A program made the translations under genes and the position numbers. Below are positions 1 through 40,981 of a DNA stretch of 40,981 nucleotides, one piece after another. Within the stretch, counting starts at the first letter, position 1, and each line of letters begins with the position of its first letter. The notes under the pieces are model-generated. The model had not been told where the DNA came from and did not search any database. It saw nothing but the letters and a program-made list of their open reading frames with translations. Origin of the DNA: a virus; the IMG/VR virus record IMGVR_UViG_3300036790_000276, positions 1-40,981 of that record; one strand, 5' to 3'.

Positions 1-14
1 GGGCTGTCGAAGGT
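1..14. repeat. Terminal direct repeat, left copy
   Basis: The 14 bases GGGCTGTCGAAGGT that open the window are repeated exactly as its last 14 bases (40968-40981). The flanking gene order (HNH nuclease and small gene on one side, small terminase on the other) is the usual phage arrangement around a packaging site. I infer that the molecule is circular, or was circularly joined, and was cut open here. Whether the 14 bases are a cohesive end counted twice or an assembly overlap cannot be told from sequence alone. Confidence 0.8.
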
Positions 15-49
15 GCGGCGGGTTCAAAAGCCGGGGTCTGTAGTTTTCG

Positions 50-88
50 GTCACGCGATGTGACTGGTTGTGGCCGCGCGATGCGGCC
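50..88. other. Two inverted repeats before small terminase
   Basis: Two perfect inverted repeats follow one another: GTCAC/GTGAC around GCGAT (50-64) and GGCCGC/GCGGCC around the same pentamer GCGAT (72-88). Identical five-base centres in two different stems are unlikely to be chance. They lie between the genome end and the small terminase start, so a terminase-binding (cosB/pac) function is plausible. They could also form hairpins in the leader of the terminase mRNA. Confidence 0.45.
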
Positions 89-105
89 GGCGAAGGGAGA
101 CGGCC

Positions 106-582
106 ATGCCGAGCGGCGGAGCGCGCGCGACATCGGGTCCGCCGCCGGATCCGCAGTCGCTGAGGCAGGGGCGCCGCGGCGACGACGGCGGCTGGACGGA
201 GATCCCGGCCAAGGCACGGGCCGGCAAGCCGCCGCAGTGGCCGATGGAAGACCAGAGCCCGCGCGAGGCGGCGATCTGGGCGCTGCTGTGGAAGATGCCG
301 CAGGCCGCGCAGTGGAAACGGCTCCGGCTGGAGTGGTCGGTGGCGCTGGTGGCGCGGCTTCGCGAGCGCGCCGAGTGGCAGAGCTCGTCGGCGGCCCTGC
401 TGATGGAGCTCCGGCAGCACGAGGACTCGCTCGGGCTGACGGTGCCCGGGCTGCTGCGCAACCGCTGGCGCATCGCCGAGCCGATCCCGGCCGCCAGGCA
501 GGCCCCCAGGGCGTCGGCCGCGGCGCCGGAGTCGGCGAAGACCCGGCTGAGGGCCATCACCGGTGGCCAGCGGAGCGGCTGA
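106..582 (+). CDS. Terminase small subunit
   Basis: This 158-residue protein is the probable DNA-recognition subunit of the packaging motor. The ATG at 106 has GGGAG about nine bases upstream, so I prefer it to the GTG at 70. The N-terminal 50 residues are polar and Gly/Pro/Arg-rich. The central part (about 45-130) is helical with many Trp, Arg and Leu residues and a run near WKMPQAAQWKRLRLEW, as seen in small terminases of actinomycete siphoviruses. The gene overlaps the large terminase by 20 bases and is the first gene after the packaging site. Identification rests on position as well as on family resemblance. Confidence 0.7.
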   Translation: MPSGGARATSGPPPDPQSLRQGRRGDDGGWTEIPAKARAGKPPQWPMEDQSPREAAIWALLWKMPQAAQWKRLRLEWSVALVARLRERAEWQSSSAALLMELRQHEDSLGLTVPGLLRNRWRIAEPIPAARQAPRASAAAPESAKTRLRAITGGQRSG

Positions 583-2182
583 CGACGGCACGCCGCTGTT
601 CGTCGCGCTCGACTGGATCCCGCGCCACTGCGTCATCCCGGACGGCTGGCACCAGGGCGAGCCGTTCGAGCTGTACGACTGGCAGCTCGAGTGCTCGGCC
701 GCTCACTACACCGTCAAGCGGACGGCGGCCCGCGGGCAGCTCGCCCCCGCGTTCCGGCACCGGCGCAGCCAGATCGTGGCACCCCAGAAGACGGGCAAGG
801 GCCCGATGGCGGCGACCGTGATCGCGCTCGAGGCGGCCGGGCCGGCCGTGTTCGCCGGCTGGGCCGACGGCGGCGAGCTGTACCAGTGCTCAGCCCATGG
901 CTGCAGGTGCGGGTGGGTCTACGAATACGAGCCCGGCGAGCCGATGGGAACGCCGTGGCCGACGCCGCTGATCCAGCTGACGGCCACAAGCGAGGACCAG
1001 ACCGACAACACCTACCGGCCGCTGCAGATGATGATCAAGAACGGCCCGCTGGCGTCGATGATGCGCGTCGGCGAGGAGTTCATCCGGGTCGGCGACAACG
1101 GCCGCATCGACGTGGTGACGAGCAACGCGCTGAGCCGCCTGGGCAACCCGATCACGTTCGCCCTGCAGGACGAAACAGGGCTGTACACGAAGGCCAACGG
1201 GCTGCGGCGCGTCGCTGAGACGCAGCGCAGAGGCCTCGCGGGCATGGGCGGCCGCTCGATCGAGACGACGAACGCCTGGGACCCGTCCGAGGACTCGGTC
1301 GCGCAGTCAACGTCGGAGTCGGCGCGGCCGGACATCTTCAAATTCCACCGGCAGCCGCCGAAGCACCTGAGCTACCGCGACAAGCGCGAGCGCGCGCGGA
1401 TCCACCGGCACGTTTACGCCGGCAGCACGCACGTCGACCTCGACGCGATCGAGGCGGAGGCGGCCGAGCTGCTCGAGCGCGACCCGGCGCAGGCCGAGCG
1501 GTTCTTCGGCAACCGGATCGTCGCCGGCCTCGGCTCGTGGATGGACCTGGCGCACTGGGAGGCGCGCGAGCAGGCGCGCGAGATGCCCGACGACGGCTCG
1601 CAGCTGGCGCTGGCGTTCGACGGCTCCGACGTGAACGACTGGACGGGAATCCGGCTGGAAACGGCCGACGGCTGGCAGTTCACACCGATCTGCGGCCCCG
1701 ATGACCTGCCGTGCATCTGGAACCCGGCCGATTTCGGCGGCCAGGTGCCCAGGCTCGAGGTCGACGCGGCGATCGACGAGCTCCACGAGCGCTACGACAT
1801 CGTCCGCGGCTACTACGACCCGCCGTACTGGGAATCGGAGATCGACGCGTGGGCCGAGAAGCACGGCGAGAAGCGCGTGCTGCGCTGGTACACCAGCCGC
1901 GTGACCCGGATGCACCCTGCGGCCGAGCGCATGCTGACGGACGTGGCCAAGCAGGACAGCGGCTTCAGCCACGATGGCTGCGCGACGACGTCGCTGCACG
2001 TCGGCAACGCGCGGAAGGCGGCCAGGCCGGGGAAGCGGTACGTGCTGGCCAAGCCGAGCGACGCGCAGAAGATCGACATGGCCGTCGTGTCGGTGATGTG
2101 CCACCAGGCGGCGGGCGACGCGACGGCGGCCGGGGGATTCCGGAAGCGCTCGAACACGATCCTCACAGGATCAGGGAGGTGA
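563..2182 (+). CDS. Terminase large subunit
   Basis: This is the ATPase-nuclease that drives DNA into the prohead (539 residues, GTG start). The ATPase half shows a Walker A-like APQKTGKG (residues 73-80) and a Walker B ending in DE (203-204, after ITFALQ). The nuclease half has the expected three acidic positions: D352 in LALAFDGSD, D418 in YYDPP and D504 in QKIDMAVV. An unusual Cys/His cluster, C109, H112, C114 and C116, sits between Walker A and Walker B and could bind a metal. Length is normal for the family. The gene is followed four bases later by the portal gene. Confidence 0.93.
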   Translation: MASGAADDGTPLFVALDWIPRHCVIPDGWHQGEPFELYDWQLECSAAHYTVKRTAARGQLAPAFRHRRSQIVAPQKTGKGPMAATVIALEAAGPAVFAGWADGGELYQCSAHGCRCGWVYEYEPGEPMGTPWPTPLIQLTATSEDQTDNTYRPLQMMIKNGPLASMMRVGEEFIRVGDNGRIDVVTSNALSRLGNPITFALQDETGLYTKANGLRRVAETQRRGLAGMGGRSIETTNAWDPSEDSVAQSTSESARPDIFKFHRQPPKHLSYRDKRERARIHRHVYAGSTHVDLDAIEAEAAELLERDPAQAERFFGNRIVAGLGSWMDLAHWEAREQAREMPDDGSQLALAFDGSDVNDWTGIRLETADGWQFTPICGPDDLPCIWNPADFGGQVPRLEVDAAIDELHERYDIVRGYYDPPYWESEIDAWAEKHGEKRVLRWYTSRVTRMHPAAERMLTDVAKQDSGFSHDGCATTSLHVGNARKAARPGKRYVLAKPSDAQKIDMAVVSVMCHQAAGDATAAGGFRKRSNTILTGSGR

Positions 2183-2186
2183 CCAG

Positions 2187-3716
2187 TTGGGGCTCGAGAT
2201 AGGCCAGGCGCTCGCGCTGGTGGCCACTCTGGAGATGGAGCTGAACAACCGCGCGGCGTGGGCCGACCAGGCGGACGACTACTACCGCGGCAATCACAAT
2301 CTCCGCTTCGCGTCGGATGAGTTCCGGGAGTACTTCGCCAAGCGCTACCGGGGGTTCGCCGACAACTGGGTGACGGTGGTCGCCGACGCGCCGGTCGAGC
2401 GGATGACGGTGACCGGCTTCCAGCTGGACGGGAAGGCGGACGACGAGGCGTGGCGGGTGTGGCTGCTGAACCAGCTGGACTGCGACAGCCAGCTCGGGTT
2501 CACCGCCAGCGTCCTGGCCGGCCGCTCCTACGTGCTGGTGTGGGGCGACCCGTCCGACCCGGCGACGCCGTGCGTGACGTTCGAGGACAGCGGCCAGGCC
2601 ATCGTCGGCTACTACCCCGGCTCGCGCTACCGGCGGCGCGCGGCGCTGAAGCGCTGGCAGGACGGCGAGCTCATGTACTGCACGCTGTACACCGCCGACG
2701 AGCTGTGGAAGTTCGAGCGGCCGCTGAGCCGGGTCGAGAAGCCGCAGATGATGGCGCAGTTCGACGTGCAGGCCGACGAGTGGCTTCCCCGCGACCCATC
2801 GAGCCTGAACGAGCCGAACCCGCAGCCGAACCCGATGGGCCTCGTGCCGATGGTGGAGCTGCCGAACCGGCCGATGCTGGCCCGCGAGCCGGTCTCCGAC
2901 GTCGAGACCGTGATCCCGCTGCAGCATGCCGTCAACCTGCTGTGGGCGCAGCTGTTCACCGCGAGCGACTTCGCCGCCCTGCCGCAGCGCTACATCCTGG
3001 GCGGCGAGGCGCCGAAGGAGCCCGTTTACGACGAGAGCGGCAAGAAGATCGGCGAGAAGCCGTTCGACATGAAAAAGCTCAACCTCGAGCGGATCTTCTG
3101 GGCCCAGGGCGAAGGCGTGAGCGCGGGCAGCTGGCCCGCCGCCAACCTCGCGGTCTACAGCGACGTCATCGAGACGGCGATCGGCCACATCGCCGCCCAG
3201 TCCCGCACGCCGCAGCACTACCTGATCGGCAAGATGAGCAACGTCGGCTCCGACACGCTGCTGGCGGCCGAGGCGGGCCTGGTGAAGCGCGTCAACGAGA
3301 AGGAGCTGTGGTCCGGGGCCGCGCTGCGGGAGGTGATGCGGCTCGTCGCCCTGGCGCAGGGCGACGAGAAGCGCGCGCAGGCGTACCGGTCGGGCCGCGT
3401 GCTGTGGGCCGACACCGAGTCCCGGTCGCAGGCTCAGCTGGTGGCGTCGCTGGTGCAGCTCAAGAGCATCGGCTGGCCGTTCGAGGACCTCGCCAGGCGC
3501 TACGGGCTGTCGCAGTCCGAGGTGGAGCAGCTGCTGAAGATGCGCGAGGCCGAGGCGGCGCAGGACCCGATGCTGGCGATGCTGGGGACCAAGGAGATCG
3601 GCAACGCCGGCCTGACCGGCACCGGCGGCGACCCGACGCTCCTGAACGACGACTCGGGGCTGCCCGATCCGACGCCGCCGGAGAACGCCAGCGCCGCGAA
3701 ATCCGGGGCCCCGTGA
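2187..3716 (+). CDS. Portal protein (SPP1 Gp6-like)
   Basis: This 509-residue protein forms the dodecameric ring at the capsid vertex through which DNA enters and leaves. It starts at a TTG preceded by a strong GGGAGG at 2174-2179, seven bases upstream; no better in-frame start is nearby. The N-terminal run of DDYYRGNHNLRF, the middle block with LLWAQLFTASDFAALPQRYI and the segment QSRTPQHYLIG are typical of the SPP1 Gp6-like portal family. The tail (about 440-509) is acidic and low in complexity. The last codons overlap the GTG of the MuF-type gene by four bases, implying translational coupling. Confidence 0.9.
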   Translation: MGLEIGQALALVATLEMELNNRAAWADQADDYYRGNHNLRFASDEFREYFAKRYRGFADNWVTVVADAPVERMTVTGFQLDGKADDEAWRVWLLNQLDCDSQLGFTASVLAGRSYVLVWGDPSDPATPCVTFEDSGQAIVGYYPGSRYRRRAALKRWQDGELMYCTLYTADELWKFERPLSRVEKPQMMAQFDVQADEWLPRDPSSLNEPNPQPNPMGLVPMVELPNRPMLAREPVSDVETVIPLQHAVNLLWAQLFTASDFAALPQRYILGGEAPKEPVYDESGKKIGEKPFDMKKLNLERIFWAQGEGVSAGSWPAANLAVYSDVIETAIGHIAAQSRTPQHYLIGKMSNVGSDTLLAAEAGLVKRVNEKELWSGAALREVMRLVALAQGDEKRAQAYRSGRVLWADTESRSQAQLVASLVQLKSIGWPFEDLARRYGLSQSEVEQLLKMREAEAAQDPMLAMLGTKEIGNAGLTGTGGDPTLLNDDSGLPDPTPPENASAAKSGAP

Positions 3717-4702
3717 GCGCCGCCACCGCCCAGGCCGCGCCGGCCGCTGCAGGCGCCTACCAGGCCGCGCAGTCGAAGACGTCGCAGGCGGCGGCGCTGG
3801 CCGCGATCGGGATCTGGCGCAATATCGACGGCAAGAACCTCGACGCGTCGTTCGCGTTCCTGCTGCCGCAGCTGCTCGCGGTGGTCGCCCGGTCGCAGAC
3901 GCTCGCCGCGGCGGCCGGCGTGTCGTTCCTGGCGCGGATCCTGGCCCTCGGGAACGCCGCGCCGTCCGGCCAGCGGCTCGACCCGGGCGCGTTCGCGGGG
4001 CTGACCGGCGACGGCCGCCCGATGGCCGGCCTGCTGTATACGCCGGTGGCGCTGTCCAAGCACTACATCGGCCAGGGCCAGCGGATCGAGGACGTGATCG
4101 CGCGCGAGGAAGCGCACATGGCGCTGCTGGTCCGCACGCAGGTGCAGGACGCCGGCCGGACGGCGCTCCAGTCGCAGATGGCGGCCGAGCCGAAGGTGCG
4201 CGGCTACGTCCGCAAGGTCAACCTGCCGTCGTGCGCCCGGTGCATCATCCTGTCGGGCCGCTTCTACCGGTACAGCGCCGGATTCCTGCGGCACCCCTGC
4301 TGCGACTGCACGATGATCCCGGCCGTCGGCGACGAGCATGTCGAGGCGCAGGACCCGGCCGAGCTCATCGCGCGGATGCAGGCCGACCACCCGGCGAGGC
4401 TCCGCAAGTCCCTCACGGACGGCGACCTGAAGGCGCTCGAGCACGGCGCGGACCTCAACCAGGTGGTCAACGCGCACCGCGGCATGGCCACCGCCGCAGG
4501 CCCCGGGCGCCCGGTCGGCGTCACGCTCGAGGGAACGACCAGGCGCGGCTTCGCCGGCAAGCGCCTGGGCGCGCAGCGCGGGAAGGGCGCCCCGCGCGTG
4601 ACGAGGCTGACTCCGGCGCAGGTGTTCGAAGAGGCCTCGATAGCGAGGTGGGACCGCAGCGAGATCGTGCGGCAGCTCACCCGGTTCGGTTACGTCATCT
4701 GA
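3713..4702 (+). CDS. MuF-type minor head protein / VG15-like
   Basis: This 329-residue protein begins at a GTG that overlaps the portal stop. Residues about 172-205 contain PSCARCIILSGRFYR followed by LRHPCCDC, the Cys/His-rich signature of the phage minor head (MuF or VG15, capsid-maturation) family always found after the portal. The first 60 residues are Ala-rich and the C-terminal 60 residues are basic. In related phages the protein enters the capsid in a few copies near the portal. No separate capsid protease gene is evident, so a maturation role is possible but unproven. Confidence 0.82.
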   Translation: MSAATAQAAPAAAGAYQAAQSKTSQAAALAAIGIWRNIDGKNLDASFAFLLPQLLAVVARSQTLAAAAGVSFLARILALGNAAPSGQRLDPGAFAGLTGDGRPMAGLLYTPVALSKHYIGQGQRIEDVIAREEAHMALLVRTQVQDAGRTALQSQMAAEPKVRGYVRKVNLPSCARCIILSGRFYRYSAGFLRHPCCDCTMIPAVGDEHVEAQDPAELIARMQADHPARLRKSLTDGDLKALEHGADLNQVVNAHRGMATAAGPGRPVGVTLEGTTRRGFAGKRLGAQRGKGAPRVTRLTPAQVFEEASIARWDRSEIVRQLTRFGYVI

Positions 4703-4717
4703 CCGCGCGAAGCGGTC
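4701..4717 (+). other. Stem-loop between head genes
   Basis: The inverted repeat GACCGC/GCGGTC with loop GCGAA starts at the stop codon of the minor head gene and ends shortly before the GGAGA ribosome site of the scaffold gene. There is no U tract. It may be a weak attenuator or an RNA processing site that tunes scaffold and capsid expression. The loop resembles the GCGAT centres at 50-88. Confidence 0.35.
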
Positions 4718-4739
4718 ATAATGGAAGGAGACAGCCGCG

Positions 4740-5465
4740 ATGGCTGAGGAACTGCCCGTACACCCCCTTACCGGCCTGACAGCGCTCGGCGTGCTGCCCT
4801 CGGGCCGGATCGTGTGGCCCGTACTCGGCGCCGCGTCCGACGAAGGCGACGGCGCGGAGGGCGACGGCGGCGCGGAGGACGATGACGACGCCGGCGACGG
4901 CCAGGACGGCGACGGCCAAGACGGCGACGGACTGGGCGCCAAGGGCAAGGAAGCGCTCGCCAAAGAGCGGAAGGCCCGGCGCGATGCCGATAAGGCCCGC
5001 AAGGCTGCCGAGGCCGAGCGCGACACGCTCAAGGCGGCGGCGGCCAAGAGCGACGGCGACGCCGCGCAGGCCGATGCCGAGAAGATCAGGCGCGATGCCG
5101 AGAAGACGGCGACTGACAAGGCGAACAAGCGCATCCTCTCGGCCGAGCTAAAGGCCGCGGCGGCCGGGAAGCTAGCCAATCCTGAGCTGGCAACGAAGCT
5201 GATCGACTTGGCCCAGTTCGAAGTCGGCGATGACGGCGAGTTCGACGGAGACGAAATGTCCGAGGCGATCTCGGATCTGGTCAAGAAGTACCCGAACCTG
5301 GCCGCGAGGGCGCAGGGATTCCAGGGTGCCGGCGACGGGGGAGCGCGCACGGGCGGCTCACGGCCGCGCCAGCTCGCCGCCGCAGACCTCAAGACCATGA
5401 GCCCGCAGGCGATCGTCAAGGCCCGCGCGGAAGGGCGCCTCGAGCGCTACATGAACGGCGACTAG
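4740..5465 (+). CDS. Capsid scaffold protein
   Basis: This 241-residue protein lies directly before the major capsid gene. After an N-terminal segment containing HPLTGLTALGVLPSGRIVWP there is a highly acidic Gly/Asp region (about 35-65), then a long charged coiled-coil (about 65-135) rich in Ala, Lys, Glu and Arg. The C-terminal tail is basic. This acidic head, helical rod and basic tail is the classic scaffold layout: it organises capsid subunits and is expelled during maturation. The ATG has GGAGA about ten bases upstream. Function is inferred from position and composition. Confidence 0.8.
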   Translation: MAEELPVHPLTGLTALGVLPSGRIVWPVLGAASDEGDGAEGDGGAEDDDDAGDGQDGDGQDGDGLGAKGKEALAKERKARRDADKARKAAEAERDTLKAAAAKSDGDAAQADAEKIRRDAEKTATDKANKRILSAELKAAAAGKLANPELATKLIDLAQFEVGDDGEFDGDEMSEAISDLVKKYPNLAARAQGFQGAGDGGARTGGSRPRQLAAADLKTMSPQAIVKARAEGRLERYMNGD

Positions 5466-5478
5466 AAAGGAACAGCAG

Positions 5479-6327
5479 GTGAGCTTCGAGCACTACAAGC
5501 CGGAGATCTGGGCGGCGCAGTTCATTGTCCAGACCCGCAAGGAACTGGTATTCGCCGGGCCGGACGTTGTCAACCACGACTACGAGGGCGACATCAGCCA
5601 GGCGGGCGACACGGTCCACATCTCGTCTATGGGCGCGGTGACGATCGGCGACTACGCGGGCACCGTCACCTACGAGGAGATCGACGACGCCGGGCTGACC
5701 CTGGTCATCGACCAGCAGAAGTACTTCGGCGTCAAGGTCAAGGACGTCGACAAGGCCCAGGCCCTGAACGGCGGCGCCGCGATCGCCCAGATCATGAGCA
5801 ACGCCGCCTACGGCATGTCCGATGTCGCCGACCAGTTCGTCGCCGAGCTCGTCTACAACGGCACCGACGTCGGCAACGTTCTCGACGCTGTGACGGACTT
5901 CAGCGACGCGGGGACGGCCTACGAGACGCTTGTCGACCTGCGCACGGCCATGTCGGAGGCGAACAACCCGACGCAGGGCCGCTACGCGGCGGTGCCGTCC
6001 TGGTTCTACGGGATGCTGCTGAAGGACGACCGGTTCACCCGCGCCGACTCCTACGGCTCCACGGGCGCCCTGATCAACGGCGAAGTGGGCCGCGCGGCCG
6101 GCTTCACCATCCTCGAGAGCCAGAACGTCTTCGAGCCCGACCCGGGCTCCACGTACGCGGTCCAGGCCGGGACGCCGATGGTGACCTCCTTCGCGAACCA
6201 GCTCGTGGAGAACGAGGCGCTCCGCGACCCGGACGCCTTCAGCGACCGCCTGCGCGGGCTGCACGTCTACGGTGCCAAGGTCACCTACCCGAGCGGCCTC
6301 GCCCGGGTCACCTGCACCCGCCCGTAA
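5479..6327 (+). CDS. Major capsid protein
   Basis: This 282-residue protein of probable HK97 fold builds the icosahedral shell. It starts at GTG 5479 after AAAGGAA. The N-terminal FEHYKPEIWAAQF, the segment with GDTVHISSMGAVTIGDY, and the later YAAVPSWFYGMLLKDDRF and GFTILESQNVF match the P22-coat-like/HK97-fold capsid proteins of actinomycete siphoviruses. The protein has few basic residues and no obvious N-terminal delta domain, which agrees with a separate scaffold gene just upstream. Confidence 0.88.
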   Translation: MSFEHYKPEIWAAQFIVQTRKELVFAGPDVVNHDYEGDISQAGDTVHISSMGAVTIGDYAGTVTYEEIDDAGLTLVIDQQKYFGVKVKDVDKAQALNGGAAIAQIMSNAAYGMSDVADQFVAELVYNGTDVGNVLDAVTDFSDAGTAYETLVDLRTAMSEANNPTQGRYAAVPSWFYGMLLKDDRFTRADSYGSTGALINGEVGRAAGFTILESQNVFEPDPGSTYAVQAGTPMVTSFANQLVENEALRDPDAFSDRLRGLHVYGAKVTYPSGLARVTCTRP

Positions 6328-6383
6328 CGGCGCCTGCCGGGTCACCTGCAGCCGTCCGTCCGTAACCAAGGAGGTAGCCAGAC

Positions 6384-6755
6384 ATGGCACGCACTGCCGT
6401 AACGCCCGCGCAGGGCGCCCGCAACGCGGGCGTCACGCCGACCAGCACAACCATCAACTCCACGCTCGTCACCAACGGGGTGACCATCGCGAACGCCGGC
6501 CGCATCGAGGACCTCGTCATCCGCGTGGCGAACACCGACGGGTCGGCGCTGGCCGTGACGATCCGCGCGGGCGACAGCCTCTACCCGGCCGTCGAGTCGG
6601 GCCTGGGCGACCTGGCCGTCACGGTCGCCGCGACCAGCGGCGTGCAGGAGATCGCACGCCTTGAGTCGGCGCGGTACCAGCAGTCCGACGGGTCGCTCAG
6701 CATCGACTTCGCGACAGGCTTCACCGGCACGCTGGAGACGATGTACCTGCCGTGA
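6384..6755 (+). CDS. Head decoration-like structural protein
   Basis: This 123-residue protein sits between the capsid protein and the connectors. It is preceded by a near-perfect AAGGAGGT ribosome site, suggesting high expression. The sequence is rich in Thr, Val, Ala and short beta strands (TIANAGRIEDLVIRVAN; ALAVTIRAGD) with almost no Lys. This composition and position fit a capsid decoration or cement protein, but no specific family signature is recognised. The stop codon overlaps the GTG of the next gene. Confidence 0.6.
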   Translation: MARTAVTPAQGARNAGVTPTSTTINSTLVTNGVTIANAGRIEDLVIRVANTDGSALAVTIRAGDSLYPAVESGLGDLAVTVAATSGVQEIARLESARYQQSDGSLSIDFATGFTGTLETMYLP

Positions 6756-7336
6756 CCGATCCGTTCGCGACCTCCGACGACGCCGCCGGGTACGGCTTCC
6801 CGCTGCCCGACGCGACGTCGGACGGCCTGCTCGCCCGCGCGACGCAGGCCATCGTCGACGCGGCCGGGTTCGGCATCCTGGCGGCGCCGTCGACGGTCCG
6901 GCTGCGCGCCGACAACGGCGTCATCAGCCTGCGCGACGTCCCGCTCGTCACCGCGGTGAGCGCGGTCGCCCTCGTGGAGCGCGACGGCGCGACCGAGACC
7001 GTGACCGGGTGGAACTGGCCCGGCACGGTCGCGGGCGCCGCGCTGGACGTCTGGCTCGACCGCACGGTGCCGGCGCGCCACTGCGGCGTGTTCGCGGTGA
7101 GCCTCACCCAGGGCCTGGCGTCCGCGCCCGACTCGCTGCTCATGCTGACGTGCGCGGTCGCCTACCGGTTCGCGGGGATGCCCGCCGCGATGACGGCCGG
7201 GATCACGTCGCAGTCGGTGGGGTCGGTGTCGTGGACGGCGTCGTCGGCGCCCCCGTCGGACGACCTGACCGCGGGGGAGCTGGCCAAGCTGCGGAAGATC
7301 GTCCCCGTCAAGAGCGTCTGGGGGGTGCCGCTGTGA
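6752..7336 (+). CDS. Head-to-tail adaptor
   Basis: This 194-residue protein is the first of four compact connector genes that overlap each other by one to four bases. The N-terminal helix region (LLARATQAIVDAAGF), the central strand SLRDVPLVTAVSAVAL and the C-terminal LAKLRKIVP are typical of the gp6/gp15-like adaptors that form a ring under the portal. It begins at a GTG overlapping the previous stop. Function is assigned from gene order and general fold pattern. Confidence 0.7.
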   Translation: MTDPFATSDDAAGYGFPLPDATSDGLLARATQAIVDAAGFGILAAPSTVRLRADNGVISLRDVPLVTAVSAVALVERDGATETVTGWNWPGTVAGAALDVWLDRTVPARHCGVFAVSLTQGLASAPDSLLMLTCAVAYRFAGMPAAMTAGITSQSVGSVSWTASSAPPSDDLTAGELAKLRKIVPVKSVWGVPL

Positions 7337-7659
7337 TCCTCGGCTCGGACACGGTCACCGTCCTGCGCGGGCGCGCCAGGGACAACTTCGGCGACCTGCA
7401 GGGCTCCGACACGGGCACCAGCGTGACGGGCTGCTCGGTGCAGCCGACGTCGGCGTCGGAGTCGACGGACGCCGGCGAGCTGCTGGTGACCAACGCGACG
7501 CTGTACGCCCCGGCCGGCACCGACGTCCTGCCCACCGACCGCGTGCAGTGGCTCGGCGCCGTCTACGCGGTCGACGGGCAGCCCGCGCGGTGGCGCGACC
7601 AGACGGGCGCCGAATCGCACGTCCAGGCGCAGCTCAAGCTCGTCACCGGGAACGGCTGA
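7333..7659 (+). CDS. Head-to-tail stopper
   Basis: This 108-residue, mostly beta protein starts at a GTG overlapping the adaptor stop. Features such as DTVTVLRGRARDNFGD, the short TGCSVQPTSA strand and VLPTDRVQWLGAVYAVDGQP are those of phage head-closure (stopper) proteins, including the typical sentence of a ribbon that states the calculated offset (DGQPARWRD). It would keep DNA inside the filled head until tail attachment. It is coupled to the next gene by a one-base overlap. Confidence 0.65.
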   Translation: MILGSDTVTVLRGRARDNFGDLQGSDTGTSVTGCSVQPTSASESTDAGELLVTNATLYAPAGTDVLPTDRVQWLGAVYAVDGQPARWRDQTGAESHVQAQLKLVTGNG

Positions 7660-7961
7660 TGGCGAGCCGCTACAAGGCCGACTTCGCGGCCACCGGCCGC
7701 TTCATGCGGTCGGCCTCGATGCAGGACGTCGTGAAGGGCGCGGCGGAGAAGGGCGCCGAATTCGCCCGGGCCATCTCCCCCGAGCGCACCGGCGACTACA
7801 AGGCGTCGTTCTCGGTGTCGGTCCGGTCCGACGGGGGGCTTCGGGGCGACCGGGCGGAGGCGCGGATCGTCAACAGCAGCCCCCACGCGGTCTATGTGGA
7901 GTGGCGCGACGGCCACCACGTCCTCGCCCGCGCAGCCGACTTCCTGGGCGGCGTCGCGTGA
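7659..7961 (+). CDS. Neck/tail-completion protein (HK97 gp10-like)
   Basis: This 100-residue basic protein starts at an ATG that overlaps the previous stop by one base. The pattern of an N-terminal helix, the segment AKGAEFARAISPERTGDYKASFSV-type and a C-terminal HAVYVEWRDGHHVL is that of HK97 gp10-like tail-completion proteins. It lies between the stopper and the terminator, the standard location. Confidence 0.65.
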   Translation: MASRYKADFAATGRFMRSASMQDVVKGAAEKGAEFARAISPERTGDYKASFSVSVRSDGGLRGDRAEARIVNSSPHAVYVEWRDGHHVLARAADFLGGVA

Positions 7962-8353
7962 CCGCGCTCGTCTCGTTCCCCGACGCCGAGCGGGCCGTCT
8001 GCGACCTGCTGGCCAGCCTCGGGACGACGGGCACCGAGACGCCCGCGGCCCTGCAGTCGGAGCTGCCCTACATCCGGGTGACGCGGACCGGCGGAGCCGA
8101 CGACCGGGTGACCGACACCGCGACGGTGTCGGTCGACGTGTTCGCGGCGGACGCGACGACGGCGAAGGCGGTCGCCGAGCAGGCCCGCCAGCGGCTCACG
8201 ATGGGGCCGTTCCTGTCCGACGTGCCGTTCGCCACCGGGCACGGGCGCGTCGACCGCGCCCGGACCGTCACCGGCCCCCAGATGCTGCCGCCGTCCGACG
8301 GCGACGACATGCGGCTGGCAGCCGCCAGCTATCAGGTCTCATTGCGCCGCTAG
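7958..8353 (+). CDS. Tail terminator
   Basis: This 131-residue protein starts at a GTG overlapping the previous stop. It opens with FPDAERAVCDLLASL and contains LPYIRVTRTGG and TVSVDVFAADATTAKAVAEQARQRL, the strand-helix pattern of phage tail-terminator proteins (lambda gpU-like). This ring caps the tail tube when it reaches full length and joins the tail to the head. It is the last connector gene, 20 bases before the major tail gene. Confidence 0.7.
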   Translation: MTALVSFPDAERAVCDLLASLGTTGTETPAALQSELPYIRVTRTGGADDRVTDTATVSVDVFAADATTAKAVAEQARQRLTMGPFLSDVPFATGHGRVDRARTVTGPQMLPPSDGDDMRLAAASYQVSLRR

Positions 8354-8373
8354 GCGCGGGAAAGGAAAGCAGG

Positions 8374-9051
8374 ATGACAGTGACCGACCACGTCTTCGCC
8401 GACCTCGCGGAGAAGCAGGACCAGCTGATCCGCAAGGCGCTGGACGGCTCGGCGTTCATCGCCCCGTACTCCGCCGACGCCATCACCACGATGACGATCG
8501 ACAGCAGCGTCACCGGCACCAGCACCCTCAACGCGCTCCCGGCGAACTACGTCGACCTGGGGCTGATCGACGACAGCGGCGCGGTGTTCTCCGAGGCGGT
8601 GACGACCAGCGACATCACCTCCTGGGGCCGCGTCGAGCCGTCCCGCCGCGACATCACCGCCGACGTCACCACCCTGCACATCGTGTGCCAGGAGACCAAG
8701 CTGCAGACCATCGCGGCGTTCGCCGGCGTCGACCCGGCGACGATCACCGCCGACGGGACCACCGGCGAGGTGTCGGTGGCCAAGCCCACCCGGCCGACCG
8801 TGCTCTTCTACCGCCTGTTCACGCTGGCCGTCGACCAGAACGACGCCGGCGAGATCTACATCGGCCGCTTCCTGCCCCGCGCGCAGCTTTCGGACAAGGG
8901 CGACCAGACGCTCATGTCGGGCGACACCGCGCTCCTGTGGGACACCACGTGGACCGCGTTCACCGACAGCGTGCTCGGCTACGCGGTCCGCTACCTGTTC
9001 GGCGGCCCCGGCTGGCAGGCCCTCCTGACCGACATGGGCCTCGGCTCGTGA
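8374..9051 (+). CDS. Major tail protein
   Basis: This 225-residue protein builds the tail tube. The ATG has AAAGGAAA upstream, the strongest ribosome site in this stretch. It is rich in Thr, Asp and beta strands, with landmarks such as PANYVDLGLIDDSGAVF, TSWGRVEPSRRDI and TVLFYRLFTLAVDQND. These are typical of actinomycete siphovirus tube proteins. It precedes the frameshifted chaperone pair and the tape measure gene, the standard order. Confidence 0.85.
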   Translation: MTVTDHVFADLAEKQDQLIRKALDGSAFIAPYSADAITTMTIDSSVTGTSTLNALPANYVDLGLIDDSGAVFSEAVTTSDITSWGRVEPSRRDITADVTTLHIVCQETKLQTIAAFAGVDPATITADGTTGEVSVAKPTRPTVLFYRLFTLAVDQNDAGEIYIGRFLPRAQLSDKGDQTLMSGDTALLWDTTWTAFTDSVLGYAVRYLFGGPGWQALLTDMGLGS

Positions 9052-9317
9052 CCGCCCGCAAGCTGAGCGACCTCATCGCCGAGGCGGCGGCCGCGCCGTA
9101 CGAGCTCGAGCTGCCCGACGGCAGCACGATCAGCGTGCCGCCCGTCTCGGTGGCCGCGTGGGACCGCATCGGCGAGGCGGACTCCAGCGGCGACGTCGTC
9201 CGCGTGCTGGCCGGCGACCACGCGCAGCAGATCATCGACGCCTGCGCCGGCGCGCCGGCCGTCGTCCTGCGGAACCTGTCCGCCGAGATGGTCAAGGCGT
9301 TCGGCCTGGGAAACTAG
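9048..9317 (+). CDS. Tail assembly chaperone, short form
   Basis: This 89-residue protein starts at a GTG overlapping the major tail stop. It opens with TARKLSDLIAEAAAAPYELELPDG and ends at TAG 9315-9317. It corresponds to lambda gpG: it coats the tape measure protein and recruits tube subunits, together with the longer frameshifted product. The last three sense codons contain the slippery heptamer, so most ribosomes would make this form. Confidence 0.85.
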   Translation: MTARKLSDLIAEAAAAPYELELPDGSTISVPPVSVAAWDRIGEADSSGDVVRVLAGDHAQQIIDACAGAPAVVLRNLSAEMVKAFGLGN

Positions 9318-9757
9318 CCGGGCTCGCGCAGCTGCTCGAGCGCCACGAGTGGGCTGCGCGGGCCAGCTTCCGCCGCTACTACCACCTCGACCTCATGGGC
9401 GCCTTCCGGGGGGAGATGACCCCGGACGAGGCGTATGAGCTGCTGATGCGGCTGCCCCGCGACTCGCCGCTGATGGCCGCGCTCGCCGCCGACCCGGCGC
9501 TCGTCTCCGACGCGGAGCCCGTGGCGCCGTCGTGGACGGAGTTCGGGCCGGAGGTGCAGGCGCTCGCGCAGGTCCACGACCTGCTCGGCTCGCTGGTCGC
9601 GATGGTCGGCGCGGCGTTCGGCGCCAAGCCGCCGCCGCGCGTGCGGCCCTACCCCCGTCCCGCCAACCCGCACGAGCAGGCGCGCCGCGACGCAAGGTGG
9701 GCGCGCCACAAGGCGCTGACCGCGCGGCTGATACCGAGGAAGGAGGGCCATGGCTGA
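9048..9757 (+). CDS. Tail assembly chaperone, -1 frameshift form
   Basis: This is the lambda gpG-T-type fusion made by ribosomes that slip back one base at GGGAAAC (9308-9314) just before the TAG stop. The reading is 9048-9314 followed by 9314-9757, giving about 236 residues. After the shift the protein continues with LAGLAQLLERHEWAARASFRR and an acidic, Pro-rich second half. The downstream frame has no convincing start of its own and runs into the tape measure ATG with an eight-base overlap. The ratio of the two forms is usually important for tail assembly. Confidence 0.85.
9308..9314 (+). other. -1 ribosomal frameshift site GGGAAAC
   Basis: The heptamer GGGAAAC fits the X XXY YYZ rule in the zero frame (G GGA AAC) and is followed at once by the zero-frame stop TAG. 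The -1 frame is open for about 440 bases and encodes the second chaperone domain. G-type and T-type tail chaperones of siphoviruses are produced in this way. Confidence 0.88.
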
Positions 9758-12251
9758 CGATTTCCGCGCCGGGGGCGCCTACGTCGACGTGCGGCCCAAT
9801 TTCACGGGCTTCCAGAAGAGCATCGGCGCCGAGCTCGCGAAGTCGGAGGCTGAGTTCGCGAAGTACGGCGAGCGCGCCGGGAGGGCCTACAGCGAGTCGT
9901 TCGACGCCAGGCTGCGCCTGGACCCCGCGAAGATCAAGGTCGACGCCGACACCGCCCCGGCGGCCGCGAAGATCGACAAGACGGCGCGGAACCGCACGGT
10001 CAAGCTCAGGGTCGAGCCGGAGGTCCTGAAGTCGCCCGTCGCGCTCGGGGCGCTCGGCGCGGCCGCACTCGGCCCGCAGGCCCTCGGCCTTGGTCTCGGC
10101 GCAGTCGGCGCCGGCGCGGCGCTCGGCGCGGCCGCCGCCGGCGTCGCGGCGTTCGCCGCCGTCGCCGTGCCCGCGTTCACGGCCGTCACCGCCGCCCAGA
10201 CGGCGCTGACGACCGCCCAGGGCCAGTACGCGAAGGCGCTCGAGGACAAGAAGCTCGCCAAGACCGCAGCCCAGGTCGCCGCGGCGGAGACGGCGATGGC
10301 GAAGGCGAAGCAGGCCGAGCTCGCCGCGACCGCGAGCCTCACGCCGGCCGAGCGGCAGCTGGGCACGGAGCTGACCGGGCTGCAGGGCGCCTGGAAAGGC
10401 CTGCAGAAGGCCCAGGATCCCGCCGTGGCCCGCGCGCTCGTGCCGTGGTTCGCGACCGCCCGGGAATCGCTCGGCTTCCTGAACCCCCTGATCACCGGCA
10501 GCGCCCACGCGATCGGCCAGCTCGGCACCGAGGCCGAGAACGCGCTCGGCGCCCCCTGGTGGAAGTCGTTCTTCTCGACCCTGGGCACCACCGGCGAAAT
10601 CGGGATCCAGTCGTTCGGCGAGGCCGTCGGCCACGTCGGCGACGGCCTGGCTCACCTGTTCAAGACGTTCGCCCCCGATATCGACAAGATCCCGCCCCTT
10701 GTCGACAAGGCCGCCGGCGCGTTCGACAAGTGGGGCTCGTCGGTGAAGCGGTCGGGCCTCGACGCGTTCCTCTCCAGGACGTTCAGCCACGCGAACGTCG
10801 CGACGCTGAAGACCGACCTAGGCGACCTGGGGTCGACCCTGGGGAACGTGGCGAAGGCCACCTCCCAGCTGTCGCCGGCGGCGTTCCTCGGGCTGTCGAA
10901 GGTGCTGTCGATCCTGGGCGGCCTGTCGCCCGGCCAGATCGAGGCCATCGGCGCGCTGTACGGGGTGAGCAAGCTCACCGGCGGACTGCCCGGGACGCTG
11001 CTCGCCAAGGGCGCCTCCGCGCTCCTGGGGCCGATCGTCAGCCCGCTGCTCGGCAAGATCGGCTCCGGGGTGAGCACCGCGGTCGGGAAGGCGCTCGGCG
11101 CGATCGGCCTCAAGGGGCTCGCCGGGAAGATCCTCGGCACGGGCGACGGCCCCGCGATCAGCGAGGCGGCCGCGACGGCGGCCGGCGCGACCGAGACCGG
11201 GGCGGCCGAGGTCGTGACCGCCATCACCGGCCTCGGCGTCGACGTCGACGCCGCCCTGACGGCCCTGGGCGCCGTCGTCGAGGAGTCGAGCGGCAACGTC
11301 GTCGCCGCGATCGGCGTGTCGAAGGGCGTCGACATCGTCGGCAAGGTCGTCGGCAAGCTGTTCGGGTCCTCCCAGACGGTGAACGTCGCCGTCAAGGTGG
11401 GCGCCGCGAACTGGAAGCCGCTGATCCAGAGCTTCCGCGGCCAGGTCGAGGGCCCGGTGAGCTCGTGGCTGGGAGGCACGTTCCCGCGCGACGTCCGCGC
11501 CGGCGCGGCCAGCGCGAACTGGTCGGCCGCGGCGTCGGCCTTCCGCCGCCAGGTTCAGGGCCCGGTGAGCTCCTGGCTGCAGAACGGCCTGTCGGGCCCG
11601 GCGCGGTCCGGCGGCGTCAGCGCGGGGCGCGCGATCGGCGCCGGGATCGGCTCGCAGCGCCCGGACGTGCGCGGCGCCGCGCTCGCGCTGCTGCGATCGG
11701 TCGAGGCCGTCTACGCCAACGCCGGGTCGCTGCTGGTGGGCGCCGGCGAGACGATCATGGGCGGCCTGCTGGCCGGCCTGCGGGCCGGATGGAACGACGT
11801 GTCGGGGTTCCTGCACTGGGTCAGCAGCGAGATCCCGCACCACAAGGGGCCGGCGTCCTACGACGCGGTGCTGCTGACCCCGGCCGGCGAGCTGATCATG
11901 AAATCCCTCGAGACGGGCCTGTCGACCGGGTTCGCCCCCGTGCGGGCGCTGCTGAAGAGCACCAGCGCGGAGATCGCCGCCGGGTTCGCGCCCGCGGGCG
12001 GCGTCCTGGCGCTCGACGGCCCGGCGCGGCTCGCGGCGGCTGCCTCGAAGGCGGCTGCGTCGGTTCCCCCGCTGCGGCTGCCGGGCGTCGGCTCCGCCGC
12101 GTCCGGGTCGCCGATGACGCTGGCCGTGACCTACGACGGCCCCGCGAACGGCCTGATCCGGGAGATCGTGACGGACCTGCGGTACGAGATCAGCTCTTCG
12201 GGCGGCGGCGACGTGCAGCGGTACCTCGGCCGCGGGAAGGTCCGGACGTGA
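9750..12251 (+). CDS. Tape measure protein
   Basis: This 833-residue protein sets tail length by stretching inside the tube. The N-terminus (YVDVRPNFTGFQKSIGAELAKSEAEFAKYG) is typical of actinophage tape measures. A strongly hydrophobic Ala/Gly block lies at about residues 92-150, followed by a Lys/Ala coiled-coil (about 155-200). Two similar segments at about 555-575 and 590-615 contain FRGQVEGPVSSWL and FRRQVQGPVSSWL. Near 690-720 is SEIPHHKGPASYDAVLLTPAGELIM, common to many tape measures. ATG start; the preceding AGGAGG is strong. No peptidase motif is seen. Confidence 0.92.
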   Translation: MADDFRAGGAYVDVRPNFTGFQKSIGAELAKSEAEFAKYGERAGRAYSESFDARLRLDPAKIKVDADTAPAAAKIDKTARNRTVKLRVEPEVLKSPVALGALGAAALGPQALGLGLGAVGAGAALGAAAAGVAAFAAVAVPAFTAVTAAQTALTTAQGQYAKALEDKKLAKTAAQVAAAETAMAKAKQAELAATASLTPAERQLGTELTGLQGAWKGLQKAQDPAVARALVPWFATARESLGFLNPLITGSAHAIGQLGTEAENALGAPWWKSFFSTLGTTGEIGIQSFGEAVGHVGDGLAHLFKTFAPDIDKIPPLVDKAAGAFDKWGSSVKRSGLDAFLSRTFSHANVATLKTDLGDLGSTLGNVAKATSQLSPAAFLGLSKVLSILGGLSPGQIEAIGALYGVSKLTGGLPGTLLAKGASALLGPIVSPLLGKIGSGVSTAVGKALGAIGLKGLAGKILGTGDGPAISEAAATAAGATETGAAEVVTAITGLGVDVDAALTALGAVVEESSGNVVAAIGVSKGVDIVGKVVGKLFGSSQTVNVAVKVGAANWKPLIQSFRGQVEGPVSSWLGGTFPRDVRAGAASANWSAAASAFRRQVQGPVSSWLQNGLSGPARSGGVSAGRAIGAGIGSQRPDVRGAALALLRSVEAVYANAGSLLVGAGETIMGGLLAGLRAGWNDVSGFLHWVSSEIPHHKGPASYDAVLLTPAGELIMKSLETGLSTGFAPVRALLKSTSAEIAAGFAPAGGVLALDGPARLAAAASKAAASVPPLRLPGVGSAASGSPMTLAVTYDGPANGLIREIVTDLRYEISSSGGGDVQRYLGRGKVRT

Positions 12252-15200
12252 GCGCCGGCTACCCGGCCGGGGACCTCGGCCTGAAGGCCGAGCTGCTCCT
12301 GGGAGACACGTGGACCGACGTGACGGACTACGCGATGCCCGACGGCGCGACCGACGTCACGATCACCTCCGGCACCGCGGACATGAGCCAGGACCCCACG
12401 CCGACGTCCGCGTCGTCGGCGTGGGACAACCCTGACGGCCGGTTCACCCGCCGCAACCCCACCGGCCCCTACTACGGCCTCCTGGGCCAGAACACGCCGG
12501 GCCGGATCAGCGTCACCGCGGTCGACGGCACCCGGCTGCGCGCCGACCCCGACGAGGCCCCCGGCTCCTGCGCGTGCCCCGGCGGCGGCGCGCTCGAGCT
12601 GACGGGCGACCTCGACGTCCGGATCGACTACGACCTCACCGGCTACGTCTACCCGGACTTCGCGCCCGTCCTGGCCGCCAAGGCCCCGCCGTCGCCCGGC
12701 GCGGAGCTGTCCTGGCAGCTCGGCCTGCAGGACGACGGCCGCGCCGCGCTCACCCTCGGCACCACCGCCGGGGGCGCCTACGCCGCCGTCACCGCCGCGA
12801 GCACCCTGCCCGTCCCGTGCGGCCGCCTCTGCCTGCGGGCAGCGCTCGACGCGTCCGCCGGGACGGTGACCTGGTACACCGGCGCGCCGGGCGCCGTCGC
12901 CGCCGACGGCCCCTGGACGCAGCTCGGCGACGTCATCGCGCTGCCCGGCGCGGTCACCCTGGCGGCCGACGCCTCATGGCCGCTGACGGCCGCGCCCGCG
13001 ATGAGCGGCAGCGTCTGGCGGCTGCAGCTGGCCGGATCGGGCGCCGTCGTCGCCGACGCCGACTTCACCGTCCCGGACGCCGGCTCGGCGTCGTTCGCCG
13101 ACTCGTGCTCGAACACGTGGACCGTCGCCGGGGCGGCCGAGATCACCGACCGCGACTACCGGCTGCACGGGCAGCTCGCGTCGGCCGCGCTGTCGACGGC
13201 CGCCAGCGGCGGCGCCCCCCAGGCGGCCGTGCAGCTCGCCGGGCCGCTGCGGCCCCTGCAGGCCGGGTCGGCCCCCGCGGCCGGGTCGCCGCTGCGGCGC
13301 GCGATCAGCGCCCTCGCGGGCGACTCCGCGCCCCTGGCGTACTGGACCGGGGAGGACGCCGCCGCCGCGTCGTCGTTCGCGGCGCGGTCGCCGCAGACGC
13401 CCCCGATGACGTGGGTCGGCTCGCCCCAGCTGGCGGCCGACTCCGGGTTCGCCGGCTCCGACCCCGTCGCGCTGCTCAACGGCTCCTCATGGCTCGGCCT
13501 CGTCCCGCCGCAGGCGCCCACCGGCACTGTCGTCACCCGGTTCGTCTGCACGTTCGGGACGCCCCCCGCGTCCGGGTCCGCCGCCATCTGCCGCATCGCG
13601 CTCGCCGGGACCGTCTCGGTGCTCACCCTGCGCTACAACTCCGACGGGAAGCCGTACCTGATCGCGTGGAACTCCGACGGGTCGGCCGCGTTCGCCTCGG
13701 AGGAGGCGGTGAGCCCGTTCGCGACGAGCTGGGCCGGCCAGCGGTGGCTCGTGTCGGTGGAGCTCCTGCCGTCGGGCGCCTCCCACGGGCTCGCCCAGGC
13801 GCGGTTCCTGCGCCCCGACGCGACCACCGCCACCGACCAGGGCACCGTCGCCGGCGCGCCGGGCCCCGCGCGCGTCGTGCGGTTCGGGCCCGAGCGCATC
13901 CTGACGGACACGGCGATCGGCCACGCGCACGTCCAGTCCGCCCTCACCGACGCGACGACCCTGCTCGACCCTTACGCCGCCTGGGCCGGCGAGCTCGGCG
14001 CCCCCCGGTTCGCGCGGGTCCTCGATGAGGAGGGCATCCCGTGCCGCGTCTACGGGGCCCCGGCGGTCTCGGCGCCGATGGGGCCGCAGCCGTCCGCGAC
14101 GATCGCGCAGATCCTCGACGACGTGCAGCAGACCGACCTCGGCGTCATCTACGAGCCTGCGGAAGCCCTCGCGGTCGGCTACCGCACCCACGCCAGCCTC
14201 CTCGGCCAGGCCCCGCTGCTCCTCGACCTGGACGACGGGGACCAGCCGGGCGCGCCGCAGGCCACCGACGACGACAGCGCCCTGGTCAACGACTGGACGG
14301 CGACCGACCCGGCCGGCAACAGCGGGCGCGCCGTCCTCGACGACGGGTCCCCGAACTCGGTCGGCGCCGTCGGCCGCTACCAGGACACCGCCCAGGCCAA
14401 CTGCGCCGACCCCGGCGACCTGGTGGACGTCGCCGGCTGGCTGCTGCGCGAGTCGGCGGCCGACGAGCCGCGCGTCCCGTCCCTGTCGGCCGACTTCGGG
14501 CTGCCGTCGCTGTCCGCGGCGCAGCTCGCCGCGATCAGCCGCCTGCGCCCCGGCGACGCCGTCGGCGTCACCAGCGTCCCGGTGACCGTGGGCGCCGCCG
14601 ACGTGCTCCAGCTGGCGATCGGCGCGACCGAGACCCTGGGCCCCGGCCGGCGCATCGACTGGAACTGCGCGGCCGCCTCCCCGTGGGATGTCATGATCCT
14701 CGACGACCCCGTGCTCGGGCGCGCCGACACCGACGGGTCGTCGCTCGCGGGCGCCGCTGATTCCACCGCGACGACGCTGTCAGTCGGGACCGGCGCCGGG
14801 TACCCGGTGTGGACGCAGGCGCCAGCCGACCTCCCGTACGACGTCGCGATCGAGGGGGAGCAGGTCACCTTCACCGCGGCCGGCCCCGGGCCCGTGGGCT
14901 GCCTGGTCGGCGTGTTCCTGAACCCCAGCGCCCTGGGCGTGTCGACGTGGGCGCAGGCGGCCGCGATCTGGCAGGGGTGGACGGGAGTCGCCCCCGCGGT
15001 GAACCGCGTCTACATGGGCGGCTCCCCCTGGACGATCAGCTCGGACATGACCGCGATGATCGCGGCCGGGTGCAAGATGCTGATCAGCGTTCAGCCTGCT
15101 TACAGCCCGGTCAGCAGCACCGACTACGCGGACCTGCAGACGTTCTGCGCGGCCCTGGTGACGGCGGGGGCGCAGGCGGAGATCAGCATCTGGCCGGAGC

Positions 15201-16297
15201 CGTTCTTCGCGGGGCTGACCAGCGCCCAGTACATCGCCGCCGTGCAGTACTACGCGGGCGCGATCCGGCCGTCGTTCCCGCTGGCGTTCGTCACCGCCGC
15301 CAGCGCCGTGCTCAGCAACAGCGAGAACAGCTGGTACCCGGGCGACGCCTACGTGGACCTGGTGGCCACCGACATCTACGCCGCCGGGTACGACGCGGGC
15401 GCGACCCTGGCCCTGTGCGCCGCCCCGGCCGACGCCGCCGTCCCGCCGAAGCCGTTCGGGATCTGGGAAATCAACGGGTCGCGCGCCTCGACCGGGCAGA
15501 CGCAGGCGCAGGTGCAGGCGTTCTTCGGCTACGCCCAGGCGTACATGGCCGGCCGCGCCCTGAACGCCGACGTCGTGCTGTTCAACGGCGCGCCGGGCCG
15601 GTCCAGCCTGGGCGCGGGCACCACGGCGGAGGCCGGCTTCGAGGGGAACTCCCTCGGCAACTGGGTGAACGCCGGCAGCGCGTCCCTGGCGCCGACGACC
15701 GCGCAGGCCCACTCGGGCGGCTACTCGATGGCGCTGACCGCGACCGCCTCGGGATCGGTGCAGGGCGCCTCGTGCCTCGCGGCGAACTTCGCGACGCAGA
15801 TGCTGGCGTGCTCGCCGGGCGACACGATCGACGGGGCGGCGTGGTTCAGGGCGGCGACCTCCGCCCGGTCGTGCCAGGTCGGCATCGGGTTCTACACCGC
15901 CGCCGGGACGCTGGTCACGAGCACCTACGGGAGCGCCGTGACCGACTCGGCGACCGGGTGGACGACGCGGGTCACCGCGAGCGGGATCACCGCGCCCGCG
16001 ACGTCGGCGTGGTGCCGGCTGCTGACCGAGGTGCTGTCCGCCGGCGCGGCCTCCGAGGTCCACTACGTCGACGACTGCGAGCTGCGGAACGTGACAGGCG
16101 CGAACGCCGAGAACACGACCACCATCGAGTTCGGGTGGGACTACCGGGTCAGGCTGTGGCAGAGCCTGCACGCGGCCCTCAACGGCACCCGGCCGCAGTC
16201 GTTCACCGTGACCCGCAGCGTCAACGGCGTCGTCAAAGCCCACGCCGCCGGCGCGGACGTGCGCCTGTGGCAGCCGCCGGCGCTGGCGAAGATCTAG
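12248..16297 (+). CDS. Tail-tip protein with GH26-like glycosidase and carbohydrate-binding domain
   Basis: This 1349-residue protein starts at a GTG overlapping the tape measure stop. The first part (to about 880) looks like the distal-tail and baseplate proteins of actinophages, including a region resembling a concanavalin-type fold (about 360-570). From about 884 to 1117 a separate domain resembles GH26-type (beta/alpha)8 glycosidases: it opens with GVFLNPSALG and has candidate acid/base E984 in IWPEPFF and candidate nucleophile E1074 in FGIWEING. A beta-rich segment at about 1128-1285 resembles a CBM4/9-type carbohydrate-binding module. The last 55 residues return to a tail-type beta end. 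The likely job is digestion of a surface polysaccharide at the tail tip; the substrate is unknown. Confidence 0.75.
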   Translation: MSAGYPAGDLGLKAELLLGDTWTDVTDYAMPDGATDVTITSGTADMSQDPTPTSASSAWDNPDGRFTRRNPTGPYYGLLGQNTPGRISVTAVDGTRLRADPDEAPGSCACPGGGALELTGDLDVRIDYDLTGYVYPDFAPVLAAKAPPSPGAELSWQLGLQDDGRAALTLGTTAGGAYAAVTAASTLPVPCGRLCLRAALDASAGTVTWYTGAPGAVAADGPWTQLGDVIALPGAVTLAADASWPLTAAPAMSGSVWRLQLAGSGAVVADADFTVPDAGSASFADSCSNTWTVAGAAEITDRDYRLHGQLASAALSTAASGGAPQAAVQLAGPLRPLQAGSAPAAGSPLRRAISALAGDSAPLAYWTGEDAAAASSFAARSPQTPPMTWVGSPQLAADSGFAGSDPVALLNGSSWLGLVPPQAPTGTVVTRFVCTFGTPPASGSAAICRIALAGTVSVLTLRYNSDGKPYLIAWNSDGSAAFASEEAVSPFATSWAGQRWLVSVELLPSGASHGLAQARFLRPDATTATDQGTVAGAPGPARVVRFGPERILTDTAIGHAHVQSALTDATTLLDPYAAWAGELGAPRFARVLDEEGIPCRVYGAPAVSAPMGPQPSATIAQILDDVQQTDLGVIYEPAEALAVGYRTHASLLGQAPLLLDLDDGDQPGAPQATDDDSALVNDWTATDPAGNSGRAVLDDGSPNSVGAVGRYQDTAQANCADPGDLVDVAGWLLRESAADEPRVPSLSADFGLPSLSAAQLAAISRLRPGDAVGVTSVPVTVGAADVLQLAIGATETLGPGRRIDWNCAAASPWDVMILDDPVLGRADTDGSSLAGAADSTATTLSVGTGAGYPVWTQAPADLPYDVAIEGEQVTFTAAGPGPVGCLVGVFLNPSALGVSTWAQAAAIWQGWTGVAPAVNRVYMGGSPWTISSDMTAMIAAGCKMLISVQPAYSPVSSTDYADLQTFCAALVTAGAQAEISIWPEPFFAGLTSAQYIAAVQYYAGAIRPSFPLAFVTAASAVLSNSENSWYPGDAYVDLVATDIYAAGYDAGATLALCAAPADAAVPPKPFGIWEINGSRASTGQTQAQVQAFFGYAQAYMAGRALNADVVLFNGAPGRSSLGAGTTAEAGFEGNSLGNWVNAGSASLAPTTAQAHSGGYSMALTATASGSVQGASCLAANFATQMLACSPGDTIDGAAWFRAATSARSCQVGIGFYTAAGTLVTSTYGSAVTDSATGWTTRVTASGITAPATSAWCRLLTEVLSAGAASEVHYVDDCELRNVTGANAENTTTIEFGWDYRVRLWQSLHAALNGTRPQSFTVTRSVNGVVKAHAAGADVRLWQPPALAKI

Positions 16298-16307
16298 GAG
16301 AGCCGAC

Positions 16308-16802
16308 ATGCCATCACTGCAGCAGGTCCTGGCGGGGCAGCGGGTCACCGCGTCGATGCTGCGGGGCGCGGCCGGGATGTCGGTGATCAAGTCCGAGGAC
16401 CAGACCGTGACCAGCAGCACCACGTTCGTCGAGGACGAGGAGCTGTTCCTGGCGCTCCCGGCGTCGACGAGCTGGACCTGGGGGGCCTACCTGATCTTCG
16501 AGGGGGCGTCCGGCGGCGGCCACCTGGCCCTGAAGTGGGACGGCCCCGGAACCATCCTCTACGGGGCCACGTACGTCCGCGCGTCCGACGGCGGCACGGT
16601 CGTCGGCGGCAGCTACGGCGGCGGCGTCACGGTCACCGCCCAGACGCTCGGCTCCGGGTCGCTGCGAGCTTTCATGCTGCGGGGCACCGTCGTCGCCGGC
16701 GTCGCGGGGACCCTGCAGCTGTCCTGGGCGCAGGGCACCAGCAACGCGACGGGCACCATCGTCCACGCCGGGTCGTCCCTCGAGGCGGTGCAGTCCAGCT
16801 GA
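16308..16802 (+). CDS. Minor tail / receptor-binding candidate
   Basis: This 164-residue protein follows the tail-tip gene after ten bases with GGAGAG upstream of its ATG. A short N-terminal helix (LQQVLAGQRVTASMLRGA) precedes a Gly/Thr/Ser-rich beta domain with SWTWGAYLIFEGASGGG and LQLSWAQGTSN. Proteins with this N-terminal anchor and beta body are common among small tail and fibre proteins of streptomycete phages. No enzyme motif is seen. Confidence 0.6.
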   Translation: MPSLQQVLAGQRVTASMLRGAAGMSVIKSEDQTVTSSTTFVEDEELFLALPASTSWTWGAYLIFEGASGGGHLALKWDGPGTILYGATYVRASDGGTVVGGSYGGGVTVTAQTLGSGSLRAFMLRGTVVAGVAGTLQLSWAQGTSNATGTIVHAGSSLEAVQSS

Positions 16803-16881
16803 TGACCGACGATCCGCGCCCGGCCATGGAAGTTCCGCATGGAAGCCCTACCCTGATAGCAGCCAAGCGAAAGGCGCCGTG

Positions 16882-17325
16882 ATGCTCACCCCCCACGTTT
16901 TCCCCCAGTTCCAGGAGGGCCTGGCGGCCAAGCGTCAGGCCCTGGCGTCCGACACGATCAAGGTCGCGCTCGGCAACGCGGCCGGCCCGATCACCCTGGC
17001 CACGGCCGGCGTCCAGGCGGCGAAGCTGCTGAGCGACTGGACCGCGATCGTCCCCGAGATCACCGGCACCGGGTACACCGCAGGCGGCGCGACCCTCGCC
17101 GACGTCACCAGCGCCGTGGCCGGCAACGTGTGGACGCTGACCGCGACGTCGCCGGTATGGCCCGAAGCGACCCTCACCGCCAACCAGGCGGTCTTCTACG
17201 ACGCTGACGCCGATACCGTGCAGCTCATCGCGTTCTGGGACTTCGGCGAGGCCGTCAGCTCGACCGCCAACGACTTCGAGCTGGCGATCAGCGAGAGCGG
17301 GATCGTCACCGCGACCGTCAGCTAG
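16882..17325 (+). CDS. Minor tail protein candidate
   Basis: This 147-residue beta-rich protein probably starts at ATG 16882, although GTG 16879 is directly upstream in frame. The AAAGG ribosome site lies about six bases before the GTG. It contains SDTIKVALGNAAG, an N-terminal helix, and AFWDFGEAVSSTANDFEL, a pattern found in many actinophage tail proteins that follow the baseplate genes. Role beyond that is unknown. Confidence 0.6.
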   Translation: MLTPHVFPQFQEGLAAKRQALASDTIKVALGNAAGPITLATAGVQAAKLLSDWTAIVPEITGTGYTAGGATLADVTSAVAGNVWTLTATSPVWPEATLTANQAVFYDADADTVQLIAFWDFGEAVSSTANDFELAISESGIVTATVS

Positions 17326-17334
17326 GCAGCGTTC

Positions 17335-18258
17335 ATGAGCGGTCACTTCTTCGCGGGCTCGCTTCCGGCCGGCACGTCGGGGTTCGTCGGCGGCTCCACG
17401 CTGTCCGCGTGGGGCCTGGAGATCGTGGTAACCGCCGATGACGCGCAGCTCAACGGCTACTGGTGGTATGTCCCCGTCGGCGCCGACGCCGTCGGCGCCG
17501 ACTACTCGGCCAAGCTGTTCACCACGACGGACGGCAAGGCGGGAACGGCCGTCACCGGCAGCGCGGCCACAGGGTCCGGCACCTGGGCGGCCGGGTGGAA
17601 CTACATCCCCCTGGACTCCCCGGTCAGCCTGTCGTCCGGCGGCACCTACGTGGCGGCGCTCTACCAGGCGGCCGCCGGCTCGATCCAGTTCGCGCACAAC
17701 TTCTGGAGCACGGGCGCAGGGGCGTCCGGCATCGTCGGCGCGCTGGCGACCGCCCCCGGCGCGGCCGCGGCCCTGAACTCGGCGCAGCAGCCGTTCAGCA
17801 ACCCGGCCACGGCCGGCCAGTTCCCCGCCACCGTCAACCAGGCGAGCTTCTACGGCCTCGACGTCGACCTCAGCACCGGGGGCACCCCCGCCACGGTGCC
17901 AGGCGCCCCCGCGGCGCAGTCGCTCGCCGCCCCCGCGGGCGTCGCGCGCGCCGCCGCGACCGTGGCCGGCGCGGCCGCGACGACGGCCCTGCGCGCCCCA
18001 GGCGGATCGGCCGCCGCCGGCGCGACCGTGACGGGCGCCCCCGCGGCGCAGGAGCTCGCCGCCCCCGCGGGCGCCGTGCGCGCCGGCGTCACCGTGGCCG
18101 GCGTGGCCGCGACGACGGCCCTGCGCGCCCCGGCCGGCTCAGCAGGGCCCCCCGTCGTCGCGGCGCAGGGCACCGTGAGCATCGTCAACGCCCCGTCGGC
18201 GACGGTGGCCATCGACAGCACCCCGGCAGGAACGGTGACGATTGTGAACACGCTATGA
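17335..18258 (+). CDS. DUF4082-like tail protein with 44-residue repeats
   Basis: This 307-residue protein has a beta-sandwich region (about 1-180) resembling DUF4082: WGLEIVVTADDAQLNGYWWY, an LFTTTDGKAGTAV strand, GWNYIPLDSPVSLSSGGTYVAALY and a closing FYGLDVDLS. Such domains are often carbohydrate-binding. It is followed by two imperfect 44-residue Ala/Pro repeats (about 190-277) containing APAAQxLAAPAG and TTALRAP, and a short beta end. The repeat region probably forms an extended stalk. A host-surface-binding role is likely but inferred. Confidence 0.6.
   Translation: MSGHFFAGSLPAGTSGFVGGSTLSAWGLEIVVTADDAQLNGYWWYVPVGADAVGADYSAKLFTTTDGKAGTAVTGSAATGSGTWAAGWNYIPLDSPVSLSSGGTYVAALYQAAAGSIQFAHNFWSTGAGASGIVGALATAPGAAAALNSAQQPFSNPATAGQFPATVNQASFYGLDVDLSTGGTPATVPGAPAAQSLAAPAGVARAAATVAGAAATTALRAPGGSAAAGATVTGAPAAQELAAPAGAVRAGVTVAGVAATTALRAPAGSAGPPVVAAQGTVSIVNAPSATVAIDSTPAGTVTIVNTL
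17902..18165 (+). repeat. 132-bp imperfect tandem repeat, two copies
   Basis: Two copies with a period of 132 bases start at 17902 and 18034. The best conserved blocks are GGCGCCCCCGCGGCGCAG and GACGACGGCCCTGCGCGCCC. The period equals 44 codons, so reading frame is preserved, consistent with expansion by unequal recombination in the stalk of a tail protein. Confidence 0.75.
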
Positions 18259-18548
18259 CCACCTGGTCGGCCGGGAGCCTGGTCACCTCGACGGCGACGT
18301 TCGCCCCCGCCGACCCGGGCGCCGACCCCGAATCGATGACGGTGACGCTCAAGTACCGGGCGCCCGGCGGCGCCGTGCAGTCGGTCGTCTACCCGGACGC
18401 GTTCATCACCCGCGTGTCGGAGTGGGTGTACTCGGCCGAGCTCGACTCGACCGGGCTGCCCGGCAAGTGGGCCGTCCAGTGGGAGGGCGCCGGCTCCGTG
18501 CAGGCGATCGGCGCCCGGGAGTACCAGATCACGTCGGCGATCTTGTGA
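18255..18548 (+). CDS. Small Ig-like tail-region protein
   Basis: This 97-residue protein overlaps the previous stop by four bases (ATGA). It is an almost purely beta sequence: SLVTSTATFAPADPGADPE, MTVTLKYRAPGGAVQSVVYP, WVYSAELDSTGLPGKWAVQWEG and a final EYQITSAI. This is the pattern of a single Ig-like or tail-accessory domain often found between tail and lysis genes in actinophages. Function is not known. Confidence 0.6.
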   Translation: MTTWSAGSLVTSTATFAPADPGADPESMTVTLKYRAPGGAVQSVVYPDAFITRVSEWVYSAELDSTGLPGKWAVQWEGAGSVQAIGAREYQITSAIL

Positions 18549-18567
18549 CCATGGAAGCGAGGCGAGG

Positions 18568-18858
18568 GTGAAGTGGCTGGACACAGCATGGAAAGTGCTG
18601 CGGGATATCGTCATGACGTCGGCGGGCATCACGCTGGGATTCCTCGAGGCGGCGAGGGTGTTCGGGAACCCCAACTCGCTCGCCATCGGGTTCGCGGCGT
18701 TCCTGGTGACCCCGGCGGCCGTCCAGAAGGTCGTCACGATCGCCTTGTCCGGGCAATCGGAAGCCGGGCGTGGACCTGGGCCGTCCTCGGCGCCTGCGCT
18801 GCCGGGCTCGTCGCCGACGCCGTCGCCGCCTGCCAGGGGGCGCGATGAAGCTGTCTAG
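18568..18858 (+). CDS. Membrane protein, holin candidate
   Basis: This 96-residue protein starts at GTG 18568 after GGCGAGG. It has two hydrophobic segments, about residues 13-32 (DIVMTSAGITLGFLEAARVF) and 38-60 (SLAIGFAAFLVTPAAVQKVV), with a polar Pro/Ser/Gly C-terminal tail. Two membrane spans, the small size and its position before a lysin make it a reasonable holin. The tail overlaps the start of the next gene by 14 bases. Holins share little sequence, so this is inference. Confidence 0.55.
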   Translation: MKWLDTAWKVLRDIVMTSAGITLGFLEAARVFGNPNSLAIGFAAFLVTPAAVQKVVTIALSGQSEAGRGPGPSSAPALPGSSPTPSPPARGRDEAV

Positions 18859-19216
18859 GGGCTGGCTGGCCGGCCTGAGGCGGGCGCTCGGCGCCATCTT
18901 CGTGTTCCTGGTACCGCTGGCCTTCAGCGTGGCCGCGTACTTCGCGGCGGTGGACAACTACAACGCGGGGCAGGCATCGCAGAAGCGCCAGGCGGCGGCC
19001 GAGGCGGCGGCGCAGCAGCGGCAGGGCGCGCAGCTCGAGGCGAAGCTGTGCGCGACGCTGGGGCCGCTGGCCGGCCTGGCCGGGCTCAGGCCGCCCGCCG
19101 GCAACCCGGCTGACAACCCGTCGCGGGCGTTCGAGCAGCAGCTCGTGGTCAAGCTCGCCCCGCTCGCCCAGCTCGGCCCGGACCTCGGATGCGACAAGAC
19201 CAGGAGAACACCATGA
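18845..19216 (+). CDS. Single-span membrane protein, possible second lysis factor
   Basis: This 123-residue protein has one strong membrane segment at about residues 15-36 (ALGAIFVFLVPLAFSVAAYFA), a basic N-terminus and an Ala/Gln coiled-coil (about 45-70), followed by a Pro-rich section and two Cys residues (C69 region and near the end). A membrane anchor with an exported helical domain is common in lysis cassettes as a second holin or spanin-like factor, but actinomycetes vary and the role is open. Confidence 0.55.
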   Translation: MKLSRGWLAGLRRALGAIFVFLVPLAFSVAAYFAAVDNYNAGQASQKRQAAAEAAAQQRQGAQLEAKLCATLGPLAGLAGLRPPAGNPADNPSRAFEQQLVVKLAPLAQLGPDLGCDKTRRTP

Positions 19217-19566
19217 CCCCAGAACACGCCAGGCCAAGCGTCGGCCGGATCGTCCACTACGTCAGCTACGGCACGCCGGGCGGTGAGTACAAGAGCGAGT
19301 GCCGAGCGGCCGTGGTGACCGCCGGGCCGCACCTCGTCTCGGGCACGTTCGAGAAGGGCGGCGGCGAGGCGGTTGGCCTGTGTGTGCTCAACCCCGAGGG
19401 CATGTTCTTCAACCAGCACGTCCTGTTCGACGACGGCGCGGAAACGCCCGGCTCGCCGGACTGTCTCGCTCCCGAAGCGCACGGCAATCCGTTCCGGTAC
19501 TGCCATTGCGGGTGGATCGAGGCGTCGCACAAGGGCGGCACCTGGCACTGGCCGGAGAGGGTCTGA
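19213..19566 (+). CDS. Conserved hypothetical in lysis region
   Basis: This 117-residue protein overlaps the previous gene by four bases, with CAGGAG before its ATG. It carries ARPSVGRIVHYVSYGTPGGEYKSECRAAVVT and ends with CHCGWIEASHKGGTWHWPE. Proteins starting in this way are common beside lysis and tail genes of streptomycete and related phages. The C-terminal Cys/His/Trp cluster may bind a metal. No biochemical function is established that I know of. Confidence 0.65.
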   Translation: MTPEHARPSVGRIVHYVSYGTPGGEYKSECRAAVVTAGPHLVSGTFEKGGGEAVGLCVLNPEGMFFNQHVLFDDGAETPGSPDCLAPEAHGNPFRYCHCGWIEASHKGGTWHWPERV

Positions 19567-19568
19567 TC

Positions 19569-20336
19569 ATGATCGAGATGGCCGACAGCATCATCCCGGA
19601 GAACCTTCCGCCCTATCCCGCCTATCTGGCCTATACCGACGGCCACTGGCCGACGGCGGCGAGGGTCCGCGCGATGTTCCCGACGGCGCACCTGCTCACG
19701 CTGACCGTCAAGGGCGGCGGCGCGAAGGCGGACGGCTGCGACTGCGAGACCGGCGACCTCACGGCGGATGAGGCGGCCGAGTGGCTGCACTTGTCGATCA
19801 TCGCCGGGCAGTGGCGGCCGGTGCTGTACGCCAGCAGGGACGGCGTGCCTCCGGTCCTCGACGTACTCGGCGACGCGCACGTGACCCGGGCGCAGATCCG
19901 CATCCTGTCGGCCCACTACGGCGACGGCAACCACATCTGCTCGCCCGCCGCGTGCGGGGCCACGTTCACCGCAGACGGCACACAATGGACCGATTCGGCC
20001 CCCGGCGTCGGCGGCACCCTGATCGACCTGTCCACCCTGAATGACGACTTCTTCAGCGCGCCCGCGCCGATCATCCCTGTGGAGGCAGACGTGACGCTCG
20101 AGCGGCTGGAGAACGGCAGCGCCGGGCAGCCGGTCCAGAACTGGCAGGGCCTCCTGGTCGCCCACGGGCTCGGCTACCTGATCGCCACCGGGAAGGGCAA
20201 CGTCATGCAGCAGGCGGGGATCGACGGCGCGTTCGGGGCGAAGACCGAGGCGGCGACGAAGGCGTTCCAGGCCGAGGCGGGGCTGCCGCAGACCGGGATC
20301 GTCGACGCGGCCACGTGGCAGAAGGCGCTCGGCTAG
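19569..20336 (+). CDS. Endolysin-type protein: GH25/DUF1906-like domain plus peptidoglycan-binding domain
   Basis: This 255-residue protein appears to be the cell-wall lytic enzyme. Residues about 10-155 (AYTDGHWPTAARVRAMFPTAHLLTLTV, DCETGDLTADEAAEWL, then AHYGDGNHIC) resemble the glycoside-hydrolase-like fold of the DUF1906/GH25 group. Residues about 178-255 form a standard peptidoglycan-binding domain (IDGAFGAKTEAATKAFQAEAGLPQTG). I cannot confirm all catalytic acids, so the N-domain may be degenerate. It follows the holin candidates and ends convergently with the next gene, both stops lying in one CTAG. Confidence 0.7.
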   Translation: MIEMADSIIPENLPPYPAYLAYTDGHWPTAARVRAMFPTAHLLTLTVKGGGAKADGCDCETGDLTADEAAEWLHLSIIAGQWRPVLYASRDGVPPVLDVLGDAHVTRAQIRILSAHYGDGNHICSPAACGATFTADGTQWTDSAPGVGGTLIDLSTLNDDFFSAPAPIIPVEADVTLERLENGSAGQPVQNWQGLLVAHGLGYLIATGKGNVMQQAGIDGAFGAKTEAATKAFQAEAGLPQTGIVDAATWQKALG

Positions 20337-20716
20337 CGCGAAACCGAGCCCACTTCGATCGGTTCCCAGATGGCGGCCGTCGTCTTGGCGCACACCGCCA
20401 GGAACTCTCGGACGCGCGGTTCGTCGTCGTCGGTCACGCGGATGGCGACCGAGCACAGCAGTGCCTTCCGCTGGAGAACGAAGTGCAGCACCAGCTGGTC
20501 GGGCTCATCCGACCGCAGGTCGACGTCTAGGTCACGTTGCGGCGAGTGCCAGTCCCAGCGGATCAGCAGGTTCAGGTCGCGGTCGCCACGGCCGAAGTCG
20601 GTATCGGCGTAGAACTCTTCCCATGAGTCGAACAGCGCATGCTGGCCGACCTTAAAGAAGTTGCCTTCTGCGCAGTAGTAGGGATGGTCGTACTCCCACA
20701 AATGGCGCTCGTCCAC
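20333..20716 (-). CDS. Conserved hypothetical actinophage protein
   Basis: This 127-residue protein starts at GTG 20716 with AGGAAA upstream. It contains LWEYDHPYYCAEGNFF, a segment on NLLIRWDWHSPQRD and LVLHFVLQRKALLCSVAIRVTDDDEPRVREFL. The combination HPYYC.EGN plus RWDW plus QRKA recurs in small conserved proteins of mycobacterial, Gordonia and Streptomyces phages. The function is unknown. It is the last gene of a six-gene minus-strand cluster, and its stop shares CTAG with the lysin stop. Confidence 0.7.
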   Translation of the reverse strand: MDERHLWEYDHPYYCAEGNFFKVGQHALFDSWEEFYADTDFGRGDRDLNLLIRWDWHSPQRDLDVDLRSDEPDQLVLHFVLQRKALLCSVAIRVTDDDEPRVREFLAVCAKTTAAIWEPIEVGSVSR

Positions 20717-20724
20717 GCTGTTTC

Positions 20725-20880
20725 CTACCTTCCCGTAGGGATGGCCAGCAGCCCGGCGATCCGCTTCACGTCGGCCCGCACGATCGCCGCCAGGTCCTCG
20801 TCCGCGTCCTCCAGGCGCAAGACCTGCTCGCGCAGGCCCGGCGGCAGCGCGGTCATCCCGATGCGGGCGAGATCGGGCAT
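20725..20880 (-). CDS. Small hypothetical protein, 51 residues
   Basis: This short reading frame, ATG 20880 to TAG 20725, gives a 51-residue protein with MPDLARIGMTALPPGLREQ at the start, an acidic helix and AIVRADVKRIAGLL near the end. Its stop lies eight bases before the next start, so it belongs to the same operon. No clear ribosome site is seen and no family is recognised. Confidence 0.5.
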   Translation of the reverse strand: MPDLARIGMTALPPGLREQVLRLEDADEDLAAIVRADVKRIAGLLAIPTGR

Positions 20881-20946
20881 GACGGCAGCGTCCAACGGTC
20901 AGCTCCAGCGGTGATGGCGCGCGAGTGCGCGGCACCAGATTAGCGC

Positions 20947-21090
20947 CTACCACCCGACGCCCTCATCCTGATCGGGCTCGGGATCGCCGTCCTCCAGCCA
21001 CCCGTTCAGCCGCCGCAGCAGCGCCCGCGCCCGCCGCAGCGCCCCCGGCAGCGCCCTCACGGCCGCCGGGAGCGCCCACGGCGGCCTCAC
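20947..21090 (-). CDS. Small hypothetical protein, 47 residues
   Basis: The frame opens at GTG 21090, sharing GTGA with the upstream stop, and ends at TAG 20947. The 47-residue product has an Arg/Leu/Ala helix at its N-terminal half (ALRRARALLRRLNGWL) and an acidic C-terminus. The exact overlap with the previous stop is the pattern shown by neighbouring genes and supports translation. Function unknown. Confidence 0.5.
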   Translation of the reverse strand: MRPPWALPAAVRALPGALRRARALLRRLNGWLEDGDPEPDQDEGVGW

Positions 21091-21311
21091 TCGTCCTCGT
21101 CCGGGTCCGCGCGCTGCGCACGCAGCATCATGATCAGCAGCTCGTCGAGCGAGTGCGCCGACACCTCGTCGCGCGACGCCACGAACTGGTCGTGCGCCCC
21201 GTCGAACCGGACGCTCCAGCCGTCCCGGATCGCCAGGTCCAGCCGCGCCCGCAGCGCGGCCGCCGCCGACGCGCGGCCGCCGTCCATCGTCCCGCCGTGA
21301 GGCCCGGCCAT
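21087..21311 (-). CDS. Small hypothetical protein, 74 residues
   Basis: This 74-residue protein starts at ATG 21311, directly at the stop of the 18-residue peptide gene. It has LRARLDLAIRDGWSVRFDGAHDQFVASRDEVSAHSLDELLIMML, suggesting a beta-hairpin followed by a helix, and an acidic tail. It overlaps the following gene by four bases. No family is recognised. Confidence 0.55.
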   Translation of the reverse strand: MAGPHGGTMDGGRASAAAALRARLDLAIRDGWSVRFDGAHDQFVASRDEVSAHSLDELLIMMLRAQRADPDEDE

Positions 21312-21367
21312 CAGCGGTGCCTCCCGACGATGGCGATGACGAGCAGCAGCGCCAAGTAGTCGGTCAT
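21311..21367 (-). CDS. 18-residue membrane peptide
   Basis: An 18-codon frame (MTDYLALLLVIAIVGRHR) is locked into its neighbours by an ATGA overlap on the upstream side and by a one-base stop/start overlap on the downstream side. The product is almost all hydrophobic with a charged end, as expected for a membrane micropeptide. The precise packing supports a real gene, but no ribosome site is seen and translation needs direct evidence. Confidence 0.45.
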   Translation of the reverse strand: MTDYLALLLVIAIVGRHR

Positions 21368-21471
21368 CTCGGGCCGCCCGTCGTGTGCGGCGGGTGCGGG
21401 TCGCACACGAGGCACTCGCCGCACAGGGTGCAGTGGGCGTGCCCCATGGACTGGGGGTTGCTGCATGCCAT
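21364..21471 (-). CDS. Small Cys/His-rich protein, 35 residues
   Basis: The frame opens at ATG 21471 with GAGAGGAAA upstream. The 35-residue product contains AHCTLCGECLVCDPHPPH: four Cys as two pairs (C-x2-C and C-x2-C) plus several His, enough for a zinc ribbon. The stop overlaps the next ATG (ATGA). Comparable micro-zinc proteins are common in actinophages. It opens the small-gene cluster downstream of the translocase. Confidence 0.55.
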   Translation of the reverse strand: MACSNPQSMGHAHCTLCGECLVCDPHPPHTTGGPR

Positions 21472-21507
21472 TTCCTTGTTTCCTCTCGGGTTATTTGTCG
21501 GCTGCCG

Positions 21508-21583
21508 GGTTAGCGTCTAACCTGCGGCACGCAGCTCACTGAGCTGCGAAAACACATCTGGGTTAAGGGTTAGATGGGTTACC
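21508..21583. promoter_or_regulatory. GGTTA repeat cluster and palindromes after the translocase gene
   Basis: Within the 160-base gap between the translocase and the small-gene cluster lie GGTTAG-CGT-CTAACC (21508-21522), GCAGCTCA-C-TGAGCTGC (21531-21547), and then GGTTAA, GGTTAG and GGTTAC at 21561, 21568 and 21577. Five copies of GGTTA or its complement occur in 76 bases. These may be operators for the small-gene cluster, or short repeats recognised by the C-terminal winged helix of the TraB-like translocase. Neither is proved. Confidence 0.4.
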
Positions 21584-21631
21584 GGGCCATCCCCGGAGGG
21601 CCTCTGGAGGCGATTCGCGGGCAGGGCACCG

Positions 21632-23719
21632 CTAACTCACCTCCCGTTCCGCGATCACCCTGCGCAGGTCCGCCGGGTCGAGCGTCGGCACGTTCTTCGG
21701 GTTGGTCATCCGCACGCCCTCGCGCTCGAGCAGCTGCCGCAGGCCGGTGCTGTTCATGCCCCGGTAAGGCAGCCAGGACGGCGCGAGCCTCTTCAGCCGG
21801 GGCGCCAGGTCGGCCAGCGCCACGCGGTCGCCGCCGTCGAGCACCTGGTCGACGTCGGCCAGCAGGTCCCGCGCCTCGATCGCCGCGACGGGCGGGGGCG
21901 AGCCGGGCAGGCCCCGGCCGCGGCGCGCGATCTCCGCGAGCGAGCGGTCGATGACCGGCGTCACCTGATCCGGGTCGTCGACGCTCAGGAAGTACACCTG
22001 CACCATCTCCGACCGCTCGCCGGAGAAGCCCTTGACGACCGCGATGCCCCGGTCGGTGCCGGGGATCAGCTCGGTCGCCCGGTGGCCGGCCCGGTACGCG
22101 CCCGCGCCGAGCAGCGCGTCGTTGGCCACGTGGTCGCCGACCGCGAACGCAATCCCGTTGGAGCAGTTGCGGGTGACGTCGCGGGGCATCGAGTCCTTCG
22201 TGGGGGCCTGCGTCGAGACGATGACGTGGATGCCCCGCTTGCGCCCCAGCTTCACGACGTCGGTCAGCAGCTGCGCGATCTCCTTGCCGTAGACGGCGTG
22301 CTGGATGGCGACGTGCGCCTCCTCCAGCAGCACGACCAGCGGGTGCAGGCCGATGCCCGCGCTGGCCAGCCTCCGGGTCGCCGACGGGATCTCGTGGTCG
22401 ACGAGCAGCTGCCCGCGGGCCTGCACCTCATCGCGCAGGTCGGACAGCCAGTCGCGGATCGTCGCGACGTGCTCGTCCTCCGCGCCCATCACGTACCGCG
22501 AGCAGCGGCGCTTCATCAGCTCGAAGTCGAAGTTGATGTCGGGGATCATGATCCACAGCTCGGCGGTCGGGTCGAGCGCGGCGCCGCACACGATCACCCT
22601 GGCGCCCGACGACTTGCCCTGGCCGGGCATCCCGCCGGCGATCGTGTTCCGCTCCATCAGCGGCGCCATCAGCTCGTCGCCGCGCAGCGTCCGGCCGAAC
22701 GGCACGCCCCTGAAGACGTCGGCCGCGCCGTCGGACAGCAGCGGGTACGGGCCCGCGCCCTCTTCCAGCGCGCCCTTGTCGGCGATCCACAGCTTCAGGT
22801 GGCTGTTGTCCGCGCCGACCGTCGGCCAGACCTCCTTGGTGTGCCGGTACAGGCCGGCTGCCAGGCGCTCGCGGCGGGCGGCCTTGGCGATCTCCCCGGC
22901 CGGCAGGCCGCCAGGCAGCCGGATCTCCGCGTAGGTGCCGCGCCCCTCCTGCCTGCACGGGACGATGTAGGGCATGGGCTGGCCGAGCTTCAGGTAGTCG
23001 GCGATCTGCGGGATGCGCAGCTGCTTCAGAGCCTGGGTGATCGCGGCCTCGTCGATCGCCATGTCGACGTCGTCCTCGGCTGCGGTGCGCAGCCACGCGG
23101 GCGCCATGTCCCCGGCGTGCCGTCCCAGGTGGTGCAGCGCCAGCACGCCCGCCGCCGGCACGGCGACCGCGGCGGCGGCCAGCGCGTCCGGCATGATCGC
23201 CGCCGTGTCCTGCGCGGCCTGCGCGGCGGTGGTGAACGGGATCGCGACCGCCTCGAGCCGCCGCTGCGCGATGGCGAGCAGGCAGCCGAACGCGACCATG
23301 ACCGCGAAGGTCCCGCCGATGATCGCCGGGATCGTCTTCGCCAGCAGCACGATCACCTCGGCCAGGGCGACGCGCCGCTCGTGCCGCTGGTGCCGCTCGG
23401 CCTCGCCGTGCTGCCGCCACTTCAGCGCGGTCTCGTGGTCGCCCGCCGCCGACGCCGCCTCCGCCATCCGCCGGTACATCGTCCGGTGGCGGTGCCAGCG
23501 GCGCGCCATGACGACGAGGCCGACGGCGACGAGCGACCCGTGCCGGGCGGCCAGCCTCGCGGGCGGCGCCTGGGCGATCCTGACGACGTGCAGCACGTAC
23601 ACCGGCCGCCGCGGCTGCGCCTCGCCGACGATCTCGCCGTCGATGACGTCGGCCTCAACCTCCCCGCCCAGGGTGGTGGCGGGGAGGTTGAGGGGCTCTG
23701 CGGGGAGCGGCTCAGACAC
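21632..23719 (-). CDS. FtsK/SpoIIIE (TraB-like) DNA translocase
   Basis: This 695-residue protein is a hexameric-type DNA pump. It has membrane segments at about residues 62-72, 130-151 and 177-196, a Walker A GGMPGQGKS (362-370, K369), a Walker B LVVLLEEAH (461-469), and a C-terminal winged-helix-like region (about 635-690) with MNSTGLRQLLEREGVRM. This order (membrane anchor, RecA-like motor, recognition domain) is that of TraB/TraSA proteins that move double-stranded DNA between mycelia in streptomycete conjugation. The usual motif content is intact, so it is probably active. The gene overlaps the DUF2637 gene by eight bases. It could alternatively act in chromosome or plasmid maintenance. 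Confidence 0.82.
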   Translation of the reverse strand: MSEPLPAEPLNLPATTLGGEVEADVIDGEIVGEAQPRRPVYVLHVVRIAQAPPARLAARHGSLVAVGLVVMARRWHRHRTMYRRMAEAASAAGDHETALKWRQHGEAERHQRHERRVALAEVIVLLAKTIPAIIGGTFAVMVAFGCLLAIAQRRLEAVAIPFTTAAQAAQDTAAIMPDALAAAAVAVPAAGVLALHHLGRHAGDMAPAWLRTAAEDDVDMAIDEAAITQALKQLRIPQIADYLKLGQPMPYIVPCRQEGRGTYAEIRLPGGLPAGEIAKAARRERLAAGLYRHTKEVWPTVGADNSHLKLWIADKGALEEGAGPYPLLSDGAADVFRGVPFGRTLRGDELMAPLMERNTIAGGMPGQGKSSGARVIVCGAALDPTAELWIMIPDINFDFELMKRRCSRYVMGAEDEHVATIRDWLSDLRDEVQARGQLLVDHEIPSATRRLASAGIGLHPLVVLLEEAHVAIQHAVYGKEIAQLLTDVVKLGRKRGIHVIVSTQAPTKDSMPRDVTRNCSNGIAFAVGDHVANDALLGAGAYRAGHRATELIPGTDRGIAVVKGFSGERSEMVQVYFLSVDDPDQVTPVIDRSLAEIARRGRGLPGSPPPVAAIEARDLLADVDQVLDGGDRVALADLAPRLKRLAPSWLPYRGMNSTGLRQLLEREGVRMTNPKNVPTLDPADLRRVIAEREVS

Positions 23720-24413
23720 CGGCGCTCCCGTTCAGCGACAGCTCGGGCACCGGCGCGTCATCGCCGGACACCCAGGCGCGCCACGCCTCGACGCGGCTCT
23801 TGGGCACGCCGATCTCGTCGGCGAGGCCGCGGATCGACGCGGTGGCCAGCAGGGCGCGCATCGCCTGCCTGGTCGTCGCCGGCGCGGGCGTCTCGCCCTG
23901 TCCGTCCGGGTGTGCCGCAGGCGCGCTGTCGCGGTCGGCCCGGATCGACCCCATGAGGATCTCCAGCGCCACGAACAGGACAACCGGCACCACGCCGTCT
24001 ATCAGGGCGTCCAGCCGGTTGTGGAGCACTCCGGCGGCCACGTTCATGGACACCGTCAGACACAGGCCGAGCCCGATCCCCGCCGTTGCCCAGCGCGGCC
24101 GGGGGATGCCCGCGATCCCGGCCTCGTACATGCGGTTCCAGGAGACGACGATGAGCCCGTCGGGCAGCAGCGGGTACAGGTAGGCGATGCGTCCGACGGT
24201 GCCCGCCAGGCGGACCAGGAACAGGCCGTCGTTGTAGGAGATGACGGCGGCCACGGCGGCCAGGGCGCTCATCGTCAGGACGCTGACGCGGCGGGCGCGG
24301 CGGAGGCGGCGGCGCTGCCCCTCGGAGGCCGGCGGCGGCGGGACGGCTGTCCGGCGCGGGCGGCGGTGGAGGGTGGTGGCGGCGCGGATGGCGCGGCCTA
24401 TACGGTTCTTCAT
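23712..24413 (-). CDS. DUF2637 membrane protein (Spd-type partner candidate)
   Basis: This 233-residue protein has a basic N-terminus, then about four membrane segments between residues 42 and 160: VSVLTMSALAAVAAVISY, a segment with LYPLLPDGLIVVSWNRM, GIGLGLCLTVSMNVAAGVL and VVPVVLFVALEILMG. SYNDGLFLVRLAG and PDGLIVVS match DUF2637. A C-terminal helix-turn-helix-like part (about 185-220, RALLATASIRGLADEIGVPKS) ends the protein. DUF2637 genes accompany tra genes in many actinomycete plasmids and integrative elements, where spread proteins help intramycelial transfer. It is cotranscribed with the translocase. Confidence 0.75.
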   Translation of the reverse strand: MKNRIGRAIRAATTLHRRPRRTAVPPPPASEGQRRRLRRARRVSVLTMSALAAVAAVISYNDGLFLVRLAGTVGRIAYLYPLLPDGLIVVSWNRMYEAGIAGIPRPRWATAGIGLGLCLTVSMNVAAGVLHNRLDALIDGVVPVVLFVALEILMGSIRADRDSAPAAHPDGQGETPAPATTRQAMRALLATASIRGLADEIGVPKSRVEAWRAWVSGDDAPVPELSLNGSAGV

Positions 24414-24534
24414 ACGACCTCTTCAGTTCAGGCTGATTGGTCCAGGGCCATCGATCGGGGGGCAAACCCGGTCGGTGGCCCGCCTGGTTTCAGGCGGTTT
24501 TCCGACAACGCTATCCGCCGTAGCCCATGATGTC

Positions 24535-24563
24535 TACGTACAGCATCGGACAGCGCCGGTCAA
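24535..24563 (-). promoter_or_regulatory. Candidate promoter of the translocase operon
   Basis: On the minus strand TTGACC (24563-24558) and TACGTA (24540-24535) are separated by 17 bases, a recognisable sigma70-like pair. Transcription would start about 100 bases before the DUF2637 start codon. The site overlaps the upstream flank of the GntR gene, so a GntR-type regulator could control both directions. Confidence 0.4.
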
Positions 24564-24584
24564 CACCAGTCATACGTGATCGTT

Positions 24585-24597
24585 TATGCTGGTCACA
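24585..24597 (+). promoter_or_regulatory. Leaderless-type -10 element of the GntR gene
   Basis: TATGCT (24585-24590) is followed by six bases and then ATG 24597. This spacing, with the start codon at the expected transcription start, is the pattern of leaderless mRNAs in actinomycetes. The -35 element is not convincing. It also selects ATG 24597 over GTG 24576 and ATG 24618. Confidence 0.45.
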
Positions 24598-24875
24598 TGC
24601 TGTCTACGGTGATCACCATGGAAGACGACGACACCGCGCCGATCGACTCGCGCGGCTACGACACGGCTTACGAGGTGGTCGCCGCCCGGCTGGAGCGCCG
24701 GATCAGGGGCGGCGAGTTCCGGTGGCACACGCCGCTGCCGTCGGAGCCCGCCCTGGCCGAGTGGTACGGCGTGTCCCGCACCACCGTGCGCAGCGCGATA
24801 GACCTGCTGGCGGGCAAGGGCATGGTCGAGAAGCGGCGCGGCAAGGGAACCTACGTCACGTGGGGCCAGCCGTGA
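24597..24875 (+). CDS. GntR-type DNA-binding regulator (KorSA-like)
   Basis: This 92-residue protein is essentially one winged helix-turn-helix domain: AYEVVAARLERRIRGGEF, TPLPSEPALAEWYGVSRTTVRSAIDLLAGKGMVEKRRGKGTYV. It lacks the effector-binding C-terminal domain of full-length GntR proteins. Short GntR regulators are the kor repressors of pSAM2-like integrative elements, where they silence transfer genes. Here it is divergent from the DUF2637-translocase operon and stands beside attP. Start chosen by the leaderless -10; alternatives add 7 or remove 7 residues. Confidence 0.8.
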   Translation: MLSTVITMEDDDTAPIDSRGYDTAYEVVAARLERRIRGGEFRWHTPLPSEPALAEWYGVSRTTVRSAIDLLAGKGMVEKRRGKGTYVTWGQP

Positions 24876-24951
24876 TGCCAGCCCAGGGAAAGTTCTTGCG
24901 CGAACGTTGGCGGGCTATGGGTGTTCGGAAACGGCCGCTGATTATGCTAGT

Positions 24952-24980
24952 TTGCACGTACGCGAACGTACGCGTACAGT
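24952..24980 (+). promoter_or_regulatory. Operator O1 and promoter beside attP
   Basis: A nearly perfect inverted repeat lies at 24958-24977: GTACGCG, spacer AACGTA, CGCGTAC. It is framed by TTGCAC (24952-24957) and TACAGT (24975-24980), 17 bases apart, so it covers a candidate promoter reading right. The predicted transcription start (about 24987) falls at the edge of the tRNA segment. The same operator with nearly the same layout stands before the early operon at 27806-27835. A 9-base copy of its left part, CGCGAACGT, also occurs at 24899. Confidence 0.6.
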
Positions 24981-24985
24981 CCGTA

Positions 24986-25037
24986 CTACGCACTCGTAAT
25001 GCGTAGGTCTGGGGTTCGATTCCCCAAGGCGGCTCCA
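24986..25037. other. attP core: 3' half of tRNA-Thr (CGT)
   Basis: The segment forms an anticodon stem (ACGCA/TGCGT) with loop CTCGTAA, anticodon CGT, a five-base variable loop, a T-arm TGGGG-TTCGATT-CCCCA, a 3' acceptor strand AGGCGGC, discriminator T and CCA at 25035-25037. The 5' half (acceptor GCCGCCT and D-arm) is absent; the operator lies there instead. A tRNA 3' half beside an integrase is the hallmark of an attachment site that restores the host tRNA on integration. The exact crossover point within this block is not known. Confidence 0.85.
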
Positions 25038-25073
25038 GGTCAGGAGCCCTTCCCCGAGAAAGGGTGAAGATCA

Positions 25074-25412
25074 ATGCCAGCCGACTCGCCAGCCAAGAGG
25101 GCTGAAACGGAGCGCGAAACGCTCCAGATCGAAGCGCCGATGGCCGTGTGCGGCCACTGCCGGCGCACGATCATCGGCGACCAGTGGTGCATCCGGAGGA
25201 TTGCCCCGTTGCGTTGTGAGCCTTACGGCCGGGCGACGGCCGACCCTTACGAGGATGGCGACCTGAACGGCCACAACAACGGCCGGGCGTACGTGCCGCT
25301 GAACTGGGACCCGAACGCGTGCAGTGACCCGCCAGAGGAGTCGTGCAGCGATGCAGGCTGCCCGCGTCACGGCTACCCCTGGGGGCCGGTCGACGGAGAG
25401 GAAGGCGAATGA
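25074..25412 (+). CDS. Small Cys/His-rich protein next to attP
   Basis: This 112-residue protein begins at ATG 25074 after AAAGGGTGAAG. It carries MAVCGHCRRTIIGDQWC with four Cys nearby (CGHC then C...C) and a later CSDAGCPRHGYP. Cys and His spacing suggests zinc binding. It is the first gene after attP and can be read from the O1 promoter in the circular form. No family is recognised. Confidence 0.55.
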   Translation: MPADSPAKRAETERETLQIEAPMAVCGHCRRTIIGDQWCIRRIAPLRCEPYGRATADPYEDGDLNGHNNGRAYVPLNWDPNACSDPPEESCSDAGCPRHGYPWGPVDGEEGE

Positions 25413-25425
25413 GCGGCGGCGAGCG

Positions 25426-25638
25426 ATGACGGCGACCCCGGGTGACGACTGGCGCGTGACGTTCTGGTTCCTGACCGACCACACGGGCTGGACTCAGCTC
25501 GGCTTCGCGTTCGTCGCGGCCAAGAGCGAGCAGCACGCGCTGATGCTGTGCACGCAGCGTTCGGCCAAGCTCGGCTTCAACGTCAACGGCGACACCAAGA
25601 TCGAGATCAGGCCCGAGACGGGAGACGGCAAGCTGTGA
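25426..25638 (+). CDS. Small hypothetical protein
   Basis: This 70-residue protein (MTATPGDDWRVTFWFLTDHTGWTQLGF...) appears to be one small alpha/beta domain. The AGGAAGG ribosome site at 25399-25406 better fits ATG 25409, which opens a six-codon frame (MSGGER) whose stop overlaps ATG 25426. Translation of this gene is therefore probably coupled to the short leader. Function unknown. Confidence 0.55.
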   Translation: MTATPGDDWRVTFWFLTDHTGWTQLGFAFVAAKSEQHALMLCTQRSAKLGFNVNGDTKIEIRPETGDGKL

Positions 25639-25853
25639 GCACATCTGGCCGTGGGAGCTACCTGGGCGCAGACGACGCGCACGACGACCCTTACGACGGC
25701 GACGATGACCCGTGCTGCACCAACTGCGAAGGCGAGATCTGGGTTGAGTGCGACGACCCTATCCAGTGCTGCGACCCGCGCTGTGACGGCGAACTTCACC
25801 CTGATCCGGCATGCGGCGGCACCGGCCTGCACAAGCACCAGGTGCTGTTTTGA
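25635..25853 (+). CDS. Small Cys-rich zinc-ribbon-like protein
   Basis: This 72-residue protein starts at a GTG overlapping the previous stop. It is acidic at first, then holds CCTNCEGEIWVECDDPIQCCDPRC and a closing PACGGTGLHKHQ, with nine Cys in about 40 residues. Two metal sites are likely. It ends 16 bases before the convergent end of the integrase gene. Confidence 0.55.
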   Translation: MSTSGRGSYLGADDAHDDPYDGDDDPCCTNCEGEIWVECDDPIQCCDPRCDGELHPDPACGGTGLHKHQVLF

Positions 25854-25869
25854 AGGTGGGACGGGTCGG

Positions 25870-27003
25870 CTAGCCGCCGAACCGCCGGTCGAGCGAGGAC
25901 AGGACCCGCGCGTGGGTCACGGGCCGGACGTGCTGGTAGATCTCCGCCATAGCCGCCGTCGACCAGCCCATCAGGTCCTGCACCACGCGCGGGTCCTCGC
26001 CCTGCTCCAGCAATTCCGTCGCGTAGCCGTGTCGCAAATCGTGCACGCGGTAGTGCGGCAGGTCGAGACTGCCCAGCAGGTCCTGCCAGTCCTGCCAGTC
26101 GTCCCGCGAGTGGACCGGCTGCCCGTTCGGCCGGGTGAACACCAGTCCGCCGATGTCCTGAACTGTCCGGCCCCTGTGCGCGGACAGCGCGGTCACGGCG
26201 ACCGCGGGAAGCGGCACTGACCGGCGCGACTTCCGCGACTTCGGGTCCTTCATCACCCACTCGCCGCCGATCCTCGCCGCCGACTTCCGCACCGTCACCG
26301 ACGCGGGCGCTCCCAGCCGGACGTCACGCCACCGCAGGCCGAGCGCCTCGCCCTGGCGCAGCCCGGTCGTGACGGCCAGCACCCACCGCGCGCCGTTCGG
26401 CCAGTCGCGGCACGCCGCCATCACCGCGTCCACCTCGTCGGCCGACGGCGGCTCGGGCGGCTCCCGGTCGGCCGACGGCGGCGACACGATCGAGCACGGG
26501 TTGTACGGCATCCGCCTCCGGCGCACCGCCTCCTTCAGGCAGCTGGAGAAGATCCGGTGCGCCGTGACCACGGTCGACGGCGAGAGCGTCCCGCCGCGCC
26601 TCGACTCGCGCGCCAGCAGCCCGGCGTGCCAGTCCTCGATGTCGTCGGCGCTCAGCTCCGCGAGCGGGACCCGCTCGAAGTACGGGGCGATGTAGTCCTC
26701 GCACTTCTGCCGGTAGCTGCGGTGCCAGGTGTTCGGGTCGACCTGGGCCCTCGCGGTGACGTGGCACCAGTGCAGCACCCACTCGGCGACGGTCGGCTGC
26801 CGCCCGCGGGGGAGGGTGAAGCCGTCGCGTCGGCGATCGAGAAATGCGGCCCGCTTCTCGATCGCCTCCGCCGGCGTCGGGCCGGTGAACTCGCGCCGGT
26901 CACGTCTTCCGTTCTTCCAGCCGAGGTCAGCTACCGCCACCCATTGATTCCGGCTGGTGCGGTGGTAGAGGCTCCCCTCGCCCTGTTGCCGCCTTCCTGG
27001 CAC
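25870..27003 (-). CDS. int: Tyrosine site-specific integrase
   Basis: This 377-residue recombinase catalyses attP x attB recombination. It has an N-terminal arm-binding region (GEGSLYHRTSRNQWVAVADLG), a core-binding domain (about 70-165) and a catalytic domain with R216 (TGLRQGEALGLRW), a Lys in KDPKSRKSRR, H321 and R324 (HDLRHGYATELL), W347 replacing the common third His (MGWST) and nucleophile Y356 (AEIYQHV). All key positions are present. The GTG at 27003 has GGGAGG upstream. It faces attP, whose tRNA half lies about 830 bases beyond its 3' end, across three small genes. Confidence 0.93.
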   Translation of the reverse strand: MPGRRQQGEGSLYHRTSRNQWVAVADLGWKNGRRDRREFTGPTPAEAIEKRAAFLDRRRDGFTLPRGRQPTVAEWVLHWCHVTARAQVDPNTWHRSYRQKCEDYIAPYFERVPLAELSADDIEDWHAGLLARESRRGGTLSPSTVVTAHRIFSSCLKEAVRRRRMPYNPCSIVSPPSADREPPEPPSADEVDAVMAACRDWPNGARWVLAVTTGLRQGEALGLRWRDVRLGAPASVTVRKSAARIGGEWVMKDPKSRKSRRSVPLPAVAVTALSAHRGRTVQDIGGLVFTRPNGQPVHSRDDWQDWQDLLGSLDLPHYRVHDLRHGYATELLEQGEDPRVVQDLMGWSTAAMAEIYQHVRPVTHARVLSSLDRRFGG

Positions 27004-27136
27004 CTTCCATCCTCCCGATCCTGCGACCGACGCCGAAGCAGGCCACCGCCGGCCGCGTCGCCCATCTCAGCCATGCCCCCGCCACCGCAACCAGGATCAC
27101 CGCCGCGATCACGGTCACCCACCCCTCGTGGAACAT
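26927..27136 (-). CDS. Small membrane protein upstream of integrase
   Basis: This 69-residue frame starts at ATG 27136 with a good AGGAGA ribosome site. It has one membrane segment (WVTVIAAVILVAVAGAWLRW, about residues 6-25) and a basic, Gly-rich C-terminus. It overlaps the integrase start by 77 bases in another frame, which is more than usual here, so the true 3' part may be tolerated rather than selected. It stands where some integrative elements carry a small accessory gene. Confidence 0.45.
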   Translation of the reverse strand: MFHEGWVTVIAAVILVAVAGAWLRWATRPAVACFGVGRRIGRMEGARKAATGRGEPLPPHQPESMGGGS

Positions 27137-27170
27137 GCCGCGTTTCTCCTCTTCTCCGCTGGTGCGCATA

Positions 27171-27183
27171 CAACACCAGACAT
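27171..27183. promoter_or_regulatory. CAACACCAG motif before the integrase operon
   Basis: CAACACCAGACAT occurs here and, with a single change, at 24561-24573 (CAACACCAGTCAT) in the translocase/GntR intergenic region. Both copies lie just upstream of minus-strand operons. It may be a shared operator, for instance of the GntR regulator, but two copies are thin evidence. Confidence 0.3.
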
Positions 27184-27247
27184 CTAGGACAGACGCGACC
27201 GGGGGGGCGTCGGTTTACGCCGATCTTCACTTTTGGCAAACTATTGC

Positions 27248-27682
27248 TCACCCGTTACCCCCGCGGACCTCGCGCAGGGCGTCCGTGACCCTCGCCTCCA
27301 GCGCGGCGCGCTGCCGGGCGGTGAAGTGACCCCCCGCCTCGGCGACCATGCGGGCGGCGTCCTCGGCGTTCCGCTCGTCCTCCGACTCGCGGTCGGCCAG
27401 GTAGGCGGCCAGCAGCCCCCCCGCCTCGGGATGGCCCGCGCCGTCCAGCTCGGCCGGCGTCACGCCGACGGCCGCCGCCATCCGGGCGAGGGTCCGGGCC
27501 GGCGCGGTCTCGGGTGCGGGCCCGATCCTGGTTGTCCGGTAGCCGTTCTCCAGTTGTCTCCAGCGGGCTTCCGATATGCCGGCGAGACTGCCGGCGCGCC
27601 GTAGTGACAGGTCTCGCCTTCGGCGCCGTTCCGCGATGAGGTCCATCACGGGCGGGCGGGGCGGGCGCGGCGTGGTCATCAT
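27248..27682 (-). CDS. XRE-type immunity repressor
   Basis: This 144-residue protein has a helix-turn-helix of the XRE/CI group at about residues 14-75: LIAERRRRRDLSLRRAGSLAGISEARWRQLENG, then MAAAVGVTPAELDGAG. The C-terminal part (about 85-140) is helical and acidic and may dimerise. It is transcribed away from the early operon, with at least two operator copies between, which is the CI arrangement. Start MM at 27682 chosen because AAGG lies upstream and a longer frame would cross the operators. Confidence 0.8.
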   Translation of the reverse strand: MMTTPRPPRPPVMDLIAERRRRRDLSLRRAGSLAGISEARWRQLENGYRTTRIGPAPETAPARTLARMAAAVGVTPAELDGAGHPEAGGLLAAYLADRESEDERNAEDAARMVAEAGGHFTARQRAALEARVTDALREVRGGNG

Positions 27683-27747
27683 GTCCGTCCGTCCGTACCT
27701 TGCGGGCGGGCCCGGGCTCTCGCCGCCCGGGCTCCGTTGTCGCAACG

Positions 27748-27769
27748 ATAACACGAACGTACGCGTACT
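27748..27769. promoter_or_regulatory. Operator O2
   Basis: The right arm CGCGTACT and spacer AACGTA are identical to O1; the left arm ATAACACG is degenerate (5 of 8 matches). Its 15-base core CGAACGTACGCGTAC is found exactly at O1. It lies nearer the repressor gene and may govern repressor transcription. Confidence 0.6.
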
Positions 27770-27805
27770 GCGGAATTCTCCCCCGGCAAATTTGTGCGCG
27801 TTAAC

Positions 27806-27835
27806 TTGCGCAGTACGCGAATGTGCGCGTACTCT
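27806..27835 (+). promoter_or_regulatory. Early promoter with operator O3
   Basis: TTGCGC (27806-27811) and TACTCT (27830-27835) are 18 bases apart. The spacer and the first bases of the -10 are filled by arms AGTACGCG and CGCGTACT around AATGTG (27812-27833). The -10 is seven bases from ATG 27843, so the message is probably leaderless. A bound repressor would block the promoter directly. Confidence 0.6.
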
Positions 27836-27842
27836 ACCACCC

Positions 27843-28088
27843 ATGACACAGCAAGCCACCGAGCCACAGGCGACCCGACTGGTCACCGTGAACGAGGTCT
27901 GCGAGCAGCTCGGCATCAAGAAGACGAAGTTCTACCACCTGGTCAACAAGGGCGAGCTGTCGGTTTACGACCTGTCCGGCTCGAGCCGGAAGCCGGGCCC
28001 GGCCCGGAAGGGCGAGCGCCGCCGGGTCATCCGCGTCGCGCAGGCCGACATCGACGCCTACCTGGCGCGCAGCCGCCGCGCCGCCTAG
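27843..28088 (+). CDS. AlpA/Xis-like helix-turn-helix protein
   Basis: This 81-residue basic protein contains a MerR/HTH_17-type winged helix: TVNEVCEQLGIKKTKFYHLVNKGELSVYDL followed by RRRVIRVAQADIDAYLARSRR. Such proteins are the excisionases and early activators of actinophages and integrative elements. It is the first gene of the early operon, in the position of cro/xis opposite the repressor. It could bend DNA at attP or regulate its own promoter. A terminator-like hairpin follows. Confidence 0.72.
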   Translation: MTQQATEPQATRLVTVNEVCEQLGIKKTKFYHLVNKGELSVYDLSGSSRKPGPARKGERRRVIRVAQADIDAYLARSRRAA

Positions 28089-28098
28089 AGACGCGGCA

Positions 28099-28118
28099 GC
28101 CCCCGAGTCACCGGGGGC
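28099..28118 (+). terminator. GC-rich hairpin after the Xis-like gene
   Basis: GCCCCCG and CGGGGGC flank the loop AGTCAC ten bases after the stop. There is no U tract, as is frequent in high-GC actinomycetes. It may separate or attenuate transcription between the Xis-like gene and the rest of the early operon. Confidence 0.45.
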
Positions 28119-28177
28119 CGCCACCCGGAGCGGGAGACCTCGCGCCGGGCTTCACCCCAACGATAGATGGAGACCCA

Positions 28178-28732
28178 GTGACCAAGGAACAGCTTCAAGC
28201 CGAGAACGAGCGGCTCGGCCGGGAGGTCGCCGCGCTGCGCGACCTGCTGACGGCCGTGCGCGACCACGCGGACGTGCCGAGGCCGGCCGACTACGACAAC
28301 CCCGCCTACCGGTGGCTCTGCGCCGACCGCCTCATCGACATCGCCATCTGGGCCGAGCTGAACGAGCACGCCACCGGCCCGAACGCCGACCGCCACCTGA
28401 ACGACTGGGCCGCCCGGCTGCGCGAGCGCGCCGCCCGGCCGCTGAAGTACACGGTGCGGGCCGCCGAGCCCGAGCCCGCAGCCGACGGCCCCGGCGGCGT
28501 CCCGCTGCCCGCCGACTGCGACCAGGCGAACCCGGAGACGGGCGCGCACTGCCACCGTGGCGGCGACCACGGCGTGCACGAGGACACCGACGGCGTGCAG
28601 TGGCGGACCGACACCGTCGGCGGCCTGCTGCTGCCCGCCGACTGCGACCCGGACAGCGCCCCGGCCCGCGTCGAGGACATCCCCGACGAGATGTTCGGGT
28701 CGCCGTCCTCGGGCCTCGGGTACAGGTCATGA
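28178..28732 (+). CDS. Hypothetical protein with coiled-coil and Cys/His motifs
   Basis: This 184-residue protein starts at GTG 28178 with GGAG six bases upstream. Residues 1-25 form a leucine-zipper-like coil (KEQLQAENERLGREVAALRDLL). The middle includes WLCADRLIDIAIWAELNEHA. The C-terminal third has ADCDQANPETGAHCHRGGDHGVHED and a second ADCDPDSAP. The C-x-GH.G.H type motif recurs twice in the next gene. Function unknown; metal binding likely. Confidence 0.6.
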   Translation: MTKEQLQAENERLGREVAALRDLLTAVRDHADVPRPADYDNPAYRWLCADRLIDIAIWAELNEHATGPNADRHLNDWAARLRERAARPLKYTVRAAEPEPAADGPGGVPLPADCDQANPETGAHCHRGGDHGVHEDTDGVQWRTDTVGGLLLPADCDPDSAPARVEDIPDEMFGSPSSGLGYRS

Positions 28733-29001
28733 GCGCCGTCACCGAGCGCGTCGCGGCCGGCAGGCCCGCGCTCTGCGGCGACCGCGCCGACCCCGTCCAG
28801 TCGTGCTTCCGCGAGCTCGGCCACGACGGCCCGCACCGGCACCCCGCGCGCGGCGAGTGGCTCAACCTCAGCCCCGCCGCCCGTGTCTGCGACGACCGGG
28901 GCGCGACCCCGCACGGCGTCGGCAGGTGCACGCGCGACCTCGGGCACGAGGGCGCGCACGCCGACTACAAGCGCAACCTCTACTGGCAGGCGACGTCATG
29001 A
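28729..29001 (+). CDS. Small protein with twin C..LGH.G.H motifs
   Basis: This 90-residue protein overlaps the previous stop (ATGA). Two similar Cys/His motifs are present: CFRELGHDGPHRH and CTRDLGHEGAHADY, each preceded by further Cys. The motif is widespread in small actinophage proteins and probably binds zinc. No enzymatic function is apparent. Confidence 0.62.
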   Translation: MSAVTERVAAGRPALCGDRADPVQSCFRELGHDGPHRHPARGEWLNLSPAARVCDDRGATPHGVGRCTRDLGHEGAHADYKRNLYWQATS

Positions 29002-29231
29002 CCGCCCCCGAGGCCCTCGAAGCCCACATCGCCGTCGGGTCCCTGGCCGGCATCGCGCCGTCCGACGTCAACGCCCACGTCCTGCTCGTCGTCACCGAGG
29101 ACGGCGAGCTGTCGATCACCGGCACCGCGTGCGACCACCAGGCCGCCGCCATCGTCGCCAGCGCCGTGCACGTCCTCACCATGAAGGCGCTCGCCGCCCA
29201 CCTCCACGACGGAACGGAGCCGCAGTCATGA
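28998..29231 (+). CDS. Small hypothetical protein
   Basis: This 77-residue protein overlaps the previous stop by four bases. It appears as one alpha/beta domain: VNAHVLLVVTEDGELSITGTACD, then a hydrophobic helix AAAIVASAVHVLTMKALAAHL. It has no recognised family; the tight overlaps on both sides support it as a gene. Confidence 0.6.
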   Translation: MTAPEALEAHIAVGSLAGIAPSDVNAHVLLVVTEDGELSITGTACDHQAAAIVASAVHVLTMKALAAHLHDGTEPQS

Positions 29232-29602
29232 CGACGATCACCGAGCGCGTCGCGGCGGGAGCCGCGTTCCTCGACGAGCACGACCCGGAGTGGTGGCGCG
29301 AGATCGACCTTGACGCGCTCGACCTTTCAGAGACCGACCGGTGCGTCCTCGGCCAGCGGTGCCCGCTCGCCGTGCTCGCGGCCTACCTCGGCCACTCTGT
29401 CGAGTGGCTGGACTCGACCGACCGCAGTCACGGCTACGACGCCTACCTGAGGCACCTGGCAGGGTCGCTGTCCGGCTTCGAGCGCCTGGAATGGGCGTCC
29501 GCCCACGGGTTCATCACCGAAGACGACGATGACGAGCGCGACGACTGGGACAGCCTGACCGCCGAGTGGAAGCGCGTCATCACCGAGAGGCGGTCGGCAT
29601 GA
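29228..29602 (+). CDS. Conserved small actinophage protein
   Basis: This 124-residue acidic protein begins TERVAAGAAFLDEHDPEWWREIDLDALDLS and contains CVLGQRC and a closing ASAHGFITEDDDD. The ERVA.GA.FLDE..PGWW pattern followed by CVLGQ recurs in many actinobacteriophages and prophages. Its role has not been established. It overlaps both neighbours by four bases. Confidence 0.68.
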   Translation: MTTITERVAAGAAFLDEHDPEWWREIDLDALDLSETDRCVLGQRCPLAVLAAYLGHSVEWLDSTDRSHGYDAYLRHLAGSLSGFERLEWASAHGFITEDDDDERDDWDSLTAEWKRVITERRSA

Positions 29603-30171
29603 TCTTCGTCATCCTGACCGTCGGCATCGCCGCCGCAGCCGTCCTCGGCTTCCTCATCGGGAGGCTGGACCGTTCCGGCGGGCACGACGCGCCCGAGGGC
29701 GACAGCGCCCCCGAGCGCGCCCCCGGGCAGCCCCACGCCGACTGGGTGGTGGCCCGGTTCCGCGACGACTGGGAGCGGGTGCGCCGCGAGGGCGTGCCGC
29801 TGCCGCCGCTCCGCGACTGCTGCGTGGCCACCGTGGACGAGCAGCACACGGCCGCCTGCGAGGACGGCGCGCCGGCCAGCGCCGCCGCCCCGCGCCACGC
29901 GGCCGTCATGCCCCGGCGCAGGCCGATCGCCGGCCGGCAGCCCTGGCAGACCGCGCAGAACCCCGCCCTGCGCGACCAGGCCGTCGTGCCCGCCTACGCG
30001 CCGCCGGTGTACGGGGACTACCCGTGCTGCGTCCACTGCGGAGACGAGCTGGACCACCTGATTCACACGAAGCCCTGCGATGACGGGTGCAACGGCACGG
30101 CCCCGCCGGTCTACGGCGAAGCGCCGCAGCTCGTCGTCGAGCCCGGCCTGGCCAAGGCGATGACGCCGTGA
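29599..30171 (+). CDS. Membrane-anchored protein with Cys-rich tail
   Basis: This 190-residue protein starts with a hydrophobic segment (FVILTVGIAAAAVLGFLIG, residues 3-21) followed by a long polar part. DWVVARFRDDWERVRREGVPLP lies in the middle, and the C-terminal third has CCVHCGDELDHLIHTKPCDDGC, a probable zinc site. It may be tethered at the membrane with the Cys-rich part in the cytoplasm. Function unknown. Confidence 0.58.
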   Translation: MIFVILTVGIAAAAVLGFLIGRLDRSGGHDAPEGDSAPERAPGQPHADWVVARFRDDWERVRREGVPLPPLRDCCVATVDEQHTAACEDGAPASAAAPRHAAVMPRRRPIAGRQPWQTAQNPALRDQAVVPAYAPPVYGDYPCCVHCGDELDHLIHTKPCDDGCNGTAPPVYGEAPQLVVEPGLAKAMTP

Positions 30172-30365
30172 ACGCCGCCGATGTCATCCACTACCTCGGC
30201 CGGACGGAAGAAGAGTGCATCGCGGCCGGCCAGTCAACCATCTGTGAGGGCTGCAAGATGCTTCACATCCGACGCCAGCTCAGCTTCGGCGATAACCGCC
30301 GGGACGCCGTGACCGAGTGGCGCGAAGAGCTCGGCTACGACCCGATCACAGGAGAGGCTCTGTGA
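30168..30365 (+). CDS. Small hypothetical protein, 65 residues
   Basis: This protein starts at a GTG overlapping the previous stop. It has VIHYLGRTEEECIAAGQSTICEGCK with three Cys, and EWREELGYDPITGEAL at the end. The Cys spacing might bind metal. It overlaps the next start by four bases. No family recognised. Confidence 0.55.
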   Translation: MNAADVIHYLGRTEEECIAAGQSTICEGCKMLHIRRQLSFGDNRRDAVTEWREELGYDPITGEAL

Positions 30366-30586
30366 GCCCCGCAGCGGTCATCAGCGAGCTCGACGCCCGC
30401 ACCGACCGGTCGGGCCGCCCCGGCGTCCGCGCGCAGCAGGAGGCCATGCTCGGCCGCATCGAGGACTACCTCCTCATCAACGGCGACCGCCTCAGCGCCG
30501 CCAAGGCGGCCGAGCGGCTCGGCGTGACCGAGCGCACCGTCGTCCGCTACCGCGCCGCCCTGCGGGCCCTGCGGGAGGCGTCGTGA
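30362..30586 (+). CDS. Small helix-turn-helix protein
   Basis: This 74-residue protein begins at a GTG overlapping the previous stop. A clear helix-turn-helix spans about residues 28-70: MLGRIEDYLLINGDRLSAAKAAERLGVTERTVVRYRAALRAL. Such single-domain proteins act as regulators in phage early operons. The target is unknown. Confidence 0.68.
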   Translation: MSPAAVISELDARTDRSGRPGVRAQQEAMLGRIEDYLLINGDRLSAAKAAERLGVTERTVVRYRAALRALREAS

Positions 30587-30831
30587 TCGGCCGCGCCCTC
30601 GAGGCCGTCCGCGGCCGGGGGAAGTGCCAGTGGTGCGACCCCCTCGGCTACGGCAACCTCGGGGCCCTTCCCCGGGACTGCGCGTGCGAGCGGGAGTGCG
30701 GCGCGGCGCGCTGCGGGCGACGGCCGGCGATCGACGACGACATCCACCGCGACGGCACGCCCGTCGCGCCCGGCATCGACGACGAAGTTGACCAGATGAT
30801 CCGCGACTTCAAGCGATGGGAGCGGCCGTGA
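30583..30831 (+). CDS. Small Cys-rich protein, 82 residues
   Basis: This protein starts at a GTG that overlaps the previous stop. It has CQWCDP, then CACERECGAARC, six Cys in about 35 residues, and an acidic end with DDEVDQMIRDFKRWE. A zinc-binding fold is likely. It directly precedes and overlaps the exonuclease gene. Confidence 0.55.
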   Translation: MIGRALEAVRGRGKCQWCDPLGYGNLGALPRDCACERECGAARCGRRPAIDDDIHRDGTPVAPGIDDEVDQMIRDFKRWERP

Positions 30832-31844
30832 CCGCCGTGCTAGTGCCGACCGCCAATGAGGCGGAGTGGCTGGAGGCCAGGCGCAAGGGCGTCACCGCCA
30901 GCGAGATCGCGATCCTGATGGGCCTGTCGCCCTACAGCTCGCCCTACGCCCTGTACCACCAGAAGCTCGGCATCCTGCCGCCCGAGGACGATCAGGCCGT
31001 CTTCGAGCGCGGCCGGGTGCTGGAACCGTACATCGCGGAGAAGTTCGCCGCGGCGCACCACGAGTTCGACCTGCGCGGCAACGGCCGGGAGCTGTTCGCC
31101 CACCCGGAGCGCGCTTGGCAGCTCGCGACGCCCGACCGGCTGCTCTTCGAGCGCCGGCTGTGCGCCTCTTGCGATGCGGACGTTCCGCTCGGCTGCACCT
31201 GCGAGAGCGACCTTGGAGATCCGGCCGCCGTCGCCGAGTTCAAGACCGACTCCGGCAGCGACGAGTGGGGCGAGGAAGGGACCGACGAGATCCCGGTCCA
31301 CTACCGCGCGCAGGTGCTCTGGCAGATGGACGTGATGAACGTCCGAAGGGCCTACGTCGACTGCCTCGACCCGGCCCGATGGAGAATCCGCTCGTACGTC
31401 GTCGAGCACGCGCCCTACTGCGACATCCTGACCGGCCGGCCGGGTACCGGCGAGTGCGCCGTGTGCGACGACCTACTGATGATGCGCGGTGAGGCCCGGC
31501 TGTTCCTCGACCGGGTCGACCGCGGGGAGGCGCCGGACGTCGACTGGCGGCCGGCCACCATCGGCGCGCTCAAGCGGCTGCACCCGTCCGTCACCGACGA
31601 GGACGTGTTCGTCGGCTCGCAGCTGGCCGTCCGCTACCGCGCGGCCGTCAAGAACCTCAAGCACTGGGAGAAGCGCAAGCACCTCTACGAGGCGCGGCTC
31701 CGCCAGCAGATGGGCTCCGCGCGCCGCGCATGGTCCGGCGGCGAGGTCATCGCCCGCCGCGACGTCTACGAGGTCCGCGAGCACGTCCGCAAGGCCTCGG
31801 TCACCGACAAGCTCGTCCCGGTCTACCCGAAGAAGGAATCATGA
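30828..31844 (+). CDS. YqaJ-type exonuclease (lambda Exo / RecE-like)
   Basis: This 338-residue nuclease has the YqaJ/lambda-Exo order: TASEIAILMGLSPYSSP, FERGRVLEPYIAEKF (E66), ATPDRLLF (D103), AEFKTDS (E137, K139) and HYRAQVLWQMDVM (Q162/Q166). It would degrade one strand of linear DNA to expose single strands for annealing by the RecT protein downstream. An unusual CASC...CTC cluster (C112, C115, C123, C125) between the D and ExK motifs suggests an extra zinc site. GTG start overlaps the previous gene; the next start is four bases from its stop. Confidence 0.88.
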   Translation: MTAVLVPTANEAEWLEARRKGVTASEIAILMGLSPYSSPYALYHQKLGILPPEDDQAVFERGRVLEPYIAEKFAAAHHEFDLRGNGRELFAHPERAWQLATPDRLLFERRLCASCDADVPLGCTCESDLGDPAAVAEFKTDSGSDEWGEEGTDEIPVHYRAQVLWQMDVMNVRRAYVDCLDPARWRIRSYVVEHAPYCDILTGRPGTGECAVCDDLLMMRGEARLFLDRVDRGEAPDVDWRPATIGALKRLHPSVTDEDVFVGSQLAVRYRAAVKNLKHWEKRKHLYEARLRQQMGSARRAWSGGEVIARRDVYEVREHVRKASVTDKLVPVYPKKES

Positions 31845-33025
31845 CCACCCAGACAGTGAGCAACGCCGTCGCCCAGCGCCGCGAGGACCGCACGGCGATC
31901 GACTTCATGATGTCCAAGCGCGGCCACCTGCGCACCGTGCTCCCCAGGAGCGTTGACGTCGACGCGTTCGTCGGCACCGCGGCCGGGGCGCTGTACGCGA
32001 ACAAGACGCTGATGGACTACGCGATCGGCAACGTCGACTCACTGTTCATCGCCCTCATGAAGTGCGCCCAGCTCGGCCACATGCCCGGCACCGACGAGTT
32101 CTACCTGACCCCCCGGCAGGAGAAGGGCCGCGGGAAGGTGCTCGGCATCGAGGGGTACCGGGGCGTCATCGAGCGCATGTACCGCTCCGGCGCGGTGTCC
32201 AAGGTCGTCGTCCGCGAGGTCTGCGAGAACGACTACTTCCTCTACGTCGAAGGCGAGATGGACAAGCCCGTCCACAGGTGGGGCGGCGACGGGGAAACGG
32301 GCGCCAGCTTCTTCAAGTCCAAGCCGCGCGGCGCGATGGTCGGCGCCTACGCGTACGCCGACCTGGTCACCGGGGCGACGTCCCGCGTCGTCACCCTCAC
32401 CGAGGACGACGTGCTCGCCGCGCGCGACTCCGGCGGCTACAAGGCCACCGACCCCTACACCCCGTGGAACCGGCTCGACGGCGGCCAGGCGCACCCCGAG
32501 TTCAAGGGCCGGTCGATGTGGTGGAAGACCGGCGCCAAGCGCCTCGAGCCGTGGGTGCCGACATCGGCCGAGTACCGGCGCGAGTCCCTGCGCGCCAGCG
32601 CGTCGGCCGCCGAGCACGCCGTAGCCGGACGCCAGACGCCCGAGCTGCCCGCGTCCGCACCGCCGGAGAACGTCGTCGACGCCGAGATCGTCGACGACCC
32701 AACAGACGCCGCCTCCGGGGACAACCCCCCGCCCCCCGCCCCGGAGGCGGCCCAGAACCCCGCCGAGCGGCCGCCCGCGCTCATCGCGTCCGGCCAGAAA
32801 ACCCAGATCGAGCGCGAGCAGCACCGCCTCGGCTACGGCGACAGCGAGGAGGACCTCCAGTCGTGGCTGTCGGACCTCGCCAGGCTCGCAGGGCTCGCCG
32901 CGATCGCCTCGGTCGGGGAGCTGACCCAGGCGGACGCGAAGGCCGTCATCGGCCAGCTCAAGCCGCTGGGCGACGCGCAGGACCTCATGGACCTGCTGGC
33001 CACCGGCGAGGTGCCGGGTGAATGA
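31841..33025 (+). CDS. recT: RecT single-strand annealing protein
   Basis: This 394-residue protein belongs to the RecT group: SLFIALMKCAQLGHMPGTDEFYLTPRQ, VLGIEGYRGVIERMYRSGAVSKVVVREV, a core YADLVTGATSRVVTLTEDDV and KGRSMWWKTGAKRLEPWVP. The typical core is residues 20-250; a Pro/Ala-rich acidic linker and an extra helical domain (about 330-394) extend the C-terminus. It anneals complementary single strands, working with the exonuclease just upstream in phage recombination and repair. ATG overlaps the exonuclease stop. Confidence 0.9.
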   Translation: MTTQTVSNAVAQRREDRTAIDFMMSKRGHLRTVLPRSVDVDAFVGTAAGALYANKTLMDYAIGNVDSLFIALMKCAQLGHMPGTDEFYLTPRQEKGRGKVLGIEGYRGVIERMYRSGAVSKVVVREVCENDYFLYVEGEMDKPVHRWGGDGETGASFFKSKPRGAMVGAYAYADLVTGATSRVVTLTEDDVLAARDSGGYKATDPYTPWNRLDGGQAHPEFKGRSMWWKTGAKRLEPWVPTSAEYRRESLRASASAAEHAVAGRQTPELPASAPPENVVDAEIVDDPTDAASGDNPPPPAPEAAQNPAERPPALIASGQKTQIEREQHRLGYGDSEEDLQSWLSDLARLAGLAAIASVGELTQADAKAVIGQLKPLGDAQDLMDLLATGEVPGE

Positions 33026-33251
33026 GGACTGGACCGTCGTCGACGTGCTCGCCGAGGACGGCGGCAAGCGGATCGAGATCGCGCACGCCGAGGGCAAGGT
33101 CCGCGTCGCGGTCAAGGGCGGCGGCGTCGTGCAGGCGTCGATCGTCCTGGACGGCGGCGGGCGGGACGCGTTCATGCACGCGTTCGCCGTGGCCGAGAGC
33201 CAGGCCGAGGCGTTCGCCATTGCGGCGGCCGAGGCGGTGCCAGGTGCCTGA
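33018..33251 (+). CDS. Small hypothetical protein after RecT
   Basis: This 77-residue protein starts at GTG 33018, eight bases inside the RecT end. It is rich in Val, Ala and Asp with alternating strands (WTVVDVLAEDGGKRIEIAHAEGKVRVAVKGG) and a final Ala-rich helix. It has no recognised family. The eight-base overlaps on both sides are consistent with coupled translation. Confidence 0.55.
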   Translation: MNEDWTVVDVLAEDGGKRIEIAHAEGKVRVAVKGGGVVQASIVLDGGGRDAFMHAFAVAESQAEAFAIAAAEAVPGA

Positions 33252-33606
33252 CATCACCCGCGAGCAGCTCGCCAAGGCAATCGACCGCATGCGCGAGGTG
33301 TACAGCCCCGGCGGCGCGCCGTACAAGTTCACCTCTGACATTCTCGCCCGCGAGCTGCTCGGTGTCATTGCCGACAAGTGGCCGGAGGGCGGAGGGGTGC
33401 CCGACGCCGCCCGCCCGGACTACTACGACGGCAAGGGCGGCATGCAGCCGTTCGACGTGATTGACGCGTTCGGCCTCGACTTCTACGAGGGCAACGTCGT
33501 CAAGTACCTCGTCCGCTGGCGCAAGAAGAACGGCATCGAGGACCTGCGCAAGGCGCGGACCTACCTCGCCCGGATCATCTCGCGCGCCGAGGCGACCGAT
33601 GGCTAG
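33244..33606 (+). CDS. DUF3310 protein (SaV-like)
   Basis: This 120-residue protein starts at GTG 33244. Its second half, PDYYDGKGGMQPFDVIDAFGLDFYEGNVVKYLVRWRKKNGIEDLRKARTYL, has the full DUF3310 signature (P.YY....MQP.DV...FGL.F..GN..KY..R...K...EDL.KA). DUF3310 proteins are common in phages near recombination and nucleotide genes. Their biochemical role is not settled. Confidence 0.85.
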   Translation: MPDITREQLAKAIDRMREVYSPGGAPYKFTSDILARELLGVIADKWPEGGGVPDAARPDYYDGKGGMQPFDVIDAFGLDFYEGNVVKYLVRWRKKNGIEDLRKARTYLARIISRAEATDG

Positions 33607-33745
33607 CACCGTCACCGCCGCCCGGTGTTTGCGCTGCCCCTGGACGGCCGCAGGCGACCCCGTGGCGACCGACAAGGCGGCGGACAGGCACACCGCCGTC
33701 GGGCACCCCACCGCGACCGTGACCACATGGAAGGCACCCCGTTGA
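33599..33745 (+). CDS. Small C2H2-like zinc finger protein
   Basis: This 48-residue protein overlaps the DUF3310 stop by eight bases. It has CLRCPW...H...GH (Cys10, Cys13, then His31 and His36), spacing that fits a small zinc finger. Such short CxxC/HxxxxH proteins recur in actinophage early regions. Function unknown. Confidence 0.6.
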   Translation: MASTVTAARCLRCPWTAAGDPVATDKAADRHTAVGHPTATVTTWKAPR

Positions 33746-34527
33746 GACTCGACATCCTCACCAGCGAATGGCACAAGCTGCTCAAGCCCGTGCTCCCCCA
33801 CGCGGCCACCGACAAGGAGATGACCGAGTACCGGCGCGTCCGCCTCGAGCTGGGCCACCGCGCGCTGTACGCCGTCGCGACCGACATGGCCACCCTGGCC
33901 GCCGAGCGCCTGCGGCTGGGGCCCGCCAACCGCGGCGGCGACTGGCCGCCCGTCCACGTCGAGGCCAGCGAGGCGAAGTCGTCGCTCGGCCTGCTGCCGT
34001 TCGACAAGGACACCGACCCGATGCTGCAGATCACCGTCGACCGGGCCCCCATCCCGCTCGGCCACGGCAACAGCATCGACTCCTGGGCCCTCACCGTCGA
34101 CCGGCCTGACGACGGGCTGCGGCTCGTCCTGCGCGACCGCCGCGACCCGTCCCTGGTGACCAGCCTCGACAAGTGGCGCGACCTCCTGCTGAAGGCCCTC
34201 ACGCGCGCCGGCGGCAGGTCGCTCGACGGCCTGGACCTGCGCGGCCACCTGCTCGCCCGCTGGGGCGCCGCGTCGCGCGGGACCGAGCGGCTGCGGCTCT
34301 ACACCGGGCCCAAGCCCGGCGACGCGCTGCTGATCACGGTCGAAGATCATTTCGCGGGGATCTGGGCCATCCCGCAGTACCTCGACTCGCCCGCGCAGGG
34401 GCGCGCGGAGCTGCCGTGGGCGGGCGAGCTGCTGCCCGCCGACGTCATCGACCTGCGGACGGCGAGCGGCGTCCACCGCGTCGACACGGGCAGCGGCGAG
34501 GTGTCCGAGGACGACGAGGGCGAATGA
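33742..34527 (+). CDS. DNA polymerase III sliding clamp-like protein
   Basis: This 261-residue protein starts at TTG 33742 (TTGA overlap; GGAAGG upstream), with ATG 33727 as a weaker alternative. It resembles a shortened beta clamp: RVRLELGHRALYAVATDMATLAAERL near residues 30-55, VEASEAKSSLGLLP, strands in the middle and DALLITVEDHFAGIWAIP near 205-223. Standard clamps have about 370 residues, so this is a reduced form. It may tether polymerase to phage DNA or divert host replication factors. Family assignment is by pattern only. Confidence 0.6.
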   Translation: MRLDILTSEWHKLLKPVLPHAATDKEMTEYRRVRLELGHRALYAVATDMATLAAERLRLGPANRGGDWPPVHVEASEAKSSLGLLPFDKDTDPMLQITVDRAPIPLGHGNSIDSWALTVDRPDDGLRLVLRDRRDPSLVTSLDKWRDLLLKALTRAGGRSLDGLDLRGHLLARWGAASRGTERLRLYTGPKPGDALLITVEDHFAGIWAIPQYLDSPAQGRAELPWAGELLPADVIDLRTASGVHRVDTGSGEVSEDDEGE

Positions 34528-34670
34528 CCTGGGTTCCCCGCTGGCGGAACGGCCGGCTGATCGAGGAGCCGCCCCGGTGCCTCGAGGCGGAAACCGACGA
34601 GCGGCCCGACCTGCACGGCCCGGACCCCGTCGTGTTCGGGGCCGAGCCGCGCGTGAACGGCTGGAACTAG
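34524..34670 (+). CDS. Small hypothetical protein, 48 residues
   Basis: This protein overlaps the clamp-like stop (ATGA). The sequence MTWVPRWRNGRLIEEPPRC is followed by an acidic middle and ends with VNGWN. It is polar, with two Trp in the first eight residues. No family is recognised; the overlap is the main support. Confidence 0.5.
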   Translation: MTWVPRWRNGRLIEEPPRCLEAETDERPDLHGPDPVVFGAEPRVNGWN

Positions 34671-34672
34671 CT

Positions 34673-35170
34673 GTGAGCACGCTCTTCGAGCTGAGTGTTG
34701 GCGACGTGGCCACGACGAATGACGACTGGTACACGCCCCGGTGGCTCTTCCGCGCGGCCGGGCTGGTCTTCGACGTGGATGTCTGCGCCCCGGTTGCGCC
34801 GGAGTCTCGCACCTGCCCGGCCCGTCGCTACCTGACGCCGGTCGAGGACGGGCTGAACGAGCCATGGGCAGGGCTTGTGTGGATGAACCCGCCCTACTCG
34901 CGCCCAGCGCCATGGGTGAGCCGCTGGGCGGCGCATCCCGACGGGCTGGCGCTGCTGCCCACGGCCAAATCCCTGTGGATGGGCGAGCTGTTGCGGGCCG
35001 CCGAGGAGATCGCGCTCCTGCGTGTCGATTTCGGTCGGCCGGACGGCGGGGTCACTGAGTACCCGGTGGCGATGATCCTCGCGGCCAGGGGTGCGGCGCG
35101 TGGAGCGGTGCAGCGGGTACCGGCGGCCGACAAGCACGCAGGCGGCGCGTACTTCGTGAGGCCAACATGA
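34673..35170 (+). CDS. Phage-type DNA N6-adenine methyltransferase
   Basis: This 165-residue protein has the features of the phage Dam family: DDWYTPRWLFRAAGLVFDVDVCAP (residues 17-40), CPARRYLTPVEDGLNEPW and the catalytic MNPPYSRPAPWVSRW (motif NPPY at 72-75), then LLPTAKSLWMGELL. It transfers methyl groups from S-adenosylmethionine to adenine, probably to protect phage DNA from restriction. Length is normal for this short class. Start GTG 34673. Confidence 0.86.
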   Translation: MSTLFELSVGDVATTNDDWYTPRWLFRAAGLVFDVDVCAPVAPESRTCPARRYLTPVEDGLNEPWAGLVWMNPPYSRPAPWVSRWAAHPDGLALLPTAKSLWMGELLRAAEEIALLRVDFGRPDGGVTEYPVAMILAARGAARGAVQRVPAADKHAGGAYFVRPT

Positions 35171-35172
35171 GC

Positions 35173-35391
35173 CTACGGCGCGGCGTCCTTCGTCCAGCGA
35201 GAGATCGTGCCCTGCACGAACACGCTGTGGATGGCGCGCTCAAGGTCGGCCGGGCCGACGCCCCTGGCGCGGAGATCAGGCAGCCTGCGCCTGATCTCCG
35301 CCTCGTCTCGCTCGTTCGCCGCCTTGCGGTTCACGACGCGCTTCGCGATCGCCGACAGCTCGGCAAGCTCCGTCTCCAACTGCTCGTCCAT
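35173..35391 (-). CDS. Small minus-strand protein upstream of the origin region
   Basis: This 72-residue protein starts at ATG 35391. It is helical and charged: MDEQLETELAELSAIAKRVVNRKAANERDEAEIRRRLPDLRARGVGPADLERAIHSVFVQGTISRWTKD. The final part might be a DNA-binding helix pair. It is the only minus-strand gene in the early region and is divergent from the replication initiator. The gap between them contains a long inverted repeat. It may regulate the initiator. Confidence 0.55.
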   Translation of the reverse strand: MDEQLETELAELSAIAKRVVNRKAANERDEAEIRRRLPDLRARGVGPADLERAIHSVFVQGTISRWTKDAAP

Positions 35392-35411
35392 TCCGCCATT
35401 GTGCACGCGAC

Positions 35412-35500
35412 CCGGATCGCAACGCAAAGTCGCGATCGACATACGATACCGCGTTGCGACTGGTGAGGCGATCGGGATCGTGATTTGCGTTGCGATCCGG
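35412..35500. repeat. 17-bp perfect inverted repeat in the divergent region
   Basis: CCGGATCGCAACGCAAA at 35412-35428 is matched by its exact complement at 35484-35500 with a 55-base spacer. A further copy of GCGTTGCGA lies inside at 35451. The spacer also has TCGCGATCGA. This region between a minus-strand gene and the replication initiator is likely an operator or accessory origin element. No gene of notable length is found at 35392-35581. Confidence 0.7.
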
Positions 35501-35581
35501 ATTGGAACTAGAGTCGCCATCGAGGTTGGAACGAACCGGGGAGTCTGAAGGCAATGGGAATGAACGGAAGGGCGGCGGCGG

Positions 35582-36406
35582 GTGTCGATCAGCGTCATGA
35601 CCTGGGTGTGGAATCACTCCGGGTCCCGGCATGGCGCGCGCCTGGTGCTGCTCGCGATAGCGGACTGCGCGAGCGGCGACGGCGGGAACGCCTGGCCGAG
35701 CAACGCGGAGCTTCAGCGCAAGTCGGGGCTGGGTGAGCGCGCGGTGCAGTCCGCTATAGCTGAGCTGGGAAAACTGGGTGAGCTGGAGGTCCGCTACAAC
35801 GAGGGGCCGGGCGGCTGCAACCACTACCGCGTGATCATGGGCGACCCCCGCAATATCTGCACCCCCGCAGATATTGCACCCCCGCAGAAAATGCGGGGGT
35901 CACGCAAGCGCACTGCGAAGTCAGCGCAGGCCAGCCCGGACATCCCCGCAGAATCTGCACCCCCGCAGATTTCGCAGGAACCCCCGCAGAATCTGCACCC
36001 CACCCCCGCAGAATCTGCACCCGTAACCGTCCTTGAACCAAAAGCTAACCAACACCAGAAGACTTCGTCTTCTGGTGGGCGCGCAACGCGCATCCCAGAC
36101 GACTTCGAAGTCACGCCCGACATGGCCGACTGGGCCAGACGCGAGGTCCCGGCGCTGATCGACGCCGGGCGCGGCAAGGGCGAGACCGACCGGTTCCGTG
36201 ACTACTGGGCGTCCGAGGGCGGCCAGCGAGCCCGGAAAGTCGACTGGATCAAGACCTGGCACAACTGGATGCGCCGCGCCGACGACAACCTGGCCGGCCG
36301 GCCGCAGCGGCAAGGGGCCGCGCCGAAATCGACCACCAACGACCGCGTGCAGCAGGCGATCGAAGCCGGAAAGCGCGTGCAGGCAATGATGGACGGAGAA
36401 TCGTGA
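35582..36406 (+). CDS. Replication initiator (lambda O-like) with iterons in its gene
   Basis: This 274-residue protein has an N-terminal winged helix (residues 1-80) of the phage replisome-organiser type: MSISVMTWVWNHSGSRHGARLVLLAIAD, AWPSNAELQRKSGLGERAVQSAIAELGKLGELEV. The centre (about 88-160) is low-complexity Pro/Ala/Gln because the DNA carries seven 17-bp iterons. The C-terminal part (about 165-274) has TPDMADWARREVPALIDAGRGKG and KVDWIKTWHNWMRRA and probably contacts a helicase loader. GTG start with GGAAGG upstream. Overlaps the next gene by four bases. Confidence 0.8.
   Translation: MSISVMTWVWNHSGSRHGARLVLLAIADCASGDGGNAWPSNAELQRKSGLGERAVQSAIAELGKLGELEVRYNEGPGGCNHYRVIMGDPRNICTPADIAPPQKMRGSRKRTAKSAQASPDIPAESAPPQISQEPPQNLHPTPAESAPVTVLEPKANQHQKTSSSGGRATRIPDDFEVTPDMADWARREVPALIDAGRGKGETDRFRDYWASEGGQRARKVDWIKTWHNWMRRADDNLAGRPQRQGAAPKSTTNDRVQQAIEAGKRVQAMMDGES
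35845..36077. other. Probable replication origin: seven iterons, AT-richer segment, hairpin
   Basis: Seven 17-bp direct repeats close to CCCCCGCAGAATCTGCA lie at 35845, 35862, 35879, 35943, 35960, 35981 and 36003. The first three abut one another. Each has an inner palindrome near GCAGA-TCTGC. After the last, an AT-richer stretch (36021-36052) precedes a hairpin with 11-base arms CACCAGAAGAC and complement (36053-36077, loop TTC). Repeats, AT-rich segment and palindrome inside the initiator gene repeat the layout of lambda ori. The period is not a multiple of three, so the copies are read in different frames. Confidence 0.8.
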
Positions 36407-36783
36407 CCCCGCAGGAAACCGGAAAGCTGCTCGGCATCTGCGCGGCATTCGACAACCGGAATGTCGATGACGCCGCCGTGTTCGCCTGGTACAGCGCGAT
36501 CAAAGACCTGCCCTACTCGGAATGCGAGTCGGCGGTAATCGCCCACTACTCCGACAGCCGCGAGTGGATCATGCCGGCCGACGTGCGCACCCGCGTCAGG
36601 CGCGCGCAGCGCGATCTGGCCGAGCACAGCCGCATTCACGAGCTGCTCGACCCGGACGCCTACCGCCGCGAGGTCGAGCAGCTCGACGGCTCGTTCCTGC
36701 GCAAGCTGGAGGCCCGAGCCGGACGCGAGCTGGCGCTGAAGGCACCGCCGGTGCCGTACGCCGAGGCGGCCGAGCCGCCGTGA
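36403..36783 (+). CDS. Probable helicase loader (G39P-like)
   Basis: This 126-residue protein begins with a GTG overlapping the initiator stop. The N-terminal domain (LLGICAAFDNRNVDDAAVFAWYSAIKDLPYSECESAVIAHYSDSREWIMPADVRTRVRR) has the helical pattern seen in SPP1 G39P-type helicase loaders, including HY.DS.EW.MP. The C-terminal part is charged. Its place right after an O-like initiator suggests it brings the host DnaB helicase to the origin, as lambda P does. The assignment is probable rather than certain. Confidence 0.62.
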   Translation: MTPQETGKLLGICAAFDNRNVDDAAVFAWYSAIKDLPYSECESAVIAHYSDSREWIMPADVRTRVRRAQRDLAEHSRIHELLDPDAYRREVEQLDGSFLRKLEARAGRELALKAPPVPYAEAAEPP

Positions 36784-37007
36784 TCCTCCCCAATGACGGC
36801 GACTGCTTTCAATGCGGGAAACCCGGCCACTGGATCCAGCACTGCCCGCTCAGCGAGCGGGCCGCCAGCGACAAAGAGCACCTCGCCAGGATCGACGCCA
36901 TCGTCGAAAGGTGGGTGAACGGGAAACTGCTCACCCACCAGAAACGGCACCTGATCGAAGCGGAAAACGAATTGCACAAACCGAGGACAGGAGCGAAAGC
37001 GAAATGA
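36780..37007 (+). CDS. Zinc-knuckle (CCHC) protein
   Basis: This 75-residue protein starts at a GTG overlapping the previous stop. It contains a perfect CCHC knuckle, CFQCGKPGHWIQHC (C-x2-C-x4-H-x4-C), at residues 9-22, followed by a helical charged tail. Knuckles bind single-stranded nucleic acid; its place beside replication genes suggests a role in handling single-stranded DNA or RNA. Confidence 0.75.
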   Translation: MILPNDGDCFQCGKPGHWIQHCPLSERAASDKEHLARIDAIVERWVNGKLLTHQKRHLIEAENELHKPRTGAKAK

Positions 37008-37192
37008 TGAACCCGACTTACCACTTCCGGCGGATGCGCGAGCTGCTCGAGGAGTTCGAGCCGTCCCGCGAGCGGTCGCTGGCCCAGACCAAGCTGGACG
37101 AGGCCGAGCTGTGGCTCACCCGGTGCGAGCCGACCCGCGAGGCCATCGAGCGCGACCAGTGCGCGCCAGCGCCAGCCGGGAGCGACCTGTGA
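37004..37192 (+). CDS. Acb2/Tad1-hairpin-like protein candidate
   Basis: This 62-residue protein overlaps the zinc-knuckle stop (ATGA). Its helical core, RRMRELLEEFEPSRERSLAQTKLDEAELWLTRCEP, has the SRE.SLA.TKL.EA..W pattern typical of the short Acb2-like proteins that sequester cyclic nucleotides and block CBASS or Thoeris signalling. Size and helix-helix architecture agree. The match is short, so it could instead be another small helical protein. Confidence 0.55.
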   Translation: MMNPTYHFRRMRELLEEFEPSRERSLAQTKLDEAELWLTRCEPTREAIERDQCAPAPAGSDL

Positions 37193-37734
37193 GCGGGAAG
37201 ACGCTCGGCGAGGTCTTCTGGGCCGGCCAGATCATCGACCCCGACTTGCCGTACGACGCCCTCGACGACGAGTCGCGCCGCGCCATCGAGGCCGGGGCCC
37301 AGGCCGTCGCCGCGCACGTCGCCAGCCCAGACGCCGAGCTTCTCGCCACGGAGGCGCTGCACCGCTTCGCCGAAGACGGCCGGTGGCTCACGTGCACCGA
37401 CGACGGCAGGCTCGACCCGCGCGCCGAGCTGCTCGCCGTCAAGCGAGCCGTGCAGGAGGCGTTTGACGCCGCCGCCCGCCCGTCCGCCGGCACGGCGCTG
37501 CTGGCCGACCTGCGCGACCGGACGGGCGTAGGCGAGCCCGTCGACCGGCCGGGCGACCAGTGGGAGCCGAAGCCCGCGCCCGAGCTCGCCGCCGCCATGG
37601 CCGAGACGCGGGGGCTGCGCGAGCTCGTCATCGACATGCTCACGGCGTTCACCGTCACCGGCGACGGGCACCGCGCCCGCGTCGGCCAGGTCCAGATCGC
37701 CAGGTGGCGCAAGCGCGCGGGGCTGGAGGGCTGA
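37189..37734 (+). CDS. Hypothetical protein, 181 residues
   Basis: The protein starts at a GTG overlapping the previous stop. It is mostly helical and acidic. Segments include TLGEVFWAGQIIDPDLPYDALDDESRRAIEAGAQAV, LLATEALHRFAEDGRWLTC and a C-terminal VGQVQIARWRKRAGLEG. I recognise no domain. It fits smoothly in the operon. Confidence 0.55.
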   Translation: MSGKTLGEVFWAGQIIDPDLPYDALDDESRRAIEAGAQAVAAHVASPDAELLATEALHRFAEDGRWLTCTDDGRLDPRAELLAVKRAVQEAFDAAARPSAGTALLADLRDRTGVGEPVDRPGDQWEPKPAPELAAAMAETRGLRELVIDMLTAFTVTGDGHRARVGQVQIARWRKRAGLEG

Positions 37735-37735
37735 A

Positions 37736-38134
37736 ATGGCGTTCCCGATCGCGGCCAGGTTCGCCCACCCGGGCAACGGCTACAAGGGCGACCAGGACCA
37801 GGCCGCCAAGTACCTGACGCCCGGCAAGGTCTACACGCTGACCGGCATCAACGTCGGCCGCTCGAGCAGCCGGCTGCTCCTCGACATCCCCGACGGCCCG
37901 GCGTTCGGCTTCAATACCGTGATGTTTGACCCGGCCAGCGTCTTCGACCAGGACGACGAGGACATCGAGCCGAAGCCCGCGCCCGACCCCGCTGACGTGC
38001 TCAGCTTGCGGTTCTTCCACCTCGCCAGCGAGCTTGAGAACGACGCGGCCAGCAACGACTGCGCCTGCGAGTCCAAGAGCCTGCTCGACGCCGCCGCGCG
38101 CATCCGCAAAGCGCTCGACACGGACCAGCCGTGA
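37736..38134 (+). CDS. Conserved hypothetical protein, 132 residues
   Basis: An ATG with GGAGGG seven bases upstream opens this gene. The N-terminal half is beta-rich, AAKYLTPGKVYTLTGINVGRSSSRLLLDIPDG and FGFNTVMFDPASVFD, a pattern found in small phage proteins with an unknown role. The C-terminal half is a helical domain with CACESKSLLDAAARIRKALD. Confidence 0.55.
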   Translation: MAFPIAARFAHPGNGYKGDQDQAAKYLTPGKVYTLTGINVGRSSSRLLLDIPDGPAFGFNTVMFDPASVFDQDDEDIEPKPAPDPADVLSLRFFHLASELENDAASNDCACESKSLLDAAARIRKALDTDQP

Positions 38135-38208
38135 GCCGCCGCCTGCGGCTCGCGCTCGGCGTCCTCGGCTTCCTGATCCTGCTCGCGCCCCTCATCGCCA
38201 TCGCCTAG
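38131..38208 (+). CDS. 25-residue membrane peptide
   Basis: A GTG overlapping the previous stop (GTGA) opens a frame of 25 codons. After the start MSRRLRLALG it is almost fully hydrophobic (VLGFLILLAPLIAIA). Basic N-terminus plus one membrane span is typical of phage micropeptides. It is followed by AGGAGG for the next gene. Translation is unproved. Confidence 0.5.
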   Translation: MSRRLRLALGVLGFLILLAPLIAIA

Positions 38209-38217
38209 GAGGAAACC

Positions 38218-38598
38218 ATGGCAGTCATGCCCAACATCGAGGCCGAGGCGCACGCCTGGATCAAACAGCACATCCCGCACCACCACGACCAGGGCGCCGC
38301 GCCTGCGGCGCTCTCACCACAGCAACACCAACAGGAGGCACATCCCATGTCCGCAGCGTTCACCGAGATCCAGCACCTGCTGTCCGTCGCCGACGAGGAC
38401 ACGATCCACGCCCTCAACGTCGTGCTCGCCCACCCCGAGGGCATCGCGATCGTGTCCGACCTCGCCGCGGTGGCCGGGATCGCGCTGCCGCCCGGCACGA
38501 TCACGTCGGCCGTCGGCGGCCTCAAGGCGGTCCTCGCGCTGATCGCGCCGCAGCCGGCGGCCGCCGGCGGCGCCGGCGCTCAGGCCGTCCAGCAGTGA
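38218..38598 (+). CDS. Hypothetical protein with internal second start
   Basis: The 126-residue product starts at ATG 38218 behind AGGAGG (38207-38212). It opens with a His/Gln-rich segment (WIKQHIPHHHDQG). A second in-frame ATG at 38347 also has AGGAGG (38333-38338) eight bases upstream and would give an 83-residue form: MSAAFTEIQHLLSVADEDTIHALN. That form is helical with Ala/Gly-rich hydrophobic stretches. Two isoforms are likely. Function unknown. Confidence 0.58.
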   Translation: MAVMPNIEAEAHAWIKQHIPHHHDQGAAPAALSPQQHQQEAHPMSAAFTEIQHLLSVADEDTIHALNVVLAHPEGIAIVSDLAAVAGIALPPGTITSAVGGLKAVLALIAPQPAAAGGAGAQAVQQ

Positions 38599-39338
38599 CC
38601 GCCCCCGCGTGCGGCTCGTGCGGCGCGCCCGTCCCGGACGGATACCTCTGCACGGGCTGCGCGCGGGAGCTCCGCGCGCTCCTGCTCACCGCCGCGAACA
38701 TCAGCGGCGACCTCGACGACGCCACGGCCAAGCTGCTGCGCCGCGGCGGCGGCGGACGCCGGACCGAGACCGAGAGCGCCCTGCCGATCGACCTCCGCGC
38801 CAGCGACACGGCGAGAGCGCTGCGAGTGGAGCTCGCCTGCCGCGTCAACAAGCTGCTGCGCCCCAAAGAGCCATGGCCCGTCGCCGATGTGCACGGCCTC
38901 GCCCGCTGGCTGGTCGGCCACGGCGACCGATGGTCGCGCCATCCCGAGTCGGCCCGGATGCTCGCCGAGATCCGGCGCCGCGTCGGCGACGCCCTGGCCG
39001 TCATCGACCGGGCGCCCGAGCGCGTCCCCGCCGGCAACTGCGCCGCGTGCGGGGCGCGCCTGCTCGCCGAGCTCGGCACCGACATGGTCACCTGCGCGTG
39101 CGGCACGCTGGCCGAGGGACTGCAGGACAAGCGCGCGCGCCGCGCGGCCGCAGCCGACGTGCTCGGCACCGCGGCCGAGATCAGCGGCGCGCTCGAGCGA
39201 ATCGGCATCAGCGTCCCGCGCGGCACCATCACCTCATGGGCGTCGCGCGGTCGCCTCACGCCTCGGCCGGGCGGCGTCTACGCGCTGAGTGACGTGCTCG
39301 CGCTCCACGCTCAGCGAACAGCGAAAGCGAGAGGATGA
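38595..39338 (+). CDS. Zinc-ribbon and helix-turn-helix protein
   Basis: This 247-residue protein starts at a GTG overlapping the previous stop. It has a first zinc ribbon (CGSCGAPVPDGYLCTGC, residues 6-22), a helical middle, a second ribbon (CAACGARLLAELGTDMVTCAC, about 150-172) and a C-terminal HTH (ISVPRGTITSWASRGRLTPRPGGVYALSDVLALH, about 208-240). Zinc ribbons plus a MerR-like HTH are usual in a conserved actinophage protein near the end of the early operon; a transcription-switch role is a reasonable guess. Confidence 0.68.
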   Translation: MTAPACGSCGAPVPDGYLCTGCARELRALLLTAANISGDLDDATAKLLRRGGGGRRTETESALPIDLRASDTARALRVELACRVNKLLRPKEPWPVADVHGLARWLVGHGDRWSRHPESARMLAEIRRRVGDALAVIDRAPERVPAGNCAACGARLLAELGTDMVTCACGTLAEGLQDKRARRAAAADVLGTAAEISGALERIGISVPRGTITSWASRGRLTPRPGGVYALSDVLALHAQRTAKARG

Positions 39339-39365
39339 CGACCATCGACAACACGCGCCGGTTAA

Positions 39366-39394
39366 TTGACACCGGGTGCCGCCGACTGCATCAT
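39366..39394 (+). promoter_or_regulatory. Candidate late promoter
   Basis: TTGACA (39366-39371) and CATCAT (39389-39394) are separated by 17 bases. The -35 box is a perfect consensus and the -10 has four of six matches. It lies in a 119-base gap after the early operon and before a long run of genes (small basic proteins, HNH, terminase, head). It is well placed to start late transcription across the joined ends. Confidence 0.5.
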
Positions 39395-39457
39395 GTGGAG
39401 TGATATACGGACTTCAGTGGCTCGCGGCGACGCGGGCCATTTTCATTGGAGGCGCTA

Positions 39458-39616
39458 ATGGCCAGTGCCAAGCAGCGTAAGCCGGGCACCGTGAAGGGCA
39501 AGCCGATGAAGGCCGCGCCAGCTGCGGGCGCGGCCAAGCCCAAGTTCGGCTCGCCCGCGTGGGACGCCAAGTACGGCGTCAAGCGGTTCACCAAGAAGAG
39601 CGCCAAGGGCAAGTGA
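39458..39616 (+). CDS. Small basic protein, 52 residues
   Basis: This ATG frame with GGAGG upstream encodes a 52-residue Lys-rich protein (MASAKQRKPGTVKGKPMKAA... WDAKYGVKRFTKKSAKGK). The high Lys content suggests binding to nucleic acid. The stop overlaps the next ATG by one base. Short Lys-rich proteins just before HNH/terminase genes are seen in several streptomycete phages, but no function is known. Confidence 0.6.
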   Translation: MASAKQRKPGTVKGKPMKAAPAAGAAKPKFGSPAWDAKYGVKRFTKKSAKGK

Positions 39617-39858
39617 TGGCGGCCGCCAAGGGCAGCAAGACGCCCCGAGTCGCCAGCGGGCCGCTCAAAGGGCAGCCGGTGCCGAAGAAGTACCGCAAGC
39701 TCCCCGCCACGGCGTTCGCGCTCGGCGACGGCCGCTACCCGATCAACACGCCGAAGCGCGCCCGCAACGCGCTCAGCCGTGTCGCGCAGAACGGCACTCC
39801 GGCGCAGCAGAAGACTGTGAAGTCGGCGGTCGAGAAGCGCTACCCGGGGATCAAGTAG
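39616..39858 (+). CDS. Small basic protein, 80 residues
   Basis: This protein has a Lys-rich N-terminus and the segment TAFALGDGRYPINTPKRARNALSRVAQNGTPAQQKTVKSAVEKRYPGIK. The pattern FAL.DGRYPI followed by a helix with RNALSRVAQ is found in a group of phage proteins (DUF6582-like) often appended to head-associated proteins. Its exact role is unknown. It overlaps the previous stop by one base. Confidence 0.65.
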   Translation: MAAAKGSKTPRVASGPLKGQPVPKKYRKLPATAFALGDGRYPINTPKRARNALSRVAQNGTPAQQKTVKSAVEKRYPGIK

Positions 39859-39860
39859 CC

Positions 39861-40259
39861 GTGTTCACGCCGTCGCTCCACCCGCGCGGCGCAGGCGGCA
39901 AGTTCGCCGCCAAGGCAGGCGGCGGCAGCGCCGCGGCGCCCAAGAAGACGACGGCCAAGACCGCCAAGACCACCCCGGCCGCAGCGCCCGCGCCCAACGG
40001 CCTCGGCTACAGCGGCGCGCGGTGGAAGCAGCTCCAGGCGCTCGAGGCGGCGGCGAAGAGCGGCACGAAACTCGACGCCCACCAGCAGCACGAGCTGCAC
40101 GCCGCCCACCAGAAGCGCCTCGCCGCCCTCGCGAAGGCACCCAGGCCGAGGAAGGCCGGCGTCGCCGCGGTCAGGAAGACCGGGGCCGTCAAGGCGGCCG
40201 CGAAGAAGAAGCCCGCGCCCGCGCGGAACCTCACGCAGTCCGCCGCCAAGCGCGGATAG
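39861..40259 (+). CDS. Lys/Ala-rich basic protein, 132 residues
   Basis: The GTG start at 39861 is two bases after the previous stop. The N-terminal FTPSLHPRGAGGKFAAKAGG matches the HPRG.GGKF motif seen at the ends of phage head-associated proteins. The rest is Lys/Ala/Pro-rich, like linker-histone tails, with one helical part (RWKQLQALEAAAKSGTKLDAHQQHELHAAHQKRL). DNA binding is likely. The stop overlaps the HNH start by one base. Confidence 0.6.
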   Translation: MFTPSLHPRGAGGKFAAKAGGGSAAAPKKTTAKTAKTTPAAAPAPNGLGYSGARWKQLQALEAAAKSGTKLDAHQQHELHAAHQKRLAALAKAPRPRKAGVAAVRKTGAVKAAAKKKPAPARNLTQSAAKRG

Positions 40260-40624
40260 TGGCGCGCCGCGCGCTCACCACCTGCTCGGCCGGATGCGGC
40301 GCGCTGGTGGAGCGCGGACGGTGCGCGGACTGCTCGAGCGCGGCCGAGCAGCGGCGCGGAAGCGCCACGGCGCGCGGCTACGGCAGGCGCCACCGCAGCG
40401 GGTTCAGGCGCGGCGTCCTCGAGCGCGACATCTGCTGCGTGCTCTGCCGCGAGAACGGCCTGTGGACGCTCGCCACCGTCGCCGACCACCACCCGCTGTC
40501 GCGCCGCGAGCTCGTAGAGCGCGGCATGGACCCCGACGACCCGGAGCACGGCCGCGGCGTCTGCAAGCCCTGTCACGACAAGTCGACCGCCGTGGAGCAG
40601 CCAGGCGGATGGAACGCGAGGTAG
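40259..40624 (+). CDS. HNH endonuclease
   Basis: This 121-residue nuclease starts at GTG 40259. It has a first Cys pair (CADC, with C9/C13 before), then the HNH core: ICCVLCRENG (C60, C63), VADHHPLSRRELVERG (H77-H78), and GRGVCKPCHDKST (C102, C105, H106). HNH enzymes beside the terminase genes stimulate cos cleavage in several cos-type phages. Position just before the packaging region supports that role. Confidence 0.85.
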   Translation: MARRALTTCSAGCGALVERGRCADCSSAAEQRRGSATARGYGRRHRSGFRRGVLERDICCVLCRENGLWTLATVADHHPLSRRELVERGMDPDDPEHGRGVCKPCHDKSTAVEQPGGWNAR

Positions 40625-40626
40625 CG

Positions 40627-40917
40627 ATGGCAGGCAAGTGGAAGCACGGCTACGTGCCGCTCGACCTGGCCGCGGCCATGGAGAAGGCGCACGGCAGCAA
40701 GAGCGGCGCGGCCAAGGCGCTGACGTCCGCCAAGAGGACAGCCAAGCCGCAGCCGAAGAAGCCGCCGAAGGTCGTCAACCGCGGCGGACGCAACATGAGC
40801 ACCCTGAGCAGCACGCCTGAGTACCAGGTGAAGAGCGGCGCCAAGCCGAGAATGCCGGACGTGCTCGCTCCGGGTGTCAAGCGCGGGCCGGGAAGCAGAA
40901 CCCGTCGCTCTAAGTGA
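40627..40917 (+). CDS. Small basic protein before the packaging site
   Basis: This 96-residue protein starts at ATG 40627. It opens with KWKHGYVPLDLAAAMEKAHGSKSGAAK, a motif (KHGW/Y-IPL) common to small proteins just upstream of terminase genes in streptomycete phages. The rest is Lys/Pro-rich. Function unknown. It is the last gene before the terminal repeat. Confidence 0.65.
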   Translation: MAGKWKHGYVPLDLAAAMEKAHGSKSGAAKALTSAKRTAKPQPKKPPKVVNRGGRNMSTLSSTPEYQVKSGAKPRMPDVLAPGVKRGPGSRTRRSK

Positions 40918-40967
40918 CGGTCAGGGGGGGTGACCCCGAAGCGCGCCGCGCTGAAGACCGCGGGTGA
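40918..40967. other. Packaging-site (cos) region, right part
   Basis: This non-coding stretch follows the last gene. It begins with an inverted repeat, GGTCA and TGACC separated by seven G residues (40919-40935), and also holds the GC-only run CGCGCCGCGC. The half-site GTCA recurs in the hairpin at 50-64 across the joined ends. An HNH gene just upstream and terminase genes just downstream suggest cos-type packaging, as in many HK97-like phages. The exact cut position is not visible. Confidence 0.5.
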
Positions 40968-40981
40968 GGGCTGTCGAAGGT
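40968..40981. repeat. Terminal direct repeat, right copy
   Basis: This is an exact copy of bases 1-14. It lies 50 bases after the last gene and, once the ends are joined, about 105 bases before the small terminase start. Confidence 0.8.

Follow-up and report, generated by a model that had tools for sequence, protein, structure and literature searches.

A probable replication origin inside the gene of an HTH_36 phage initiator, with an iteron word that covaries with two residues of the recognition helix

The window, an IMG/VR virus contig of 40,981 bp that was analysed over its whole length, carries seven iterons inside the gene of its replication initiator, and this array is very probably a phage theta replication origin located within its own initiator gene, with dimer binding, opening at adjoining AACC boxes and helicase loading as the proposed steps. 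What the sequences show are the iterons, selection at the DNA level, the family-wide association with one type of initiator, covariation between residues and bases, the gene order and the AACC array, and the reading as an origin is drawn from these. We infer initiation at this site from conservation, anatomy and precedent, and likewise infer dimer binding, unwinding and helicase loading. Judged by sequence, the origin-in-initiator layout is the rule in a large family from phages of Actinomycetota, Proteobacteria and Cyanobacteria.

The initiator gene and its iteron array

The initiator gene (35582-36406, + strand) has a GTG start and encodes a protein of 274 aa that matches Pfam HTH_36 (PF13730; E 2e-11, above the cut-off) and two PHROGs families, phrog_391 ("replication initiation O-like", 2e-21) and phrog_1032 ("replication initiation protein", 8e-21), in agreement with the O-like initiator named in a preliminary description of this DNA. 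The AlphaFold2 model is composed of a winged helix (residues 1-84) and a helical C-terminal domain (residues 179-237), while residues ~90-165 form a Pro-rich linker that is predicted to be disordered and is modelled with low confidence. The iteron array is positioned in the linker stretch of the gene, with the winged helix on one side and the C-terminal domain on the other. The recognition helix covers residues 52-65 and opens with E52, R53, A54, V55 and Q56, whose codons lie at 35735-35749 (+ strand), as placed by the AlphaFold2 model and the code tests described below. A structure search with the initiator returned generic winged-helix matches only, none at E up to 0.001. No match to the DnaT-like family PF17948 was found in the window initiator, and matches in relatives were sub-threshold only (L233, 1e-4; L005, 0.006).

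A scan of the whole record for the 17-mer CCCCCGCAGnnnnTGCA with at most one mismatch located seven copies, the number given in the preliminary description, between 35845 and 36019, all on the + strand, and no further copy outside the initiator array in the 40,981-bp record. These are iteron 1 (CCCCCGCAATATCTGCA, 35845-35861), iteron 2 (CCCCCGCAGATATTGCA, 35862-35878), iteron 3 (CCCCCGCAGAAAATGCG, 35879-35895), which together with the GGGG that follows it is also a perfect inverted repeat, iteron 4 (TCCCCGCAGAATCTGCA, 35943-35959), iteron 5 (CCCCCGCAGATTTCGCA, 35960-35976), iteron 6 (CCCCCGCAGAATCTGCA, 35981-35997) and iteron 7 (36003-36019), which has the same sequence, CCCCCGCAGAATCTGCA, as iteron 6. 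Start-to-start spacings are 17, 17, 64, 17, 21 and 22 bp; the period of 17 first ascribed to the array is present in three of them and absent from the others, and 17 bp is one of two preferred spacings. At the core of the iteron is an inverted repeat, GCAGA-A-TCTGC, of the form that a dimer would be expected to recognise.

All three codon phases are used by the window iterons, and the copies at 35981, 36003 and 35845 are translated as PPQNLHP, TPAESAP and DPRNICT respectively, which bears out the earlier observation that identical copies encode different residues. When synonymous codons were shuffled with the protein kept, 0 of 5000 shuffles reached seven iterons (mean 1.1, maximum 5), and none reached the 31 repeated 12-mers of the natural gene, the shuffle maximum being 8. 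The alternative that the repeats were selected as protein, namely as a proline-rich flexible linker with the DNA repeats as a by-product, accords with the predicted disorder and proline content of this stretch. Identical DNA is nevertheless read in three phases into different peptides, the repeats are lost when codons are shuffled under a constant protein sequence, and the repeated word follows the residues of the recognition helix (below); we regard this alternative as refuted on the evidence, with next to no probability left to it. Selection on the DNA rather than on the protein, as originally proposed, is thus supported.

Iteron words and recognition-helix residues across the family

All IMG/VR contigs were scanned for the iteron DNA pattern CCCCCGCAGNNNNTGCACCCCCGCAG using no protein information. 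The scan gave 117 stretches, of which ~115 lie on the same strand and in the same frame as an ORF with an HTH_36 N-domain; the window and L004 are also counted in the underlying tallies. In bacterial genomes, this pattern was found in 23 assemblies, from Gamma-, Beta- and Alphaproteobacteria and Actinomycetota. Compared among relatives, the iterons proved to be a family-wide feature: 138 initiator genes (IMG/VR and bacterial genome matches combined) contain 739 iterons inside the gene, usually 2-9 per gene, and no iterons were found within 1.5 kb outside those 138 genes. By codon phase, the 739 copies divide into 385/255/99, and the distances most used between them are 17 bp (255) and 21-23 bp (57/113/68). 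The C-terminal parts of these initiators fall into 13 groups without a link at E 1e-4, so that the N-domain moves together with the origin as a single module that has been attached to many different C-terminal domains. An IMG/VR protein scan with the window protein alone yielded no matches, and an alignment of nine members was too divergent as a scan query; narrower alignments were successful. Two loci merit separate mention: in Pseudanabaena phage Pam5 (L007, 2501-3301) the initiator ORF with iterons lacks a gene annotation in the record, and in L040 (26-135) a foldback artefact of assembly may account for the iteron pattern, which is present on both strands near an end of the contig.

Relatives collected by protein alone, with search patterns that exclude the recognition helix, carry iterons at the same location with different words. 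The words follow helix positions 52 and 56, with E+Q associated with CCCGCA, D+Q with CCCGAA, E+R with CCGGCA and D+R with CCGGAA, and there are no exceptions among genes with a clear array. Written as CCxGYA, base Y is C in 42/42 protein-found relatives with E at position 52 and A in 13/13 with D, while base X is C in 42/42 with Q at position 56 and G in 21/21 with R; these counts cover helices that have R53 and lack an R following position 56, and the sets comprise the sequences in which the rule was noticed plus a second collection. The window itself, with E52/Q56 and seven CCCCCGCAG-type iterons, fits as expected for ERxVQ with CCCGCA. On a poorly resolved tree built with the helix columns left out, E/D changed 7 times and base C/A 7 times, Q/R 4 times and base C/G 4 times, and all independent pairs were concordant; well-supported branches only provide 4 (E/D) and 3 (Q/R) pairs, too few alone for a sign test. 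In a third, held-out scan, the iteron word was predicted correctly in 16 of 17 cases, the single miss having no repeat array, or in 13 of the 14 strictly fresh cases, given that three held-out loci, L328, L332 and L344, lie on contigs also present in the DNA-pattern set. The correct cases include RMTDRGVR with seven CCGGAA words (D+R), two D+Q initiators and one E+R initiator. De novo 6-mer counts for each helix class returned the same words, along with GGTGCA, GGTGAA and GGGGCA as the second half-site.

In the AlphaFold2 model, the recognition helix carries both code positions, E52 and Q56, at its N-terminal end, which is where winged helices usually enter the DNA major groove. The proposed mechanism predicts that dimers of the winged-helix N-domain would bind the inverted-repeat iterons, and that the recognition helix would read two bases per half-site CC-X-G-Y-A through two residues at its N-terminal end: E52 would pair with C at Y (D with A), and Q56 with a pyrimidine at X (R with G). 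The words predicted by the code are CCCCCGCAG for the wild type, CCCCCGAAG for E52D, CCCCGGCAG for Q56R and CCCCGGAAG for E52D/Q56R. The covariation gives indirect support for binding of the iterons by the initiator. VQR initiators (L286-L317, L268, L279, L386-L401 and others) carry GTGACA and VRR types TGGACA, which suggests a third code position and, for R after Q with GTGACA, a further code class; simple word counts for the association of R after Q with TGACA are confounded, and it is reported from the de novo 6-mer table only.

Where an initiator and its site share the same DNA, how the binding site can change has been hard to study, and the HTH_36 family provides hundreds of natural solutions to changing site and reader together. 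From two positions of the helix, the origin word can be called even in unseen cases, and the compatibility of origins between phages should therefore be predictable from sequence. Neither the residue code nor the AACC array was found described in the literature searched, a set with few subscription papers.

The AACC array, hairpin and neighbouring genes

The AT-richer segment of the preliminary description is real: positions 36020-36054 (+ strand) are 51% A+T, compared with 28% for the record, which ranks within the top 0.6% of 35-bp windows. This candidate unwinding element carries three AACC boxes, box 1 (GTAACCGTC, 36025-36028), box 2 (TGAACCAAAA, 36036-36039) and box 3 (CTAACCAACA, 36047-36050), all on the + strand after iteron 7 and exactly 11 bp apart; nowhere else in the record do three AACC boxes follow one another at 10-12 bp. 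Such a triplet arises in 154 of 5000 codon shuffles of the window gene; in this gene alone it is weak evidence, and its weight comes from the family. Across 215 non-redundant linkers, AACC showed the strongest excess of all 256 tetramers for pairs 11-12 bp apart (283 versus 65 in codon shuffles), and pair distances peaked at 10-12, 21-24 and 33-35 bp, corresponding to ~11.2 bp per repeat. Runs of at least two AACC boxes are present on the coding strand in 159 of the 215 linkers, whereas the opposite strand has them in 3 and the remainder of the gene in 1, and genes without such runs often have a near variant, e.g. ACATCA. The box consensus, GAACC[AG]T[CA]A (GAACCRTMA), recurs every 10-12 bp after the iterons and is used in all three codon phases; in 101 of the 126 genes in which the distance is under 60 bp, it is 19-20 bp, measured from the beginning of the last CC[CG]G[CA]A word to that of the first box.

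The position of the AACC array matches that of an unwinding element, and the assembled iteron array, in fixed register with the AACC boxes, would open the AT-richer segment. The AACC element is unchanged whether the iteron word reads GCA, GAA or GGCA. One possibility, which we raise only tentatively and rate below an even chance, is that the boxes serve sequence-specifically in unwinding or in helicase loading and have a reader that stays the same when iteron specificity changes, the DNA read probably being single-stranded or opened. If so, phages of Actinomycetota, Proteobacteria and Cyanobacteria would share in these boxes an equivalent of the sequence-specific motifs known from unwinding elements of bacteria, and together with the two-residue iteron code the boxes would constitute a modular origin grammar of variable address and constant opener. 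A constant AACC array beside a variable iteron array makes the question of what opens a phage origin directly testable.

Initiators with PTTVK- or RKTVL-type helices (L353-L384, L003) have GAACAG-type repeats at the AACC position, perhaps a variant of the second element. Relative to the AACC period of 11.2 bp, the preferred iteron spacings of 17 and 21-23 bp correspond to factors of ~1.5 and 2, a comparison between 138 iteron genes and 215 linkers that hints at one helical register for the whole origin.

The hairpin with 11-bp arms described previously is found at 36053-36077 (+ strand) as CACCAGAAGAC-TTC-GTCTTCTGGTG, with a 3-nt loop, and the region 36019-36110 has z = -3.5. As a family-wide feature it was rejected, given that arms of at least 7 are present in 17 of 155 genes versus 7.7 expected, and many of the longer ones overlap iterons. 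It recurs mainly in actinobacterial members (the window, L027, L132, L142, L247, L256 and L257), the hairpin-bearing IMG/VR loci being assigned to hosts by kinship to the window, and it may have a separate role.

The next gene (36403-36783, + strand; 126 aa) overlaps the initiator stop codon and encodes a probable helicase loader, which matches phrog_6055 (6e-17; function label unknown) and shows ~41-43% identity over 59-67% to Microbacterium phage products annotated "helicase loader". Annotations downstream of the initiator in relatives include helicase loader, DnaB-like helicase, primase/helicase and protein P. In the proposed mechanism, the C-terminal domain and the next gene product would bring in the replicative helicase.

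An array of binding sites could instead be an operator for autoregulation, at which the HTH_36 protein blocks its own transcription while replication starts elsewhere; the winged helix is indeed like that of transcription factors, and the residue-base covariation speaks for binding and not for its purpose. Operators, however, are normally positioned at promoters, whereas these arrays lie in the linker, usually in 2-9 copies, with an AT-richer AACC array at a fixed distance downstream and, as the neighbouring gene, one for a loader, helicase or primase, and the same layout is found at the accepted origins of P22 gp18, lambda O and SPP1 gp38 (PMC6316719). We consider the operator improbable and the origin the preferred reading.

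Just upstream of the initiator gene, the window encodes a RecE-like exonuclease, a RecT annealing protein, a RusA-like resolvase and a Dam-type methylase (30816-35170), followed by a perfect 17-bp inverted repeat, CCGGATCGCAACGCAAA (35412-35428 and 35484-35500), that looks operator- or promoter-like. Replication might truly start at a neighbouring element of this kind, e.g. within the intergenic stretch 35400-35560, with the array serving an auxiliary role in copy control or incompatibility. The inverted repeat at 35412-35500 would be compatible with such a start, as would the GC skew, which has no clear turning point at 36 kb, does not single out this position and is uninformative about where the origin lies. 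Against it, very diverse phages have kept both the iterons and the AACC array, which are placed as in the lambda, P22 and SPP1 origins, and we judge a start at such a neighbouring element to be very unlikely.

Comparison with known intragenic origins

The textbook case of an origin inside an initiator gene is lambda. In lambda ori (gene O) and P22 gene 18, as in the window, semi-palindromic iterons are followed by an AT-rich segment and an inverted repeat in the middle of the initiator gene (PMC7466680), and a helicase-loading or helicase gene comes next. The lambda-style layout of the preliminary description is thereby supported, as is its claim of a different ancestry. The window initiator belongs to HTH_36 (PF13730), whereas lambda O and P22 gp18 belong to Phage_rep_O (PF04492), which they match at 6e-36 and 7e-38; the window initiator gave no match to PF04492 at E up to 1, and profile comparison with the lambda O family gave a probability of 2.8%, with no sequence relationship detectable. 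By its sequence, it is filed under a different Pfam family and not under that of lambda O. The iteron period is 17 or 21-23 bp in the window family and ~20-24 bp in lambda and P22. The second element also differs, consisting of 11-bp AACC boxes in the window family, while lambda and P22 are without AACC and share the A-rich word ACAAAAGACA. Copies of ACAAAAGACA in the AT-rich segments of L010 (~1120-1160) and L327 (~2920-2955), from lambda and P22, are a possible Phage_rep_O counterpart of the AACC array. The phage L gene 18 work, as represented in its available sections, compares three phages, and those sections describe no residue-level code or AACC array.

Similar arrangements are known outside Phage_rep_O. 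In SPP1, oriL lies inside gene 38, with direct repeats and an AT-rich unwinding element within the initiator gene, and gp38, gp39 and gp40 are the initiator, a small loader and a DnaB-type helicase (PMC6316719); the likeness to the window origin is one of layout as described. In P1, oriL lies within repL, synonymous changes inside this initiator gene reduce replication, and the A/T-rich element is the part found to matter (PMC9948254). PLE RepA_N represents another initiator family, and the PLE origin is noncoding whereas the window array is intragenic. The lambda-type intragenic origin is a layout rather than a protein family, and of a kind already known; the window array very probably works like lambda ori.
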